This document shows positions 1-64,000 of a stretch of 64,000 nucleotides of DNA, in pieces. Under the pieces are notes generated by a model, which did no database searches, was not told the DNA's origin, and saw only the letters and a program-made list of their open reading frames with translations. Positions within the stretch are counted from its first letter, which is position 1, and the number at the start of each line of letters is the position of its first letter. This DNA is from Anaerolineae bacterium (GTDB taxonomy: Bacteria > Chloroflexota > Anaerolineae > Aggregatilineales > J027): positions 65,761-129,760 of the forward strand of contig JAJTXY010000011.1 of NCBI GenBank assembly GCA_021463865.1, in the 5' to 3' direction. Made by a program: the position numbers and the translations under genes.

Positions 1-1145
1 GTACAGCGGAACAGTTCAGCGATGACCTGCGCCGCCCATAATTTACCATCGGGATGTGCCGCCAGCCGGAGCAAAATATCACGTTCACTGGTATCTTCTT
101 CCCAATCGCGGATTTGACCAATCCACTCTTGATGTTGTCCGGTCTGTAATTTGGGCAGTAGTTGGCGCAGCACCATTTTCAGATCGCCAACGATGCCAAC
201 ATCTACTTTGACATTTTTATTGATTTCACTGGGGTCAATTTCGACGTGAATTTTCTTGGAATCGGGCGAGTAGGTCTTGAGATTGCCTGTCACACGGTCA
301 TCAAATCGCATCCCAAACGCCAGCAGTAGATCGGCCTGTTGGATGGCCTGATTCGCCGCTGCGGTGCCGTGCATCCCCATCATCCCGACACACAGCGGGT
401 GATTCTCTGGAAAACCGCCCTTGCCCAACAGGGTCAGCGCAACGGGTGTCTGCGTGATTTCGGCAAAACTACGGATCTCGTCCATTGCCCCCGACATCAA
501 CACCCCATGTCCCGCCAAAATCAACGGGCGTTTGGCGCTATGAATCAAGTCCAACGCGGCTTCAATCTCTTTGGGGTGGGCTTTCCCCGGTACGTTATAT
601 CCGGGCAGACGCAATTCACCTTCGGGGTAATGGAATTCAATCACTTTATTTTGGACATCTTTGGGGATGTCTACCAATACTGGGCCGGGGCGACCCGTCC
701 GCGCAATATGGAAGGCTTCGCGGATGGTATAGGCAATATCTTCCGTCCGTGTTACCAGATAATTGTGCTTGGTCACGGGCAACGTACAGCCTGTTACGTC
801 GGTTTCTTGGAAGGCGTCCGAGCCAATTGCACCCAACGGAACCTGTCCGGTAATCGCCACCAAGGGTGACGAATCCATCATGGCGTTGGCAAGGCCCGTC
901 ACCAAATTGGTCGCGCCGGGTCCGCTGGTCGCCAGCATTACCCCAACCTTACCCGTTGCGCGGGCATATCCCTCCGCCATATGCGTTCCGCCCTGTTCAT
1001 GACGCGGCAAAACATGGCGAATTTGTGGATACTTGGTCAGCGCGTCATAGATCGGTAAAATCGCGCCGCCGGGATAACCAAATACGAGATCAACCCCTTC
1101 ACGTAATAAACATTCCCAAACAATTTCAGCACCCGTTAATTTCAT
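1..1145 (-). CDS. ilvB: Acetolactate synthase large subunit (partial, 3' end outside window)
   Basis: Thiamine-diphosphate enzyme that condenses two pyruvates (or pyruvate and 2-oxobutyrate) at the first common step of valine, leucine and isoleucine synthesis. About 381 N-terminal residues are visible when the minus strand is translated. They include the N-terminal MKLTGAEIVWECL, the glycine-rich VFGYPGGAILPIYDAL with the catalytic-type glutamate in PRHEQGGTHMAEGYAR, and TSGPGATNLVTGLANA. This is the typical order for the PYR domain followed by the central domain. The start at 1145 has AGGAGG nine bases upstream. The PP domain lies beyond the left edge. It sits 39 bases downstream of ilvE on the same strand, so the two are probably co-transcribed. 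No regulatory subunit gene (ilvN) is visible in the window. Confidence 0.95.
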   Translation of the reverse strand, partial: MKLTGAEIVWECLLREGVDLVFGYPGGAILPIYDALTKYPQIRHVLPRHEQGGTHMAEGYARATGKVGVMLATSGPGATNLVTGLANAMMDSSPLVAITGQVPLGAIGSDAFQETDVTGCTLPVTKHNYLVTRTEDIAYTIREAFHIARTGRPGPVLVDIPKDVQNKVIEFHYPEGELRLPGYNVPGKAHPKEIEAALDLIHSAKRPLILAGHGVLMSGAMDEIRSFAEITQTPVALTLLGKGGFPENHPLCVGMMGMHGTAAANQAIQQADLLLAFGMRFDDRVTGNLKTYSPDSKKIHVEIDPSEINKNVKVDVGIVGDLKMVLRQLLPKLQTGQHQEWIGQIRDWEEDTSERDILLRLAAHPDGKLWAAQVIAELFRC

Positions 1146-1184
1146 TTTTACCTGCCTCCTCAAAACACTTGTTATCCCACGAAT

Positions 1185-2135
1185 CTAATCGTCGCCTGCT
1201 TCTGCAACGGATTGTTGAACATAGGTCAACCAACCATGTACATCGGGTGAACGCCCCTCAACGGTAGCAAAAAAGGCATCCTGTAAGGCTTTGGTGATCG
1301 GGCCACGCTTACCACTACCTACCTGCAATCCGTCTACGCTACGGATAGGGGTAATTTCTGCCGCCGTCCCAGTCATAAAGATTTCATCGGCGATATAGAG
1401 CATCTCACGCACCAATGTTTCCTCGCGTACTGGAATGCCGAGATCAGCCGCAAGGGTCAACACTGTATCACGGGTAATGCCAGACAAAATGCTGGAAGCG
1501 ACGGATGGCGTATAAATCGTGCCATTAATCATCAGGAACAAATTCTCGCCGGCCCCTTCGCTGAGATTGCCATTTACATCAAGGGTAATGCCTTCGGTAT
1601 AACCATGTCGTTTGGCTTCCATTGAGACCTGCTGGTTATTGACATATTGGCCGCCGACCTTTGCCATCGGGCTAGAGGCCACACGCCGCCAACTGGTTAC
1701 AGCCGCATCAATACCGTTTTCGATACCATCTGCCCCTAGATAGCGCCCCCATTCAATCGAGATAATCACCACTTCCACCTTTTGCCCTGCTGCATTGAGG
1801 CCAAATGAGTCGCTGTCGCGGAAGGCCAGTGGGCGGATATAGCAGGATTTTTGTTTGTTACGGGCTACCAAGTCAACGCAGGCCGCTTCGAGTTCTGCTT
1901 GGCTAAATTCGAGTTGATCGCCCATCCGCATGATCTTGGCGCTGTACATAAAACGGGCCATATGATCGGTGAGACGAAAGACCGCCGGGCCATTGTCGGT
2001 GGCATAGGTGCGGATGCCTTCAAATACACTGCTGCCATAGTGCAGAGCATGAGTGCTGACATGAACAGTGGCCTCATGCCAAGGAACCCAGTTTCCAGAA
2101 AACCATATCCATTCAGAAGCATTTTTTAGGGGCAT
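1185..2135 (-). CDS. ilvE: Branched-chain amino acid aminotransferase
   Basis: Fold-type IV PLP aminotransferase that makes the last step of Val, Leu and Ile synthesis, using glutamate as amino donor. The 316-residue protein has the family length. The Schiff-base lysine is K159 in MAKVGGQYVNN, followed by the family signature RHGYTEGITLDVNGNLSEG and then EIFMTGTAAEITPI. An upstream in-frame start at 2183 exists, but the ATG at 2135 has GAGG six bases ahead and gives the normal IlvE N-terminus (PLKNASEWIWFSG), so it was chosen. It is followed by ilvB, and its leader region carries a probable attenuator (2493-2772), which suggests control by charged branched-chain tRNA. Confidence 0.95.
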   Translation of the reverse strand: MPLKNASEWIWFSGNWVPWHEATVHVSTHALHYGSSVFEGIRTYATDNGPAVFRLTDHMARFMYSAKIMRMGDQLEFSQAELEAACVDLVARNKQKSCYIRPLAFRDSDSFGLNAAGQKVEVVIISIEWGRYLGADGIENGIDAAVTSWRRVASSPMAKVGGQYVNNQQVSMEAKRHGYTEGITLDVNGNLSEGAGENLFLMINGTIYTPSVASSILSGITRDTVLTLAADLGIPVREETLVREMLYIADEIFMTGTAAEITPIRSVDGLQVGSGKRGPITKALQDAFFATVEGRSPDVHGWLTYVQQSVAEAGDD

Positions 2136-2181
2136 GTCGTTCCTCTTTTGCAAAAACAATTCAACGATTTGCCGCCCCAGC

Positions 2182-2211
2182 ACCCAATTTGCTCACCTCA
2201 ACAAATTGGGT
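2182..2211 (-). other. 10-bp hairpin between small ORF and ilvE
   Basis: Perfect inverted repeat ACCCAATTTG / CAAATTGGGT with a 10-base loop, lying between the 69-residue ORF and ilvE. No T-run follows on either strand, so it is not a standard terminator. It could be an RNA processing or stabilising structure that sets the ratio of the small ORF to ilvE. That role is inferred only. Confidence 0.5.
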
Positions 2212-2240
2212 TACTGAGCCGACGGGTCAATAGCAAGTTT

Positions 2241-2450
2241 CTATCCTCGTTCGTCAAGATCATAAATATGGGATAAGGCTTCATGGGTAGGGGTTTGACT
2301 TTCATCTTCGCGGGGAGTGGTCTTGCTGCCATTGGGATTGGCATATGTGCCGTTCAGGTGCATGGGGTTGGTTTGATAGGCATCCGTCCATGGACTGTAA
2401 GTTTGGCTTTGTGGAAAGCTCTGACCGATAGTGGCTTGCTTGGGTGACAT
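2241..2450 (-). CDS. Small hypothetical protein, first cistron after the attenuator
   Basis: A 69-residue polar, Pro/Ser/Thr/Asn-rich protein (starts MSPKQATIGQSFPQSQ, ends IYDLDERG) with no recognisable domain, no signal peptide and no cysteine. The ATG at 2450 is preceded by GAGGAG with nine bases of spacing, which is the best support that it is translated. It lies downstream of the leader terminator at 2493-2528 and upstream of ilvE, so it would share the same regulation. The function is unknown; it may be intrinsically disordered. Confidence 0.55.
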   Translation of the reverse strand: MSPKQATIGQSFPQSQTYSPWTDAYQTNPMHLNGTYANPNGSKTTPREDESQTPTHEALSHIYDLDERG

Positions 2451-2492
2451 CTTGCATTACTCCTCAGTTCATTTCACTGAATATTGGGTGAC

Positions 2493-2528
2493 AAAAACGC
2501 CGCTTGGAGGGGTGGCTCCAAACGGCGT
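2493..2528 (-). terminator. Leader terminator (candidate attenuator of the ilv operon)
   Basis: On the minus strand a 13-bp stem (one G-U pair, arms 2497-2509 and 2516-2528) with a 6-base loop is followed at once by five T residues. It lies about 24 bases after the stop codon of the Leu/Ile/Val-rich leader peptide and before the first structural ORF. That is the position expected of an attenuator's terminator, not of an end-of-operon terminator. Confidence 0.8.
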
Positions 2529-2552
2529 CTCGGTTTACTGTGTTAGGTGACT

Positions 2553-2693
2553 TTAGCTTTGCTCTGGCTTGAGTCGGCGCTGCATCACTACCGGACTGTC
2601 TGAAGCACATTTCTCCTCGCTCGTAAGGCTTACGACTACGAGGAGGCCGGTAATGAGGATAAGGCTAAGGATAGGCAGAGCAAAAAGTGCCAT
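2553..2693 (-). CDS. Putative branched-chain amino acid leader peptide
   Basis: A 46-residue peptide starting MALFALP. Fourteen of residues 2-22 are Leu, Ile or Val, including LPILSLILITGLLVVVSL with two consecutive Leu and three consecutive Val codons. The composition and size resemble the ilv leader peptides of enterobacteria, although the sequence itself is not conserved in that family. The predicted promoter at 2744-2772 would start transcription near 2737, just upstream of this ATG. No strong Shine-Dalgarno is visible. The alternative reading is a tiny single-pass membrane protein; the hairpin over the Val codons, the terminator behind it and the ilv genes downstream favour a leader peptide. 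Confidence 0.65.
   Translation of the reverse strand: MALFALPILSLILITGLLVVVSLTSEEKCASDSPVVMQRRLKPEQS
2613..2645 (-). promoter_or_regulatory. Hairpin overlapping the Leu-Leu-Val-Val-Val codons (pause structure)
   Basis: Two nested inverted repeats: outer CTCCTCG / CGAGGAG and inner TCGTAAG / CTTACGA. They cover the leader-peptide codons for LLVVVSL. In attenuators a ribosome stalled at such codons opens this stem and allows an alternative fold that blocks the terminator. The hairpin is seen directly in the sequence; the competing antiterminator pairing was not established by eye. Confidence 0.6.
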
Positions 2694-2743
2694 GATTTGT
2701 TCTGTTTTTATGTATAGATTGTTGCGTGATTTAGCGTGCCATA

Positions 2744-2772
2744 AAGATATTCTCAATCTTTTCTTTCGTCAA
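2744..2772 (-). promoter_or_regulatory. Sigma-70-type promoter of the ilv leader
   Basis: On the minus strand a -35 box TTGACG (2772-2767), a 17-base spacer and a -10 box TATCTT (2749-2744). Transcription would begin near 2737, which gives a leader of about 210 bases to the end of the terminator stem and rules out the upstream TTG at 2756 as the leader-peptide start. Confidence 0.65.
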
Positions 2773-3011
2773 TAGGGGTCAGGTCATTTTGCACAATCGC
2801 CCATTTGCAGTTCTTTACTTAAATTTTGAATCAGAAGGGTACTTTTTATGGATTTAGATAACGTCTACTTTTTATGAGCTTTCTTAATGAAAGACAATTT
2901 GGAACTTTGGTGAAAATTTTTCATCTAGTTTTCGATAAGTGAGAGCCGTTCTCCGAACAATTCTCTAACAATTGAGGTTGGTTTGGTTGGCTCATCGGGC
3001 TTTCCACCAAT
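2773..3011. other. AT-rich intergenic region with a short direct repeat
   Basis: No gene seen. It contains an 11-base direct repeat TACTTTTTATG at 2840-2850 and 2866-2876. It separates the ilv promoter from the terminator of the next minus-strand operon. Confidence 0.4.
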
Positions 3012-3040
3012 AAAAAAGTGGCCTGTGTTGATCAAGCCAC
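3012..3040 (-). terminator. Terminator of the DsbA-like lipoprotein operon
   Basis: On the minus strand GTGGC / GCCAC arms with a 13-base loop are followed by TTTTTTA, 36 bases beyond the stop codon of the gene at 3076. Confidence 0.65.
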
Positions 3041-3075
3041 CCTTTTGTTAAAAACAATTCGAATTCCTGCCGTAT

Positions 3076-4422
3076 TCATCCTCCAAAGACCGCATTGGAA
3101 TCTATTGCAGGCACAGCCGCTGAATCCGCTTCGGTAAGCATAGTATCCAGAATTGGATAGACATAATACAGGGGATAACCGCCTTGCAGTTCTTGGTCGC
3201 CCAGCTTCATAAATTTCACATCGTCGCGGTTCGTCCCCACCAAAACATTCGGTGTGGAGTGAACTCCAGCAGCATCCGACCATGCAAGATGATCGGCGAT
3301 GATAGCAGTGGTCGCTTCATCGGCGAGACAAGCCTCAAACGCTTCTTGGTCTATATCCAATTCGGCATCTTGAAGCATGGCCGCAAGGTTTTCTTCCGTA
3401 TAGGCCGCTCGCCCGGCTTGATCTTCAGCATATTCGGCAAAAATGAGGTGGTGCATTGTCCAGCCCACACCCAATTTTGTTCCACAGAGTTGATATTTTG
3501 TCGCTAGGGTAGAAGCCTCGCCACCGACAAAATCTAATACGGCCAGCGTAAATTGGGCTTTGCCTGTAACAACGTAATCTTGCACCAAGCGATCCATCAC
3601 TGCCGAATAGTCATAGCAGTGGGGGCACGAGAAGTCCATAAATTCGGCAATCCACAGGGGAGCTTCTGGATCACCAACGGTCATGAGGCCAGTGGCTTCC
3701 AGATTGGCCTGCATCTGTTCATTGAGGGCCTCTTCGTCCAATTCTAACGGAGTAATGACCGCGCTGGCGATAATTTCGTCCATGATCGGACTCCATGTAT
3801 TCCATTCCTCAGTCGAGGCAATTTCACCCACCAAGATAATCTGGCCTTCAGGGTATGGAATCGCCACAAACCGACTGGTACTGGACTCATTGATACTTTC
3901 AAAGCCTACCCCCTCAATACCGCCAAAGGTAATATCGGTAAGGGTGGCGTTGTCTGCCACTGTCAGTTCTTCCATAAATTCGCGGAAGGTTTTCGATGTA
4001 TCATACGCCCCGGACTGTACCGCAATGTACGGCCCCTGCCCCGATTCATCCGTTGGGCCAGCAATCACAAATACAAAGGGCGCATCGGTCAAAATCCCTT
4101 GCCAGCCTGCCGGATAGGTCATTTCAAGACCCCATTCATGCCACTTCCACACTCCCCCTTCCGAGGTTTGGGCGGGGTCGCCAGCCGAACCACCAGCCTC
4201 ATTGACCACTGGCTCTGTCACATCACTTGGTGTTTCAACGGCGGCTGTCGCTTCAGGGGTGGATTCTTCAGTAACTTCAGCAGTCGCTGTCTCTGCGTTA
4301 TCCGCCGCGTCCTCAGTATCGTCCTCATCCGAGTTGCTGCACGCCGCAAGCACCATCAACAGCAACATCAATATGCCAATACCACCCAATCTCATGAATC
4401 TACGTAGTCGCAAACCGTTCAC
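3076..4422 (-). CDS. DsbA-like thioredoxin-fold lipoprotein with N-terminal PsbP-like domain
   Basis: Exported lipoprotein of 448 residues. A hydrophobic segment ends in a lipobox LAAC (Cys28), then comes a low-complexity acidic Thr/Ala/Glu linker to about residue 88. A PsbP-like beta domain (LEMTYPAGWQG onward) spans about 90-225, and a thioredoxin_4/DsbA-type domain follows. The active-site pair is CPHC (266-269) in EFMDFSCPHCY, and the cis-proline is in HSTPNVLVG. It probably oxidises or isomerises disulfides at the cell surface. The GTG start at 4422 has GGAGG five bases upstream; a GTG at 4434 and an ATG at 4383 are alternatives. It is 24 bases downstream of a protein that shares the PsbP-like module, so the two are likely one operon. 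Confidence 0.85.
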   Translation of the reverse strand: MNGLRLRRFMRLGGIGILMLLLMVLAACSNSDEDDTEDAADNAETATAEVTEESTPEATAAVETPSDVTEPVVNEAGGSAGDPAQTSEGGVWKWHEWGLEMTYPAGWQGILTDAPFVFVIAGPTDESGQGPYIAVQSGAYDTSKTFREFMEELTVADNATLTDITFGGIEGVGFESINESSTSRFVAIPYPEGQIILVGEIASTEEWNTWSPIMDEIIASAVITPLELDEEALNEQMQANLEATGLMTVGDPEAPLWIAEFMDFSCPHCYDYSAVMDRLVQDYVVTGKAQFTLAVLDFVGGEASTLATKYQLCGTKLGVGWTMHHLIFAEYAEDQAGRAAYTEENLAAMLQDAELDIDQEAFEACLADEATTAIIADHLAWSDAAGVHSTPNVLVGTNRDDVKFMKLGDQELQGGYPLYYVYPILDTMLTEADSAAVPAIDSNAVFGG

Positions 4423-4446
4423 TCCAACCTCCACATTGAAAACTAT

Positions 4447-5499
4447 CTATTGAGCCATCCCAAACGGGCCATCATTACCCGCGATGATATTCTCTAGGGT
4501 CAAAGGGGCAATCTGTTCATTATACACGGTCAAATGCAACGCCCCATCAATCCAGACTCTGGCGGTGGGCCATACCTCAACCGCCACGCCGCCGCCCATC
4601 AACAAGGCGTTATCCCCATCCACCACCACGACCAACAGCCACTGGACACTCTCAATTTCAATAAGTGTCAGGGCTGCTGGCAGGCCATCCCCCCATTCAA
4701 ATTCGGTCACTATTGGAAGGGGCTGCCCGGTGAAAACTTCCAAAATTTGGCGGGGGGCGGTGTCCGCAGTGGGGTCAATCCCAATGCCACTCGGTACAAG
4801 GAGTTGAGCACGGATAAATGGTGGGGCATCGGCTAAATCGCCTTCCAAAATCGCTTCCGATTTGGCTTCATCCTCACTCACAACCACTACTTGCCCATTA
4901 TTAGCCGCGTGCCAATTTTCGGGATAGTTGAAGGTGACAACACCACCTGCAAATTCTAGGGTTGTCGTCTCCGCTAAAAACTGGATAGAAGCAATCATCG
5001 TTTGCAATTGGGGTTCAAATTCGACCCATGCCTCGTTAGGAGCAGCAGCCACTATCACATGGGCTTGATTGATAAGGGGGGACTTAAACGCTGCTGCCCA
5101 AACGGTTTGGCCCGTCTCCGCGTCCTCAAACTGGATACTCACCGCATCCAACCCGCCGATGACCATAGCTGTGGTCGTCTGATCGGGGAAAATAAGGCGC
5201 AGCAAGTCCACTGGAGCGATAGCGCTCGTTTGTGGATAGTGCAAAAAGGTAAGGGCCGGTGCTCCGGGGGCTTCCCCATCACTGGCCTTCTCCAATGCGT
5301 CAGCGGTACTGACCAGCAGCGGATGCCCTTCATACTCGCCTTGCAGCCAGTTCGCCGGGTACTGCATAATTAACCCGGCTCCACGCCACGCAAAAGTTTT
5401 AGTCCCAAAAGTGTCTTGAGCATAGGTCATCTGGCCCATGCCTAAATGAAATATGAGGCTTAAAATCAATAAAAACCATCGTTTTTTGTCCAATTGCAT
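4447..5499 (-). CDS. Secreted protein with two PsbP-like repeats
   Basis: A 350-residue exported protein. The N-terminus has a basic start (QLDKKRW), a hydrophobic core and a cleavage-like MTYAQ end, giving a signal peptide of about 28 residues. Two similar beta domains follow, marked by LIMQYPANWLQG (about residue 45) and VTFNYPENWHAAN (about residue 190). The first gene of this operon's neighbour carries the same YPxxW motif. No catalytic residues are recognisable, so a binding or structural role in the cell envelope is the most that can be said. The ATG at 5499 has GGGAGG eight bases upstream and is preferred to the TTG two codons earlier. Confidence 0.75.
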   Translation of the reverse strand: MQLDKKRWFLLILSLIFHLGMGQMTYAQDTFGTKTFAWRGAGLIMQYPANWLQGEYEGHPLLVSTADALEKASDGEAPGAPALTFLHYPQTSAIAPVDLLRLIFPDQTTTAMVIGGLDAVSIQFEDAETGQTVWAAAFKSPLINQAHVIVAAAPNEAWVEFEPQLQTMIASIQFLAETTTLEFAGGVVTFNYPENWHAANNGQVVVVSEDEAKSEAILEGDLADAPPFIRAQLLVPSGIGIDPTADTAPRQILEVFTGQPLPIVTEFEWGDGLPAALTLIEIESVQWLLVVVVDGDNALLMGGGVAVEVWPTARVWIDGALHLTVYNEQIAPLTLENIIAGNDGPFGMAQ

Positions 5500-5580
5500 C
5501 CACAAATCCTCCCGAAATTGTTGAAGCCTTTCCAGTGTAACGTGAGTTTTGATAAATCGAAACCAATCAGTTGACCAGTT

Positions 5581-5609
5581 TTGCGATTGGCAAACGGACA
5601 GAATAGAAT
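5581..5609 (+). promoter_or_regulatory. Candidate promoter for the binding-protein gene
   Basis: TTGCGA, a 17-base spacer and TAGAAT lie about 60 bases upstream of the ATG at 5668, within the divergent region shared with the gene ending at 4447. Confidence 0.4.
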
Positions 5610-5667
5610 TTCAGAATATGCTATGCTTGGATAAATTGAGATGAGTAGACTAGCTTGGAGGAGCCAG

Positions 5668-7932
5668 ATGGAAAAACCACAACATGCGTTTTCTCTGAAT
5701 TATGCCCACCGACGTGGCGTCTGGCTGGGGTCGGCCATCGTGTTGATAGCTTTAATCGTTGCCCTTATGGCGGGCGGCAGTGCCCTCGCGGGGCCAAGCC
5801 AGCGCCAAACTGACAATATTCTAAGGATTGGCTACATCGGCCAACCCGACAGCGATTTAGCACGTGGGCTTGATCTTGCCATTCGTCAAATTAACGAGAG
5901 CGGCGGCACCGCAGGCCCAGACAATACCAGCTACTTTTATCAACTGGTAGTCGCCGAAGTTCTGCCTGAAGAAACTGAAGCCATTCCTGAAGTCTTGCAG
6001 GCGCTCACCAACGCCGGGGTGGTTGCCATTTTTGGCCCAGATAGCAATGATCTCGCCCTGCCGAACGTCGAGGCGCTTTCCGCCGCCAGTGTTCCATTAT
6101 TGACGGGCGCAACCAGCGAAACCCTCTATAATGCCGATACTTCCAGTAACATCTTCCGTATTGTCGCCCCCGAAAGCACTTACAGCGACGCCCTTGCCTC
6201 CTATCTGGTAGAAATATTGGAAGTCCAAAATGTGGTATTGGTGCAAACCGACATCGTGTGGACAGAAGCGACGGTCAGCCTAGGCAATGCTCTCGGTCAA
6301 GAGGGGGCCGAGATCGTAGCAACTATTCAAATGGCCGACAACACTGAACTGCCCAATCAAATCCGTACCTTGCCCGAACTGAATGCTGATGCGGTCATTA
6401 TGTATGGACCGCCACAGGATGCTTACACAGTTTTCACCCAATTGCAGTCCAATAATTGGCAGGGGCACTTTGTTTATCGCACAGGTCAGCAAGCGGTGCT
6501 GGAAGGCAACCTTTTTGACGATGAGCGTGCCGCCGGAATTATTGGGGTGGATAGTTGGTCGTTCGGGGCGAATGATGCGCTCGGCAGCACCTTCACCATC
6601 CAATATGTCACCCAATATGGCACCATACCGGGGCCACTGTCCGTCGCCGCCTATGACAGCCTGTTTGCACTCGACTCGGTGATACGAGTTTTTGGAACCG
6701 ATGCAGCGGCTGTGCGGGCCGGATTGTCTCAACTCGATATTGAGCGCTTGGTGCGCGGCCCTGCCGACCCAGTGGTAACTGATTCGCGTGACCTTTCGCA
6801 AACGGCCATCATTTATGAACTGACAGGCAGTGGTGGTGTTCAGGCGGTTGCCGCTTATGACAATGGTGAACTACGCGAAGATTCTGGTTTTGGGGCAGTC
6901 GTTGAAGGGGCTGCCCCCGATGAAGAAAATCCGCCACAAGCCACTGCGACCCTGCTGCCAACAGCAACCACGCTAGCTGGAACCCCAACGCCCAGCGTTG
7001 TGACGGCCACCGTAACCGAAGCAACCTTAAATGTCCGCAGTGGGCCGGGCACCAACTACAGCATTATTGGGCAACTGCGCCGCAATGACCAAGTGCCAGT
7101 TATTGGCCGCAACGCCGATTTCACATGGTTGGTCATTCAATTTCAAGGGCAAATCGCGTGGGTTACGGCCCAATATGTCCGTATTTTTGACCCCGGCAAT
7201 CTGCAATTAGCCCTTCCGATTGTCGCCGCGCCTGCCACCCCCACCCCATCCGCGACTACGGTTCAGGCCGAACCCGATATTATCATCACCAACGTAACAC
7301 TGGCACCCAATTCGCCTATCCCGACCAATGTGTTGTTCTCGGCTACCATCACCCTCAAGAATCAAGGGGGATCGGCAGCGGGTACTTTTGCAGTGGCGAC
7401 CACCTTCCTACCGGGCAACATCTATTCGGCACAAAATCTACCGGGTGGACTTGGGGCGGGGCAAACCACCACAGTCGTGCTATCTACCACCTTTGGCGCG
7501 ACGGGCAATGTGAATAATTTGGCTATCGTGGCCGATTTAAACAACGAGGTAGCCGAAGGGGCAGTCGGCGAAACCAATAATATCTTCAATATCTCCTACA
7601 AAGTAGATCGGGCGGTACAAACGGAACAGGTACGCAATTATGCCGCCGCCGCCAACGATGACCTTTCTGGCAATGGGACACAAGACATCAGTTGGGACGG
7701 CACGAATCTCACCGCCATTAATGGAGCACTGATTGGGCTATTTTCATCGGATAATTATGCGACTGCTCATTACGATGGAGCCGTCGCTACTGCCACCAGC
7801 ACCGTCTTCGCCAACCCACCCGCTGGGGCGACCATTGCATTCCGTTCCGACGATGGACGTTATGGCGTCATTCGCATTGACGGACGCAGCGGCACTCAAA
7901 TTAACTTTACCTACCGTATTTATATCCCGTAA
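5668..7932 (+). CDS. Surface-anchored type-1 periplasmic-binding-like protein with SH3b and CARDB modules
   Basis: A 754-residue exported protein. Basic residues and a hydrophobic segment (about 15-41) act as signal or anchor. A branched-chain amino acid receptor-type ligand-binding domain (Peripla_BP_6) spans about 51-400 (ILRIGYIGQPDSD, AIRQINESGG, TNAGVVAIFGPDSN). After a Thr/Pro linker comes a bacterial SH3 domain at about 448-507 (LNVRSGPGTNYSIIGQL). After a second linker there is a CARDB-like domain at about 537-645 (ITLKNQGGSAAGTF), then a beta-rich C-terminal region. No permease or ATPase gene is adjacent, so it is probably a sensor or adhesin-like scaffold, not part of an ABC importer. 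The start at 5668 has GGAGG six bases upstream; an earlier ATG at 5641 has none. Confidence 0.85.
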   Translation: MEKPQHAFSLNYAHRRGVWLGSAIVLIALIVALMAGGSALAGPSQRQTDNILRIGYIGQPDSDLARGLDLAIRQINESGGTAGPDNTSYFYQLVVAEVLPEETEAIPEVLQALTNAGVVAIFGPDSNDLALPNVEALSAASVPLLTGATSETLYNADTSSNIFRIVAPESTYSDALASYLVEILEVQNVVLVQTDIVWTEATVSLGNALGQEGAEIVATIQMADNTELPNQIRTLPELNADAVIMYGPPQDAYTVFTQLQSNNWQGHFVYRTGQQAVLEGNLFDDERAAGIIGVDSWSFGANDALGSTFTIQYVTQYGTIPGPLSVAAYDSLFALDSVIRVFGTDAAAVRAGLSQLDIERLVRGPADPVVTDSRDLSQTAIIYELTGSGGVQAVAAYDNGELREDSGFGAVVEGAAPDEENPPQATATLLPTATTLAGTPTPSVVTATVTEATLNVRSGPGTNYSIIGQLRRNDQVPVIGRNADFTWLVIQFQGQIAWVTAQYVRIFDPGNLQLALPIVAAPATPTPSATTVQAEPDIIITNVTLAPNSPIPTNVLFSATITLKNQGGSAAGTFAVATTFLPGNIYSAQNLPGGLGAGQTTTVVLSTTFGATGNVNNLAIVADLNNEVAEGAVGETNNIFNISYKVDRAVQTEQVRNYAAAANDDLSGNGTQDISWDGTNLTAINGALIGLFSSDNYATAHYDGAVATATSTVFANPPAGATIAFRSDDGRYGVIRIDGRSGTQINFTYRIYIP

Positions 7933-7941
7933 AAATGGGCG

Positions 7942-7976
7942 ATTGGGGTGGGTCTACGCGGCTCATCCCAATTTTT
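7942..7976 (+). terminator. Intrinsic terminator
   Basis: An 11-bp stem with G-U pairs (7942-7952 with 7962-7972) and a 9-base loop, followed by TTTTT. It directly follows the stop codon at 7932. Confidence 0.75.
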
Positions 7977-8006
7977 GATTAAATAATTTTTTAGGGGAAG
8001 GGTCGC

Positions 8007-8639
8007 GTGCCAGAAATTCTCGAAGAACGCTATCAAGAAAATGGCTTTGAACTGGTGATCTATCGTCAGCGTCAGCCTGACCCCTATCGCACTTGCCAAA
8101 AATGCGGACGCAAGCTGTTTCATGTCGCCAGTGTTTTTGACGAATGGGGTGAGGCACAATCCGCAACCACCCTCTATCACTACTGTAAACATTGCAAAAC
8201 GATTGAGCAGCACGTGACCCGCCAGCAGCCTTCTGGCAGCAGTGTTCAACAAACCGTGATAAGCCGTCCCCCTTATATTCTGTTGGTTGAATTACTGGCA
8301 ACCGCCCGTCATCAAACAGGCCGCAACGTAACCGTCCTCACCATTAACCGTCATTGGTGGTCGGCATGGCGCTACCGGCTGGTCATGGGAACATTGTTGG
8401 GGCCAGATGCGCCGCGTGTACGGCCATTAGGGATTCCGGGCAAATCGAGCAACACGCTTGTTGATCAGGAAGTGCTCAGTGTTACCCCTATCCCGCGTTA
8501 TAACCCGCAGCAGGTTGACCATAATCCCTTTAAGTCGCGTCGGGTCAAACGTCCTGATGAAATATCAGAAAATGCAGAGACAATAAGCGAAACAGCGGAT
8601 GATTTGAGTGAGTCAAATTCCGCTGAAGAGGAAATGTAG
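8007..8639 (+). CDS. Hypothetical zinc-ribbon protein
   Basis: A 210-residue cytosolic protein of unknown function. Near the N-terminus a four-cysteine ribbon is formed by CQKC (in RTCQKCGRKLFH) and CKHC (in HYCKHCKTIEQH), about 36 residues apart. The middle part (PYILLVELLATARHQTGRNVTVLTI) is mixed alpha/beta, and the tail is acidic (ending ESNSAEEEM). The GTG start at 8007 is preceded by AGGGGAAGGG. It stands alone between a terminator and a hairpin. It could bind nucleic acid, but nothing specific supports that. Confidence 0.7.
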   Translation: MPEILEERYQENGFELVIYRQRQPDPYRTCQKCGRKLFHVASVFDEWGEAQSATTLYHYCKHCKTIEQHVTRQQPSGSSVQQTVISRPPYILLVELLATARHQTGRNVTVLTINRHWWSAWRYRLVMGTLLGPDAPRVRPLGIPGKSSNTLVDQEVLSVTPIPRYNPQQVDHNPFKSRRVKRPDEISENAETISETADDLSESNSAEEEM

Positions 8640-8651
8640 GGGATTTTGATA

Positions 8652-8683
8652 GGGCAGGCAATACTTCACCTGCCCTTACAAGG
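8652..8683 (-). repeat. REP-like palindrome (TTGTAAGGGC family)
   Basis: GGGCAGG / CCTGCCC arms around a 10-base loop. On the minus strand the element begins CCTTGTAAGGGCAGG. The same TTGTAAGGGC lead-in and a palindrome occur at 63835-63860. Here it lies between convergent genes and could also act as a weak terminator, although there is no T-run. Confidence 0.45.
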
Positions 8684-8692
8684 TCGGGCCGT

Positions 8693-9004
8693 TTACTGGA
8701 TGTCTACTTTGACCTTCGTTTCGCCCGGGCCTTCGGCTTCACCTTCTGCCGACTTTTGACTGCGCTGACGCTGCATCATCTGGTCAATATCCGCTTTGGC
8801 AGCATCAAACAGCGATTTGAAGGAATCCATAAACGACTGACTGGCCTTGCGGGTATGCTCACGAAAATCAGGCGGCAGGAGCGATTCAATCGCCTTGCCA
8901 AATTCCTCAAAAGCCAAGCGTTGGTGATGCAAAAACGCCTTCATTGGGTCTTCAGGGTTTTCCTGATTTTGGCGCACATCTTCTTGTTGGGTCTGATCGG
9001 TCAT
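8693..9004 (-). CDS. Small helical hypothetical protein
   Basis: A 103-residue hydrophilic protein with long predicted helices (FEEFGKAIESLLPPDF, FMDSFKSLFDAAKADI) and a charged tail ending KVKVDIQ. No cysteines, signal or membrane segment. The amphipathic pattern resembles phasin- or stress-type coiled-coil proteins, but no family can be assigned. The ATG at 9004 has GGAG about ten bases upstream. Confidence 0.65.
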   Translation of the reverse strand: MTDQTQQEDVRQNQENPEDPMKAFLHHQRLAFEEFGKAIESLLPPDFREHTRKASQSFMDSFKSLFDAAKADIDQMMQRQRSQKSAEGEAEGPGETKVKVDIQ

Positions 9005-9118
9005 CTTCCCTCACTCCTCACACGAAGCTAAATCATATTGACGATACATAAACCTCATGGGCGCATTGCTGCGCTTCTATACCTCAATACGTAGACTCTG
9101 TTCAGAAAGTTGCGGGTA

Positions 9119-10141
9119 TCAATATCCTTTGGCGCGATCCACCACATTTAACAAAGGTCGTTTTTCAATATACCGCCGCAAATTTTCCTCAAAGACACGC
9201 ACGGCTTTTTCATCATAGGTCGCAGTGTTGCCGGAAATATGTGGACTGATGATAAAATTCGGTGCTTTCCAAAGGGGGCTTTCAGCCAATAAGGGTTCTT
9301 CAGCAAAAACATCAAAGGCCGCCCCTGCAATTCGTCCCTCTTGCAAAGCTGCCAATAACGCTGCTTCATCCACTACCCCACCGCGCCCCACATTAATCAA
9401 GAAGGCCGTCGGTTTCATGGCGTTGATAACGTGCTCATTCACACTACCACGTGTCGCTTCGGTCAAGGGTAGCGTAACCACGACAAAATCACAGTCTTTG
9501 ACCATAAAGGCAGTGGCTTGTGGTGGATAGAGGCGGTCAAACAATTCGCCCTGCGGATCACCCGTTCCCTCTAGGGTATAACCTTCATCGGCTGTTTGGC
9601 GTACATTAAATTTGGTCGCCAACACCTCTGCGCCAAAGGCCTTACATAGACGCGCCACCTCACGACCCAAACTGCCATATCCCAAAATCCCCACTGTCGA
9701 ATTTCGCAATTCCTGCGGCAAAAATATACTGTAGCGCTTCTCTGACCATTCGGCTTTAGCTTGATACTTCAACATCGTCGGGATACGATGCCCCAACGCC
9801 AAAATCATCCCCAGCACATACTCCCCCATATTTGTTGCATGGATACCGCTGGTGGTCGTCAACACAACATCGGGATTGGCCTCAAAAAACGGTTGAAGCA
9901 GCAGCGCATCTACCCCTGCTGAATGGCTCTGAATCCACTTTAGGCGGGTTTCGGTCTTTGGGGTAGGCAGTGCTCCAGTGGTATACAAAATATCAGCGTC
10001 TTTCCAAAGTTTGGCGGGCACTTCTGACCCTTGTTTCGCAGGATGAACATGCAGCCGAATTTGCGACGATATATTTTGCAAAGGTTCTAGCAATGTGTCC
10101 GATACTTTGTGTGTAATCAATACATGTAGTGGTTCAATCAT
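9119..10141 (-). CDS. D-2-hydroxyacid dehydrogenase
   Basis: NAD(P)-dependent oxidoreductase that interconverts 2-hydroxy and 2-oxo acids. The 340 residues have the standard two-domain layout. The Rossmann fingerprint GILGYGSLG is at 151-159. The catalytic triad is complete: Arg253 (INVGRGGVVDEA), Glu282 (FAEEPL) and His301 (SPHISGN). An aspartate is not evident at the usual end of the second beta strand (VLATKFNVRQ follows), so NADP use is possible. The substrate cannot be read from the sequence. It is transcribed downstream of the CAP-domain gene with a short gap. Confidence 0.88.
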   Translation of the reverse strand: MIEPLHVLITHKVSDTLLEPLQNISSQIRLHVHPAKQGSEVPAKLWKDADILYTTGALPTPKTETRLKWIQSHSAGVDALLLQPFFEANPDVVLTTTSGIHATNMGEYVLGMILALGHRIPTMLKYQAKAEWSEKRYSIFLPQELRNSTVGILGYGSLGREVARLCKAFGAEVLATKFNVRQTADEGYTLEGTGDPQGELFDRLYPPQATAFMVKDCDFVVVTLPLTEATRGSVNEHVINAMKPTAFLINVGRGGVVDEAALLAALQEGRIAGAAFDVFAEEPLLAESPLWKAPNFIISPHISGNTATYDEKAVRVFEENLRRYIEKRPLLNVVDRAKGY

Positions 10142-10170
10142 GATCTATCTACCCTAAAAGGTGCGCTTTT

Positions 10171-11088
10171 TCAGCGCAGGCGCGATTTGCGGAAAAATAA
10201 AGAATAGACCCCAATACCAATCAGCAAAACCTGCCCCACCAAAAACACAGGCAGTAGTTTTTGTACCTCCAACCCGGACTTATCCTGCCTTCGAGACAGT
10301 TTGGGAGTGAGTGGGGGAGGATTTTCGTCGGGTGGTACGCTGACAATAACCTGTGTCGCCGAGGGCAGCATCGCCACCACTTGGGCCGTTGGTAAATGAA
10401 TCCCAGTTGCGGTTGGCGGCGGCACGGTATCCGTTGGGGAGGGAGTCCATGTGAAGGTTGGCGTCCATGTAATGGTCGGGGTGGCTGTGGGTATCGTGGG
10501 TGATGGGGTAAAGGTTCGGGTCGGTGGCCGTGCCGTTGGGGGAGGTGCAGCCGGAGCAGCAGGCGCGGCGGGTTGTTCTCCGCCACTGTTATTGACGGGT
10601 ACAGGGGCGGGCGGGGCGGTCACATCTCGCCGATAGCCGATCACTAGGGCATAAAAGGTTCCATTTTCCCCTTTTGAGGCACCAATCCCAATTTCATTAT
10701 TCCGCGAGTTGGTCAACGTCGCATAATGCACACCGGAATTTACCCAAAAGGCCCACGCATCTGTCGCTTGGGCTATCAGACCGCCATAGATGTTTTCAGC
10801 AATCATCGTTCCGCCGTAACCATTTGCTGCGGCTCGGCTGGTCGGGGTTGATCCATTGGACTGGGTATGGCTGATATGTCCAGTCGCCGCCATATATTCA
10901 CTTTGTTGTTGAGCAGCAGCGGCTAATTGATCATTCCAGACGTAGGCATGTAACCCTAATCCGCCTCGTAGGTTATTAACTTGACCGAATAACCACTGAG
11001 GGTCTGAGCCTTGCGCAGCAGCTGGGGAGTATAAAAATGCCAAGATGAGCGATGTAATAAGCAGCAGCGTCCTATGGATTCGCATTCG
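10171..11088 (-). CDS. CAP/SCP-domain protein, membrane-anchored
   Basis: Exported protein of about 305 residues. A signal peptide (RTLLLITSLILAFLYSPAAAQ) is followed by a CAP domain (PF00188 type) with WNDQLAAAAQQQSEYMA, GHISHTQSNG, IAENIYGG and HYATLTNSRNNEIGIG. Next is a long Pro/Thr-rich stalk (repeated TPTxTWTPxFT-like units). It ends in a transmembrane helix (VFLVGQVLLIGIGVYSLFF) with a basic tail RKSRLR, so the CAP domain is displayed outside the cell on a stalk. The ATG at 11088 starts the signal peptide directly but has no clear ribosome-binding site. Upstream in-frame TTG codons (11154, 11115) are alternatives. Confidence 0.8.
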   Translation of the reverse strand, partial: RMRIHRTLLLITSLILAFLYSPAAAQGSDPQWLFGQVNNLRGGLGLHAYVWNDQLAAAAQQQSEYMAATGHISHTQSNGSTPTSRAAANGYGGTMIAENIYGGLIAQATDAWAFWVNSGVHYATLTNSRNNEIGIGASKGENGTFYALVIGYRRDVTAPPAPVPVNNSGGEQPAAPAAPAAPPPTARPPTRTFTPSPTIPTATPTITWTPTFTWTPSPTDTVPPPTATGIHLPTAQVVAMLPSATQVIVSVPPDENPPPLTPKLSRRQDKSGLEVQKLLPVFLVGQVLLIGIGVYSLFFRKSRLR

Positions 11089-11211
11089 TTTGGGAGAGGC
11101 TACAGCCGAAATCAAATCTTTACAATACCTCCATGCCCCCGCATGAAATTTCAAGGGAGAGATTGTACCAAAATGCCCGTCTATTAGCGAAGTTTGCGCT
11201 CTTTACTTTCT

Positions 11212-11240
11212 TTGACGAAAATAGGATGGCAAGGTAAACT
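11212..11240 (+). promoter_or_regulatory. Promoter of the first S1-domain gene
   Basis: TTGACG, a 17-base spacer and TAAACT. Transcription would start near 11248 and leave a leader of about 90 bases before the ATG at 11338. Confidence 0.6.
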
Positions 11241-11282
11241 TATTTTGGGTGCTTTCCATTAGCTTATTGCTTGGTGGTAGCC

Positions 11283-11304
11283 TTTTCCGGTAAGGGCCGG
11301 AAAA
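11283..11304 (+). promoter_or_regulatory. Leader hairpin of the first S1-domain gene
   Basis: Perfect 8-bp inverted repeat TTTTCCGG / CCGGAAAA with a 6-base loop in the 5' leader, 33 bases before the start codon and close to the ribosome-binding region. It may take part in translational autocontrol, as is known for S1 in other bacteria. That is an inference. Confidence 0.45.
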
Positions 11305-11337
11305 TATTCGTATAAACAAGGTGGTATAGCAAAATCA

Positions 11338-12615
11338 ATGGGTATTGATAAAAACAACCAGCCGTCACAAGAAGTTCCTCCGACTCCCAACCATTCCGAG
11401 AACGACGAGGCGCACAATAGTTTCTTGGAACTGCTGGAGGAGTCTTCCTATGACTATAAGCCTCCGCGTCGTGGGGAAATCCGCAATGCCATCATTATGC
11501 AGATTGACCGCAATGAAATTATCGTGGATTTAGGGGCGAAACAAGATGGTATCGTCACCTCCCAAGATATGGAGCGGCTTGATCCATCTTTCCGCAGTTC
11601 TTTGAAAGTTGGACAAGAAGTTCCAGTATATGTTCTGCAAACTCGTGACAGTGACGGCAACCTCATTGTAAGCATCAATATGGGCCTCCAACAATACGAT
11701 TGGGAAAAGGCCGCCGAATTGATGAAGACCGAGGAAGTAGTCAATGTTGAAGTCGTCGGTCACAATCGCGGAGGCGTTTTGGTGCGTTGGAATCGGCTGG
11801 AAGGTTTCATTCCCTCTTCCCATATGGTCACTGTCTCGCCCGGGTTACAATCCACTGACCGCCGCGATGCCCTAGACGGACTAAAAGATACGCGCCAAAC
11901 ATTGACTGTCAAAGTTATTGAAGTTAATCCAGACCGCCGCCGTTTAATTTTTTCTGAGCGAGAAGCCCAACGCGAAGCCCGTGCCCAACAAAAAGCCAAG
12001 CTACTGTCCGAACTCAAAGAGGGCGACGAAGTGGACGGCACAGTGACGGGCCTGCGTGATTTCGGCGCATTTGTCAATCTGGGTGGCGCAGATGGCCTTA
12101 TCCACGTATCCGAACTCGCATGGCATCGGGTAGATCATCCGCGTGATGTGCTTAATGTCGGCGATGTCATCAAAGTCTATATTCTCAGCCTTGACCGCGA
12201 CACCAACCGTATTGCTCTTAGTCGCAAGCGCCTGCTCAAAGACCCTTGGGCCAATGCTATCGAAACCTATCACGAAGGCCAGTTGGTCGAAGGAACTGTT
12301 ACCAATGTCGTAGATTTCGGCGCGTTCATTGCCCTAGATGACGGACTTGAAGGCCTCCTGCATCTCAGCGAAATAGGTGATGGCGCACTCAAAGAACCCT
12401 ATAGTTATGTCAAAAAGGGTGATCGGTTACAACTACGCATCAGCCGCCTAGAACCAGAGCGCCGCCGGGTTGGATTTACACAGCGTTGGGGTACGGAACA
12501 AAATCCAGTGGGTGAGGAAGATGTGCTCGAACAACCTAGCGAATCTAGCGAACCTGTCGAACCACTCGAATCTGCCGAAAGCCCTGAAGAAAACGATGAA
12601 CCAGCCGCGGAATGA
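11338..12615 (+). CDS. S1 RNA-binding domain protein (four S1 repeats), RpsA-like
   Basis: RNA-binding protein of 425 residues with four S1 motifs at about 44-115, 130-205, 226-296 and 312-383. The third is the most canonical (GTVTGLRDFGAFVNLGGADGLIHVSELAWH). Four-repeat S1 proteins serve as ribosomal protein S1 in many non-proteobacteria, recruiting mRNA to the 30S subunit. The N-terminal ~40 and C-terminal ~40 residues are acidic and disordered. A second, clearly paralogous protein follows at 12940, so which one is the ribosomal S1 cannot be decided here. A purine-rich AAGGTGG lies about 13 bases before the ATG. Confidence 0.88.
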   Translation: MGIDKNNQPSQEVPPTPNHSENDEAHNSFLELLEESSYDYKPPRRGEIRNAIIMQIDRNEIIVDLGAKQDGIVTSQDMERLDPSFRSSLKVGQEVPVYVLQTRDSDGNLIVSINMGLQQYDWEKAAELMKTEEVVNVEVVGHNRGGVLVRWNRLEGFIPSSHMVTVSPGLQSTDRRDALDGLKDTRQTLTVKVIEVNPDRRRLIFSEREAQREARAQQKAKLLSELKEGDEVDGTVTGLRDFGAFVNLGGADGLIHVSELAWHRVDHPRDVLNVGDVIKVYILSLDRDTNRIALSRKRLLKDPWANAIETYHEGQLVEGTVTNVVDFGAFIALDDGLEGLLHLSEIGDGALKEPYSYVKKGDRLQLRISRLEPERRRVGFTQRWGTEQNPVGEEDVLEQPSESSEPVEPLESAESPEENDEPAAE

Positions 12616-12690
12616 GCGTGCCGCGCTTAAAATATTAGATTTTTTGCGAGTGCCGACAGAAAGTTTCGCCTCAATTGGTTAAAATCAGGT

Positions 12691-12719
12691 TTGACAGGTA
12701 GAAGATCGCGGATTAAAAT
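12691..12719 (+). promoter_or_regulatory. Strong promoter of the second S1-domain gene
   Basis: TTGACA, exactly 17 bases, then TAAAAT. It is flanked by a loose dyad (TTGACAGG ... CCTGccaGTCAA) that could be an operator. The leader from here to the start codon at 12940 is about 210 bases. Confidence 0.7.
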
Positions 12720-12837
12720 CCTGCCAGTCAAATTTGAAAGGGGCGCGTTTCGGCGCGAGTTAAGTTCTGTTGTTTTTAATTCTTTTCTGTTCAACACCGT
12801 TTCATCGCGGTTTCTTGAATCGTAATTCTGACAAAAG

Positions 12838-12882
12838 AACGGCTCTAGTTGGTTAGTCCCCACCGACAAGATGCCGTTTTTT
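12838..12882 (+). terminator. Leader terminator-like hairpin (candidate attenuator of the S1 paralog)
   Basis: Outer arms AACGGC / GCCGTT and an inner wobble-paired stem GTTGG / CCGAC, followed by six T residues. No gene lies between the promoter at 12691 and this hairpin. It would therefore end transcription before the S1 paralog unless it is relieved. Confidence 0.6.
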
Positions 12883-12939
12883 AGGCTTGTTCATACCCAG
12901 AGCAAGTTTTTGATAACGTTCGTATAAGTAGGGACGTGT

Positions 12940-14226
12940 ATGGAGAAATCTCCCACAATGGGAAATAAGTTCGATAATGAGATAATGGATTTTGCGGCAC
13001 TGCTTGAAGAGTCCTTTAAAAAGGGCTTGCCAGAACGAGGTGATATTGTTTCTGGCACAGTGTTGTCGGTTGACCAGCATGGCATGTTGGTTGACATCGG
13101 CATGAAAAATGATGGATTTGTCTCCCGGCAAGATATTGATCGCCTTCAGCGCGAATCAGATTTCAATGTCGGCCAAGAAGTCATGGTCATGATTACCCGT
13201 ATGGAAGACCAAGACGGGAATCTGCTGGTCTCCGTCTCACAGGCGATGCAAGCCGAAGACTGGACGAATGCCCAAAAGATTATGGACAGCGGCGATGTCT
13301 GGAACGGCCATGTCGCTGAAGCCAACCGAGGTGGCATTATTGTTCCCTTTGGGAATCTGCGTGGTTTTGTGCCCGCCAGCCATGTCATGGATTTGCCGCG
13401 TGGCCTTTCGGAAGATGACCGCAAAGACTATATGCAAAAACTGGTCAGTCAGCCGATCATGGTCAAAATTATCGAAGTCAATCGCAAACGCCGCCGTTTG
13501 GTCTTTAGCCAGCGTGAAGCCATGCGCGAACAACGGACGGCCCACAAGGACAAACTCCTCACCGAACTCAAAGAAGGTGCGATTTGTGAAGGCGTCGTCT
13601 CTGGCCTGCGTGATTTCGGCGCGTTTGTTGATCTCGGCGGGGCTGACGGCCTGATTCACATTAGTGAACTGGCGTGGCATCGTGTTCGTCACCCGCGTGA
13701 AGTGGTGCAGGTCGGCGACAAAGTGCGCGTGTATGTCCTCAATCTCGACCAAGAAGGCAAACGTATCGGCCTTTCCCTCAAGCGCCTGCAACCCAATCCT
13801 TGGGCGCAAATTGAAGAACTGTATCATATTGGGCAGTTGGTTTTGGGTGAAGTTAGCCGCGTTGCGCAATTTGGCGCATTTATCCGCCTTGAACCCGGCA
13901 TTGAAGCTCTGCTCCACAGCAGTCAGATCGCCAGCCCTCCCCCCACCAATGTCGAACATCTCATTTCTAGTGGTCAAAAACTCCTTCTGCGTATCATCAG
14001 CATGGAATCTGACCGCCAACGCCTCGGCCTGAGCTTCAAGGAAGTTACCGAGAGCGAACGCATCAATTGGGCCAACGAACATGATATGGATCCCGCCAGC
14101 ATCGGACTACGACCCGGTGCACTGGCAAATGCCCAATATGCCGAAACTGAATCTAGCGAATCCACCTACGATACGCTAGAATCCGAAACCGAAAATCTGG
14201 AAGATGCCGCCCCTGTTGGTGCGTAA
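12940..14226 (+). CDS. Second S1 RNA-binding domain protein (four S1 repeats)
   Basis: A 428-residue paralog of the preceding gene with the same four-repeat plan. Long stretches are nearly identical between the two, such as GLRDFGAFVDLGGADGLIHIS in repeat three (about 220-292), the ELAWHRVxHPREV motif and the linker DRxRLxFSQREAxRE. The N- and C-terminal extensions differ. AGGG lies six bases upstream of the ATG. It is followed by rpsU and infA in the same direction, which supports a role in translation. The separate promoter and leader terminator suggest that the two S1 copies are used under different conditions. Confidence 0.88.
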   Translation: MEKSPTMGNKFDNEIMDFAALLEESFKKGLPERGDIVSGTVLSVDQHGMLVDIGMKNDGFVSRQDIDRLQRESDFNVGQEVMVMITRMEDQDGNLLVSVSQAMQAEDWTNAQKIMDSGDVWNGHVAEANRGGIIVPFGNLRGFVPASHVMDLPRGLSEDDRKDYMQKLVSQPIMVKIIEVNRKRRRLVFSQREAMREQRTAHKDKLLTELKEGAICEGVVSGLRDFGAFVDLGGADGLIHISELAWHRVRHPREVVQVGDKVRVYVLNLDQEGKRIGLSLKRLQPNPWAQIEELYHIGQLVLGEVSRVAQFGAFIRLEPGIEALLHSSQIASPPPTNVEHLISSGQKLLLRIISMESDRQRLGLSFKEVTESERINWANEHDMDPASIGLRPGALANAQYAETESSESTYDTLESETENLEDAAPVGA

Positions 14227-14244
14227 TCCCCATAATGTAAATTT

Positions 14245-14284
14245 CAGCAGGTCAGAAGAGCATAGACTCTTTTGCCTGCTGTTT
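14245..14284 (+). other. Hairpin between the S1 gene and rpsU
   Basis: CAGCAGG / CCTGCTG arms enclosing a smaller AAGAG / CTCTT stem, followed only by GTTTG. It may be a weak terminator or an mRNA-processing site that separates rpsU expression from the S1 gene. Confidence 0.45.
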
Positions 14285-14320
14285 GCCTGAATAGCCCTTG
14301 ATGAAGGGGGGTGAAGCAGT

Positions 14321-14521
14321 ATGTCGCAAGTTGACCTCCGTCCGGGAGAATCGCAGGAAGCACTGCTAAAGCGATTCCGCAAACAAATCGCCAAAGATGG
14401 GGTCTTGAGCACCGTCCGCCGCAAGCGCTGGTATGTGTCCAAGAGCGAACTCCGTCGCATCCAAAAGAAGAAGGCCGTCCGTCGTGCCCGCCGCAAACAA
14501 CGCAAGATTAATGGCATCTGA
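14321..14521 (+). CDS. rpsU: 30S ribosomal protein bS21
   Basis: A 66-residue, very basic protein of the small ribosomal subunit, placed near the anti-Shine-Dalgarno end of 16S rRNA. It has the S21 pattern: a short N-terminal strand, EALLKRFRKQIAKDGVLS, and a C-terminal Arg/Lys-rich helix (KKKAVRRARRKQRK). AAGGGGGGTG precedes the ATG by seven bases. A clear terminator follows at 14550. Confidence 0.93.
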   Translation: MSQVDLRPGESQEALLKRFRKQIAKDGVLSTVRRKRWYVSKSELRRIQKKKAVRRARRKQRKINGI

Positions 14522-14549
14522 TTGACCGCTTCCTAAACGGGACATCAAC

Positions 14550-14588
14550 AGCGCAGTCTTAAAAATATTTTTTAGGGCTGCGCTTTTT
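14550..14588 (+). terminator. Terminator of rpsU
   Basis: AGCGCAG / CTGCGCT arms with an AT-rich 21-base loop, followed by TTTTT. Confidence 0.75.
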
Positions 14589-14612
14589 AGGCTATTTTGT
14601 GCGCTAAACCCA

Positions 14613-14642
14613 TTGACCCAACCGATTAACTAGATGTATGAT
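14613..14642 (+). promoter_or_regulatory. Promoter of infA
   Basis: TTGACC, an 18-base spacer and TATGAT. Transcription would begin near 14649. This excludes the in-frame ATG at 14634 and supports the start at 14682. Confidence 0.6.
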
Positions 14643-14681
14643 AGCAATGTACACATAATTTATCCGCTTCATGGAGAGGCT

Positions 14682-14957
14682 ATGGCGAAAAAAGAAAAAG
14701 CTACCAAAGAAGGATCTAAAATTCTCGTGGAAGGCACAGTCGTTGAAGCGCTGCCCAACACCCAATTTATGGTCGAACTCGAAAACGGCCACAAAGTATT
14801 GGCCTATCTTGCAGGCCGGATGCGTAAACACTATATTCGTATTTTGCTGGGAGATCGCGTCCGACTCGAACTCAGCGAATATGACCTCAATCGGGGCCGC
14901 ATCACCTATCGCCTGCGTGACAACAACGACTCATTATCGGACGAAGCCGCCTTCTAA
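14682..14957 (+). CDS. infA: Translation initiation factor IF-1
   Basis: Single OB-fold protein of 91 residues that occupies the ribosomal A site during initiation. The family signature is clear: [40 protein letters not shown] and [21 protein letters not shown]. Extra N-terminal Lys-rich and C-terminal acidic residues make it longer than the 72-residue E. coli protein. GGAGAGG lies two to eight bases ahead of the ATG. It has its own promoter, separate from rpsU. Confidence 0.93.
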
Positions 14958-15108
14958 TTACCTCGCGTTGTCTCACAAAGTCTCATCCGTGACGCATCAC
15001 CCGTATTGTATGTGAGACTCTGCTTGTGACCAACCCGACCAATCGAATACTTGGAAAGGATGAGCAGTATATAGAAAATTTCTGTATCACTGCATTTTAT
15101 GCTTGCCC

Positions 15109-15117
15109 TGTTATAAT
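15109..15117 (+). promoter_or_regulatory. Extended -10 promoter element
   Basis: TGTTATAAT (TGn plus a perfect TATAAT) about 38 bases before the ATG at 15155, with no convincing -35 box, as is usual for extended -10 promoters. Confidence 0.5.
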
Positions 15118-15154
15118 AACTTGTTGTTTGAGGAAACGGATTTAAGGATAAGAT

Positions 15155-15754
15155 ATGGCGGACAAAGTAACCCCAAAAGCTGAGAAACCCGAAACTAAAA
15201 GCGAGAATTCTGCTGCCCCGCCAAACTCCAATGCCTCGGAGCACATGCTCGAAATCATTACATTTGCCTCCCTTGACGTCGTAGGGACGGAAAACTTCCT
15301 GCGGTATGGACCGACTGGCCCGCTACGCTATGTCAAAGGGATTCCGGAAGGTCACAATAGTCCCCAGAATCTCCATGCCAGCTTTGAAATTAAATCGGCA
15401 TGGGAAAATACGACAGCTGTGACCCATCAAATCACTTTTTGGCGTACCCACCATGCCCCAGAGGAAAAAACGGTTTGGGCGAGTAATGATCGTGCCCTTC
15501 ATACCCAAATGATGTGGGTGTGGGATTTCTATCGTATGTTGAGTTACTTTCAGATGCGCGTCGAACGTCCCATTGAGTCCTCACAGGCGGACGGCGAATG
15601 GGCGACCCTGATTAATGAACTCAATGCAATTAAGGATGAAGGTCTGCTCATTTTGCGGGTCAACTCCAAATCGGGTGAAATCTTGCAGCGCCACAGCCTA
15701 ACTTCGCCCAAACAAATCACCATTACGGACACCGTACCCACTAAAAAGGCTTAA
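15155..15754 (+). CDS. Hypothetical protein upstream of accC
   Basis: A 199-residue soluble protein of unknown function. The first 30 residues are low-complexity (KPETKSENSAAPPNSN). The rest is a compact alpha/beta region rich in Trp and His (WRTHHAPEEKTVW, MMWVWDFYRMLSYFQM). No cysteines or known motif. It lies 27 bases upstream of accC and probably shares its transcript. No family was recognised, and nothing links it to fatty-acid synthesis except position. Confidence 0.65.
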   Translation: MADKVTPKAEKPETKSENSAAPPNSNASEHMLEIITFASLDVVGTENFLRYGPTGPLRYVKGIPEGHNSPQNLHASFEIKSAWENTTAVTHQITFWRTHHAPEEKTVWASNDRALHTQMMWVWDFYRMLSYFQMRVERPIESSQADGEWATLINELNAIKDEGLLILRVNSKSGEILQRHSLTSPKQITITDTVPTKKA

Positions 15755-15781
15755 CTCTGGCCTACGCAAAGGACAACTTTT

Positions 15782-17305
<1,524 letters not shown>

Positions 17306-17349
17306 GGCTTTGTTCGTAGTCAAAAAACCTCAGGGTTTAGGAGAGAAAA

Positions 17350-18162
17350 TTGAAAACCATTTGGCTCACTTATTCTTGGCTTGATAATGAAAACAAAGAT
17401 GTTGATTTTATAGCCCAAGAACTCCTTAACTTTGGGATTGGTGTCAAATTAGATCGGTGGAACATCCAAGCTGGCAGAAGACTTTGGGATCAAATTGCGA
17501 ATTTCATAGAAAACCCTACAGAATGTGATGGGTGGATTCTATATGCTACTCAAAATAGTCTTGGTAGCGAGGCATGTCGAGAAGAATTCTCTATTGCGTT
17601 GGATAGAGCACTTCATGCCCGAAGCGAAGTATTTCCGATTTTTGGACTATTCCCAAACTCAATAGAGAGAGACTTGATACCTGCGAGTATCAGAAATAGG
17701 CTGTACATTAGCTTAACTGACCCGAATTGGAAAGAACGGATAAAAGCCAGCTTAGAAGGTCGCCCTATATTAACCACCAAAGAGAGTGTAGAGCCATACT
17801 CATTTACTATCCATCAGCAAGAAGTCTCTGGTAAAAGCCTCTTTTGTCTTGAAATCAGACCCCGTGCTGGCTCATGGTCACCATTTTTTATGGCGATCCC
17901 AATGGATGAAACAGCTAAAGTGCAGCCGCAAATCCGACATGGCCCAAAAAACAAACCATTTCCAATGATAAGAAGTGTGGTCCTAACGGGTGTCATGGAA
18001 GGTGAGATTATGCAACGAGGGATTAAATGGTGGTGGATGTCCGCCTCAGACGAAGCAACACCAACAACCAGCTACTACCTTGAATGCCAAACTCTCCCAA
18101 GCAGCATCATATTTGGTGTTTTGGATGAGGAACCTAAATATGTCGTTACAATCCCTCAGTGA
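17350..18162 (+). CDS. TIR-domain protein with uncharacterised C-terminal domain
   Basis: A 270-residue protein. Residues 1-~125 form a TIR domain (TIR_2 type): strand A KTIWLTYSWLDNE, helix DVDFIAQELLNFGIGVKLD, WNIQAG (BB-loop region), then SLGSEACREEF. There Glu79 sits where the catalytic glutamate of NAD-cleaving TIR domains is expected (C-x-x-E). Residues about 135-270 are a separate beta-rich, Trp-containing domain that was not recognised. The start codon is TTG with AGGAGAG upstream. The gene is visibly richer in A+T than accC and moaA on either side and has no partner in its operon, which suggests horizontal acquisition. A defence role is plausible but unproven. Confidence 0.8.
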   Translation: MKTIWLTYSWLDNENKDVDFIAQELLNFGIGVKLDRWNIQAGRRLWDQIANFIENPTECDGWILYATQNSLGSEACREEFSIALDRALHARSEVFPIFGLFPNSIERDLIPASIRNRLYISLTDPNWKERIKASLEGRPILTTKESVEPYSFTIHQQEVSGKSLFCLEIRPRAGSWSPFFMAIPMDETAKVQPQIRHGPKNKPFPMIRSVVLTGVMEGEIMQRGIKWWWMSASDEATPTTSYYLECQTLPSSIIFGVLDEEPKYVVTIPQ

Positions 18163-18173
18163 TAAGTAGTTTT

Positions 18174-19154
18174 TTATCCCCCGATTTGGCTCATCACGCG
18201 GGTAAGGGGAATGACATTATTATCGAGGTCATGCCCCCACGGTTTATGCCAGATGCCCTCTAAAATCATCTGCTTAAGGTCTTCCAGCGTGGCCCCCTGA
18301 CGCAAGGGGGTCAGCAGATCCACCTCTTTATCCCGCAATAAGCACAACCGCAGCACCCCATCTGCTGTTAACCGGGCACGGTTACAACTAGCACAGAAAG
18401 GTTCGGTGACACTGCTAATCAAGCCAATCGTGCCGCGTGCCCCCGGTAATCTATAAAGCCGCGCTTCGCCATCCAATTTGCCATTATCCACCAGTTCCAA
18501 CGGGCCGAGCGCATCCTCAATCCGCTGGCGGATTTCGACATCCGTTACAATTTGCTGTTGGGCAAACTCGGCAACATCGGCAAACGGCATCATTTCAATA
18601 AAACGGAACTGCCAATCATGCTCTATTGTGAGTTCGGCCAGTGAGGGAATATCGTCGTCATTGAACCCGCGCACCACCACCGCATTCAGCTTGAGGGGCG
18701 TTAGGCCGACTTCCTCGGATGCGAGAATCCCATTCCACACGTCTTCCAATTTTCCCCAACGTGTGATGCGGTGAAATTTGTCGGGGTCAAGGGTATCCAC
18801 ACTAATATTGACACGATCCAAGCCCGCCTCTTTGAGGGGTTGGGCCAAACGCGAAAGCAGCACGCCATTAGTTGTCATCCCAATTTGCTGGACGCCATCC
18901 ATCTGCCGCAGTTCCCGCACAATATCCACGATGTTGGCGCGAATGGTGGGTTCACCTCCGGTCAAGCGATATTTGCTGAAGCCCAGATCAGCAAACAAAC
19001 GCAGCAGCAAAATCACCTCGTCATCCTGCATCAATTCAGCGCTGGGCCGGAAAACAATATCCTCCGGCATACAATACACACAACGCAAATTGCATTTGTC
19101 GGTCAGCGAGACACGTAGGTATTGGATATTGCGTCCAAAGCGATCTAGGGGCAT
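18174..19154 (-). CDS. moaA: GTP 3',8-cyclase
   Basis: Radical SAM enzyme that starts molybdenum cofactor synthesis by converting GTP to cyclic dehydro-GTP (with MoaC, to cPMP). The 326 residues contain the SAM-cluster motif CNLRCVYC (Cys21, 25, 28) after VSLTDK, the glycine motif LTGGEPTIR, and the second 4Fe-4S cluster CASCNRARLTADGVLRLC near residue 255. The catalytic C-terminal Gly-Gly is present (MSQIGG). No other moa gene is in the window. It is convergent with the TIR gene with an 11-base gap. Confidence 0.95.
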   Translation of the reverse strand: MPLDRFGRNIQYLRVSLTDKCNLRCVYCMPEDIVFRPSAELMQDDEVILLLRLFADLGFSKYRLTGGEPTIRANIVDIVRELRQMDGVQQIGMTTNGVLLSRLAQPLKEAGLDRVNISVDTLDPDKFHRITRWGKLEDVWNGILASEEVGLTPLKLNAVVVRGFNDDDIPSLAELTIEHDWQFRFIEMMPFADVAEFAQQQIVTDVEIRQRIEDALGPLELVDNGKLDGEARLYRLPGARGTIGLISSVTEPFCASCNRARLTADGVLRLCLLRDKEVDLLTPLRQGATLEDLKQMILEGIWHKPWGHDLDNNVIPLTRVMSQIGG

Positions 19155-19444
19155 GTTCTTGTTCCATCCACAGGAAAAAAGGCTATCTATTGGACTACAC
19201 TATCTCTCAAAAATTACATACGAGTTACAAAATCTGAATTTTTCTAATGTTTATTTGCATAATTCAATGATACCCAAGTTTTTTGTCCAAAACAAGTAAA
19301 AGCAACCCGCCTACTGAGTTATAAAATCTACCCGTGCTCAAACAAACCAAATTCTAACGTTCAACGCAGGGCGATTGTTTATCTGGCAAGTCCAATGAAA
19401 GGGATTTTTTCCATATAACTGGCCCTTATCTAAAAAATTTAAGG

Positions 19445-19473
19445 TTGACGTTAAAGCGCCTTAACCATAACCT
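19445..19473 (+). promoter_or_regulatory. Promoter-like element inside an inverted repeat
   Basis: TTGACG, a 17-base spacer and TAACCT. The element lies within the dyad AAGGTT N4 TTAA N6 TTAA N4 AACCTT (19441-19474), so a repressor could cover both promoter boxes. Its target could be nrdR about 240 bases downstream. Confidence 0.4.
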
Positions 19474-19567
19474 TTTTCGGGTTTACAAACCAAATTTTAC
19501 CTCTCACTAGTACCCAAGTCCTGTTTCTGGAACAGGTGTGCATGTGATAGAGTAGTGGTCAGTCAAA

Positions 19568-19583
19568 ACACCATATACAGTGT
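19568..19583 (+). promoter_or_regulatory. NrdR box 1
   Basis: ACACCATATACAGTGT closely matches the known NrdR-box consensus (ACACWATATATNGTGT). It lies 131 bases upstream of the nrdR start. Confidence 0.85.
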
Positions 19584-19598
19584 TTATAAAAGTGGCAA

Positions 19599-19614
19599 CC
19601 ACCATATATGAGGG
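19599..19614 (+). promoter_or_regulatory. NrdR box 2
   Basis: CCACCATATATGAGGG is a weaker copy, offset exactly 31 bases (three helical turns) from box 1. Paired 16-bp boxes with a 15-16 bp linker are the known NrdR arrangement. This predicts autoregulation of nrdR and repression of the reductase genes behind it. Confidence 0.75.
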
Positions 19615-19713
19615 TATGTGACCCTCAAGACATGGCGGAGTGTGATATTTTTTTCCTTTTTTAGGACAGATGTCGTTAGAAAAAATTCAGAATCATTAAA
19701 CCGAGTAGGATAT

Positions 19714-20199
19714 ATGCGCTGTCCATATTGTGGAGTTATCAATCAAAGTCGAGTGCTGGATACTGGCCCAGACCAACGGGGGGGAATTCGTCGCCGCCGT
19801 GAATGTGAGGTCTGTGGCAAACGGTTTAGCACACTCGAACGCGCCATCATCCAGACCCCCCTACTCATCAAAGGCAATGGGGATCGTGAGGAATTTGACC
19901 GCGAAAAGCTGTTACGCGGGATTCGCATCGCCACCGCCAAGCGCCCTATCTCCGCCACCGACATTGACAAAATGGTGGATCACATCGAGCAAAATCTTCA
20001 GCAGATGGGCCGCGCCGAAGTGTCCAGCCGCGTGGTTGGAGATATGGTTATTGAAGGTTTAAAAGCGCTCGATCTGATTGCCTACCTACGTTATGCCATT
20101 GTCTATCTCGGTTTAGACAACCTCGAAAGTGTGCAGCGGGAGATTGACCACATGCTCGCCGGGGGTCAGCCTTCCAAAAAGGGCAACAAAACTCCCTAG
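19714..20199 (+). CDS. nrdR: Transcriptional repressor NrdR
   Basis: ATP/dATP-sensing repressor of ribonucleotide reductase genes. The 161 residues comprise a zinc ribbon (MRCPYCG and CEVCGKRF, cysteines 3, 6, 31 and 34), an Arg-rich GGIRRRRECE, then an ATP-cone domain (LLIKGNGDREEFDREKLLRGI). Upstream in-frame codons from 19618 exist, but MRCPYCG is the family N-terminus, so the ATG at 19714 was chosen. Two NrdR boxes lie upstream, and the class II reductase gene follows after 151 bases, with a CGCACCA / TGGTGCG hairpin in the gap. Confidence 0.95.
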   Translation: MRCPYCGVINQSRVLDTGPDQRGGIRRRRECEVCGKRFSTLERAIIQTPLLIKGNGDREEFDREKLLRGIRIATAKRPISATDIDKMVDHIEQNLQQMGRAEVSSRVVGDMVIEGLKALDLIAYLRYAIVYLGLDNLESVQREIDHMLAGGQPSKKGNKTP

Positions 20200-20350
20200 C
20201 CGCACCAACCGAAGTCCTTTACGAACACGGGGTGGTGCGAGAAAAATCCACATGACCCTGTGTTTTTGTCTGTAAGCATCTTAATGGATCACTTAATTGA
20301 CTACCCCTATTAATCATAGTAGTCATGCAAAACGAAGGAGATGAAACGTT

Positions 20351-21211
20351 ATGGGTTCAACGAGCCTCACCAAAACTGACTCACATGAATTTGTCAAAAC
20401 CCCACTGCCCGAAGATTTAGCCAAGCGTGACATCGGTTTAACTGAAAATGCCCGGACTGTTCTCAAAAAACGGTATCTGCGGCGCGGCCCAGATGGAAAA
20501 CCCGTCGAGACGGTTGAAGAAATGTTTTGGCGTGTAGCCTATAACGTCGCCCTTGCAGAAAAAACCCTCGGCGGAGATGAAGGCCAAGTGGAACAATGGG
20601 CACGCAAATTTTATGACTTATTGACCGGATTACAATTTTTCCCCAACAGCCCTACTTTCACCGGGGCGGGCACGCCGTTGGGCCAACTCGCCGCGTGTTT
20701 CGTCCTTAAAATTGATGATGATATGGGGCGCACGGGGTCGGGGATTTTTGAAACCCTACGTCACGCCGCCTTGATTCAACAGACCGGCGGGGGCAATGGG
20801 TTCTCCTTCAGTCGCCTCCGACCCAAAGGCTCGATTGTCAAAACCTCGAATGGAACAGCAACTGGCCCGATTGGTTTCTTACGCGTCTATGACCAAGCCT
20901 TCGGGGAGATAGCCCAAGGAGGCTCCAGACGTGGGGCCAATATGGCAGTATTATCAGTAAGTCATCCTGATATACGAGATTTTATCACTTGCAAATCTAA
21001 AGAGGGCAATATCTCTAACTTCAACATAAGCGTGGGAATAACCGACGAATTCCTAAAGCGCTACGAAGAAGGACAACAAAATACCGGGAAAATCTGCTTC
21101 GAATTGGTTGACGGTAGCAAATTATATTGCGACCCCAATGAAAAAGTATGTATTGATGGTCAGGAGATGACAGCCCGTGAAGCAAAAGAGACGCGCAGGG
21201 CCACGCCCTGA
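20351..21211 (+). CDS. nrdJ: Class II (B12-dependent) ribonucleotide reductase, N-terminal fragment
   Basis: The 5' part of a fractured adenosylcobalamin-dependent reductase that makes deoxynucleotides from ribonucleotides. Residues 1-241 match the family: the first redox cysteine is Cys116 (LAACFVLK), followed by [38 protein letters not shown] and [19 protein letters not shown]. Homology stops at about residue 241 (position 21073). The remaining 45 residues (from [19 protein letters not shown] to ETRRATP) have no counterpart in the reductases I can recall. They do not look like an intein N-terminus (no C-x3-T-x-V block). The last 35 bases overlap the homing endonuclease gene. The active site is completed only by the fragment at 22117. 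Confidence 0.9.
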
Positions 21212-22124
21212 TTTGGACGAATTCAAAACCTATGAGTTTTTATATGAGCAACTTGTAGTCTTGAAGAAGAGCAAGAAGCAACTCGCAGAGGAAATTGGCG
21301 TGTCTCAAGCAACTATAAATCATTGGACTGCTAAATATGAGTTTAGTGTTAACTTTCATTCTCAATCCAACATTGGGAAGGCTAGGCCGCCCCATACAGA
21401 TGAAGTAAAACTGGCTTTGAGTGAGAAATTTAAGCAGCTATATGCCGAAGGAAGACGGCCTATCAATTTCAAAGGCAGAGAAGTCCGAACTTGCGAGATC
21501 TGCGGCACAGAATTTGAAGTCATTAAGGATTCTGAAAATTCCAAACAGCAGGAAAAAACGACTTGTAGTCGTAAATGTGCGGACAGAAAACACTCTCTAT
21601 ATATGATTTCTCAATCGCCTAAAGTGGAGAAAAAGGTCATTGTATGTAAACAGTGTGGAAGGGAGTTTATGGTTTTTCCAAGTCTTGCCCATCTTCAGTT
21701 TTGTTCATATGAATGTTTGTTTGCCAGCCGTCGGGGTAAGACTTTTGAGGAATTATATGGCTCGGAAAGAGCAGATGAAATCAAGGTAAAACTGGCAAAG
21801 TTCAGATCGGCTCAATCCCAAATTTTTGTCACACGGCCTGTATTAAGACTCGTTGAGGCACTGATTCCGCTTATAGGCCCACCTGAATTGGAATACCAAA
21901 TTGAAAAATACACTGTGGATTTATGTTACCCAGAAGCAAAGCTGGTCATAGAAGTTGATGGGAATTATTGGCACAACTATCCAGATGGACTTGAGCGAGA
22001 CAAGGTAAAAAATAAATATCTGGAGGCCAGAGGATGGAAAGTCCTCCGCTATTGGGAAAGCGACATTCTAGCTAACGTTGAAGATATAGCCTTGCAAATT
22101 AAGGAGAAAAAACTAAATGATTAA
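21177..22124 (+). CDS. Vsr-like (EDxHD) homing endonuclease interrupting nrdJ
   Basis: A 315-residue probable site-specific endonuclease. A helix-turn-helix ([18 protein letters not shown], about 33-50) is followed by two Cys4 zinc fingers (Cys106, 109, 130, 134 and Cys157, 160, 176, 180). The nuclease core is at about 238-300: [20 protein letters not shown], His266, Asp275, ending [12 protein letters not shown]. The E-x-D...H...D order is that of the Vsr-related EDxHD family known from phage introns and fractured genes. GTG start at 21177 with AGGAG ten bases upstream. The frame differs from both nrdJ pieces; it overlaps the first by 35 bases and the second by 8. A+T-rich compared with the surroundings, as expected of a recent mobile gene. 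Confidence 0.85.
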
Positions 22125-24027
22125 CTTATCCGGCAAGGAAATTGCTGATATTCGGAATGCGGGTGACTTTGAACTGATAAATCCTCATGATAATACTATG
22201 TGGGAGATTGTTCAAGCTGACGAGATTTTCAAGATGATTGTCGAATACGCGCATCATAACGGCGAACCGGGTGTGTTATTTTTGGATGCCGCCAACCGCG
22301 AAAATCCCGTTCCCCATCTTTATGAATTGGAATCTACAAATCCATGTGGCGAACAATTTTTAGGCCCATTTGAAAACTGCTGTCTAGGGTCTGTGAACCT
22401 AAGTCAACACATTACAAACGACGATCAAGTGGACTGGGAAAAACTCGCCGAATCAGTAGCGACCTCGACCCGTTTCTTGGACGATGTGGTAACTGCCAAT
22501 GCTTATGTGCCTGCCATCCCTCAATTGCGCGAAGCCGCCGAAAATGTGCGCCGCATCGGATTGGGTATCATGGGCTTGGGCGATATGATGTACCATCTCG
22601 GCATCCGCTATGGCTCGATTGAAGGCCAAGAATTCGCCAGTCAGGTCATGGAATTTGTACGCTATCACGCCATGCAGACCAGCATCGAACTCGCCAAAGA
22701 GCGCGGCCCATTCCCCGCCATTGAGGGTAGCCGCTATGACCCCAATAATCTCAAATGGACAGCCCCCAAACCTATTGTCGAACACAAATCGGATTGGGGA
22801 CGGCCTACGGTGGATTGGAAGAAAATTGAAAAGGGACTCAAGAAATATGGCATCCGTAATGGCGCACAATTGACCGTCGCGCCAACTGGAACTATCGCTA
22901 CGGTAGCAGGCTGCGAGGCCTATGGCTGTGAACCCGTTTTCGCCCTCGCCTATCTGCGTTATGTCAATGAAAACGCGGGCAATACCGACGCCAAAATCAC
23001 CCTGCAATACACCAGCCCCTTGTTTGAAAACGCGCTCCGTAAAGCCGGACTCGATCAAGCGACCATGGATAAAATCGTGGCACAGGTCAACGAAACAGGC
23101 TCATGCCAAAATATCCCCGAAGTGCCAGAAAACATCCGTCGCGTGTTTGTGACCGCTGGTGACATCACCGCCGAGGAACATATTCGGATGCAGGCGGCCC
23201 TCCAAGCGCATACTGATAATGCAATTTCGAAAACGATCAATTTCCCGGCAGGCACGACGGAAGAAGAAGTTGCCACCGCCTATCTGCTCGGTTGGAAACT
23301 CGGCTGCAAGGGCTTAACCGTGTATGTCACGGGCAGCCGGGAAGTGGTCGTTTTGGAAACCGCTGAAACTAAGAAAAAGAAGGAAGGCGGTCAAAGCGAA
23401 ACACCTGTAGCCGCACCCGCAACCCCAGTCGCGCCGCAGCCCCTCCCATTGTTTAATGAGGATAAAAAGCCCCGCCCAAGCAACTTGGAAGGCAAAACCT
23501 ATCGGATGCCAACCCCGGCAGGCACGAGCTATATCACCATCAATGAAAATGGCGAGGGGCATGGTCAGCCATTCGAGGTCTTTATTCACACCTCCAAAGC
23601 CGGATCGGAAATCGCTGCCGTCTCAGAAGCGATAGGACGCCTCATTTCGCTGGTTCTGCGACTGGCCTCGCCTGTTAGCCCACGTAACCGTGTCAAACAA
23701 ATTGTGCGCCAACTAGGGGGCATCGGCGGTGGACGGCAGCTAGGCATAGGCCCCAACAAAGTCATCAGCCTGCCCGATGCCGTCTCACAGGTTTTACAGC
23801 AGTATCTCGATGACACCGCCGAGGCCGACAATCTGCCCCAAATTCCGCGCAAGGCCACTCAACAAATGGCCCTCCTGCCAGCGGAAAATGGCAACGGCAC
23901 GGCGGAAGAAAGGTCGCATATGGAGTTTATGCACATCGGCGACATCTGCCCTGAATGCGGCACATCCACCCTGATGCGTGAAGAAGGTTGCTTGCACTGC
24001 TACACGTGTGGGTATAGCGAGTGCTAA
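22117..24027 (+). CDS. nrdJ: Class II ribonucleotide reductase, C-terminal fragment
   Basis: The 636-residue 3' part of the reductase. The first 15 residues are extra, and homology resumes at Gly16 (GDFELINPHDN). It carries the thiyl-radical cysteine Cys77 and the glutamate of STNPCGEQ, the second redox cysteine Cys88 (ENCCLGSVNL), RRIGLGIMGLGDM, LTVAPTGTIATVAG and NISKTIN-type phosphate binding (DNAISKTINFPAG). A Pro/Ala linker and a TSCPD-type domain follow (about 450-580). It ends in a Cys4 ribbon (CPECG ... CYTCGYSEC) that may re-reduce the active site. Its own AAGGAG lies nine bases before the ATG, which overlaps the endonuclease stop. It is thus set up to be made as a separate polypeptide that must assemble with the N-terminal fragment, unless RNA or protein splicing occurs. 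Confidence 0.92.
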   Translation: MINLSGKEIADIRNAGDFELINPHDNTMWEIVQADEIFKMIVEYAHHNGEPGVLFLDAANRENPVPHLYELESTNPCGEQFLGPFENCCLGSVNLSQHITNDDQVDWEKLAESVATSTRFLDDVVTANAYVPAIPQLREAAENVRRIGLGIMGLGDMMYHLGIRYGSIEGQEFASQVMEFVRYHAMQTSIELAKERGPFPAIEGSRYDPNNLKWTAPKPIVEHKSDWGRPTVDWKKIEKGLKKYGIRNGAQLTVAPTGTIATVAGCEAYGCEPVFALAYLRYVNENAGNTDAKITLQYTSPLFENALRKAGLDQATMDKIVAQVNETGSCQNIPEVPENIRRVFVTAGDITAEEHIRMQAALQAHTDNAISKTINFPAGTTEEEVATAYLLGWKLGCKGLTVYVTGSREVVVLETAETKKKKEGGQSETPVAAPATPVAPQPLPLFNEDKKPRPSNLEGKTYRMPTPAGTSYITINENGEGHGQPFEVFIHTSKAGSEIAAVSEAIGRLISLVLRLASPVSPRNRVKQIVRQLGGIGGGRQLGIGPNKVISLPDAVSQVLQQYLDDTAEADNLPQIPRKATQQMALLPAENGNGTAEERSHMEFMHIGDICPECGTSTLMREEGCLHCYTCGYSEC

Positions 24028-24043
24028 TTTAAAAGACTGTTCA

Positions 24044-24075
24044 ATAGAGGGAGCAATCATGTTCCCTCTATTTTT
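24044..24075 (+). terminator. Terminator of the nrd operon
   Basis: Perfect 9-bp stem ATAGAGGGA / TCCCTCTAT with a 10-base loop, followed by TTTTG. Confidence 0.85.
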
Positions 24076-24186
24076 GTCTCAGATTGCCCCGCCCCGAATT
24101 TCCATGAGATAATGACTAAATCATTGTTATATTAACGTCAGCACGACCCTGCTTTAAAAAAATCTCTTGAAAGCGAGGATTGATTC

Positions 24187-25749
24187 ATGACGAAACGCCT
24201 AGCCAGTCTGACCGGGGTGGGATTCCTTGTCGCAGCTTTACTCTATGCCACCGTCCCCACCATCGCCCCCACCCCGCCAACCACCTATGCTCAAAATGCC
24301 GCCTGTGACCCACTAGTCCAAGAAGCGCTGCAAAAAGTCGCCAACACCTGCCTCGATCTGGGGCGCAATGAAATCTGCTACGGCTACCAAAATATCAGCG
24401 CCATTTTGCGTGACCCCTCCCTCACTTTTGCATCCGAGGGCGATATTATCGGCGTGGATCAGGTCGAAACGCTCATCACTCGCCCGATTGACCCCAACAC
24501 AGGCGAATGGGGCATTGCCATGATGCGTCTCCAAGCCGACCTGCCCAATGACAGCGACGGCTATGTGACCGTCTTGGTTTTTGGTGGCACGGAAATCAAC
24601 AATCAAGTGCAGTTGGCCTCCAATTCCGCCGCGTGTCAAGCTACCAACAACACCAGCAATAATCTGAATATCCGGTCTGGCCCCGGCACCAACTTCCCCG
24701 GTGTGGATATTTTCGACTCCGGCACGACGCTACCAGTAGATGGTCGGAACGAAGCGGGCGATTGGCTGCATACTTCTCGCGGTTGGATCAGTGCTGGCCT
24801 CGTCACCACCACCTGCGATAACAATCAGTTAGCCCTTGTCAGCAATTCCGGCCCGATGAACGCCCCCATGCAATCCTTTACCCTGCGCATGGATGAAGAG
24901 GCCGCCTGTCAATCCATCCCAACAGGCATGATGGTACAAACCGAATCGGGCCAAACCGCGACGGTCATGGTCAATAATGTCCAGCTTCAAATCGGCAGCA
25001 CCGCCCAAATTCGCACCAATGGGCCAAATGGTAATCTGGTGATCCGCAACATTCAGGGCAATGTCGTGGTGACATCGGGCGGCAAGACCGTTGAGGTGGA
25101 AGATGGTGAAGAAACCAACGTCCCCTTTGAGGATGGTGAACCCACCGAACCCGAAGACCCCTATGAATCCAAAGATGAATCGCTGGACGAGGATTTGTTT
25201 TATTTTGATGGTCTCATGGATACCAGCGAGTGGGATTTCTTTGACCTGCTCGACTGCACTGAGGAATTTGATGACGAGTGCATAGATGCCGCCCTCTATA
25301 CCTGTGAAAATGAATGGGACGAGTCGTGCGGAGACTACTATGGCGAAATCAGCGACCTCTGCACAGGCGACGACGCCGACTTTTGCTTGGACTGGGAAGA
25401 ATCATTTAGCGGAGATAGCGATTTTGATGGTATCACCGACGATAGTGATGCCTGCCCCGACGAATTTGGTTTCGGCGAGGATGGCTGTCCAACAGGAGAG
25501 GAATTTGGTAGCGATGAAATTCCTGATAATGAGGGCAGCAGAGGCATTGAGGACACAGACAGCAACGATAACGGCACTGATGACACCGATGTGGACGATA
25601 CGGGGGCTGACGACACAAGCGACGATGCCACGGGTGACGAAACTGGCGATGATGGGGATGGGTTTGACAGCGATGGTGATGGTTTGACCGATGATGCTGA
25701 TACCTGCCCCTCAGAGTTTGGCACCAGCACCGATGGATGCCCTGAATAA
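24187..25749 (+). CDS. Secreted acidic protein with SH3b, FecR-like and thrombospondin type 3-like regions
   Basis: Exported 520-residue protein. The signal peptide runs to TTYAQ. An alpha/beta region with paired cysteines is followed by an SH3b domain at about 156-212 (NLNIRSGPGTNFPGVDIF). A FecR-like beta segment (VNNVQLQIGSTAQIRTNG, VVVTSGGKTVEVEDGEETNV) comes next. A strongly acidic C-terminal 180 residues contain regularly spaced cysteines (CTEEFDDECIDAALYTCENE). Two DxDxDGxxDxxDxC calcium-binding repeats end it (DSDFDGITDDSDACP and DSDGDGLTDDADTCP). It is probably a Ca2+-stiffened surface or matrix protein. GAGG precedes the ATG by eight bases. It stands alone between two terminators. 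Confidence 0.82.
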   Translation: MTKRLASLTGVGFLVAALLYATVPTIAPTPPTTYAQNAACDPLVQEALQKVANTCLDLGRNEICYGYQNISAILRDPSLTFASEGDIIGVDQVETLITRPIDPNTGEWGIAMMRLQADLPNDSDGYVTVLVFGGTEINNQVQLASNSAACQATNNTSNNLNIRSGPGTNFPGVDIFDSGTTLPVDGRNEAGDWLHTSRGWISAGLVTTTCDNNQLALVSNSGPMNAPMQSFTLRMDEEAACQSIPTGMMVQTESGQTATVMVNNVQLQIGSTAQIRTNGPNGNLVIRNIQGNVVVTSGGKTVEVEDGEETNVPFEDGEPTEPEDPYESKDESLDEDLFYFDGLMDTSEWDFFDLLDCTEEFDDECIDAALYTCENEWDESCGDYYGEISDLCTGDDADFCLDWEESFSGDSDFDGITDDSDACPDEFGFGEDGCPTGEEFGSDEIPDNEGSRGIEDTDSNDNGTDDTDVDDTGADDTSDDATGDETGDDGDGFDSDGDGLTDDADTCPSEFGTSTDGCPE

Positions 25750-25767
25750 ATCATATTTGCGACACTG

Positions 25768-25802
25768 AAAAGGCGATCTATCAAAAATGGGTCGCCTTTT
25801 TT
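25768..25802 (+). terminator. Intrinsic terminator
   Basis: AAAAGGCGA / TCGCCTTTT arms around AT-rich sequence, ending in a T-run, 19 bases after the preceding stop codon. Confidence 0.8.
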
Positions 25803-25804
25803 GT

Positions 25805-25832
25805 TTGAAAACTGGACAAGGCCCGGTATAAT
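25805..25832 (+). promoter_or_regulatory. Promoter of the TetR-family gene
   Basis: TTGAAA, a 16-base spacer and a perfect TATAAT, 43 bases before the GTG start. Confidence 0.65.
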
Positions 25833-25833
25833 T

Positions 25834-25845
25834 AAATCACGATTT
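25834..25845. promoter_or_regulatory. Candidate TetR operator
   Basis: Palindrome AAATC-AC-GATTT directly after the -10 box, where an autoregulating TetR repressor would block transcription. It is short and AT-rich, so chance is possible. Confidence 0.35.
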
Positions 25846-25874
25846 GATTATTTTTTATAGAGAAAGAAATTTTC

Positions 25875-26498
25875 GTGGCACGTAAACCTGCGGAACAGTC
25901 CGTCAATCGGCTGGATATTTTGTTGGCAGCCGCCAATGTCTTCCGGCGTAAAGGCTATCACGGCGCCAAGATGTCCGACATCGCCGCCGAAGTAGATTTA
26001 ACGGCAGGCAGCCTCTATCATCACTTTCCAGACGGCAAACAGCAGATTTTGATCGAGGTATTGAACGAAGGTCTTGACCAAATCACCGCCGAAGTACAAG
26101 CCGTCGTGGATGACAACACCCTGATGCCCGATGAAAAACTGCGTAAGGTCATCTACACCAATATCTTGGGCCTGACCCAGAACACCTCTGTCGCGGCGGC
26201 ACTGGTTTTTGAAACCCGCACCATCTTGGAAAATCCCGAAGCCCGCAAAGCCTATCTCAAACGCCGCGATAGCTTCGAGCAGCTTTATACCCAAGTCATT
26301 CAAGAGGGCATAGACGCCGGGATATTTCGCCAAGTGGATGTGCCAATCTTTACCAAGACTATTCTCGGCGCACACAACTGGGTCGGCGTGTGGTATCGAG
26401 AAGGGGGGCGCTTGACGGGAGAACAGATCGCCGATGAAATGTCGAATACCTTTCTCGCTGCCCTTAGCCCCATAGGAGTACCCACAGCCAAAAATTAG
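25875..26498 (+). CDS. TetR/AcrR-family transcriptional regulator
   Basis: A 207-residue DNA-binding repressor. The N-terminal helix-turn-helix is typical (ILLAAANVFRRKGYHGAKMSDIAAEVDLTAGSLYHHFPDG, of which the recognition helix is GSLYHHF). The helical C-terminal domain is a ligand-binding dimer domain. GTG start at 25875. It directly precedes an acyl-CoA dehydrogenase gene, with a second about 1 kb further on. By analogy with FadR/PsrA-type TetR regulators it probably senses an acyl-CoA and controls them. That link is inferred from position. Confidence 0.88.
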   Translation: MARKPAEQSVNRLDILLAAANVFRRKGYHGAKMSDIAAEVDLTAGSLYHHFPDGKQQILIEVLNEGLDQITAEVQAVVDDNTLMPDEKLRKVIYTNILGLTQNTSVAAALVFETRTILENPEARKAYLKRRDSFEQLYTQVIQEGIDAGIFRQVDVPIFTKTILGAHNWVGVWYREGGRLTGEQIADEMSNTFLAALSPIGVPTAKN

Positions 26499-26500
26499 TG

Positions 26501-26527
26501 GGATAAGCCGTTGGCTTGTCCGTTTTT
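26501..26527 (+). terminator. Terminator after the TetR gene
   Basis: GGATAAGCC / GGCTTGTCC (one G-U pair) with a 3-base loop, followed by GTTTTTC. Confidence 0.75.
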
Positions 26528-26571
26528 CGAAATTTTTGAATCACCTATTGAATCGGAGTTTAGGAGAAATG

Positions 26572-27681
26572 ATGCTGGATTTTACCCCTACCGAAGAACA
26601 ACAAATGCTGGTGGACGCCATCAATCGTTATGCCGAAAATGATCTACACGCAAACGCCCATGAAATGGATGAACACAGCGATATTCCCGATGCCGTCCTA
26701 CAAAAAGGCTGGGAAATCGGCCTGCTCCCCGCCAGTATCCCCGAGTCGCTAGGCGGCTTTGGTGATTACAGCGCCGTAACCAACGCCCTCGCCCTTGAAG
26801 AATTAGCCTATGGTGATCTCGCCACTGCTTTGAAATTGATGACCCCCGCACTGCTGGCCTATCCAGTCTTGTTCAGTGGCACGGATGACCAGAAAGCCCG
26901 TTTCCTGCCGCTCTTTGGTGAACCCTCCCCCTATCCCGCCACCGCCGCGTTGATTGAGCCGGGAATTGGATTCGACCCTTATGCGCTGCGCACCACTGCC
27001 ACCCGTAACGGTGATCATATTGTGCTGAATGGTGCAAAAGCCTACGTCCCTAATGCCGACACTGCCGAATGGATGTTGGTGTATGCCAAAGACAGCGAAA
27101 CAGGCCAAACCAACGGCTTTATTGTTGAGAAAGCCGATGCGGAGGGCTTGGTGATTGGCGAACGTGAAAAATTAATGGGTATTCGCGGCCTGCCGACCTA
27201 TGCTGTGCAGTTCAATAATGTGCGTGTGCCTGCCGAATTGGAATTGGGTGGACATAATGGCACGCAGTTTGAAAATCTGCTCAATCATATGAATATCGGC
27301 CTCGCAGCGATGGCAACGGGTGTCATGCGGGCCAGTTATGAATATGCCAAGAATTATGCCAAAGAGCGTGTCCAGTTTGGCAAGCCGATTGCGACCAAAC
27401 AGGCCGTCGCGTTTATGTTGGCGGAATGTGCGATTGAGGTAGACAGCACCCGCCTGATGGTGTGGGAAGCGGCATGGCAGGCCGACAGCGGCAAACCACT
27501 TAATGAAGTTACCCAAGCCGCCTATCTTGCCCGTGAATATGCCAACAAAGCGTCCGTCTTCGTCACCGACAGCGGTGTACAGGTCTTAGGTGGGCATGGT
27601 TTCATCCGTGAACATCCCGTCGAGCGCTATCTGCGGAATGCGCGGGGTATCCCGATGTTCACTGGGTTGGCGATTGCATAA
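26572..27681 (+). CDS. Acyl-CoA dehydrogenase-like protein
   Basis: A 369-residue FAD flavoprotein of the acyl-CoA dehydrogenase family. It has the N-terminal helical domain (LDFTPTEEQQMLVDAINRY), the middle beta domain (TAALIEPGIGFDPYALRTTA, HIVLNGAKAYVPNA) and the C-terminal four-helix domain (KERVQFGKPIATKQAVAFM, QVLGGHGFIREHPVERYLRNAR). Oddly, the sequence after YLRNARG reads IPMFTGLAIA and ends, so the catalytic glutamate of the usual YEGT motif is absent. The base may sit elsewhere, as in isovaleryl-CoA dehydrogenases, or the reaction may differ. AGGAG is five bases before the ATG at 26572; an ATG three bases earlier is too close. Confidence 0.87.
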   Translation: MLDFTPTEEQQMLVDAINRYAENDLHANAHEMDEHSDIPDAVLQKGWEIGLLPASIPESLGGFGDYSAVTNALALEELAYGDLATALKLMTPALLAYPVLFSGTDDQKARFLPLFGEPSPYPATAALIEPGIGFDPYALRTTATRNGDHIVLNGAKAYVPNADTAEWMLVYAKDSETGQTNGFIVEKADAEGLVIGEREKLMGIRGLPTYAVQFNNVRVPAELELGGHNGTQFENLLNHMNIGLAAMATGVMRASYEYAKNYAKERVQFGKPIATKQAVAFMLAECAIEVDSTRLMVWEAAWQADSGKPLNEVTQAAYLAREYANKASVFVTDSGVQVLGGHGFIREHPVERYLRNARGIPMFTGLAIA

Positions 27682-27682
27682 A

Positions 27683-28489
27683 TTAGGTTGTGCGTGACCG
27701 TCCAATTGCGGCGGGGGGTTGCGGTTTGACCACCCCTTTCGGCTTGGCGGGTTTCGCGGCAGGCATTACATGAGATTGCAGCGCGGTTGCCTTTATCGGT
27801 TTGGATGTCGCGGCTTTAACAGGTGCTTTGGTGACAGGTTTCGACGAGACAGGCTTAACCGTCTTGGTGGTAGTTTTGGACGTACTCGTTTTGGCAGCTA
27901 TGGGTGTAGTACGGGTCACAACCTTAGTGGTGGAAGTCGTCCTAGCTGGCGTTTTAGTGGTTACTTTGGTCGTTGGCGATTTAGCTGGCGTCTTGACAGA
28001 TGCTTTAACGGTGGTTTTGGCGATAGGTTCAATGGAAAGAATCTGATGGGAATCTTCAAGCAAATACACAGCGAAATACCCGTCCGACAATTCTTCATAC
28101 ATCCCTCTTTCAACAGGCAAATGTCGTCCTGCCACACTGATGATGTATTGAATACTGCCGTTCGCCAGAGGATGTTTAATCAATGGCCCGGCCAATTTAT
28201 GCACCTGTTTGTCGCGGATGGTTTTCAAATGTTCACGGTGCAGCGCTACCAAACCACCCACAATTGCCAGCATGACCAACAACACGGGCAGGGCAATCGT
28301 CAAATCCAGCATCAACAGTGCCCCGCTTGCCAGAATCACGGGAATACCAAGCAGCGTTTTCAATTCATAGACCGACTGCTGCTGCAATTCTCTAACCTGC
28401 GCGGCAGAAAGTTGGCCCTTGCGGTTGGCATTCAAATCCGTTTCGGTAAAGCCAAAAAGTGTTTGAAGTTTACGCTGCGAAGTCGCCAT
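27683..28489 (-). CDS. Membrane protein with a basic histone H1-like tail
   Basis: A 268-residue protein of unknown function. The N-terminal 45 residues are soluble and Gln-rich. Two adjacent membrane helices follow (LLGIPVILASGALLMLDLTI and LPVLLVMLAIVGGLVAL), then a small cytoplasmic domain. From about residue 160 the tail is almost only Lys, Thr, Ala, Pro and Ser (repeats like KTPAKSPTTKVTTKTP), resembling bacterial histone H1/AlgP-type tails. It could tether DNA or another polyanion to the membrane. It is convergent with the preceding dehydrogenase gene, with one base between the two stop codons. Confidence 0.75.
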   Translation of the reverse strand: MATSQRKLQTLFGFTETDLNANRKGQLSAAQVRELQQQSVYELKTLLGIPVILASGALLMLDLTIALPVLLVMLAIVGGLVALHREHLKTIRDKQVHKLAGPLIKHPLANGSIQYIISVAGRHLPVERGMYEELSDGYFAVYLLEDSHQILSIEPIAKTTVKASVKTPAKSPTTKVTTKTPARTTSTTKVVTRTTPIAAKTSTSKTTTKTVKPVSSKPVTKAPVKAATSKPIKATALQSHVMPAAKPAKPKGVVKPQPPAAIGRSRTT

Positions 28490-28525
28490 GCCCTTAATCC
28501 TATATCACTCATAGAACATTTGTAC

Positions 28526-28543
28526 TAAATTATAACTAATTTA
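28526..28543. promoter_or_regulatory. AT-rich inverted repeat upstream of the second dehydrogenase
   Basis: Perfect TAAATTA-TAAC-TAATTTA repeat, 40 bases before the ATG at 28583 and between divergent genes. It is a candidate operator, possibly for the TetR regulator at 25875. Confidence 0.4.
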
Positions 28544-28582
28544 TCAATACGATGCAAGCGAGAATCTAGGAGGAGAAATCCC

Positions 28583-29860
28583 ATGCCCATAAGTTTTGAA
28601 ATTCCCGAAAATATCGTCCAGCAGCAGCAGATGACCCATTTTGTGGCTGAGACGGTTATGCGTCCCCATTCGCGGGAACTGGATGAAAACGAGCACGCCC
28701 GCCCCACCGAATTTGTCAACATGATCTGGCCCGTTTTGCGCGACCAGCAAGCCCATTCACTGCAAAAAATGCTGGCGAAGGCCCAAAATGGCAGCTCTGA
28801 GGGCGGTGAGAAAAAAGAAAAACGCGGCCCACGCTATGAATATCTGCGGCTGATGTCGCTGGTCGAAGAATTGTCGTGGGGCGATGTTGGCGTCTATCTC
28901 TGCCTCCCCAGTCCCCAACTGGCAGGCAGCGCGATTGAGGCTGTTGGTACGATTGAGCAAAAAGAGCGTCTGTTGCGACGTTTTGCGGAGGGCGATCAAC
29001 CTGTATGGGGTGCGATGGCAATGACCGAACCCGGCGCAGGTTCGGACACTAGCGCGATTCAGACTGTCGCCACCCTCGACCCCAATACCAATGAATGGAT
29101 TTTGAACGGTGAGAAAATTTTCTGCACCAGCGGTGGCTTGGCCCTTGAGGAATCCAATGGCCTCGTCATCGTGTGGGCAACCGTTGACCGCAGCGCGGGT
29201 CGGGCGGGGATGAAGCCGTTTGTTGTTGAGGCCGGTACTCCCGGTGTCAGCGTCACCAAAGAAGAACTCAAACATGGCATCCGCGCCAGCAATACGGTCT
29301 CCATCGTATTTAATGATGCCCGCATCCCCTATAACAATCTATTGGGCAGTGCCGAAGTCCAACAAAAAGACAGCAAAGAAGGCTTCAAGGGCGCGATGGC
29401 AACCTTCGACGGCTCCCGCCCATTGGTCGCCGCCAGTGCATTAGGGGTTGGTCGGGCCGCCCTTGAATTCGTCAAAGAGAAATTGGCCGAGGCGGGTATC
29501 GAAATCCCCTACGACCTCCCCTATCACAAACTGACCGCCGTCCAGCGTGATGTCTTGGAAATGGAAGCCCAACTTAAAGCCGCCAAACTGCTAACCCTCC
29601 GCGCCATCGCCATGCTTGATCACGGCCAATATAACAGCTTACAGGCCAGCATGTGCAAGGTCAAAGCGGGCAAGGCCGTAACATGGCTCACCCAAAAAGC
29701 CGTCGAAATTCTAGGCCAAATGGGATACAGCCGCGATTGGCTGGTCGAAAAATGGATGCGCGACGGCAAAATCAATGATATTTATGAGGGCACGGGTCAA
29801 ATTAACCTATTGATCGTGGCCCGTCGTATTCTTGATTACAGTTCCCGCGAATTGCAATAA
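28583..29860 (+). CDS. Acyl-CoA dehydrogenase
   Basis: FAD-dependent enzyme that introduces the alpha-beta double bond in fatty acyl-CoA. The 425 residues hold the family motifs: MAMTEPGAGSDTSAIQTVA, WILNGEKIFCTSGG, AAKLLTLRAIAML, and the catalytic-base motif IYEGTGQINLLIVARRIL, so unlike the gene at 26572 it has the expected glutamate. A charged insertion near residues 68-80 (NGSSEGGEKKEKRG) is unusual. AGGAGG lies nine bases before the ATG. It is followed by a terminator. Confidence 0.9.
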   Translation: MPISFEIPENIVQQQQMTHFVAETVMRPHSRELDENEHARPTEFVNMIWPVLRDQQAHSLQKMLAKAQNGSSEGGEKKEKRGPRYEYLRLMSLVEELSWGDVGVYLCLPSPQLAGSAIEAVGTIEQKERLLRRFAEGDQPVWGAMAMTEPGAGSDTSAIQTVATLDPNTNEWILNGEKIFCTSGGLALEESNGLVIVWATVDRSAGRAGMKPFVVEAGTPGVSVTKEELKHGIRASNTVSIVFNDARIPYNNLLGSAEVQQKDSKEGFKGAMATFDGSRPLVAASALGVGRAALEFVKEKLAEAGIEIPYDLPYHKLTAVQRDVLEMEAQLKAAKLLTLRAIAMLDHGQYNSLQASMCKVKAGKAVTWLTQKAVEILGQMGYSRDWLVEKWMRDGKINDIYEGTGQINLLIVARRILDYSSRELQ

Positions 29861-29877
29861 GTTCCAAATTGAAACTG

Positions 29878-29903
29878 GGGCGGGTGGTCAAGCTCGCCCT
29901 TTT
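29878..29903 (+). terminator. Terminator after the acyl-CoA dehydrogenase gene
   Basis: GGGCGGG / CTCGCCC (one G-U pair) with an 8-base loop, followed by TTTT. Confidence 0.7.
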
Positions 29904-30043
29904 CAAGCCTCTTATACTATTTGTGCAACAATTCACGGGCCAATCCTTGCCAGCCGTTCACCCTTTCGCTACAATTTGTGCCTGATCTCATTGGAAGTAC
30001 CCATTTGCAATTTGCTGGTTGATGAGGAGTCGTTTTAGCAACC

Positions 30044-30262
30044 ATGAAACAACCATCCCCCCGCGCCGTTCTCGGCTATGGTTTGTGGGCTGTGTCCTTT
30101 ACACTAGCCCTGATTATTTCACTTGGCATTGTTTACGTCTGGCTAGGAACTGATATTGCGACCTACAGCGTCAAATACTTTCTTCTGACCGTCATCCCGC
30201 TGGGTTTCTTAATCTTGATTCCGCTGGATTGGCTGTTGGGAACAAAAATTCTGCCTGACTAA
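30044..30262 (+). CDS. Small two-helix membrane protein
   Basis: A 72-residue protein with two hydrophobic helices (LWAVSFTLALIISLGIVYVW and YFLLTVIPLGFLILIPLDWL) and short polar ends. No family was recognised. GAGGAG lies about 14 bases before the ATG, a long but usable spacing. It is probably co-transcribed with the lipoprotein gene that follows. Confidence 0.6.
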   Translation: MKQPSPRAVLGYGLWAVSFTLALIISLGIVYVWLGTDIATYSVKYFLLTVIPLGFLILIPLDWLLGTKILPD

Positions 30263-30328
30263 TTGCTATCGGGCGGTGGTCATCGCCCCGCCCCTCATGT
30301 TTGACCTAAAAAATCTTAGGATACTTAA

Positions 30329-30850
30329 ATGCGCCGCACCCCATTCATTCTGCTTTTGCTAGTTGGCATCACCCTATTCGTCTCCGCCTGTGGTAGCCCA
30401 AAATCGCAGGCCAAAGAATTCTCCAAACGAATGCCCACACGAGTGGGGTTATTTACCCTCAACGAAGACAAGACCATTGAACTTTCAGCGGAATCCGTCG
30501 GCAGTACGGGACACGTCACCTTGACCTATGAAGCCCGCAATTTGGCCGAGGTTTATATTGTGATTGATGTATATGGGACGGCATCAGCGGCAGATGTCGC
30601 GGTGAATCGGCGTCAACGTGATGTGCGTTTGATGGGAGCGGTTTTTGAAACAGATCGCCAGCCGCGTTTTAAAGAATACCCTGCTGCCCAAATCTCAAAC
30701 CTACCTAATGGACGGATTGCGATTTTCCAAAACGACCAAGTGGTGATTGAGGTGCAGTACATTCCCGCCGAGGGGGGAGGTATAATTGCCGATACCAATT
30801 GGCTGCCTTTCTTGGAAGCCGTGAGGAATACAGGGGAAAGCCTCCGCTAG
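30329..30850 (+). CDS. Hypothetical lipoprotein
   Basis: A 173-residue exported lipoprotein: MRRTPF, a hydrophobic core, and the lipobox VSAC (Cys21) followed by a polar residue. The mature part is a beta-rich domain (VTLTYEARNLAEVYIVIDVYG, GRIAIFQNDQVVIEVQYIPA) with no known motif. Its stop codon overlaps the GTG of the cupin gene by one base (TAGTG), so the two are translationally coupled. Confidence 0.72.
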   Translation: MRRTPFILLLLVGITLFVSACGSPKSQAKEFSKRMPTRVGLFTLNEDKTIELSAESVGSTGHVTLTYEARNLAEVYIVIDVYGTASAADVAVNRRQRDVRLMGAVFETDRQPRFKEYPAAQISNLPNGRIAIFQNDQVVIEVQYIPAEGGGIIADTNWLPFLEAVRNTGESLR

Positions 30851-31179
30851 TGAAAATCACTGATATTCCATTTGGCATTACCGACTGGAACAACATCGAA
30901 CCCACCGAACACCCCGGCGTCACCGGCAAGGCATTGTGGCGCACCCAATATTTTGGTGACATTCGTGTGCGGATGGTGGAATATACCCCCGGCTATGCGG
31001 CTGATCACTGGTGCGAAAAAGGACATATTCTGTTGTGCCTTGAGGGTCGCTTGGAAACAGAACTGGCTGACGGGCGCAAATTTGTCCTCATCCCCGGTAT
31101 TAGCTATCAAGTCGCCGATCACGCCGAACCGCACCGCTCTTCCACCAAGATTGGTGCTAAATTGTTCATCGTGGATTAG
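30850..31179 (+). CDS. DHCW-motif cupin-fold protein
   Basis: Single-domain cupin of 109 residues, with a start (VKITDIPFGITDWNNIEPTEH) and core (YAADHWCEKGHILLCLEGRL) typical of the small DHCW-type cupin family. His, Cys and Glu side chains in DHWCEKGHI and HAEPH are possible metal ligands. The reaction is unknown. The GTG at 30850 overlaps the lipoprotein stop codon. A longer upstream reading from 30799 has no family similarity and was not chosen. Confidence 0.82.
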   Translation: MKITDIPFGITDWNNIEPTEHPGVTGKALWRTQYFGDIRVRMVEYTPGYAADHWCEKGHILLCLEGRLETELADGRKFVLIPGISYQVADHAEPHRSSTKIGAKLFIVD

Positions 31180-31189
31180 CCCTCACAAT

Positions 31190-32605
31190 CTACACACGCG
31201 GCGAACGCCCGGTCAATCGTGTGAATGCCTGATACCCCATCCAACGAAATGGTTCGGGTGGAATCGGTGAGAACTTGGCTTGATAAAAGGGTTGCTTTCG
31301 CCATTGCTGGTCATCCCCGGAATAGATGTCGGTCAAGACCTGTCCCGCCAAATTTGCCAACGTCACCCCATGCCCCGAATAGCCCAGCGCATAAAACACG
31401 TTACGATGTTCACCGCGCACCCCCATTGAACAATTGCGCCGCAACGTAATTGCCAATGTGCCCGTCCAGCGATAGGCAATTTTTAGGCTGGCACTGTTGA
31501 GGAAGTATTTGCGTAACGTTTCCTGCATCTTGGCGAAAGCCGAATCGGGGGTACCGGGGTAGGCCGTCCGATTTTTGAACAGATAGCTGTAACTTTGATT
31601 ACTGCCCCCACCAAAAATCACATGCCCGTCGCGGGTCATCGTGGAATATGAAATCCGGTCAAGGTCATCCGAATAACCTGCCATTTCGCGCCATCCCAAT
31701 GCCTCGCGCTGTTCCGGTGTAAGGGGTTCGGTAGCGAACACATGCGAATGCAGCGGAAAAATGGCCTCGCGGAAATAACCCAATTTGCCTGTATAGCCAT
31801 TCGTCGCAAGGACAATCGCCTCCGCCTGCACTTCCACTTCGGGTGTCACAAGCGTGATGGTTGATCCCTCACGAATTTTCAACACTGGCGTATGTTCATA
31901 AATTTCGACCCCCTGCTCCACCAAAATCGGACGCAGGCTGCAAATCAACTGCGCTCCATTTAATTGACCTGTACCGGGATCAAACCACGCGCCATAGACC
32001 CCTTGCATATTCAGCTTGGCAGCGAGTGTTTGGCGGTCATAAAATTCACCGGGGATGCCCATCGAGTTCAGCCACTCGATTTCGGCGTGTTTTTTCTCGG
32101 CCCGTTCCGCGCTGGTATACACCGTGACTGTACCATCCCGCCGATAATCCACAGACAAATCGTGGCGCTGAATAATTTCTTCAATCAGGTCAATCCCCCC
32201 ACTGGTCACCTCATACACCCGACGCAGTATTTCAGGGTCATCCGTCTCCACGCCATTGACCCAATTCAGCATCATACCGCCGTTGCGCCCACTCGCCCCA
32301 TTTGCTAGGGCCTTCGCTTCAAGCAATACCACCCGTTTTTCGGGATAACGTCGGCTGAAATGATAGGCTGTCGAAACCCCCGTAAAGCCACCGCCGATAA
32401 TCGCCAAGTCCGCCGTGATAGATTTCCGCAGCGGTTCACCTGCAACATAATTCGGCGTTTGGGCCGCCCAATACGAAATATTGTCATCTACTTCCAATTT
32501 TTCGGGGAAAATCTTCGCCGCAATCGGCCATGTGGTCGAGGTCGCCGCCGCTGAACTCCGCAGCATTGCCCCTGTGATGTGATGCCGTAAGCGGGTAGTT
32601 GCCAT
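31190..32605 (-). CDS. FAD-dependent amine/amino-acid oxidase (DAO family)
   Basis: A 471-residue flavoprotein related to PuuB/OrdL gamma-glutamylputrescine and D-amino acid oxidases. The Rossmann FAD fingerprint is LAIIGGGFTGVSTAYH (68-83) with VVLLEA at the end of strand two. GASGRNGGMM, typical of this subfamily, follows. The C-terminal FAD contact is YALGYSGHGVTLANLAG. The first ~40 residues are an extension (HHITGAMLRSSAAATSTTW) without clear signal character. GAGAGGA is nine bases before the ATG at 32605. Its substrate may be an amine linked to the GABA route near 55-64 kb, but this is only a possibility. Confidence 0.87.
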   Translation of the reverse strand: MATTRLRHHITGAMLRSSAAATSTTWPIAAKIFPEKLEVDDNISYWAAQTPNYVAGEPLRKSITADLAIIGGGFTGVSTAYHFSRRYPEKRVVLLEAKALANGASGRNGGMMLNWVNGVETDDPEILRRVYEVTSGGIDLIEEIIQRHDLSVDYRRDGTVTVYTSAERAEKKHAEIEWLNSMGIPGEFYDRQTLAAKLNMQGVYGAWFDPGTGQLNGAQLICSLRPILVEQGVEIYEHTPVLKIREGSTITLVTPEVEVQAEAIVLATNGYTGKLGYFREAIFPLHSHVFATEPLTPEQREALGWREMAGYSDDLDRISYSTMTRDGHVIFGGGSNQSYSYLFKNRTAYPGTPDSAFAKMQETLRKYFLNSASLKIAYRWTGTLAITLRRNCSMGVRGEHRNVFYALGYSGHGVTLANLAGQVLTDIYSGDDQQWRKQPFYQAKFSPIPPEPFRWMGYQAFTRLTGRSPRV

Positions 32606-32645
32606 AAAAATAGTTCCTCTCAAGAAAATGATTTTTTGTCGGCTC

Positions 32646-32676
32646 TTGACTTCAAGTGTGCTTGAAGGCTTAAGCT
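32646..32676 (+). promoter_or_regulatory. MerR-family operator/promoter
   Basis: TTGACT, a 19-base spacer and TAAGCT. The spacer carries the perfect inverted repeat CTTCAAG-TGTG-CTTGAAG. An over-long 19-bp spacer filled by a dyad is the hallmark of promoters activated by MerR-type regulators. It lies 33 bases upstream of the small Cys-Cys protein gene. Confidence 0.85.
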
Positions 32677-32708
32677 ATTGGTTATAACATCAGTTCAAGG
32701 AGATGACC

Positions 32709-33023
32709 ATGCAAGAAACAGTATTCGCCTGCAACATGAACGCCATTAGCCCTGAACAACGTCCGGCGCATCAGCAGCTTGCCGAGCAGTTGTTTACGTC
32801 TAAGCGTGCCGTCTATGAAATATCCAATGGCTATCGTTTTGAATTTTCAGCGGAATTGCTTATCCCGCTGGCGCAGTTTGTCTCATTAGAGCACCTGTGC
32901 TGCCCATTCTTCGATTTCGCCATTCAGGTCAACGCGAATTCGGACACGCTTTCCCTTCAATTGACGGGAACAGAGGGCGTCAAGGCGTTTATTCGGGCGG
33001 AGTTTGGTGAACTGTTGAATTAA
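32709..33023 (+). CDS. Small CCPF-motif protein under MerR-type control
   Basis: A 104-residue cytosolic protein. The key motif is SLEHLCCPFFDFAIQV (about 58-73): a vicinal Cys pair followed by P-F-x-x-F. Small proteins with a similar E-x-x-CCPF-x-F motif occur beside MerR-type metal-response genes, although their role is unsettled. A further cysteine is at FACNMN near the N-terminus. AGGAG lies six bases before the ATG at 32709; the ATG at 32703 overlaps the ribosome-binding site. The MerR-type promoter upstream suggests induction by a metal or thiol-reactive compound. Confidence 0.72.
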   Translation: MQETVFACNMNAISPEQRPAHQQLAEQLFTSKRAVYEISNGYRFEFSAELLIPLAQFVSLEHLCCPFFDFAIQVNANSDTLSLQLTGTEGVKAFIRAEFGELLN

Positions 33024-33029
33024 AACAAA

Positions 33030-33057
33030 AGGCGAGTGGTTGACTCGCCTGTTTTTG
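33030..33057. terminator. Bidirectional terminator
   Basis: AGGCGAGT / ACTCGCCT with a 5-base loop. T-rich sequence follows on both strands (GTTTTTG on plus, TTTTGTTTT on minus), so it serves the CCPF gene and the convergent transporter operon. Confidence 0.85.
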
Positions 33058-33061
33058 TTGA

Positions 33062-34177
33062 CTAGAAGCCCAAAACACCAAAAATGAGCCATGCCACCAG
33101 CAGCGCGAGGGCCGTATTAAATACTGTCGCCCCCATAAACACACCCACCGGACGCCAGCCCATCTCTTTGATGCTGGATACATGGAAATCGAGACCAATT
33201 GCCACAAACGCCAGCGCAAAAATCCACTTATTGGCGCTGTTAAGTTCTTTCACAATCTCTGGTGAAAACGCATCGGCTGAGACCAAAATAGACACCAACA
33301 CAAAGCCGATCACAAATTTGGGGAAACGCTGCCAGATCATGCTGACACTGGGTTTTTGAGCACCCTCTTTGTTCTTTTCCACCACCGTCGCAAAATAGAG
33401 GGCTAGCGCAAACGCCACAAACCCGATCATGACGTTTTGGCCCAGTTTGACAATTGCAGCGACTTCCTGAGCTTCATCACTGAAAATCGTCCCTGCCCCC
33501 ACCACAGCAGCAGTGGTATCAATATTGCCGCCAAACCACGCCCCTGCCACGTTATCGGATAATCCAATTGAATGAGCCAGCGGCGGCATCAACACCATCA
33601 TAGGTAGAGCGACAATAATCACCAGTGCTGAGACATAGGTGACTTCTTCCTTACGCGCCAATACCGCCCCTGCCGCCGCAATCGCCGCCGACACGCCGCA
33701 GATCGAGACCGCCGAAGCCATGACCGCCCGCAAGGTCGGATTTAGCTTTAATTTGCCGCCGAGCCACCAGCTAAATAGAAACACGGAAGCAACCATAATT
33801 AGGGCTTGAATCAACCCGCCTGTACCCGTTGTTACCAAGTCATCAAGGCTGATACGTGCCCCCAAAATGACCAATCCGACCTTCAAAAATAGCTCGGTGC
33901 GGATGGCAGGTTTGATATGATGATAGAGATTTGTTACCCGCAGTAGGCCATTCGCAATCAAGCCAATCACCACCGCTGTCAGGGGATATTCAAGGGGGTT
34001 TTGCGGGACATCATGCTCTTTAAAGGTGAATGCGATCCAATCATCGAGTTCCGCCACCAGCACCGTCAATAGGAGAAGCAATACAGCACCAGCAAATAAA
34101 CCGCCCCATTTGACGGCAACCGCATTTGATTCTTTCTGCACCGGGCTACTTTTTACCGCTGCTTGATTAACTGCCAT
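33062..34177 (-). CDS. YeiH/UPF0324-family putative membrane transporter
   Basis: Integral membrane protein of 371 residues with about ten helices. Family signatures include LGARISLDDLV after LKVGLVIL, SAVSICGVSAAIAAAGAV, GAWFGGNIDTTAAVVGAG and FVAIGLDF near the C-terminus. The family is annotated as putative sulfate exporter, but transport has not been firmly shown. The ATG at 34177 has AGGGGGAA upstream. It is the last gene of a minus-strand run. The 149-residue membrane protein 12 bases upstream may be a partner. Confidence 0.85.
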   Translation of the reverse strand: MAVNQAAVKSSPVQKESNAVAVKWGGLFAGAVLLLLLTVLVAELDDWIAFTFKEHDVPQNPLEYPLTAVVIGLIANGLLRVTNLYHHIKPAIRTELFLKVGLVILGARISLDDLVTTGTGGLIQALIMVASVFLFSWWLGGKLKLNPTLRAVMASAVSICGVSAAIAAAGAVLARKEEVTYVSALVIIVALPMMVLMPPLAHSIGLSDNVAGAWFGGNIDTTAAVVGAGTIFSDEAQEVAAIVKLGQNVMIGFVAFALALYFATVVEKNKEGAQKPSVSMIWQRFPKFVIGFVLVSILVSADAFSPEIVKELNSANKWIFALAFVAIGLDFHVSSIKEMGWRPVGVFMGATVFNTALALLVAWLIFGVLGF

Positions 34178-34189
34178 TTCAAATTCCCC

Positions 34190-34639
34190 CTATTTCGATT
34201 CCGTAAATAAGCCAAAAATGGGCCAGCGAATCGCCAAATCAGTTTGATAGGTCAGTACAACTTTTGCATCGCAGTTGTTGAGCAAGCTGATATAGGCTTT
34301 ATCCGCATCTTCGCGCGTGGTTGTATCTACCACCTCGGCCAGTGGGAGAATCTGTCCATCCCGACATTCATAGGCATAGGTTTTGCCCGACTCAAGGTTG
34401 GTATACGGAGCAGCAATCTTGAATTTCTCCCCCCCAACCGTCGCCGTAATCTTCCAATCATCCCGTGCTAAAACTTCTAGGCCCGTGCTTTCACCAGCGG
34501 CAGTGGTGAGTTTGGCGGTTTGTGGGCCGGGGCCAAGCACACCAACCCCAACGATCAATACAATGATTAGCCCCACAATAGTCGCTAACCAATCTTCAGA
34601 TAACTTAAACGATGATGGCTTCGATTGATGTTCTGCCAT
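34190..34639 (-). CDS. Single-pass membrane protein preceding the YeiH-type gene
   Basis: A 149-residue protein with one N-terminal membrane helix (WLATIVGLIIVLIVGVGVLG) and an outside domain of about 110 residues (YTNLESGKTYAYECRDGQI, YISLLNNCDAKVVLTYQ) with two cysteines that could pair. No family was recognised. Its 12-base spacing to the transporter gene suggests a subunit or accessory protein of that transporter. Confidence 0.7.
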   Translation of the reverse strand: MAEHQSKPSSFKLSEDWLATIVGLIIVLIVGVGVLGPGPQTAKLTTAAGESTGLEVLARDDWKITATVGGEKFKIAAPYTNLESGKTYAYECRDGQILPLAEVVDTTTREDADKAYISLLNNCDAKVVLTYQTDLAIRWPIFGLFTESK

Positions 34640-34681
34640 TGAGTTTTCCTCCCTCGGTACTAAAAACGAAAATCACATTGG

Positions 34682-35158
34682 TCACTGATCTGCCAGTGAC
34701 AAAATGAGCGCCCAATAGATGTTAAAAATGACCCACGCCAGCAACCGAAATTCGATCCCCGTAAACCCATTTGCGGTTGCGCTGACTAAATCGTTGACAA
34801 AACGTTCCTGATTGCGGAAAAAATCTACCGACAGCAAAGTAATCGCTGGCCCAGCCACAATCAAATGCCCGGTGGCGGCCATCAATACGGCATCGCGCCG
34901 ATTATTGACCACACTCCACACGCCGCTAAAAAACAGATAGGCCCCCAAGCCCAACAACATCGCCGAGGCAATCATCAATAAGAGGGTCGCTGTCGGATCG
35001 GCATCGTCTAGCAGGCCACCAAATTGGGTGGAAAAAATCCATACCGCCAGCCCTGTGCAAACACCCACCATAGGCCCGCCTAAAAGAACGGCGTAAATCT
35101 TAATCCAAAGCGGCCATTGTGTCTGTGACACAAGTCTCATGTGTGTTGATTCGGTCAA
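34682..35158 (-). CDS. Four-helix membrane protein
   Basis: A 158-residue protein with about four membrane helices (VLLGGPMVGVCTGLAVWIFS, LLLMIASAMLLGLGAYLFF, AATGHLIVAGPAITLLS, LLAWVIFNIYWALILSL). No known family. A TTG start at 35158 has GAGGCGGG seven bases upstream; an ATG at 35140 (MRLVSQTQW) is the alternative. It lies between a FemAB-like gene and the transporter pair on one transcript. Confidence 0.65.
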   Translation of the reverse strand: MTESTHMRLVSQTQWPLWIKIYAVLLGGPMVGVCTGLAVWIFSTQFGGLLDDADPTATLLLMIASAMLLGLGAYLFFSGVWSVVNNRRDAVLMAATGHLIVAGPAITLLSVDFFRNQERFVNDLVSATANGFTGIEFRLLAWVIFNIYWALILSLADQ

Positions 35159-35167
35159 TTACCCGCC

Positions 35168-36283
35168 TCATTCCATTGGTTGACTGCGATTGGTGGCTGA
35201 CCACCGCCGCAAAAACCCAATAATACGTGGAACAGCTTGTTCATAGGCCCAATATAGCGGGGGATAGGGGATGCTGTCCCATGCGCCGATATGCCGCGTA
35301 ATCGTTCCCCCGAACCCCTCTTTAAACCGATAGACCCCCCACATCGGGTCGGCTTCAGTAAATTCATTCGGCGCTCCCCACCAATCATAAACCGTGCAGC
35401 CTTGAGCTTTGGCCCAGCGGATCGCGGCCCATTGCAGGGCATAGGTCGGCTGCAAATCGCGGCTTTCGTTGGACGACATGCCATAGAAATACCATGCTGT
35501 TTGTGAAAATCTGAACACAATAACCCCAGCCAGTGCTTTTCGTTCCGCCTCAGCCATAAATACCTGTGCAAAACCAGCAGCCAGCATGGTCTTCCACAAA
35601 TCAAGATAATAGTCATAGGGACGTGTGGTAAAATCCTGCCGTTGGCCCGTTACCGCATAGATTTCATACAATGTGCGTAAATCGGCTTCGTCGCTGGTCG
35701 TTCGCACTGTCACCCCGCCTTTTTCGGCAAGGCGAATTTTGCGCCGCGTGGATTGATTCATCCCCGCCAGTAGCTCATCTTCTGTGCGTGTCAAATCGAG
35801 CAACATGGTATTGCGGAACTGCACTTGGCTGGCGCTAAAACGCCATTTCTTTTGCTGTAAATAATTCTGGATCGCCTGTCCCCGTGCATCAGGAATATTG
35901 GGATGTTCCGGGGTGGTATCGTCGGGGAGACCTGTTGCGGAGACGACATCTGGGTCAATTTTCAGCCAGACAGCCAAACGTTTGCGGGCCAACCCCTGCA
36001 AGTGTTCCAATACAGGTGCGATAGTCGTCAATTCAAAGTCGCGGAAGATTGGCCCTTTGGGAACATAGAGAACTTGCAGCGGGCCGATACGACGGGTGAG
36101 CAAACTCGCCCCCGCCACCAATTCGCCTGCTTTGTTGTGATAAAAAATACGTTCAGGGGTCCAGCCAGTCGTGCGATGTTTAAACTCCCCCCATTCCCAT
36201 GATTGTAAAATGTGGGCGTTGGGTAGCGTTTGCAGGCGCGTATTCCACTCCTGCGGGTCAGTAATCCATGTCGGGGTTATCAT
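35168..36283 (-). CDS. FemAB/FemX-like peptidyltransferase (GNAT-fold)
   Basis: A 371-residue protein with two GNAT-type halves like the Fem enzymes that add amino acids to peptidoglycan precursors. Features are WITDPQEWNTRLQTLP, ILQSWEWGEFKHRTTGW (the family's conserved Q-xx-W-xx-K segment), MNQSTRRKIRLAEKGGV at the start of the second half, and WYFYGMSSNESRDLQPTYAL followed by YDWWGA. It probably acts on cell-wall precursors or another acceptor. The ATG at 36283 overlaps the stop of the upstream gene (ATGA), which fixes the start and shows coupling; longer upstream readings run into that gene. Confidence 0.82.
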   Translation of the reverse strand: MITPTWITDPQEWNTRLQTLPNAHILQSWEWGEFKHRTTGWTPERIFYHNKAGELVAGASLLTRRIGPLQVLYVPKGPIFRDFELTTIAPVLEHLQGLARKRLAVWLKIDPDVVSATGLPDDTTPEHPNIPDARGQAIQNYLQQKKWRFSASQVQFRNTMLLDLTRTEDELLAGMNQSTRRKIRLAEKGGVTVRTTSDEADLRTLYEIYAVTGQRQDFTTRPYDYYLDLWKTMLAAGFAQVFMAEAERKALAGVIVFRFSQTAWYFYGMSSNESRDLQPTYALQWAAIRWAKAQGCTVYDWWGAPNEFTEADPMWGVYRFKEGFGGTITRHIGAWDSIPYPPLYWAYEQAVPRIIGFLRRWSATNRSQPME

Positions 36284-36870
36284 GTTGAATAGGTTACACC
36301 ACCACATGAGCAAGTTGGTTTCAAAATCGGCGGCAGGGACATCGTGGTTGGCCCAATCCCACATACCATCCCAACAACAGTATCCGTTTTATCCAACACC
36401 GCGATTCGACCCCAAGGGGCACGGCCCGCCAATATTTCGGCCTGCACATCATCTACCTCATCCCGAAATATCGTGGGGGCACAGGCGAAATAGGCATGTT
36501 CGGAGAGACTTTCGTTTAATACATGCGGGGCGATTTTGCGTAGATAGTCGCGTACATCCAGTGCATAGGGTCGGCGCGGTTGATGGCCCAGAATCCGATA
36601 GCGCAGAGGATTAATCAGCAACCACACTTCTTCGCGTCGTTCCCATCCGCCATCATACCACTGTGCCCGCAGGCCCAACATATCCATCAAGAACCAATTC
36701 AGCGCCGTCACCCCTACCCGCATCAAAGGGGCTTCCCGTCCAAAATCAACTAACGGGGTTGCTCGTGGGTCACACGTCAACAGTTCAAACCAATCATTGA
36801 GCGTGGCCCATCCGGGAATGGCAGCGATACGATTGAGAGGCCGTTCAAGCAAACGATTGGTAATGGGCAT
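36280..36870 (-). CDS. Hypothetical protein between uvrC and the FemAB-like gene
   Basis: A 196-residue soluble protein of mixed alpha/beta character (VTALNWFLMDMLGLRAQWYDGG, GRIAVLDKTDTVVGMVCGIG), ending in a Cys-containing tail (PTCSCGGVTYST). No motif or family was recognised. It starts four bases after the uvrC stop codon and overlaps the next gene by four bases, so it belongs to a tightly packed operon. Confidence 0.68.
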   Translation of the reverse strand: MPITNRLLERPLNRIAAIPGWATLNDWFELLTCDPRATPLVDFGREAPLMRVGVTALNWFLMDMLGLRAQWYDGGWERREEVWLLINPLRYRILGHQPRRPYALDVRDYLRKIAPHVLNESLSEHAYFACAPTIFRDEVDDVQAEILAGRAPWGRIAVLDKTDTVVGMVCGIGPTTMSLPPILKPTCSCGGVTYST

Positions 36871-36874
36871 AGTC

Positions 36875-38770
36875 CTAATCCAGTGTCGCCTTGATTTGTT
36901 CTGCCAATTTAGCGGTAATGCCTGCCACCGCTATGAGTTCTTCGATACTCGCCCCGCGTATGGCTTCAATATCATTGTTAAAGGCTTTGAGCAGAGCCTT
37001 GCGTTTCGATGGCCCAATCCCCGGCACAGCCTCCAAGCGGCTCATGACGCCCTTACGCTGCCGTTGCGTGCGATGGGCAGTAATGGCAAAGCGATGGGCC
37101 TCGTCCCGAATCCGCTGCAACAAATACAGCCCCTCACTCTTGCGCGGCAAAATAATCGGCTCGGCTTGGTCAGGTAGATAAACTTCCTCAAACCGCTTGG
37201 CAAGGCCAATCACCGGAATATGCTCGATTAACTCAAATTCCTTGAGTACCTCCACTGCTACCCCCAACTGCCCCTTGCCGCCATCAATAATCAGCAAATC
37301 GGGCAGCAAGCGCCATGTCTCATCTTTGTCCACTTTACCGGGGGTAAGGGCTTCCGGATTTTCCACCGACTCGATATAGCGTTTAAAGCGGCGGGTCAGT
37401 GTCTCCCGCATAGATTGATAATCGTCCGGCCCTTCATGCGCAATCGTGCGGATATTAAATTTGCGATACTCACTTTTTTGCGGCGTGCCCTGTACAAATA
37501 CCACCCTGCTCGCTACGGTATTGGTGCCTTGCAGTGTACTGATGTCATAACACTCCATGCGGGTCGGCGGATTTTCCAATTTCAGGGCCTCTTGCAATTC
37601 ACGCAATCCAGCCTCTTGTTTAATCGTATCTTTGGCTTGGCGGATTTGGAATATATTGAGTTGTTCGGCAGCTGTTTCGGACGCCTGTTTGACCAACGCC
37701 TTTTTCTCACCCCGCTGCGGCACTTTTAATGAAACCTTCCCCCGCCCGTTGCGCTTTTCACTCAGCCATTTTTCCAGTGTCGGGGTGTCCGGCACCTCAA
37801 CAGGCAAGAAAATCTCCGGCGGAATCTCATAGGCCTCTTCATAATATTGGATCAGGAAACTGGCGATAATTTCCGGCGTTTCTTCATCTTCAATATTCAC
37901 CAGCGGGAAAGTCTCGCTACCGACCATATTGCCGGAGCGAATGGCAAACAGGGCCATCATCGCCACGCCCATGTCATCTTGGGCAATACCAATGACATCC
38001 TGATCGGCCCCATAATCGGCGATACGATATTGAAAATTCGTCACCCGTTCAATCGCCTGAATCCGATCCCGCAGCACCGCCGCCCGTTCAAAATTCAGAT
38101 TTTCCGCTGCCCCCTCCATTTGCGTTTGTAATTCTTTCAAGACATCCTGCGCCTTGCCTTCCAACACCCGGATCAAGCCATTGATGGATTCACGGTATTC
38201 GGCTTGATTTTGTGCCCCGATACATGGCCCGCCGCACATTTTGATGTCGTAATACAAGCAGGCCCGCGCGTCATTCCCGGTAATTTCACGGTCACACGTC
38301 AGATAGGGGAAGGCTTTTCGCAAGGCATCCAACATCAGGCGAATGGCATAGCTGCTGGAATATGGCCCAAAATAGCGATTCCCATCTTTTCGATTGACCT
38401 GTCGGGTTGTCAGCACTTTCGGGAAGGCGTCACGGGTGCGAATCATGATATATGGATAGCGTTTATCATCTTTCCAGATGACATTATAGCGCGGCTTGTG
38501 ATGGCGAATCAGTTGCGCCTCGGCGGTCAGTGCGGCGACTTCATCTTCCAACACAATAATTTTGATGTCCACCACCCGTTCACGAATGCGCTGCACTTTG
38601 GTCTGCACATTGCCGGGTTGAAAATAGGAGCGTACTCGATTCCGCAGATTTTTGGCCTTGCCAATGTAAATAATCGTGCCCTTTCGATCAAACATTTGAT
38701 AAACGCCGGGGCTGGTTGGCAGGTTATTGAGAATCTCTTGGATGTTTTCAGGTGGGGTATAGCTGCTCAT
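36875..38770 (-). CDS. uvrC: Excinuclease ABC subunit C
   Basis: Dual-incision endonuclease of nucleotide excision repair, acting with UvrA and UvrB. The 631 residues are in the usual order. The GIY-YIG nuclease domain has SPGVYQMFDRKGTIIYIGKAKNLRNRVRSYF (about 20-50). A Cys-containing region follows (ARACLYYDIKMCGGPC). The UVR motif binds UvrB (about 205-240), then the RNase H-like domain with YDISTLQGTNTVASRVVF and LLIDGGKGQL, and a C-terminal helix-hairpin-helix pair (LEAVPGIGPSKRKALL, IAVAGITAKLAEQI). It starts an apparent operon that runs to 33062. Confidence 0.95.
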   Translation of the reverse strand: MSSYTPPENIQEILNNLPTSPGVYQMFDRKGTIIYIGKAKNLRNRVRSYFQPGNVQTKVQRIRERVVDIKIIVLEDEVAALTAEAQLIRHHKPRYNVIWKDDKRYPYIMIRTRDAFPKVLTTRQVNRKDGNRYFGPYSSSYAIRLMLDALRKAFPYLTCDREITGNDARACLYYDIKMCGGPCIGAQNQAEYRESINGLIRVLEGKAQDVLKELQTQMEGAAENLNFERAAVLRDRIQAIERVTNFQYRIADYGADQDVIGIAQDDMGVAMMALFAIRSGNMVGSETFPLVNIEDEETPEIIASFLIQYYEEAYEIPPEIFLPVEVPDTPTLEKWLSEKRNGRGKVSLKVPQRGEKKALVKQASETAAEQLNIFQIRQAKDTIKQEAGLRELQEALKLENPPTRMECYDISTLQGTNTVASRVVFVQGTPQKSEYRKFNIRTIAHEGPDDYQSMRETLTRRFKRYIESVENPEALTPGKVDKDETWRLLPDLLIIDGGKGQLGVAVEVLKEFELIEHIPVIGLAKRFEEVYLPDQAEPIILPRKSEGLYLLQRIRDEAHRFAITAHRTQRQRKGVMSRLEAVPGIGPSKRKALLKAFNNDIEAIRGASIEELIAVAGITAKLAEQIKATLD

Positions 38771-38791
38771 AGGTCAGGCTCTCTACGATGC

Positions 38792-39952
38792 TTATTTCAA
38801 GACTTTCTCGTAAATGCGATAGCGGCGATCCACGTAGGCTTGATAATTGCGGGTCATGATGTTGACATCTTCGTTATCTTCCAAAACCCACCCGCCCTCA
38901 TAGAAGGAGTATTTGGTTTTATGCACCATGCTAAAGAGGTGCAGTAAGATCGCGCCATCTACCCCAATTCCGCGATACTCTTCTTTCACGCCCATTAACG
39001 GAGTACGGGCCTCGGTAATCACGGGGCGAATTTTCCAATGCCACAGGATTTTCAACAGGCTCACAATTTCCGGCACACCCGGACGCGGATAGGCTTTGTG
39101 AATTGGCTGGTTCATATTTGGCACAGCGAGGACAAATCCGGCTGGGTTGCCTTTCACAAACGCAAAAAATGTGATTTCCGGGACGTAGAACTGTTTCAAA
39201 TCCCGAATCAGCGCATCCAGTTCGCGTTTGGTCAGCGGCACAAACCCCCAATTATCCTTCCATGCTGTGTTGTATAACTCATAGATAATCTGGAAATCCT
39301 CTTTAATCGTTTTCCGATTTCCGGCCCGCACGGTAATGCCACGCCGCTGGTTGTTCTTTTCTACTACCCGCACCAAGCGTTCGGGGATGATGCCGCCTTC
39401 CAATCCTAATGTGGCCTTGTTGCCCGCCCACGTGATGACATCTTTGGCTTTGACATACCCGGCCTGCTCATAATGCTGTGGGTAGTAGGCCATGTTATAA
39501 GGCATCAGAATCATTGGCATCCGGTCATAAGAATCCAACAGCACCCCAATCTCGCCATTAAGGTTGAAGTTGACCGGGCCACGAATCGCGTCATAACCCT
39601 TACCTTTGATATAGTCCTCTGCCGCTGTTAAAAGTGCCTTCGAAACTGCGGGGTCGTCTATAAACTCAAACGCCCCAAACCAGCCGATATGTTCTTGCCA
39701 CGTTTCGTTGTGGCGGTGATTGATAAACGCGGCAATCGTCCCGGCGGGTGTGCCATCTTTATAGGCGACAAAAAAATCACCCTCCATATATTCCCACGAC
39801 GCATCATGTTCACGATCCAGCAGATGTTTCCGCACCGACTTCAGCGGCGGCACCCAATAGGGATTGTCTTTATACAGGGTCCACGGAAATTCAAAAAAAT
39901 CTTGGTAGTCCGATTTGTTTTCGACTTTACGAACAACGATGCTGCTCATCAT
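38792..39952 (-). CDS. GNAT-like acetyltransferase family protein
   Basis: A 386-residue soluble protein. Residues 1-~150 (DYQDFFEFPWTLYKDNPYWVPPL, GTIAAFINHRHN, GFFGAFEF-like GWFGAFEFIDD) and the second half (FFAFVKGNPAGFVLAVPNMNQ, GIGVDGAILLHLF) resemble a duplicated GNAT fold, as in YghO-like proteins. The acceptor is unknown. The ATG at 39952 is followed at once by a second ATG. It ends 21 bases before uvrC begins and may be co-transcribed with it. Confidence 0.78.
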   Translation of the reverse strand: MMSSIVVRKVENKSDYQDFFEFPWTLYKDNPYWVPPLKSVRKHLLDREHDASWEYMEGDFFVAYKDGTPAGTIAAFINHRHNETWQEHIGWFGAFEFIDDPAVSKALLTAAEDYIKGKGYDAIRGPVNFNLNGEIGVLLDSYDRMPMILMPYNMAYYPQHYEQAGYVKAKDVITWAGNKATLGLEGGIIPERLVRVVEKNNQRRGITVRAGNRKTIKEDFQIIYELYNTAWKDNWGFVPLTKRELDALIRDLKQFYVPEITFFAFVKGNPAGFVLAVPNMNQPIHKAYPRPGVPEIVSLLKILWHWKIRPVITEARTPLMGVKEEYRGIGVDGAILLHLFSMVHKTKYSFYEGGWVLEDNEDVNIMTRNYQAYVDRRYRIYEKVLK

Positions 39953-39966
39953 GAATTATGCTTTCT

Positions 39967-39992
39967 TAAAAGGGCGGCTTGAATGACCGCCC
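39967..39992 (-). terminator. Terminator of argF
   Basis: On the minus strand GGGCGG / CCGCCC with a 9-base loop, followed by TTTT. Confidence 0.75.
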
Positions 39993-40020
39993 ATATGCTT
40001 ATTTTTGCGGATTGAGTTAT

Positions 40021-40932
40021 CTAGCGCAGAAGTTGAACCAAAATCGCTTTTTGAGCGTGCAGGCGATTTTCGGCCTGTGGGAACAAGCGTGATTGTGGGC
40101 CATCCGCCACTGAATCGGTAATTTCCTCGCCTCGATGCGCGGGTAGACAGTGCATAACAATAGTATGCGATGGGGCCATTTGCAGCAGCGGATAATTGAC
40201 CTGATAGGGTGGGAAAATCTTGCGGCGTTGTTCGGTCTCTTCTTCCTGCCCCATGCTCGTCCATGTATCGGTATAAATCACATCGGCATTTCGCACCGCT
40301 TCTTGGGGATCGGTAATCAATTGCACGACTTCATAGCCCGCAATCCCACGCGCCTTCGCAATCACGTCTTGATCTAGCGAATATCCCTCCGGACTGCTGA
40401 CCACCATCTTAAACCCGAATTTCGCGGCGGCAATCAACAACGAGCGCGTCACGTTGTTGCTGTCCCCTAGATAGGCGACAGTCAGACCGCGCAGTTGCCC
40501 AAATTCCTCATAAATCGTCAGCACATCGGCCATTGCTTGGCAGGGATGATTGTAATCGCTTAGGCCGTTGATTATCGGCACAGGCGACCATTTGGCGAGT
40601 TCGGTGACATGCTCATGGGCAAATACACGCGCCATGACCCCATTGACATAGCCCCCCAACACACGGGCCACATCCGCAATGGATTCGCGCTTACCCAAGC
40701 CGATTTCGTTCGGGCTGATATACAAGGCATACCCCCCCAACTGCTGCATCCCCATCTCAAAACTGACGCGGGTACGCAGCGAGGGCTTCTGGAACACCAT
40801 CGCCAGCGATTTGCCTTGCAAAATTGGACGGTTGCCGCCCGTCCGAAATTCTTTTTTCAAAAAGACGGCCTCATCAATTAGCCGCATCAATTCTTCTGAT
40901 GACCAATCAGCCAAATCCAGAAAATGGCGCAT
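40021..40932 (-). CDS. argF: Ornithine carbamoyltransferase
   Basis: Transfers the carbamoyl group from carbamoyl phosphate to ornithine to form citrulline in arginine synthesis. The 303 residues equal the family length. The carbamoyl-phosphate loop SLRTR is at 51-55 (Leu in place of the more common Thr). [15 protein letters not shown] and the ornithine-binding [12 protein letters not shown] follow. The ATG at 40932 has GGGAGG nine bases upstream; an upstream reading to 40968 lacks homology. It appears to be a single-gene transcript with its own terminator. Confidence 0.94.
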
Positions 40933-41062
40933 CGAAATTAACCTCCCACAAGGGGCAAAAAAGTACATAGGGCAACGATTTTAACACAATCTATCACCCC
41001 TTTGAATTCGGTGAATATGCTAAAATTTAAATTGCCCTAACTTTCACACAGGAGTCAATGAG

Positions 41063-41548
41063 ATGTTGCTCAATGAATATGTGGATTTTGTGCGGGGCAA
41101 GCTGTCCAAAGTCGGCTTTCATCAAATCGAAACCAGCCTTCCACGCACCGTGTTGTATCATCAGGTTGTACGTCCCAATCGCAAAATGCAAAACGAGATC
41201 TTTTGTTTTATCACGGCTCTGCGTGGCAACCTCACCCCGGAAGCCATTGAGCAGTACAGCCAACAAGCCTTTGAGTTCGCCAAACAGCACAAAAAAACTT
41301 CTCGCATCTCCACCCGTGCTACTGCTATTATTGCCTACCCCCTCATCATTACTGAAACTATCCCACCAGATGTGCTTAAATTCGTTACCAAGCAATACAA
41401 GCCCTCGCATTGGGGTAGCTATGAATTTCCGGTGGTGATGGAACTATCGACTCAAAAACTGCACTTCCGTAAATCCACCCCCATTTGGGGCGCGGCTTAT
41501 TTTGGCATGATTCGTAAGCAGGCTACCCAATATTTCGGCATTAAATAA
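41063..41548 (+). CDS. Hypothetical protein
   Basis: A 161-residue soluble alpha/beta protein with no cysteine-rich or membrane segment (VDFVRGKLSKVGFHQIETSLP, AIIAYPLIITETIPPDVLKF, STPIWGAAYFGMIRKQA). No family was recognised. AGGAG is eight bases before the ATG. It is isolated between the divergent argF gene and the convergent kinase gene. Confidence 0.68.
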   Translation: MLLNEYVDFVRGKLSKVGFHQIETSLPRTVLYHQVVRPNRKMQNEIFCFITALRGNLTPEAIEQYSQQAFEFAKQHKKTSRISTRATAIIAYPLIITETIPPDVLKFVTKQYKPSHWGSYEFPVVMELSTQKLHFRKSTPIWGAAYFGMIRKQATQYFGIK

Positions 41549-41550
41549 AC

Positions 41551-41578
41551 AAAAAGGCGAGAGTAGAACCCTCTCGCC
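41551..41578 (-). terminator. Terminator of the kinase gene
   Basis: GGCGAGAG / CTCTCGCC with a 7-base loop; on the minus strand TTTTTG follows. Confidence 0.85.
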
Positions 41579-41609
41579 CGATAGTCCATTCAGATGTTGT
41601 CATTCGCAG

Positions 41610-44246
41610 TTAATTGAAAAACGCCTCACAGCCGACGGTTGTCATTTCGGGATGCTCAGCAAGATAGGCTTCAAATTGAGGCCATGCCGATGTGCCGCGT
41701 GCCGTCGAATAGTCTTGCACCGCAAACCCCACATTACCATCACGGGTATAGGCTTCGGCCCGCAGCAAATAGAGGATGGTGTAATCGGGGTCAAGCGCCA
41801 AACCCTTGCTATAGGCATCACGGGCCTTGTCATATTCGCCCTTGCTACAATAAGCAATTCCCTGAAACAGAAAGGTGTCCGCCACATCATCCCGAATGGC
41901 TAAGGCTTGCTCAATATCCCGAATCGCCGCGTCATACTGCCCCACCGTCATTTCGCTAAACGCCGAGAGGGTTAGACTGTAGAACGATGTAACCGTGCCG
42001 GACGTTTCGCCCATAATACCAAACGAAGCCCGATTCCAAAACTGCGGGTCGGGGAATAATTGGGTAACGGTTTCAATCTGCTCCGATGCTGTCGAGATAT
42101 CACCCATCCGCAGGGCAATCAACGCGCTGACCACATAGGGGAAATTCGTTTCGGGTTGTTCTGCCAATGCCAACTCATAATCTGCGCTGGCCTTGTCATA
42201 CCGCCCCTGCATGTAATACGACAATCCCCGGAAGGTAAGCGCCAACCAGTCCTTCGGGTTCACTTCCAGCACCTTATCTTGATAATCAATCGTCTTGCGG
42301 AAGTCATCTCGAATAAACGCCTGCATCGCCAACAGGAAATTCGGGCCAGTCCACGTGGCGGGGCCAAGCCGTTGGGCGGTTTCCGCATCGTTAATCACAT
42401 TTTCCGAATCCCCCAACCGCTGATAGGCCAATGCCCGCAGTTGATACAACGCGCCATTCCGCGTATTCAGTGCAATCGCCTGATTAATGGCCTCAACCGA
42501 TTGGGCCGGGTCACTGAAATAGGTGCTGTAATACTGATGGACATAAGCTCCGACGGTTGACCCTACCACCTGCGCCGGGGTGACATTCAAATCATCTAAA
42601 ATCACCATCGGCACGACATAGTTAAAGCTCTCGCCGCTCAGATTGTTATAGGTCGCCAGAATGCCCATCACCTGTGGCGCAACCGATTCTTGGCGCGGAT
42701 TGGTCAAGTGTACCCGCACATTCGACATTTCTTCAAACGTTTCGCGGGGGAATAGGGTCGTATCTACCGCCCCAATTTGTACTTCTAACTCCACCACATC
42801 GGCATCGTAATTGCCCCAGATAATCACGCGGGCATGGTTCGCTTCGGCAATGGCGCGGGCCTCCGCATTGGAATGGATCACATTGGGATATTCCCGAATA
42901 TGCACTTTGGCAATCGGCTGGCCCGCCTCTAACACTTGGGTCAGATCATCCAACACAAAGCGCAGTACCGGACGTTCCTCACCCTCGACCCGTTCAATCT
43001 GCCCCACAATCACCATAATGTCGCCTTCGGGCACGGGGTCGAGTACCACTATTTCGTTGGACGTATCCCCACCACCCGAGCCATCACTCGCTTCGGTATC
43101 CTTCTGATCTTGCCCCCCAAATAGAATGAAGGCAGCCACCGCCGCAATCACCGCCAACACGACAACACCCCCGACTGCCAACGGCCATTTTTTGCGCTGG
43201 CGAGGGGGAGCAACCACGACGGTTTGTTGTGAGGCAACTTTCGAGGGTGCAGACACCGCTGTTGGCAATTGGCTCTGCGGCATAATGATTTTGATGGGCG
43301 GAAATTCGCTGTCATCTATCGGGGTCATGGTCGAGCCGGGGGTGGGCGTCTCAAAGCGCGAGGTCAACCCATCCGATGCCCGCAGCGCCGCGATATTATG
43401 CCGAACCCCGGTATCAATATTATCTATAATGGATTCAAGCTCCGCCCCAACCAACCGCACGCTCCCAATCCGTTGGGTTGGGTCTTTGACCAACATCTGA
43501 TTGATGAGATGAACGAGTCCAGCCGGGGCATCTGGCCGCAATTTGGCTAAATCGGGCGCGGGCTTGGTCATGATCGCCACCAACGTCGCACCCAGTTGAT
43601 CTTCTTCAAAAGGACGCTTTCCCGTCAGCATTTCAAACAGCATTACGCCCAACGACCAAATGTCGGTGCGGGCATCCAATTTTTCGCCATGACAGGCTTC
43701 GGGGCTGAGATAGGCATACGTTCCCAAAACCTCACCAGTCTGGGTATGACCCTGCTTATCGGCCAAACGTGCCACCCCAAAATCGGCCAAACGCGGGGTG
43801 CCATCATCCGCCAGCAACACATTGGCGGGCTTAAGGTCACGATGAATAATCTTAAGACGATGTGCGCGGGTCAGGGCGTCAGCTACATCCAGTGTGATAT
43901 GTAGCACACGATCAATCGGCATTGGGCCAGATTCCGCCAGCAGGTCTTTGAGCGACTTGCCGCCAACATATTCCATCACAATGTAGTGGTGATTGTCTTC
44001 TTCAATTGAGGCCAACATTTTGACAATGCTGGGGTGATTCAGTTGGCGTAGTGCCTCGCCTTCGCGGGTGAAGCGTTCCAGTAATTTAGGGTCATCTTTG
44101 ACAATATCAGGCCGCAGGGATTTAATAGCAACAGTGTCGCCTGTTTGGGTATCCCGTCCGCGATAAACGGTCCCCATTCCCCCTTGTCCAATAACGTCAA
44201 GAATCTCGAAGCGCCCACCAATGATACGCTGAGTGTTTGAGTTCAT
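41610..44246 (-). CDS. Membrane Ser/Thr protein kinase with extracytoplasmic TPR domain
   Basis: An 878-residue Hanks-type kinase. The cytoplasmic catalytic domain (12-~275) has the glycine loop GQGGMG (20-25), Lys42 in VAIKSL, HRDLKPAN (135-142), DFG (155-157), SPE (181-183) and DIWSLG. Thr residues in the activation loop (HTQTGEVLGT) can be autophosphorylated. After a linker there is one membrane helix (354-377). Outside lies a domain rich in VIIWGNYDADVVELEVQIG-type sequence, then five or more TPRs to the C-terminus. All catalytic residues are present. It probably couples an external signal to phosphorylation of cytosolic targets; the STAND and TPR genes upstream are possible partners. Confidence 0.92.
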   Translation of the reverse strand: MNSNTQRIIGGRFEILDVIGQGGMGTVYRGRDTQTGDTVAIKSLRPDIVKDDPKLLERFTREGEALRQLNHPSIVKMLASIEEDNHHYIVMEYVGGKSLKDLLAESGPMPIDRVLHITLDVADALTRAHRLKIIHRDLKPANVLLADDGTPRLADFGVARLADKQGHTQTGEVLGTYAYLSPEACHGEKLDARTDIWSLGVMLFEMLTGKRPFEEDQLGATLVAIMTKPAPDLAKLRPDAPAGLVHLINQMLVKDPTQRIGSVRLVGAELESIIDNIDTGVRHNIAALRASDGLTSRFETPTPGSTMTPIDDSEFPPIKIIMPQSQLPTAVSAPSKVASQQTVVVAPPRQRKKWPLAVGGVVVLAVIAAVAAFILFGGQDQKDTEASDGSGGGDTSNEIVVLDPVPEGDIMVIVGQIERVEGEERPVLRFVLDDLTQVLEAGQPIAKVHIREYPNVIHSNAEARAIAEANHARVIIWGNYDADVVELEVQIGAVDTTLFPRETFEEMSNVRVHLTNPRQESVAPQVMGILATYNNLSGESFNYVVPMVILDDLNVTPAQVVGSTVGAYVHQYYSTYFSDPAQSVEAINQAIALNTRNGALYQLRALAYQRLGDSENVINDAETAQRLGPATWTGPNFLLAMQAFIRDDFRKTIDYQDKVLEVNPKDWLALTFRGLSYYMQGRYDKASADYELALAEQPETNFPYVVSALIALRMGDISTASEQIETVTQLFPDPQFWNRASFGIMGETSGTVTSFYSLTLSAFSEMTVGQYDAAIRDIEQALAIRDDVADTFLFQGIAYCSKGEYDKARDAYSKGLALDPDYTILYLLRAEAYTRDGNVGFAVQDYSTARGTSAWPQFEAYLAEHPEMTTVGCEAFFN

Positions 44247-44383
44247 GAAAATCTATGCTCCACCCAAGTTCTATAATGCTATGCGGTGACGGCGTGCTGG
44301 GAGCTATTGAATACTACACAACAAGCCAATGGATACGGAAAATAATTTTGGGTTAATAAAGCTATTCTACACCAAATTCTGCT

Positions 44384-47300
44384 TTATTCTTGCACACTCT
44401 CTAATCCGCGCTCAATAACCCAACGCATGGCCTTATCGGTTGTGTCGTGTAGAGCACGCTGAAAGTGTGCCCGCGCCTCAATTAAATTGCCCTCACTGGC
44501 GGCCTGACTGCCTTCAAAAACATGTGCCAACCCTCGGTAATGCGGACGTTCGTCAGCAGTATTAAGTTCCCCCGCCTGTTGTTCGAGTACCGTTAATAAT
44601 TTGTCAATAGCATCATTGGCGGATTCTGGCTGCGAAAGTGCAGCGTGGGTTTGGGCAATCAGGGCATAGATATAGACCAAATCTCGATAATCGCCGCCTT
44701 TGGTGCGCTCCATTACTGTTAGGGATTCCCGTGCCGCCTCAAGGGTCGCCCGATGTTTTTGGATTTCATCGAGGGTCACTTTTAACTCCGCCGAGGCCGT
44801 CTTGGTCAGGTTGGCATACGAAGCCATGCGTTTATAGGCATCCGCCGCTTTTTCGAGATGCCCTTCTCGCCGATAGGCCTGTGCGATCATTTCCAACGTT
44901 TGGGCAATGCGTGAATCCGAACGGGGCTTGTGTTTAAATTCAACGTCCAACGCCTCTTCCAACGCCATATGGGCATCGCGCCAACGCTGCAAGACGGTAT
45001 AGAGTCGGCCCAATGTGCGCAGGCGATTAGCGGTTTGGACAGGCTGTAGCGTTCGATCCGTATACACCAATGCCTGATGATGACTGGTGATCGTTCCAGT
45101 CAAATCGCCACTGTTTTCTTGGGCCTGAGCCAGCAAATCAAGGGTGGTGACAATGCGTGCATTGACTTGCTGCGGCAACCCTTTTTCAATATCGAGTGCC
45201 TGCTGCAAAGGTGAAATGGCATCGACGGGGCGGTTGGCATCCAACAGCGTGCCCCCCAACATCCGCAGGGTATCTGCCGTCGCTTCGTTACCTGTTTGAT
45301 GATAACTCAGGGCATCCCGCAGATTTTTCTCCGCCTCATCATACTGCTGCAAACGCCGTGAGGCTTCTCCAATGGCGTGATAGGTTAGCGCGATTTCGAT
45401 GGCAGGGGCGTCGGTGGTAATCTCAAGCGCCTGTGTCCATGCATGGCGGGCATCATCCAATAAATCCGACAGCGACAGCGCCTGCCCATACCCGCGTAAG
45501 GTGGCAGCCCGTTCGCGGGGGAAGTTTGAGGCGGGCTGCAATTCCAACGCCGCTTCGTAGGCTTCGAGAGCTTCTTCCAGACGATTGGCCCGCCGCAAGG
45601 TATCGGCTTGGGCAGCAATGATCGTGCCCAATTCCTGTGGCGTGCCGAATTTTTCCGTTTCTTCACGCGCCTGCTGATAAAGTTCAATGGCGTGGTCAAA
45701 ATCCTGCATCAAGGCATATACCGCTGCCAAACGTGTCACGGCCTGCCGATGGTCATCATGTGATGGGGTACGTGACGAATCCAATGTATCAATCGCGTTC
45801 CGATAGGCAATGGCGGCTTGGGGATACTGTCCCTGTGCTTCATGGCTGGTCGCTAGGCTAATATACACCCGCGCTGTATGGACTAAATCCGCATCAGGCA
45901 GGGCACGCAGCATTTGTAGGGCATCTTCATAGACCCCGATTGAATCGGCATAATGATTTGTACCGCTCAACGTTCGTGCCAATTTGGTCAGGACACGCGC
46001 CGCATCACCCGGAAAACTCTGCCGATCCATCAAGGGAATGGCACGACGGCAATGGTCAATGGCCGCATCAGTATTGCCCATCTCCAAATACAAATCACAC
46101 ATGCGCTCCAACAAGAGGCCTTGCTCATGCGGAATCGGCTGATGCTCATAGGCCTTTTGCAGATGCGTCAAAGCTACTTCCTGATTGTTCAGGTTCGCTT
46201 GTGCAATCGCCGTGTATTCTTGGGACAGCGCATAGGTGAACGATTCGGCCTCGACATCTTCATAAAGCAGTGACGCAAGGGTCTTAATCGTATTGTCCCA
46301 CTGCCCCAAATCCAAATAGGCCTGCCCCAAATCGCGGCGTACACTCCATGCAATCGGGGTACTCGGATAATATTTCTCACCCAGCATGACCGCCCCTTCC
46401 GCCAATGGCACCGCTTCATCAGGTCGGCGACTGGCAATCAAACTGCGGGTAGCCAGCGCTAGGGCCAAGAGGGTCAACTGTGGGCGTTTGGGGTCACGGA
46501 TGGCGTCGCTGCGGCCTGCCAATACACTCTGCCATTTGCCAAAGGTCGTTTCGGCTTGGGCGGCCCGTCCCAATTTCTGCTCGGTGCGCGAGTGCATACA
46601 CAGCATATACCCCATATGCTGCACATCGGCTGGGGGGCGCTTGTTGAGGTGGTCAATGGCGGCTTGGCTAACCTCCAACGCTGGCGCAAAACGGTCTTCG
46701 TCAAACAAGACCTTATGCAGCGCGACTTGGGTAATAAAATAACTCAGCGGCTCGGCTTGGGCATCCAAATGAGTCAGCGCCCGCCGATAATTGCCAATCG
46801 CCCGTTCTACTTCGCCATTGGCATAATAGGCCTCGGCGAGATGGTGCAGTGCAATCCCAATACGCTTATCATCGCGCACCGCCATACTCTGGGCATGTTC
46901 CGCCTCGTTTTGGAATGCGGTAAGGGCTTGGGCCTTATTATTTTTCCGCCAATAGGCCCGCCCTAACGTGCGATAGGCATCCGCTGATTCCCGATGCACA
47001 CTGTCCGCCGAGGCTTTCCCCAAAATTTCGAGGGCCTGATTGCTGTATTCAATCGCTTTGTTGAAATCCTCATCCAGCAATCGCAGTGCCCCTAAAAGCA
47101 TCAGTGTTTTGCCATGTAACAGCGGATTGGGTTTACGCAGAGTCGGGATGTTATCAAGCGCTTGGATAAACGTCTTTTCGCCCTGCTCTCGATTGTCCTG
47201 CTGGACATAGGCAATTCCCATACCAATCAGGGCTTCGACACGATATTGATCACGCGAGGGGAACATTTCAAGCGCGGTTTCATATCCTCGAATGGCCGTT

Positions 47301-49303
47301 TCCAAATCCCCATTGAGATGATAAATTACCGCCCGTAGATAGGCACTGCGGCTATCATGCTCATCGGCAATCGCGCCCAACGCCTCAGCATAGCGTCCGG
47401 CCTGCAAATAGCCGTCAGCCCGCGAATAGGGCGATAAATCCCCGGCCTCTTCCATCGCCTGAATCATCAAATCCCATTGTTTAGCCGTGCGGTGAATTCT
47501 GGCACGTTCGGCGGCGCTCCCTTCCACCTCATCCAAAACCGCGAGGGCCTCTTTTAGCCGACCCGCCTTACGATAAACAATCGCCAGCCCCATCCGAATA
47601 ATATCGAGCGAATTTTCGGCTTTTAGTTCATAGGTCAGCTTACCCGCTTTTTCCAGCCATTGGATGGCGGCAGGAATGTCGTTCAAAGCGTCGGCATAAC
47701 GCGCGAGGGCCACCAGCACTTCGGCCAGTTCATGGTCAGAGCCATGATTTTCAGCCAACTTATAGGCTTCTTTGAGTGTTTCGGCGGCCTCGTCTAATTT
47801 ATTGTCATTGAGCAGGGCGATCCCGCGCGTTAACACAGCCGCAGCTTTGGCCCGATCCCCAATCAATGCAGGCGTGGCGAGGTCATCGCTAAAATATTCG
47901 GGCGCATATTCGCGGAAATAGGCAGCAAGCGAGGTATTCAGCTTATTCGCCACTTCATCCAACCGATACGTCTTTGCCATATCGAGTGTGTATAGGATTT
48001 CGCTTTGTGCCCGATACAACTGCACAGCATCTTGGCTGTGGCGGCGGGCCAGTGACGTAACCCAATTTCGCAAGCGATCCCCAAAAGGATTGCCTGCTTT
48101 ATGGGGGGTGGTGTTTGCCATGCGTTCCCACACCATCGGATGCGCTACATATTTTTCACCGATGCGAGTGTCATGATGGATCAACCCGCGTTTGGCAAGA
48201 AAAGCCAACCCCCGATACCCTGCGATCACGCCTTCAATCTTCGCGGTGGCTAGAATCGCCTCAAATGATGCCCCAGACGGCGGGAGCGTGCCCATTGCCA
48301 GCAGCAAATCATTGTATTCACTGGACAGAGCGTCAATCGTCAAATCTAAGGCCACTTGAGGATTGGGGGTTTCCGGCACAATCCGATCACTAAACAAGGC
48401 CACCAAACGTTCCATCGGGAGACCATCTTCACGAAACAGCGCCCCAGCAATTATCAACGCCAGTGGATGCCCTCCCAACAAACGGGTGATATGGCTCATC
48501 CATGCCCGCATCTGCCCCCGCATCCCATCCTTATCTATCCCGCACACCTCCGCCAATAATTCCAGCGCATCGGGTTGAGGCAGGGCACGCAGCGTAATCA
48601 CATTTTCAGGTTCGGGCGGAGCATCTTCGCCGTCAGTGGGTTCATCAGGAGTCATCTCGACGCCGACCAGTAGCTGAATGGAGAGCATGGTCAGCCATTC
48701 CAAATCATCAGGATGGACATTATCCACCACCACCAGCGTATTTTCATCAAGCGCCACGTTTAACATGGCACATTTGGCAGTGACATCACTTTCGGTCAGG
48801 ACGGTTGGCAGGTTTAAAGCCAGTGCCAACCCCTGTGTTACCCGCTGCGGATCATCAAACCACCAGATACGGCGATAGCGCTGGCGGGTGCGTTCGTGTC
48901 CGGCGATATGAGCCAACAGGGTCGTTTTGCCCATGCCCGGCTCACCTTGAATGATGACCGGGCCTTTGTTGCCAACCAGCGGACGAATGGCCCTCTGAAC
49001 ATCGGCGGTGCGAGCCTTGCCAATAATTTGGGGTGAACGCGGCGGGATTAATTGACCCAGCGCCCAATCGCGTACCCCACGAATCGGCTTGGGATACCAC
49101 ACCGACTGCAAATAGGGAATCGGGGGGTCGGGGGGTGGCGCAGGCGGGTCTACTCGAAAAGCGGCGACATCGAGTGCAGTTTGGTCATGTTCGATTGGAA
49201 AACTTAGCAACGCCAGCGATTGGTGATGAAATTCTTCGATGCGAAATCCCTCTAGGCGGGGCGTAAAGGGTGGTAGCTCAGGAATTGGCCTCTGTGTACT
49301 CAT
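44384..49303 (-). CDS. Giant STAND-type NTPase with about 25-30 TPRs
   Basis: A 1639-residue cytosolic protein. After a Pro-rich N-terminus comes an NB-ARC-like NTPase with Walker A GEPGMGKTT (120-128), Walker B LVVVDNVH (190-197) and a winged-helix-like region (about 330-400). The remaining ~1200 residues are tandem TPRs (for example AIRGYETALEMFPSRDQYRV, AIGNYRRALTHLDAQAEPLS). STAND proteins oligomerise when their repeat sensor binds a ligand. No effector domain (nuclease, TIR, protease) is visible at the N-terminus, so the output is unclear. There is no strong ribosome-binding site. It lies 31 bases downstream of another TPR gene. Confidence 0.88.
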   Translation of the reverse strand: MSTQRPIPELPPFTPRLEGFRIEEFHHQSLALLSFPIEHDQTALDVAAFRVDPPAPPPDPPIPYLQSVWYPKPIRGVRDWALGQLIPPRSPQIIGKARTADVQRAIRPLVGNKGPVIIQGEPGMGKTTLLAHIAGHERTRQRYRRIWWFDDPQRVTQGLALALNLPTVLTESDVTAKCAMLNVALDENTLVVVDNVHPDDLEWLTMLSIQLLVGVEMTPDEPTDGEDAPPEPENVITLRALPQPDALELLAEVCGIDKDGMRGQMRAWMSHITRLLGGHPLALIIAGALFREDGLPMERLVALFSDRIVPETPNPQVALDLTIDALSSEYNDLLLAMGTLPPSGASFEAILATAKIEGVIAGYRGLAFLAKRGLIHHDTRIGEKYVAHPMVWERMANTTPHKAGNPFGDRLRNWVTSLARRHSQDAVQLYRAQSEILYTLDMAKTYRLDEVANKLNTSLAAYFREYAPEYFSDDLATPALIGDRAKAAAVLTRGIALLNDNKLDEAAETLKEAYKLAENHGSDHELAEVLVALARYADALNDIPAAIQWLEKAGKLTYELKAENSLDIIRMGLAIVYRKAGRLKEALAVLDEVEGSAAERARIHRTAKQWDLMIQAMEEAGDLSPYSRADGYLQAGRYAEALGAIADEHDSRSAYLRAVIYHLNGDLETAIRGYETALEMFPSRDQYRVEALIGMGIAYVQQDNREQGEKTFIQALDNIPTLRKPNPLLHGKTLMLLGALRLLDEDFNKAIEYSNQALEILGKASADSVHRESADAYRTLGRAYWRKNNKAQALTAFQNEAEHAQSMAVRDDKRIGIALHHLAEAYYANGEVERAIGNYRRALTHLDAQAEPLSYFITQVALHKVLFDEDRFAPALEVSQAAIDHLNKRPPADVQHMGYMLCMHSRTEQKLGRAAQAETTFGKWQSVLAGRSDAIRDPKRPQLTLLALALATRSLIASRRPDEAVPLAEGAVMLGEKYYPSTPIAWSVRRDLGQAYLDLGQWDNTIKTLASLLYEDVEAESFTYALSQEYTAIAQANLNNQEVALTHLQKAYEHQPIPHEQGLLLERMCDLYLEMGNTDAAIDHCRRAIPLMDRQSFPGDAARVLTKLARTLSGTNHYADSIGVYEDALQMLRALPDADLVHTARVYISLATSHEAQGQYPQAAIAYRNAIDTLDSSRTPSHDDHRQAVTRLAAVYALMQDFDHAIELYQQAREETEKFGTPQELGTIIAAQADTLRRANRLEEALEAYEAALELQPASNFPRERAATLRGYGQALSLSDLLDDARHAWTQALEITTDAPAIEIALTYHAIGEASRRLQQYDEAEKNLRDALSYHQTGNEATADTLRMLGGTLLDANRPVDAISPLQQALDIEKGLPQQVNARIVTTLDLLAQAQENSGDLTGTITSHHQALVYTDRTLQPVQTANRLRTLGRLYTVLQRWRDAHMALEEALDVEFKHKPRSDSRIAQTLEMIAQAYRREGHLEKAADAYKRMASYANLTKTASAELKVTLDEIQKHRATLEAARESLTVMERTKGGDYRDLVYIYALIAQTHAALSQPESANDAIDKLLTVLEQQAGELNTADERPHYRGLAHVFEGSQAASEGNLIEARAHFQRALHDTTDKAMRWVIERGLESVQE

Positions 49304-49334
49304 AAATTTGAATGTTTAGTCGGTTAGCAACCCA

Positions 49335-51593
49335 TCAACCACACCCAAGCTGCTGCATCAAATTCAGATAATGCTGCTGCTGAGGGGGTTGTAAAGGCAA
49401 GATTCGTTTGATAGTCTGGCAGGCATCGGCGTGGCGACCATTGTTCAACTGCAATTCTAACAGCGCATTCAATTGCTCCAAGGCCTCTTTGTTGCGCTTG
49501 ATTTGTTGATAGACCGCCGCCAAGCGTGACCGGACACCCTCATCATTGGGTCGTTTATCCACCCACCCTTCCAATAGTTCCAAAATCGCCCGCCCATTCC
49601 GTTCTTTGGCGTAATGTTGCAGCAGGGCGTCTAACTCACGAATGGCCCCCGCAGGATCGCTTAGACGGAAATTAAGTTCAATCAACATCTTGCGGGCTTT
49701 TTCGTCGGCAGGGTTGAGATTCTTGATATTTTCATAATTGCGGAACGCCCCACGCATTTCCAAGCGAGTCATATCGAGATCAGCCAGTCGGTGCAAAATC
49801 TTGATCACCACCGACTTATCCGCCCCAATCCGTTGTGCCAATTGAATTGCTTGGTTATAGGTTGTGCGGGAATTGCTATGGTCGCCCAATTCAAAATAGG
49901 CGTCAGCAAGGCTGATATACTGCTCCAAAATCTCCGGCCATTTTTCATCTTCCTCCAAAAATTCGATGAAGGTTTGGCGCAGTCGAATGTCCATCGGTGC
50001 AATCTTGATCACTTCATTTAAGATTTCGCCCGCCCGTACTTTGTTGCCACGTGCGATATAAGTTTCGGCGATAAGGTTATATTTTTCAATCGCCTGATGG
50101 ACACGGTTCATCTGGACAAGGACTTGCCCGATTTTCAGATGGGCCGCCAGATAATCGGGTTCCTTCGAGACGACATTAAAAGCCTCATCCAGTGCCAAAA
50201 TATAACGGCGGTTGTTCATATAGCTGTCAATGCGGTTCATGGCTTGGATGATTTCCGGGCTGACCGATGCCACATCTAACAAGCGTTCAGGGTCGTCGGT
50301 AATGGCATCTTCCAATTGGTGGCGGGTGAGTTCAACCCGCTGCTTCCAATCGTGGCCTGTCAATAGACCAAAGAACCGCTGATTCATAGCGGAGAGGGTC
50401 TTTTCATCGGCATTGCGCGTCCGATTCAGCAGTTGGTCATAGACCGCACCCAATTGTCCTGCTTCATCTTGGCTAATCGCCATCTTCATATCCACCAACT
50501 GCATGGTCTTAATCAAACAGGTGGTTGCCTGGCGGGTCTTGCCCAATTCTTTATAGGCGATTCCAAGCCCATGATTTGCCCCTGCCATCAACTGCGGTGC
50601 ATTTTGGACGCGCTCCAGATAGCTAATGGCTTCCTTCCATCGTTCGCGCTGTATCATCAGATCGCCAATATTCATAAACAGCGCCGGGAAGTTCACACCT
50701 GCCGATTCTGCCCGCTGATAGGCTCCAATCGCTTCCTCAATTGCACCTTGACGATGATATTCAATCGCTTGAATGACGTTCATGCCACTTTGCTGCATCA
50801 TCATCATTTCATTGCTAAAAATATCGGTTGCCAACTGCTCCAATGCCAATTCCACCGCCTCACCGATTGGGCCACGCGGGTCGGCTTGTGTCGCATCGAG
50901 GGTCATCGCCGCAAAGGGGTCGGCTTCAAAAGCATCTACCGCCTCGACGTCTTTCATTCTCAGACGGTCATCAGTGGCCTCACGAGTCAACTCCGCCCCA
51001 GCGCGAAGGGCCTGTAACGCATTGAGTGCCTGTGGGTTCTTGGGTTCAAGTCGCAGTGCCCGCTCCACCGCTTGGATTGCGGTATCGGCCTTGCCAATAC
51101 GCTGGAAATTACCTGCCAGTGTGAGGTATTCACGCACGGCTTGTTTTTTATCCCCCGTGCGTTCATAGGCCAGCGCCAATTTTTGATGCACTTTAATCAG
51201 CCCGGGGGTCACACGGGTAGCGCGTTCCCAATTGCTGATGGCCTTCTCAAGGTCATGCTGTGCCAGATATGTTTCGGCCACCGTCATATACTGTTGGGCG
51301 GCGTCTTGCAAGCGTCCGAGGCGTTCCAACACATCGGCACTTTTTTCCAATGGCACAGGGTCATCGGGGTCAAGGGCATGGGCACGTTCATAAATCTTGA
51401 GCGCATCTTGTAAGCGGCGGGCCTGTAACAGCGCCAGCCCCAAGCTATTATGGGCAGCCGGATCGTTGGGTTTGGCCCGGACAGCCATCATATAGGCCCC
51501 GATTGCCTTCTCCCAGTTTTGATCCCACGCAGCCGCATGGCCCGTGTTCATTGCCTCTTCATATGTTGCTTGAACGTTTGGTTGGTCAGCCAT
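49335..51593 (-). CDS. TPR-repeat protein
   Basis: A 752-residue soluble protein made almost wholly of TPRs (AWDQNWEKAIGAYMMAVRAKPND, AAHNSLGLALLQARRLQDALK, AISNWERATRVTPGLIKVHQ), with a Met-rich stretch near 255-265. TPR scaffolds mediate protein-protein contacts. It lies directly upstream of the STAND/TPR gene and 10 bases after a small membrane-protein ORF, so it is probably one transcript with them. Confidence 0.85.
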   Translation of the reverse strand: MADQPNVQATYEEAMNTGHAAAWDQNWEKAIGAYMMAVRAKPNDPAAHNSLGLALLQARRLQDALKIYERAHALDPDDPVPLEKSADVLERLGRLQDAAQQYMTVAETYLAQHDLEKAISNWERATRVTPGLIKVHQKLALAYERTGDKKQAVREYLTLAGNFQRIGKADTAIQAVERALRLEPKNPQALNALQALRAGAELTREATDDRLRMKDVEAVDAFEADPFAAMTLDATQADPRGPIGEAVELALEQLATDIFSNEMMMMQQSGMNVIQAIEYHRQGAIEEAIGAYQRAESAGVNFPALFMNIGDLMIQRERWKEAISYLERVQNAPQLMAGANHGLGIAYKELGKTRQATTCLIKTMQLVDMKMAISQDEAGQLGAVYDQLLNRTRNADEKTLSAMNQRFFGLLTGHDWKQRVELTRHQLEDAITDDPERLLDVASVSPEIIQAMNRIDSYMNNRRYILALDEAFNVVSKEPDYLAAHLKIGQVLVQMNRVHQAIEKYNLIAETYIARGNKVRAGEILNEVIKIAPMDIRLRQTFIEFLEEDEKWPEILEQYISLADAYFELGDHSNSRTTYNQAIQLAQRIGADKSVVIKILHRLADLDMTRLEMRGAFRNYENIKNLNPADEKARKMLIELNFRLSDPAGAIRELDALLQHYAKERNGRAILELLEGWVDKRPNDEGVRSRLAAVYQQIKRNKEALEQLNALLELQLNNGRHADACQTIKRILPLQPPQQQHYLNLMQQLGCG

Positions 51594-51603
51594 AGTGGTC
51601 TGT

Positions 51604-51810
51604 TTACTCGAAAATTGCCAGTGAGGTGCCAGAGTTATTTACCATTGTAGTCAAAATATGCACGGCGCGAAAATAGTACGTGAAGGCGATGGGTGCGCTT
51701 AGGCCAAAAATAATTAAGCACTGAACTATTGTCAGCGCTTTACTATACCCTTTAACCAATATTTTTGCACGCCAGCGCTCTGGGGCGGTTAAAGCTCTTG
51801 ATCGAGCCAC
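51604..51810 (-). CDS. Possible small single-pass membrane protein
   Basis: A 68-residue reading frame: a basic N-terminus (RSRALTAPERWRAKILVKGY), then one hydrophobic helix (TIVQCLIIFGLSAPIAFTYY) and a short polar end. Its GTG overlaps the end of the upstream gene by 22 bases, and its stop lies 10 bases before the TPR gene, a spacing that fits an operon member. There is no clear ribosome-binding site, so it may not be translated. Confidence 0.4.
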   Translation of the reverse strand: MARSRALTAPERWRAKILVKGYSKALTIVQCLIIFGLSAPIAFTYYFRAVHILTTMVNNSGTSLAIFE

Positions 51811-52223
51811 GCAAACACATAATCCATATCGTAGAATACTTGGGGCGGACGATTCGATCCTTCAAATAGGCGCTCTACAAACCCTGAGACATTCTTCATG
51901 ACCATACGTGGCAGCAAAATCGCCTGATACCCACCGATAGCCGGAAAGGCTTTTGTCAATTCTTCAATGCGTTGGCGGGCAAACCCATTGACCATAATCA
52001 CATGGGCTGCTGAGAGCGTCATTTGCACAAGGCCGTAATAGGGGCGATTGGCGGGCCACTGTGCCAATGTTTCAAGGGCGGTATCAATCCATGCGTCAAC
52101 ACTTTCACGGGTGGCGTCGGTCAATTTAAAAAACTCAACCTGTCCCCCATGCAGCCATTCTTGTGTTAGTCCGGGGGCAATTTCCCTCGGCTCGCTGTTG
52201 GTCGAATTTAATCCAGTGTTCAT
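51789..52223 (-). CDS. Hypothetical protein (STAS-like size)
   Basis: A 144-residue soluble alpha/beta protein (QVEFFKLTDATRESVDAWIDT, YYGLVQMTLSAAHVIMVNGFA, GYQAILLPRMVMKNVSGFVE). The size and strand-helix pattern are like single-domain regulatory proteins such as the STAS fold, but no defining motif is present. GGGAGC precedes the ATG at 52223. It is the first gene of the run leading into the TPR/STAND genes. Confidence 0.65.
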   Translation of the reverse strand: MNTGLNSTNSEPREIAPGLTQEWLHGGQVEFFKLTDATRESVDAWIDTALETLAQWPANRPYYGLVQMTLSAAHVIMVNGFARQRIEELTKAFPAIGGYQAILLPRMVMKNVSGFVERLFEGSNRPPQVFYDMDYVFAWLDQEL

Positions 52224-52373
52224 GAAGTTGCTCCCACCAAAATATACTTTTCCGTGTCCGCGATCCTAACAAATCATGGGTGCTAAGTCGTTAAACTAGG
52301 GTAAACATTCCATAAAATTTTTGCTCGGTATTTTGATTGTACGACATTTAGCGACGACTGCAATCAATTCTCG

Positions 52374-52403
52374 TTAGAATCGCTATCTTTTGTTCGCTAT
52401 AAT
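52374..52403 (+). promoter_or_regulatory. Candidate promoter for the propeller-like protein
   Basis: TTAGAA, an 18-base spacer and a perfect TATAAT, about 100 bases before the ATG at 52503. Confidence 0.45.
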
Positions 52404-52502
52404 GGTCTTTGCTTGACCTACGAACCGAAATGGTTTTGGTTCTCGACAAAAACATAACCCCTGATATTCCCAATTTGTGGCAACCCCGAGGAGGTACAGC
52501 CT

Positions 52503-54371
52503 ATGCAGCGCAAATTACTCCCCACCCTACTACGGATAACCCTTTTACTGACCCTGTGTTTAACCGTACTCCCCCTTACCCGCATCCACGCCCAATCCGA
52601 CCCACCGCCGGATTATGTCCTGAAAGCGATGGCAAATCTGAGTGTGGTGTTGGGTCAAGAAGTCACCCCCCAAAACTCATTTTATGATTGGGTCGAAAGA
52701 ATTTATAACGACGCCAGCCTAGACTGCCCCGCCGAAGGACAAGCCTATACTCAACAAACCATTCGTGGCTATGACGTTGACATCCAATTTCCGCTGGACG
52801 GCCCTGAATATAATTATCGGGTCAGCGCTGACGGTCTAATCGTGATTTTATGCGTCAATGGTCGGCCTGATCCACGCAGCGTTGGCATCACTGTGCCACC
52901 GGGGGTCAGCACGCCCGCCGTTGGAACCGTAAATGCGCCTACTACTGTCAAAGATCTGCCCCAAGCCCAATGGTATGCGTGGGTTTATCAATATGGCGAA
53001 ACAGAGCAATTGATTCTACTCAATCCCAATGGCGAACAGGCCCGCATCGCCCGCCCCAAGCTGCCAAATGAAATTACAGAGGAAGGCTATTCTCCACAAG
53101 TGGCCTTTTCACGCGATGGTCGCTATATGCTGATAGCCGCTAGGGTGCAAGGTGGGGTCGAAGCCATTGGCCTCTATTCATTGGCAACCGCCACATTCAT
53201 CAACGTCTACCAAGCGGGGCCGGGTGAAGAAATCCATCTTGGGGCACGTTATGGGGCAGTCGTCAAATCCCCCTATGTCTTTAACCCAGCTTCCTCCCAA
53301 TACGTCGTCGGTTTTTATACGGGCTTTGGGCTGGCAAATGCCGGATGGAAGATGGTAGTCTTTGATACCGCAACGGGCAATGCCCTCTATCAATTACTGT
53401 ACAGCACCCCCGCTGTAACCGCACTGGCAGATCAACTTCCGTCCATTGCCGCACCCGCTGGGACATTTTTCCCGATGACGGTCTATTTCAGCAATGACTC
53501 TGTGCATTTTCAATTGGTTCCGGCAGGTACCGAGGGCGGCCCCACCCTTGATACGCTGAACTGGCATCCGAACGCCAATGCAGTCGAAGTCAGCGCCTAT
53601 AACCACACCACCCAAGATGTTTTACCCACCAATGAAGCGGTTCTGTTCCCTCATGAGAATGCCGCCGCGCCTGTTTTGCCTGCCAATGGCCCATTCACGT
53701 CCTTTAATTCCGTAGCGCAAATGACATCCGCCGGAACAGAGATTTTGCTGACGGATGCGACCAAATATCACTTTGATACCAAATGGGCCGCCAATGGTGC
53801 ATTGGCGATGTTTGCTTCGTCTGGGGAAGATTTCGCCATCACGTGGAATGCTCTCACCATGTCCAACCGCACAATTGCCCCTTTGCCCAACACCATTTTG
53901 GATGTATTGGGCACATCCACTGGCTTTTTGAGCGTCAACGCTGATGGGGTGGTCTCATCCCATCTCACCGCGAATCCAACCACTGGCACAGTCCTATGGC
54001 AGCCCGTTCAACCCCAAGAAGTGCAACTGGCGTGGGTTACACCCCCCGGCAGTACCTTTGCGTTAACCAAAATCACGCTCCCCGGCACCATTGGTGGTGC
54101 GGTGGTCTGCCCCAATACGCCGCCTACACGCATGGCCGTTGGTGGTCGTGGTCAGGTCGCCTTTACCGATGGACAGCCCCTGCGAGTACGCTCGACCCCC
54201 AATGGAGCGTTCCTGTTGGAAATGCCGGAAGGTACACAGTTTATTGTAATTGGCGGCCCGGATTGCACAGGTGGACGTTATACATGGTATCAAATCCAAC
54301 TGACAAACGGGACAATTGGCTGGTCAGCAGAAGGTGATCTGGAAGGCTATTTTATGGAGCCGATTAACTAA
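52503..54371 (+). CDS. Secreted beta-propeller-like protein with C-terminal SH3 domain
   Basis: Exported 622-residue protein. The signal peptide (LLRITLLLTLCLTVLPLTRIHAQ) is followed by a Cys-containing N-terminal domain (to about 125). A WD40/YVTN-like propeller region follows, with repeated strands (YSPQVAFSRDGRYMLIAARV, GALAMFASSGEDFAITWNAL). A C-terminal SH3b-type domain completes it (PLRVRSTPNGAFLLEMPEGT, GRYTWYQIQLTNGTIGWSAEG). No enzyme motif. It probably binds cell-wall or surface components. GAGGAGG lies about 8 bases before the ATG. It precedes the amidotransferase-like gene by 25 bases. Confidence 0.8.
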   Translation: MQRKLLPTLLRITLLLTLCLTVLPLTRIHAQSDPPPDYVLKAMANLSVVLGQEVTPQNSFYDWVERIYNDASLDCPAEGQAYTQQTIRGYDVDIQFPLDGPEYNYRVSADGLIVILCVNGRPDPRSVGITVPPGVSTPAVGTVNAPTTVKDLPQAQWYAWVYQYGETEQLILLNPNGEQARIARPKLPNEITEEGYSPQVAFSRDGRYMLIAARVQGGVEAIGLYSLATATFINVYQAGPGEEIHLGARYGAVVKSPYVFNPASSQYVVGFYTGFGLANAGWKMVVFDTATGNALYQLLYSTPAVTALADQLPSIAAPAGTFFPMTVYFSNDSVHFQLVPAGTEGGPTLDTLNWHPNANAVEVSAYNHTTQDVLPTNEAVLFPHENAAAPVLPANGPFTSFNSVAQMTSAGTEILLTDATKYHFDTKWAANGALAMFASSGEDFAITWNALTMSNRTIAPLPNTILDVLGTSTGFLSVNADGVVSSHLTANPTTGTVLWQPVQPQEVQLAWVTPPGSTFALTKITLPGTIGGAVVCPNTPPTRMAVGGRGQVAFTDGQPLRVRSTPNGAFLLEMPEGTQFIVIGGPDCTGGRYTWYQIQLTNGTIGWSAEGDLEGYFMEPIN

Positions 54372-54396
54372 ATCCAGTCCGGCATGGAGGTGGCAA

Positions 54397-55155
54397 ATGA
54401 TACGAGTGTTGTATGTTGGGGATTCAGAAGTAGTGCTAAACCGCTATCTGGTCGGGGCGGATGTCATTGAGCAGTCGTATTTCAATGACAATGGGCGCTG
54501 GTTTCGAGAGGCAATGGCAAATGAGCCATCTGTCGAAGTCCAGCACATCACCCCGCACGGCATCGCGGCTGAATTCCCCACCACCCCCGCCGAATTGGGT
54601 CAATATGATGTCGTAATTTTCAGCGATGTCGGTTTCAACTCCATGATTTTTTACCCCGGCCTAACCCCACCTTACACCTATCCACTTGGCCCTGACCGCA
54701 TCGGCATGGTGCGCGATTTTGTGGAACAGGGCGGCGGGTTTCTCATGGTCGGGGGTTATCTCTCGTTCGCGGGCCTGAATGGGATTGCCCGCTGGTTTGA
54801 TACCCCCATTGAAGCCCTGTTACCCGTCAACATCGCCCGCCATGATGATCGAGTGGAGGTGGTGCAGGGCTTCCGCTTTCAAATTGACCTACCCGACCAC
54901 CCTATCGTCCAAAATCTGGCGTGGGATGAGGCGGATTGGACGTTGTGCGGCTATAACCGATTGACCCTCAAAGACGGCGCGACGCAGGTTGCCAGTTATC
55001 AAGGCGACCCGTTTATCGCGTGTTGGGATTATCAAAAGGGCCGTACCGCCATTTTCGCCTCAGATTTTGCGCCCCATTGGGCAGGTGATTTTGTCCACTG
55101 GTCGCACTATTCGGCCTTCTGGCGTCAGATGATTCATTGGTTGGCAGGGCGATAA
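54397..55155 (+). CDS. GATase1-like (DUF1355) putative glutamine amidotransferase
   Basis: A 252-residue cytosolic protein with the flavodoxin-like fold of class I amidotransferases: IRVLYVGDSEVVLNR, DVVIFSDVGFNSMIF, RDFVEQGGGFLMVGGYLSF and a C-terminal GRTAIFASDFAPHWAGDF. The usual catalytic Cys at the nucleophile elbow is not visible (GGYLSFAG there), so it is likely a non-catalytic or divergent member. GGAGG lies six bases before the ATG at 54397; the longer reading overlaps the previous gene. Confidence 0.8.
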   Translation: MIRVLYVGDSEVVLNRYLVGADVIEQSYFNDNGRWFREAMANEPSVEVQHITPHGIAAEFPTTPAELGQYDVVIFSDVGFNSMIFYPGLTPPYTYPLGPDRIGMVRDFVEQGGGFLMVGGYLSFAGLNGIARWFDTPIEALLPVNIARHDDRVEVVQGFRFQIDLPDHPIVQNLAWDEADWTLCGYNRLTLKDGATQVASYQGDPFIACWDYQKGRTAIFASDFAPHWAGDFVHWSHYSAFWRQMIHWLAGR

Positions 55156-55330
55156 AGTTGATAGAAACTTTAGAACACGAGACTAAAGCCACCGTGACGA
55201 ATCCAATGTAAAATTTATCATCATACAACCCAAAATTTCATAGAATACACGTTCTATTTCTGTGGGTTATATAGGTATAATTTGAATTCGTAACTGCCGT
55301 TACGGATTTATACGTGATGGTCATATTGGA

Positions 55331-55408
55331 ATGGCACAAAATGGCCGTTATCGGGGGAAATATGTGGTGCTGCCAATCAAAAGAAAAACTACCCAGTCCT
55401 TAGCTTGA
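55331..55408 (+). CDS. Possible 25-residue micro-ORF
   Basis: A short frame of 25 residues (MAQNGRYRGKYVVLPIKRKT...) in an otherwise empty 273-base gap. A perfect TATAAT is 50 bases upstream (55276-55281), and the frame overlaps a hairpin that terminates the opposite strand. The in-frame sequence upstream of its ATG is also open back to 55284. It could be a tiny basic peptide or the decayed end of an older gene. There is no clear ribosome-binding site. Confidence 0.25.
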   Translation: MAQNGRYRGKYVVLPIKRKTTQSLA

Positions 55409-55417
55409 ACTGGGTGG
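55384..55417 (-). terminator. Terminator of the gabT-to-Uma2 operon
   Basis: On the minus strand ACCCAGT / ACTGGGT with an 11-base loop, followed by AGTTTTTC. Confidence 0.7.
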
Positions 55418-55428
55418 TGTCAATTCAT

Positions 55429-56058
55429 TTATTCAGCCACCATTGCCTTTATCGCATCGGCGATTTGCAGCGGATTCGGCAAAGGATCAAGCCAAAGTGT
55501 TGGTACATGCAGCAGCAGTCCCGGTAAGTTTGGGCTTTGATAATCGCCGTTTTCATCTTCACGATAGGCCAGATAACGTCCTTCTAGTTTATCTAGGCGC
55601 ATAAATCGAGCCTCGCGGCGGAGCGGGTCAATAATCCAATATTCACCCACCCCACCCTTTTCATATTCGCCCAGTTTCGTGCCATGATCGCGTTCAATAC
55701 TTTCCAACGAGACGACCTCGATACATAAATCCGCAGGTCCTTGCATACCGGTTGGCGTATAAAACGGGTTCTCATTCAGAATTATCTGCAAGTCGGGTTC
55801 ACGAGTAGACGGCACATTCTCCAATTTCATACTAAAAGGAGCAGACCGGGTGATTCCCAAAGGTTTTAGCGCAAAATAGATATCAAATATGGCCCTAAGA
55901 TAAGCTGTCAATAAATCGTGTCGTTCATGAATCGGTGTCATTTTGATAACGACTCCATCTATCCACTCATAAAAGTACGATGCGTAGTGTTCAAGGTAAT
56001 CCTCATAGGGCACCCCAACCGCGACTACATTTTCCATTGGCAGCAACTTCTCAGCCAT
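55429..56058 (-). CDS. Uma2-family (DUF820) putative PD-(D/E)XK protein
   Basis: A 209-residue Uma2/restriction-endonuclease-like protein: WIDGVVIKMTPIHERHDLL, REPDLQIILNE, GPADLCIEVVSLESIERDHGTKLGEYEKGGVGEYWIID. The nuclease-like residues are Asp in EPDLQ, Glu in IEVVS and the Lys pair in KLGEYEKGG. The family is very common in Cyanobacteria and Chloroflexota, and its cellular role is unknown. AGGAG precedes the ATG. It follows the aldehyde dehydrogenase gene by nine bases. Confidence 0.85.
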   Translation of the reverse strand: MAEKLLPMENVVAVGVPYEDYLEHYASYFYEWIDGVVIKMTPIHERHDLLTAYLRAIFDIYFALKPLGITRSAPFSMKLENVPSTREPDLQIILNENPFYTPTGMQGPADLCIEVVSLESIERDHGTKLGEYEKGGVGEYWIIDPLRREARFMRLDKLEGRYLAYREDENGDYQSPNLPGLLLHVPTLWLDPLPNPLQIADAIKAMVAE

Positions 56059-56067
56059 CGCTAACTC

Positions 56068-57522
56068 CTATTTCAAACCACCAATCGCTATCAACTTCGT
56101 TTCCAGATATTCGTGCAAGCCCTCTTCGCCCGCTTCCATACCAAGCCCACTTTGTTTCCAACCGGGGAATGGAGCTTCAGTAGCCTGTGGATACCACTCA
56201 TTGACCCCGATCAAACCCGCCTCTAGTCCTTCATAGGTACGAATTGCGGTATTGAGGTCATTGGTAAAGACATAGGCCGATAAGCCATAAGGGGTACTGT
56301 TGGCTAAGGCTAGGCCTTCTTCAATATCGTTAAACGGCACAATCGGCATGACTGGCCCAAAGATTTCCTCGTGATACACCCGGTCATGTGGTTTGACATT
56401 CAGCAGCACCGTCGGTTGATAAAAATAGCCTTTTTCCAGATGCAGGGGACGTTGACCACCCACTAAAACCTGTGCGCCATCAATCACGCCTTCGCTGACC
56501 ATACGCTCCACCCGGTCACGCTGCTTGGCGTTAATCAGCGGCCCGACATCAATATCCTTTTCTATTCCATTACCGACCTTGAGTTTTTCGACGGCAGATA
56601 CGACCTTATCTACAAACTCTTCCATCACGTGGCTGTGGACTAAAAATCGCTGTGGTGCGGTACATACTTGACCATTGTTGCGATATTTGGCCTGAATCGC
56701 GGCTTGGGCCACCGTCTCGACATTGACATCCGGGAAAACCAACACTGGTGCATTACCACCCAATTCCAATGACAGGCGGGTATGCGTTCGGGATGCTCCA
56801 TCCATCAAAATTCGTCCCACCCGCGTGCTGCCCGTAAAGCTGATTTTGCGACAGGCGGGGTGATTCAAAAAGGCCTGCCCCATAGATTCGGCATCGCCAT
56901 TAATCAGGTTAAAGACGCCTGCCGGGATACCCGCCTCAACCAAAATATTGGTCATTTCCATCGCGGTCAGCGGGGTAAATTCGGAGGGTCGCGCCACGAC
57001 GGTGCAGCCTGCCGCCAAAGCTGCCGCCCATGCACGGGCTGGATTATACGCCGGAAAATTCCACGCCGTAATCACCCCGACCACGCCCATCGGCTGTTTA
57101 ATGACCGTCAGGCGGGTATTGCCACGTCGGGGCGGAATGACCCGTCCATAGGAGCGTTTGCCTTCCTCCGCAAACCATTCAAACAAATCGCCCGCCACAA
57201 TCCATTCGCCTTTGGCCTGTGCATAGGGCTTACCCGATTCCTGTGTGGTAATCTTGGCGAGATCACCCGCCCGACTGCGCATCATGTCAGCGGCTTTTTT
57301 CAGCACGTCGGCGCGTTTATAGGGGGTTTGGTGCGACCATGACAAAAAGGCTTTTTCGGCGGCTTCTATGGCGGCTTCCGCATCATCGCCATTGCCAAAG
57401 GGGATGACCTGAATAATTTCTTCGGTGGCGGGGTTTACCAGTTCCCAAAGGCCGCCATTGCTGGCCTCTACCCAATTGCCACCGATGTACTGCTTATAAT
57501 GACCTTGATACTGCACGTCCAT
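56068..57522 (-). CDS. Aldehyde dehydrogenase (succinate-semialdehyde type)
   Basis: NAD(P)-dependent aldehyde dehydrogenase of 484 residues. Motifs are GVITAWNFPAYNPARAWAAA (oxyanion Asn), FTGSTRVGRILM, the general base in LELGGNAPVLVF, the nucleophile in RNNGQVCTAPQRF, and EEIFGPVMPIVPF. It most resembles GabD-type succinate-semialdehyde dehydrogenases. Lying directly behind a gabT-like gene, it probably oxidises the semialdehyde made by that transaminase to the acid for entry into the TCA cycle. Confidence 0.9.
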   Translation of the reverse strand: MDVQYQGHYKQYIGGNWVEASNGGLWELVNPATEEIIQVIPFGNGDDAEAAIEAAEKAFLSWSHQTPYKRADVLKKAADMMRSRAGDLAKITTQESGKPYAQAKGEWIVAGDLFEWFAEEGKRSYGRVIPPRRGNTRLTVIKQPMGVVGVITAWNFPAYNPARAWAAALAAGCTVVARPSEFTPLTAMEMTNILVEAGIPAGVFNLINGDAESMGQAFLNHPACRKISFTGSTRVGRILMDGASRTHTRLSLELGGNAPVLVFPDVNVETVAQAAIQAKYRNNGQVCTAPQRFLVHSHVMEEFVDKVVSAVEKLKVGNGIEKDIDVGPLINAKQRDRVERMVSEGVIDGAQVLVGGQRPLHLEKGYFYQPTVLLNVKPHDRVYHEEIFGPVMPIVPFNDIEEGLALANSTPYGLSAYVFTNDLNTAIRTYEGLEAGLIGVNEWYPQATEAPFPGWKQSGLGMEAGEEGLHEYLETKLIAIGGLK

Positions 57523-57531
57523 GTTGTGTTT

Positions 57532-59100
57532 CTACCTCTCAAATACGAGCTTGCCGCCCACAAAAGTCATGTCTACTTGAATATCAGTTAAGGCTGAGGG
57601 GTTAACCTTCAACGGGTTATCACTCAACACCGCAAAATCAGCCCATTTACCCACTGATAGACTGCCCCGGTTCACCTCATCGCCGCTGGCAGTGGCTCCC
57701 CCCATTGTATAACAATAGAGGGCTTGTTCCGCACTGATGGCCTGTTCGGGGGCAATCGTCGCGCCGCTTGGGTCGGCCCGCAAAATCGCCGCTTGCATCC
57801 CACGCAAGGGGTTATCATCTTTGACCACCGGGGCATCCGATGAAAGCGCCACTGTCAAGCCAGCTTCGAGCATATCGTGTACGGGATAACAGCGTGGCAT
57901 CAACTCATCGGGCAGATAGCGCCGAAAATTTGCCCCTAGTGCGTACAGAAAAATGGTTTGAGGGACGACCATCACCCCAATCGCTTTAGCCCGTTGCATA
58001 TGTTCAAGTGAAGCCAAGCCAAAATGCTCGATGCGATGGCGGATATGTGGCCCCAACGCATTCAGGCGTTCATAGGTACTCAAGACCATTTCAAGTGCCC
58101 TGTCGCCGATGGCATGGGTGCCAATTCGCAAACCCATGATATGGGCTTCACGGGCCAATTCAAAAAACTCATCAGCCTCAAAACGCAGCACCCCTTTGGT
58201 CGTCAAATTGCGATAGGGAATGCTCAAGGCTGCCGCCGCGCCGCTCAATGCCCCATCGGCAAAAAACTTCACCGAATCTACCCGCAGATGGTTAGAAAGA
58301 TAGCGTTCCGGCAATGGCAGTGTTTCCATCCCCCCATCAGGCCGCCGAATCGCCATCACGTTGAGCCGATGGGTGAATTTTTGCTCCGCGTCCATCTGGC
58401 GATACACCGCCAATAATTCGGGCATCACACCGGGGTCGGTCGCGCTGGTAATGCCCAATTCAAGATGATGTTGGGTCGCCGCCAATAACATCGCTTCATA
58501 TTCGGCGGGAGTAGGCGCAGGAATACGATTAAACACAAGGCCCATCGCTGTTTCACGCAAAATACCATTCGGTTCACCATGTTCGTCACGGTCAATCACT
58601 CCACCCGGCGGCGGTTGTGTGTCGGCGGTGATGTCTGCTATTTCGAGTGCCTTACTGTTGACGACGGCGGTATGGGCACAAGTTCGGATGAGATAGGCCG
58701 GACGATCCGGCAGCACGGCGTCCAGATCATAGCGCGTAGGGTGGCGACCCTCAGCCATGACTGCTTCGTTATAACCGCGTCCCATCAACCATGCCTCATT
58801 GGGCAAACGGTCACTAAAACCTTGAATGGACGTTTGCAGCGCGGGAATACTCCGCACATCGCGTACATCCAGCAGGGTCGTCAGCAGATGGCCCACCTTC
58901 CAAAAATGGACATGGGCATCGTTAAAACCCGGAATGAGCGTGCGCCCCCCCAAATCAATCCGACGGGTGTCCGGCTTGGTTAGGTTTTCGACCTCGGCCT
59001 GTGTCCCCACCGCCACAATCCGTCCGTTTTCGACAGCGAGTGCCTCAGCGACAGGTTGGGATGGGTCTTGGGTCAGCAGCGTGCCATTATAAAAAATCAT
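57532..59100 (-). CDS. YtcJ-like metal-dependent amidohydrolase
   Basis: A 522-residue TIM-barrel hydrolase of the YtcJ/NfdA family. It has the N-terminal beta-sandwich ([16 protein letters not shown]), the metal-binding [13 protein letters not shown], then [25 protein letters not shown] and [17 protein letters not shown] with the metal Asp, and a C-terminal [11 protein letters not shown]. The substrate is an amide, for example an N-acyl or formamide. In this operon it may release an amine or amino acid that feeds the transaminase. The ATG at 59100 overlaps the stop of the aminotransferase gene by four bases. Confidence 0.87.
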
Positions 59101-60437
59101 CGTGCCGCCGTGACCTCTTGAATCGCACTACCCAACACATTCAGCCCTTCATAAAGCTGCTCATCGGGAATGACCAGTGGCGGCAAAAGGCGAATACCAT
59201 TGCTATACAACCCCGCACGAATCAAAACCACCCCCCGTGAAGTTGCCAGTTTGATGATTTGCAGAGTTTCGGCGGGGGCAGGTTCTTTGCTTAGGCGGTC
59301 TTTGACAAATTCGACCAGCATCATCGAGCCGAGGCCGCGTACATCGCCAATGAGTTCTACTTTGTCCATCCACCCACACATCACCTCGCGTATAATATTG
59401 CCAATTTGATTGACTCGCGCCAAAAATTCGGGCTGGCGGATGATTTCGATGGCTTCAATAGCGGCGACACAGGCCAACGGATTGCCGCCATATGTACTAC
59501 CCACCCCGCCGAGATGAGGGGCATCCATGATTTCGGCGCGACCCGTCACGGCACTAATCGGCATCCCTGCCCCCAACGATTTCGCGGTAGTAATCAGGTC
59601 TGGCACAATCCCACTGTGTTCGATGGCGAATAATTTGCCCGTGCGCCCAAAACCACATTGAATTTCGTCGGCAATCATGACAATGCCGTGTTTGTCACAG
59701 ATTTCACGGATTTTGGCGAGGAAGCGCTGCGGTATGGGGATAAATCCAGCTTCGCCCTGCACAGGTTCAATAATAATCGCCGCCACCGCAGAGGGGTCAA
59801 CCTGTGCAATGAGGGCATGTTCCAAATTGGCAATAGACCAATCCAGATATTCACTTTCGCTCATCTGAGCCGGACGGCGATAGAGATTCGGGGCAGGCAG
59901 GCGATAAATTTCCGGCGCAAATGGCCCAAAACCCTTCTTAAACAGGCCATATTTGCTGGTTAGGCTGAGGGTGAGCAGAGTGCGTCCATGATACGCACCC
60001 TCAAACGTGATGACCGCAGGTCTACCCGTATAATACCGTGCGATTTTGATGGCATTTTCGACAGCCTCCGACCCGCTGTTTGCCAAAAGCGTCTTTTTAG
60101 GAAAATCGCCGGGGGTGATTTCGTTGAGCAGTTCACACAGCCGCACATAGGGTTCGTAAGTTGCCACAAGGGAGCAGATATGGATATATTTTTCGGCTTG
60201 AGCCTGCATCGCTTGGACAACCGAGGCCGGGGTGTGCCCTACCGCCAACATGCCGATGCCACCTGCTAGATCAATGAGGGTGTTGCCATCCACATCATGC
60301 ACCAATGCGCCATGTGCGTGGTCAATCACAACCTCGGTAGATTTCGCCAGACCTGCTGAGACTGCCGCCGCCCGCCGCGCCAATAATTCACGGCTTTTGG
60401 GGCCGGGGATTTCGGTTTTTAATTGAATATGACCCAT
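59097..60437 (-). CDS. gabT: 4-aminobutyrate-type aminotransferase (class III)
   Basis: PLP enzyme of 446 residues that moves the amino group of GABA or another omega-amino acid to 2-oxoglutarate. It has the class III features: LANSGSEAVENAIKIARYYTG, FEGAYHGRTLLTLSLT, IIEPVQGEAGF, MIADEIQCGFGRTG (PLP Asp) and the Schiff-base Lys in TTAKSLGAGMPISAV, with the N-terminal PGPKSRELLARRAAAVSAG seen in GabT. AAGGA precedes the ATG by seven bases. It is the first gene of an operon with the amidohydrolase, aldehyde dehydrogenase and Uma2 genes. The exact substrate is inferred. Confidence 0.88.
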   Translation of the reverse strand: MGHIQLKTEIPGPKSRELLARRAAAVSAGLAKSTEVVIDHAHGALVHDVDGNTLIDLAGGIGMLAVGHTPASVVQAMQAQAEKYIHICSLVATYEPYVRLCELLNEITPGDFPKKTLLANSGSEAVENAIKIARYYTGRPAVITFEGAYHGRTLLTLSLTSKYGLFKKGFGPFAPEIYRLPAPNLYRRPAQMSESEYLDWSIANLEHALIAQVDPSAVAAIIIEPVQGEAGFIPIPQRFLAKIREICDKHGIVMIADEIQCGFGRTGKLFAIEHSGIVPDLITTAKSLGAGMPISAVTGRAEIMDAPHLGGVGSTYGGNPLACVAAIEAIEIIRQPEFLARVNQIGNIIREVMCGWMDKVELIGDVRGLGSMMLVEFVKDRLSKEPAPAETLQIIKLATSRGVVLIRAGLYSNGIRLLPPLVIPDEQLYEGLNVLGSAIQEVTAAR

Positions 60438-60477
60438 TGAAAAATCCTTGTATGGTAAACAAAATTTGACTGGAGGT

Positions 60478-60519
60478 TAACCTATTGGCCCTCCGCATGG
60501 TCTAAAATCCAATAGGTTA
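60478..60519. promoter_or_regulatory. Long inverted repeat between divergent gabT and phoD-like genes
   Basis: Perfect 11-bp arms TAACCTATTGG / CCAATAGGTTA, 20 bases apart, in the 144-base divergent intergenic region. The symmetric position suggests a regulator site serving both genes; a hairpin in either mRNA leader is the alternative. Confidence 0.55.
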
Positions 60520-60581
60520 TTTCCATTCGATAGGATATTGTAGAAAAAAAGTCCCCCGATGATAAATGAAAGGACTCATTG

Positions 60582-62408
60582 ATGCCAAAATTCGATTTTG
60601 ACTACCCCTTGCCTGAAAACTCAACCTTGCGTGACTTAAAGCCTGTGCTTGCCACCTTGCGACAACAGGCCGTTTCTCGGCGCGACTTTCTGAAACTGAG
60701 CTTTTTGGGGTTTGCCGCCGCGGCAATGGCAAAATTCGGTTTGGATATGACCTTGCATAAAGCCGCTGCCGCTTTTTCGACTGCCCCAACCATGCCGAAT
60801 GGGGTAGCCGCTGGGGACACCTCGCAGACCTCCACTGTGCTTTGGGCACACAGCACCGCGCTTGGCCCGGTCACTTTTGAATATGCCACCGCTGAAAACT
60901 TTGAAACCATTTTGGGTACATTTACCGCCGAAGTCACCGACGCTACCTTGCCTGTCAAAGTTGAAGTGGGTGATTTGACGCCTGCCACCGATTATTTTTA
61001 TCGCGTGACGGATGCGGCTGGCAATACTCTGATTGGCTCGTTCCGCACGGCTGCTGCTTTGGGTACGTTTACAGGATTGCGTTTTGGGGTGACAGGCGAT
61101 TGGCGACAAGAACTCGCGCCCTATCCTTCGATTGCTAATGCTGCCGACATGGATTTGGAATTTATGGTGGGGATGGGCGATACCATTTATGCCGACTTTC
61201 CATCACCCGATGTGAATTTGCCCCAATGCCTGACACTGGCAGATTTTCGGGCCAAACATAATGAGGGCTATGGCACACGCTATGATTTAAACACATGGGC
61301 GGCGCTGCGTTCCCAGACCTCGTTTATCCCCACGATTGATGACCACGAAGTCACCAATGATTTTGCAGGCGGGGCGGCCCCCAGCACCGATGCGCGTTTT
61401 GCCAATGATGCGGGTCAATTTATCAATGACACCGCGCTTTATCGAAATGGCTTGCAGGCATTTTTGGAATACAACCCTATTCGACATGAGACATGGGGGG
61501 ATACAGGCGACGCATTGACCGCCAATAAGCCCAATTTGTACCGCTATTTCACGTATGGCAGCGATGCAGCGGTGTTTGTGTTGGATGCGCGTTCATTTCG
61601 CAGCGCCCCGCTTGAACCTGTCACCGATTTTGAAAATTTGGGGCAGGTGCTGACGTTTTATCGCAATTCGTTTGATAATCAGCGTTCAATGTTGGGTCTG
61701 CCCCAATTGGAGGCCCTTACCCGCGATTTGCTGCAAGCCCAAACCGACGGCATTTTGTGGAAATTTGTCATGATGCCCGAACCGTGCCAGAATCTCGGCC
61801 TAGCAATTGCCCAAGACCGTTTTGAAGGGTACGCGGCAGAACGGGCGGCCTTGATGAAATTTATCGTGGACAATGGCATAACGAATGTGGTATTTGTCGC
61901 GGCGGATATTCACGGCACGTTGGTCAATAACATCACTTATCAATTAACCCCCGCTCCGAAAGCTGAACAACTCCCGACAGGGGCATGGGAAATCAGCACA
62001 GGGTCAGTCGCGTTTGATGCACCATTTGGCCCAACGGTCATTGAACTGGCTATTCAACTTGGCTTTTTGACAGAAGAAGATGTCGCGCCCTATCGTGAAG
62101 GAACATTGGCCGAAAAAGAGGCGTTTATGGCCCGCGCAATTAATGCCCAAATTGAACCGCTGGGGTATCCATTAATTGGCCTAGAGGAAGCGGATGGCAT
62201 TGATGCGGAACTGCTGCAAGGGGCATGGACAGCGACTTCGACTTTTGGATGGACGCTGTTTGAAATTGCCCCCGATACCCAACAATTGCATGTGACGACT
62301 TTCGGGATAGACCCCTACACCCGTGCCGAATTGGAAGCCGACCCGCAATCTATTTTGAGCCGTGTGCCGCAAGTCGTACAGGAATTTACGGTCAATCCAG
62401 TGAAATAA
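60582..62408 (+). CDS. Tat-exported PhoD-like alkaline phosphatase
   Basis: A 608-residue metallophosphatase. The Tat signal is SRRDFLKLSFLGFAAAAMA (32-50). Next is the PhoD N-terminal beta domain (GVAAGDTSQTSTVLWAHSTA, YRVTDAAG) and the catalytic domain with FGVTGDWRQ, VGMGDTIYADF, TIDDHEVTNDFAGG, VFVLDARSFRS and NVVFVAADIHGT, which supply the Fe/Ca ligands. It hydrolyses phosphodiesters or monoesters outside the membrane to gain phosphate. A Ca2+/Fe3+ cofactor is known for the family. The ATG at 60582 with AAAGG upstream is chosen over the TTG before it. It is transcribed divergently from gabT. Confidence 0.9.
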   Translation: MPKFDFDYPLPENSTLRDLKPVLATLRQQAVSRRDFLKLSFLGFAAAAMAKFGLDMTLHKAAAAFSTAPTMPNGVAAGDTSQTSTVLWAHSTALGPVTFEYATAENFETILGTFTAEVTDATLPVKVEVGDLTPATDYFYRVTDAAGNTLIGSFRTAAALGTFTGLRFGVTGDWRQELAPYPSIANAADMDLEFMVGMGDTIYADFPSPDVNLPQCLTLADFRAKHNEGYGTRYDLNTWAALRSQTSFIPTIDDHEVTNDFAGGAAPSTDARFANDAGQFINDTALYRNGLQAFLEYNPIRHETWGDTGDALTANKPNLYRYFTYGSDAAVFVLDARSFRSAPLEPVTDFENLGQVLTFYRNSFDNQRSMLGLPQLEALTRDLLQAQTDGILWKFVMMPEPCQNLGLAIAQDRFEGYAAERAALMKFIVDNGITNVVFVAADIHGTLVNNITYQLTPAPKAEQLPTGAWEISTGSVAFDAPFGPTVIELAIQLGFLTEEDVAPYREGTLAEKEAFMARAINAQIEPLGYPLIGLEEADGIDAELLQGAWTATSTFGWTLFEIAPDTQQLHVTTFGIDPYTRAELEADPQSILSRVPQVVQEFTVNPVK

Positions 62409-62433
62409 ATTTTTGCCGATTACGGATAGGGTC

Positions 62434-62492
62434 GTAGGGGGCGGCCCTGTGCCATCCCAAAAAACGGGCGGGCACAGCGACCCTGCCCCTAC
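62434..62492. repeat. GC-rich REP-like palindrome
   Basis: Imperfect long hairpin: GTAGGGG ... CCCCTAC outer arms and CTGTGCC / GGCACAG inner arms. Such palindromes of the GTAGGGGCGxCC type are often dispersed in intergenic regions. It lies between convergent genes, so it may also affect transcript ends. Two related but shorter palindromes are at 8652-8683 and 63835-63860. Confidence 0.55.
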
Positions 62493-62548
62493 AAAGCCTA
62501 CATGTTTGTTAAACGTCATCATGTGGCTGGCGAGACAGGAGAATTCAA

Positions 62549-63808
62549 CTACGTCAGCACGCTCTCCAGCGCATCATTAAAGATTTGCAGGGCATCATCA
62601 ATCTGTGCCCGATTGACCACCAACGGCGGTATCCAGCGAATGACATTGGCGTAGCTGCCACACGTTAAAAGCATCAAATTGCGCTCTAGGCTGGCTTTGC
62701 TGACGGCCTTTGCTAAATCGGCGGAGGGCTGTCCATCTTGGACAAATTCAGTGGCGACCATTAAGCCCCACCCGCGCACGTCGCCAATCACAGGGAAACG
62801 ACTTTGCAGTTCGGTCAGGCCATCTTTGAGATACTCGCCCATCTCACGCGCATTGGCGACTAAATTTTCCTGCTGGATGGTCTTGACCGTCGCAATCGCC
62901 GCCGCCATGACTACCGCGTTCCCGCCGCCATACGTGCCGCCGTGCGCCCCGGCCTGCCATTTTTCCATCAATTTACGTGGGGCCGCAATCGCCGACATGG
63001 GCATCCCCGACGCAATGCCCTTCGCCATAATCAACACATCGGGGGTAATGCCGCTGCGGCTATGCGCCCAAAATTCACCTGTACGCCCAAAGCCGCTCTG
63101 AATTTCATCCAAAATCAGCAGGATGCCGTGTTCGTCGCAGATTTGCCGGAGGGCCTGCAAAAATCGTGGGGGTGCGGGTACATACCCCCCCTCACCCAAC
63201 ACGGGTTCAATCAAAATCGCAGCGGTTTCATGCGGAGCGGTCTGGGTGTGGAGCAGTAAATCGAGTTCACGCAGGCAAAAATCAACCGCCTCATCCTCGC
63301 TCCATCCATAACGATAAGCATAGGGGAAGGGTGCGAAGAACACCCCGGCTGGCAAGGGCTGATACCCGGCCCGATAGGTCGTTTTGCTGCCCGTCAATGC
63401 CATCGCCAACGCGGTGCGCCCGTGAAAACTGCCCTGAAACGCGATCACATTGGGGCGGCCTGTGGCGGTTTTTGCCAATTTGACCGCGCCTTCAATCGCT
63501 TCGGCTCCGCTGTTAGAGAAGAAAAAGCAGTCAATCCCTTTGGGCATCAATGGCAAAAGGGTATCCGCCAATTCGAGCGTTTGAGGCGGAATAGCACAGT
63601 TGACTTGGGCAAAAATCAGCTTGGATGCCTGTTCCTGAATGGCCCGCACCACATTCGGGTGGCAGTGGCCGGTGCTGGTCACACCGATGCCGCTCGTGAA
63701 ATCAATATAACGATGGCCCTGTGCGTCATATAAATAAATCCCCTCGGCGTGATCTACCACAATTTCGGTCAGGTGTGACCACGCGGGGGAGAGATTTTGC
63801 AAACTCAT
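62549..63808 (-). CDS. Class III aminotransferase (GabT/acetylornithine type)
   Basis: A 419-residue PLP enzyme: IDFTSGIGVTSTGHCHPNVV, FFSNSGAEAIEGAVKLAKT, FQGSFHGRTALAMALTGSK, ILIEPVLGEGGYVP, LILDEIQSGFGRTG and the Schiff-base Lys in MAKGIASGMPMSAIAA. It is clearly distinct from the gabT-like gene at 59097, so two omega-transaminases lie within 5 kb. The ATG at 63808 has GGAGG six bases upstream; a TTG one codon earlier is less likely. It may share a transcript with the partial gene at the right edge. Confidence 0.88.
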   Translation of the reverse strand: MSLQNLSPAWSHLTEIVVDHAEGIYLYDAQGHRYIDFTSGIGVTSTGHCHPNVVRAIQEQASKLIFAQVNCAIPPQTLELADTLLPLMPKGIDCFFFSNSGAEAIEGAVKLAKTATGRPNVIAFQGSFHGRTALAMALTGSKTTYRAGYQPLPAGVFFAPFPYAYRYGWSEDEAVDFCLRELDLLLHTQTAPHETAAILIEPVLGEGGYVPAPPRFLQALRQICDEHGILLILDEIQSGFGRTGEFWAHSRSGITPDVLIMAKGIASGMPMSAIAAPRKLMEKWQAGAHGGTYGGGNAVVMAAAIATVKTIQQENLVANAREMGEYLKDGLTELQSRFPVIGDVRGWGLMVATEFVQDGQPSADLAKAVSKASLERNLMLLTCGSYANVIRWIPPLVVNRAQIDDALQIFNDALESVLT

Positions 63809-63834
63809 CAATAGCCTCCTTAAAGAATTTTATT

Positions 63835-63860
63835 TTGTAAGGGCGACCTATTAGTCGCCC
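63835..63860 (+). repeat. REP-like palindrome (TTGTAAGGGC family)
   Basis: TTGTAAGGGCGAC followed by GTCGCCC, with 7-bp arms and a 6-base loop. It shares the TTGTAAGGGC start with the element at 8652-8683 (opposite strand). It lies between the partial right-edge gene and the aminotransferase gene. Confidence 0.5.
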
Positions 63861-63887
63861 AAATTTGCATTTATTAACTACCCATCA

Positions 63888-64000
63888 TCATAGGGCGCGG
63901 AAGGTATCGAACTGCCACACCTCGTCATCATTGGGGCGCGGCTTGCCATATAACTCAAAGGGGTCGTAGCGATTTTTTAGCGGGGTCCAATCCGTTTGCA
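63888..64000 (-). CDS. Partial CDS at right edge (C-terminal fragment)
   Basis: An open frame on the minus strand enters from the right edge and ends at TGA (63888-63890). The visible 36 residues (QTDWTPLKNRYDPFELYGKP, then RPNDDEVWQFDTFRAL) look like coding sequence by composition and by the duplicated stop (TGATGA). The product cannot be identified from so short a piece. It would be the gene upstream of the class III aminotransferase. Confidence 0.5.
   Translation of the reverse strand, partial: QTDWTPLKNRYDPFELYGKPRPNDDEVWQFDTFRAL

Follow-up and report, generated by a model that had tools for sequence, protein, structure and literature searches.

The leader that precedes ilvE and ilvB in the window, by which we mean the whole 64,000-nucleotide (64-kb) stretch of DNA analysed here, is very probably a ribosome-mediated transcription attenuator. 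The evidence comprises its sequence, its conservation, its mutually exclusive predicted folds, covariation across the class and the codon bias of its short ORF. Peptide-mediated attenuation of the ilv genes had been proposed from the sequence alone, and that proposal is supported by frozen synonymous sites, biased codons, a covarying antiterminator and a fixed distance between the codon run and the segment we call segment 2. The mechanism is of a known kind; the locus is a well-supported instance of it, and looks like one member of an undescribed family that extends throughout the class.

Inspection of positions 2772-2490 on the minus strand located all the elements described earlier, and the sequence and predicted folds confirmed their order: promoter, peptide, hairpin, stop codon, terminator and ilv genes (Table 1). 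The promoter hexamers are identical in all four congeneric metagenome-assembled genomes (MAGs; L060-L063), and most of 62 leaders carry TTGAC-N15-19-TANNNT at -47 to -93. As a match to the -35/-10 consensus is by itself at chance level here (8 in the region against 7.3 expected), it is conservation that backs the promoter call. Transcription likely starts near 2737, about 44 nt before the ATG at 2693. The ORF between promoter and first gene contains 14 Leu, Ile or Val (LIV) codons in residues 2-23, ahead of the ilv-leu genes; the sequence-only reading had placed all 14 in residues 2-22, where there are 13. That reading had also seen no clear Shine-Dalgarno sequence before the leader ATG, and there is none. 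An SD-like core occurs in 12 of the 62 leaders and is lacking in the other 50, which suggests that leader peptides in Anaerolineae may be initiated independently of a Shine-Dalgarno sequence. By sequence and predicted fold, an intrinsic terminator lies between the leader ORF and the first gene. When both strands of the window were scanned for an ORF with at least 9 LIV residues in 12 and a terminator no more than 50 nt from its stop codon, the 46-codon leader was the single match.

Table 1. Features of the ilv leader and adjoining genes (positions in the window)
Feature	Position	Strand	Details
Sigma-70-type promoter of the leader transcript	2744..2772	-	TTGACG-17-TATCTT; conserved in genus and class
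Leader peptide ORF, 46 aa	2553..2693	-	MALFALPILSLILITGLLVVVSLTSEEKCASDSPVVMQRRLKPEQS; ATG 2693, TAA 2555-2553
Regulatory codon run, residues 3-23	2625..2687	-	8 Leu, 3 Ile, 3 Val; biased to CTT/CTC
Hairpin arms over the LLVVVSL codons	2645-2629 and 2627-2613	-	CTCCTCGTAGTCGTAAG and CTTACGAGCGAGGAG
1:2 hairpin	2586..2655	-	CAUUACCGG + CUCCUCGUAGUCGUAAG with CUUACGAGCGAGGAG + CCGGUAGUG; -29.0 kcal/mol, z -4.3; conserved in L060-L063
Segment 2	2590..2606	-	GCUUCAGACAGUCCGGU; inside leader ORF; common to 1:2 hairpin and antiterminator
Segment 3	2515..2533	-	ACCGAGACGCCGUUUGGAG; terminator 5′ side and antiterminator partner
Intrinsic terminator with U tract	2494..2531	-	16 bp in fold; core 2529-2496, 14 bp, 8 GC
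Conserved small protein ORF, 69 aa	2241..2450	-	First structural ORF past the attenuator; SPWT and AL positions invariant
ilvE, branched-chain amino acid aminotransferase	1185..2135	-	TIGR01122, 386.7 bits (cut-off 245.6)
ilvB, acetolactate synthase large subunit (5′ part in window)	1..1145	-	TIGR00118, 751 bits (cut-off 538)

The genes 3′ of the attenuator make leucine, isoleucine and valine. The contig continues beyond the window on the same strand with ilvN, ilvC, leuA, leuC, leuD, cimA and the start of leuB. Each gene from ilvN to cimA scored above its NCBIfam cut-off, the exception being the truncated leuB fragment, and a few other ORFs are interspersed in the ilvE-ilvB-ilvN-ilvC-leuA-leuC-leuD-cimA-leuB cluster. 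No promoter-like site was found between the terminator and ilvE. The 69-residue ORF previously noted in that interval is present and is the conserved small ORF of Table 1; it matched no Pfam or NCBIfam family. Its homologues (66-81 aa) lie between attenuator and ilvE in L034, L040, L041, L045, L049, L051 and L052. The small ORF evolves fast outside the SPWT and AL positions, is single copy and was seen only before ilvE. A stable hairpin (2210-2183, minus strand; z -5.6 with flanks) separates it from ilvE, and L063 is still able to form a hairpin at this site from a different sequence. In six loci (L040, L041, L046, L048, L064 and L069) the last 150 nt or so before ilvE contain a second terminator-like hairpin, which is followed by a T-rich stretch and overlaps the place where the small ORF, or what remains of it, ends. 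This second hairpin is possibly a second control point.

The whole leader folds at z -4.9 and the terminator at -26.2 kcal/mol (z -8.2). Segment 2 can pair with the terminator 5′ side (2533-2515) or, alternatively, with the regulatory-codon region. The best partner within the leader for the terminator 5′ side is GCUUCAGAC (2606-2598), which pairs with GUUUGGAGC (2523-2515) to form the antiterminator core; beyond it the helix is extended by GUC-CGGU with ACCG-A-GAC. Folded alone, the antiterminator (2607-2511) has a predicted energy of -28.4 kcal/mol (z -2.7; 1 of 200 shuffles as stable), compared with the -26.2 kcal/mol predicted for the terminator. In the 1:2 hairpin, the CCGGU of segment 2 serves as 3′ arm of the outer helix (CAUUACCGG/CCGGUAGUG), and the 1:2, 2:3 and 3:4 pairings therefore compete as in classical attenuators. 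Taken in this leader alone, the 9-bp core between segments 2 and 3 is weakly unusual and not significant (p about 0.09); the antiterminator claim is carried by comparative evidence. The sequence-only reading had counted the want of an antiterminator pairing among its weak points. Such a pairing has now been identified from folding and class-wide covariation, is mutually exclusive with the terminator and is predicted to be freed by stalling; the weakness persists for the single-leader core. A fold competing with the terminator thus exists, as the attenuator reading had demanded. A different pairing, of AGCGCCG (2581-2575) with the terminator 3′ arm, was rejected because its bases are changed in L062 and L063.

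To follow the competition between these structures, we folded the leader repeatedly, moving a stalled ribosome from codon to codon. At equilibrium, the full-length transcript favours the terminator wherever the ribosome stands. Full-length folding was therefore set aside, and transcripts ending before the terminator 3′ arm were used. Under these conditions the probability of the 2:3 pairing in this leader was about 1.0 with the ribosome on codons 1-25, 0.6 on codon 26 and 0 from codon 27 onwards; without a ribosome it was 0.20. With the ribosome at the end of the run, the probability exceeded 0.5 in 60 of the 62 leaders. Given the equilibrium preference for the terminator, antitermination must take place while the RNA is still being made. 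The stop codon starts 42 nt past the segment 2 core, more distant than in most relatives, and a ribosome at the stop would therefore separate segments 2 and 3 and not cover segment 2.

These results are consistent with the following mechanism, for which we infer that the leader ORF is translated and that termination occurs in the cell, as well as which amino acid carries most weight. The RNA would start near 2737, with a ribosome trailing RNA polymerase through the 46-codon leader ORF. A shortage of charged Leu-, Ile- or Val-tRNA would stall the ribosome in the codon run (residues 3-23), opening the 1:2 hairpin and freeing segment 2 (2606-2590). Free segment 2 would pair with the terminator 5′ side (2533-2515), and the polymerase would go on to transcribe the small ORF and then the ilv-leu genes. 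When amino acids are plentiful, the ribosome would pass codon 26 and reach the stop at 2553, between segments 2 and 3; the terminator (2531-2494) would then form and transcription would end. If no ribosome is present, the 1:2 hairpin would occupy segment 2 and the terminator would win.

Conservation within the genus was assessed using the source genome and the four congeneric MAGs, of which L063 is the most distant. L060-L063 keep the promoter hexamers, the ORF and the hairpins even where the flanks have diverged, and the terminator sequence is identical in all five genomes. Relative to L063, third positions are changed in 4 of 46 leader codons compared with 128 of 300 ilvE codons (p 2.7e-6). 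Non-synonymous changes affect 7 of the 20 codons of the peptide tail, and the LIV part is almost unchanged. As the tail residues vary and the synonymous sites are frozen, it is the nucleotide sequence that is kept, and not the peptide tail. L063 carries GCUUCAAGC, and all nine core pairs between segments 2 and 3 are kept. The leader is thus conserved as a cis element beside the operon in the genus, and likewise in the class (below). All five congeneric genomes share a further, strongly conserved block (2971-2889, minus strand), situated upstream of the leader promoter. It contains direct repeats of roughly 11 bp, AATTGTTAGAG AATTGTTCGGAG, is single copy in the genome and is perhaps a candidate binding site for a regulator.

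The regions upstream of ilvB were then compared in 40 further Anaerolineae genomes, picked from the best ilvB matches. Analogous LIV-run ORFs followed by a terminator precede the ilv genes in 38 of the 40, from 17 families; of the two regions without a match, one (L182) falls at a contig end. The strict criteria gave 0 matches on reverse strands and 0.00 in shuffles. Together with order-level relatives, the class set provided the 62 leaders. Their peptide sequences are mostly unrelated, and what persists is the LIV run, the spacing and the complement of segment 2. The distance from the end of the codon run to the start of the segment complementary to the 5′ arm and loop of the terminator is 14.3 +/- 4.3 nt. 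It lies in the range 8-20 nt in 57 of the 62 leaders, compared with 15.8 expected if uniform, and is 18 nt here. True segment 2 and 3 partners score 23.1 on average, against 15.5 +/- 0.4 with partners swapped, and examples are CGCGTTGGGAGG/CCTCCCAACGCG (L180), CCGGTTGGAAGG/CCTTCCAACCGG (L215) and GGGGCTT/AAGCCCC (L064). Because related sequences are not independent, these class statistics somewhat overstate the evidence. In the same family as the window, G206, which has the operon, also has a leader; no convincing leader was found at the lone ilvE genes, apart from ilvB, of G203 and G207. One locus (L219, genome G209) has two tandem LIV leader peptides upstream of the ilv operon, each with a terminator and an antiterminator complement.

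Codon usage argues for translation of the leader ORF, as far as can be judged from sequence. Leucine codons in the leaders are 41% CTT, 29% CTC and 14% CTG, compared with 5%, 18% and 53% in ilvB. When each leader was paired with the ilvB of its own genome, CTT and CTC made up a larger fraction of the leucine codons in the leader in 21 of 21 cases (p 9.5e-7), and in the present genome these codons account for 8 of 9 leucines in the whole leader ORF and 7 of 54 in ilvB (p 1.3e-5). The valine codon GTG is avoided more in the leader than in ilvB in 20 of 21 genomes. Biased control codons are a prediction of the selective-charging theory of attenuation (PMC1183508).

Three other explanations of the locus were weighed. 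The 46-aa ORF might be an ordinary gene for a small membrane protein, with its own terminator and beside ilv by chance; its hydrophobic N-terminal half could span a membrane, and the leader role of its translation is itself deduced. If so, relatives might be expected to carry the peptide away from ilv, but this peptide was found nowhere else in 199 class genomes, nor were there direct homologues outside the genus (matches at E 0.07-1 are chance). The tail changes freely (7 of 20 codons relative to L063), in contrast to the almost invariant synonymous sites of the run; the peptides of the class differ, yet share a LIV run, its spacing and the complement of segment 2; and no promoter-like site separates the terminator from ilvE. 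The membrane-protein explanation is largely refuted, and we regard it as barely credible. It is also very improbable that the leader is translated mainly for basal control or polarity (through Rho, or reinitiation at the small ORF), with a constitutive, partial terminator and no amino-acid sensing. Equilibrium folding always favours the terminator, a further hairpin precedes ilvE (2210-2183), and there is a precedent for insensitive codons in the analogous Streptomyces coelicolor ilvB leader, where changes to the regulatory codons are cited in a passage of PMC1262725 as having had no effect, a point that counts against the attenuator reading. However, the codon bias and the fixed distance from run to segment 2 are what sensing at the codons predicts.

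It is highly improbable, finally, that the leader responds to tRNA through a T-box, to ppGpp or another riboswitch ligand, or to an RNA-binding protein, and not to stalled ribosomes. A ppGpp riboswitch does control ilvB in some Firmicutes (PMC10272879), and of 40 ilvB loci from elsewhere in Chloroflexota, 8 have a T-box (RF00230) upstream of the gene (L261, L264, L266, L268, L274, L276, L281 and L285). Against this, no Rfam family matched in the 64-kb window at the gathering threshold or in 20 ilv loci of the class, and 15 order-level loci gave no relevant match even at E 1 (three sub-threshold hits). None of the named Rfam amino-acid leaders exceeded its gathering threshold, the best being Trp_leader (RF00513) with 25.3 bits in L040 (threshold 41). 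The search that found no T-box in the window or at the ilv loci of Anaerolineae did find T-boxes at trpE and in other classes. Moreover, such a sensor would leave the LIV codons and the synonymous bias unexplained. Ribosome-mediated attenuation accordingly remains the preferred reading. Other loci outside the class have LIV leaders, such as L248, L258, L259, L265, L278, L279 and L280, and the same ilv operon has apparently switched sensor within Chloroflexota. A T-box precedes trpE in the source genome (L326) and in 10 of 14 relatives scanned. A Trp-peptide leader at trpE of the relatives was considered and rejected: none was convincing, and T-boxes occur there instead. Both kinds of sensor, a T-box at trpE and a peptide leader at ilv, are therefore present in the same genomes. 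T-boxes have been described at the isoleucine tRNA ligase and trp genes of two Dehalococcoides genomes (PMC2494555).

Enterobacterial ilv and leu attenuators (IlvL, LeuL) have a LIV- or Leu-rich leader ORF, competing 1:2, 2:3 and 3:4 pairings and an intrinsic terminator before the biosynthetic genes. The present leader resembles them in its ORF, its competing pairings and the position of its terminator, but has no recognisable sequence relationship to them (no Rfam leader family at the gathering threshold); here, in addition, segment 2 lies within a long coding tail, and most leaders are without a Shine-Dalgarno sequence. The Corynebacterium ilvB-II motif and ilvBNC attenuator, together with actinobacterial ilvB leaders, likewise combine an upstream ORF of branched-chain amino acid codons, a terminator and an antiterminator upstream of ilvB (PMC10272879, PMC11857589, PMC1262725). 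They differ in phylum and sequence; here the small ORF and ilvE come first, and the spacing from run to segment 2 is constant across Anaerolineae. The ilvB-OMG and Leptospira ilvB motifs are ilvB-associated leaders with predicted upstream ORFs rich in branched-chain amino acid codons but, unlike those here, also in threonine codons (PMC10272879). The ilvB-OMG alignment comprises 41 sequences, said in the relevant passage of that paper to come from various phyla (PMC10272879). T-box leaders share with the present leader the attenuation of transcription of amino-acid operons, and differ in sensing uncharged tRNA directly.

The sequence-only reading held that peptide-mediated ilv attenuation is little described in Chloroflexota, and we found no report of leader-peptide attenuation in this phylum in the open full-text literature; the survey of Lopatovskaya et al. 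(2010) may mention Chloroflexi. According to a 2010 survey, no leader-peptide system had been known from phyla other than Proteobacteria and Actinobacteria until its own his case in Firmicutes (PMC2965389). We consider it probable, though with moderate confidence, that peptide attenuation of branched-chain amino acid operons is a class-wide rule in Anaerolineae that occurs also in other Chloroflexota lineages, is undescribed there, is either very old or arose separately from the leaders of Proteobacteria and Actinobacteria, and coexists in the phylum with T-boxes, found at this operon in other classes and at trp in the very genomes that carry the peptide leaders. The codon bias of the leaders would offer a direct test of the selective-charging theory outside E. 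coli. With T-boxes at this operon in sister classes and at trp in the peptide-leader genomes, the class-wide Chloroflexota set would serve as a natural experiment on how bacteria settle on one of two ways of sensing tRNA, in its charged form via the ribosome or directly in its uncharged form.
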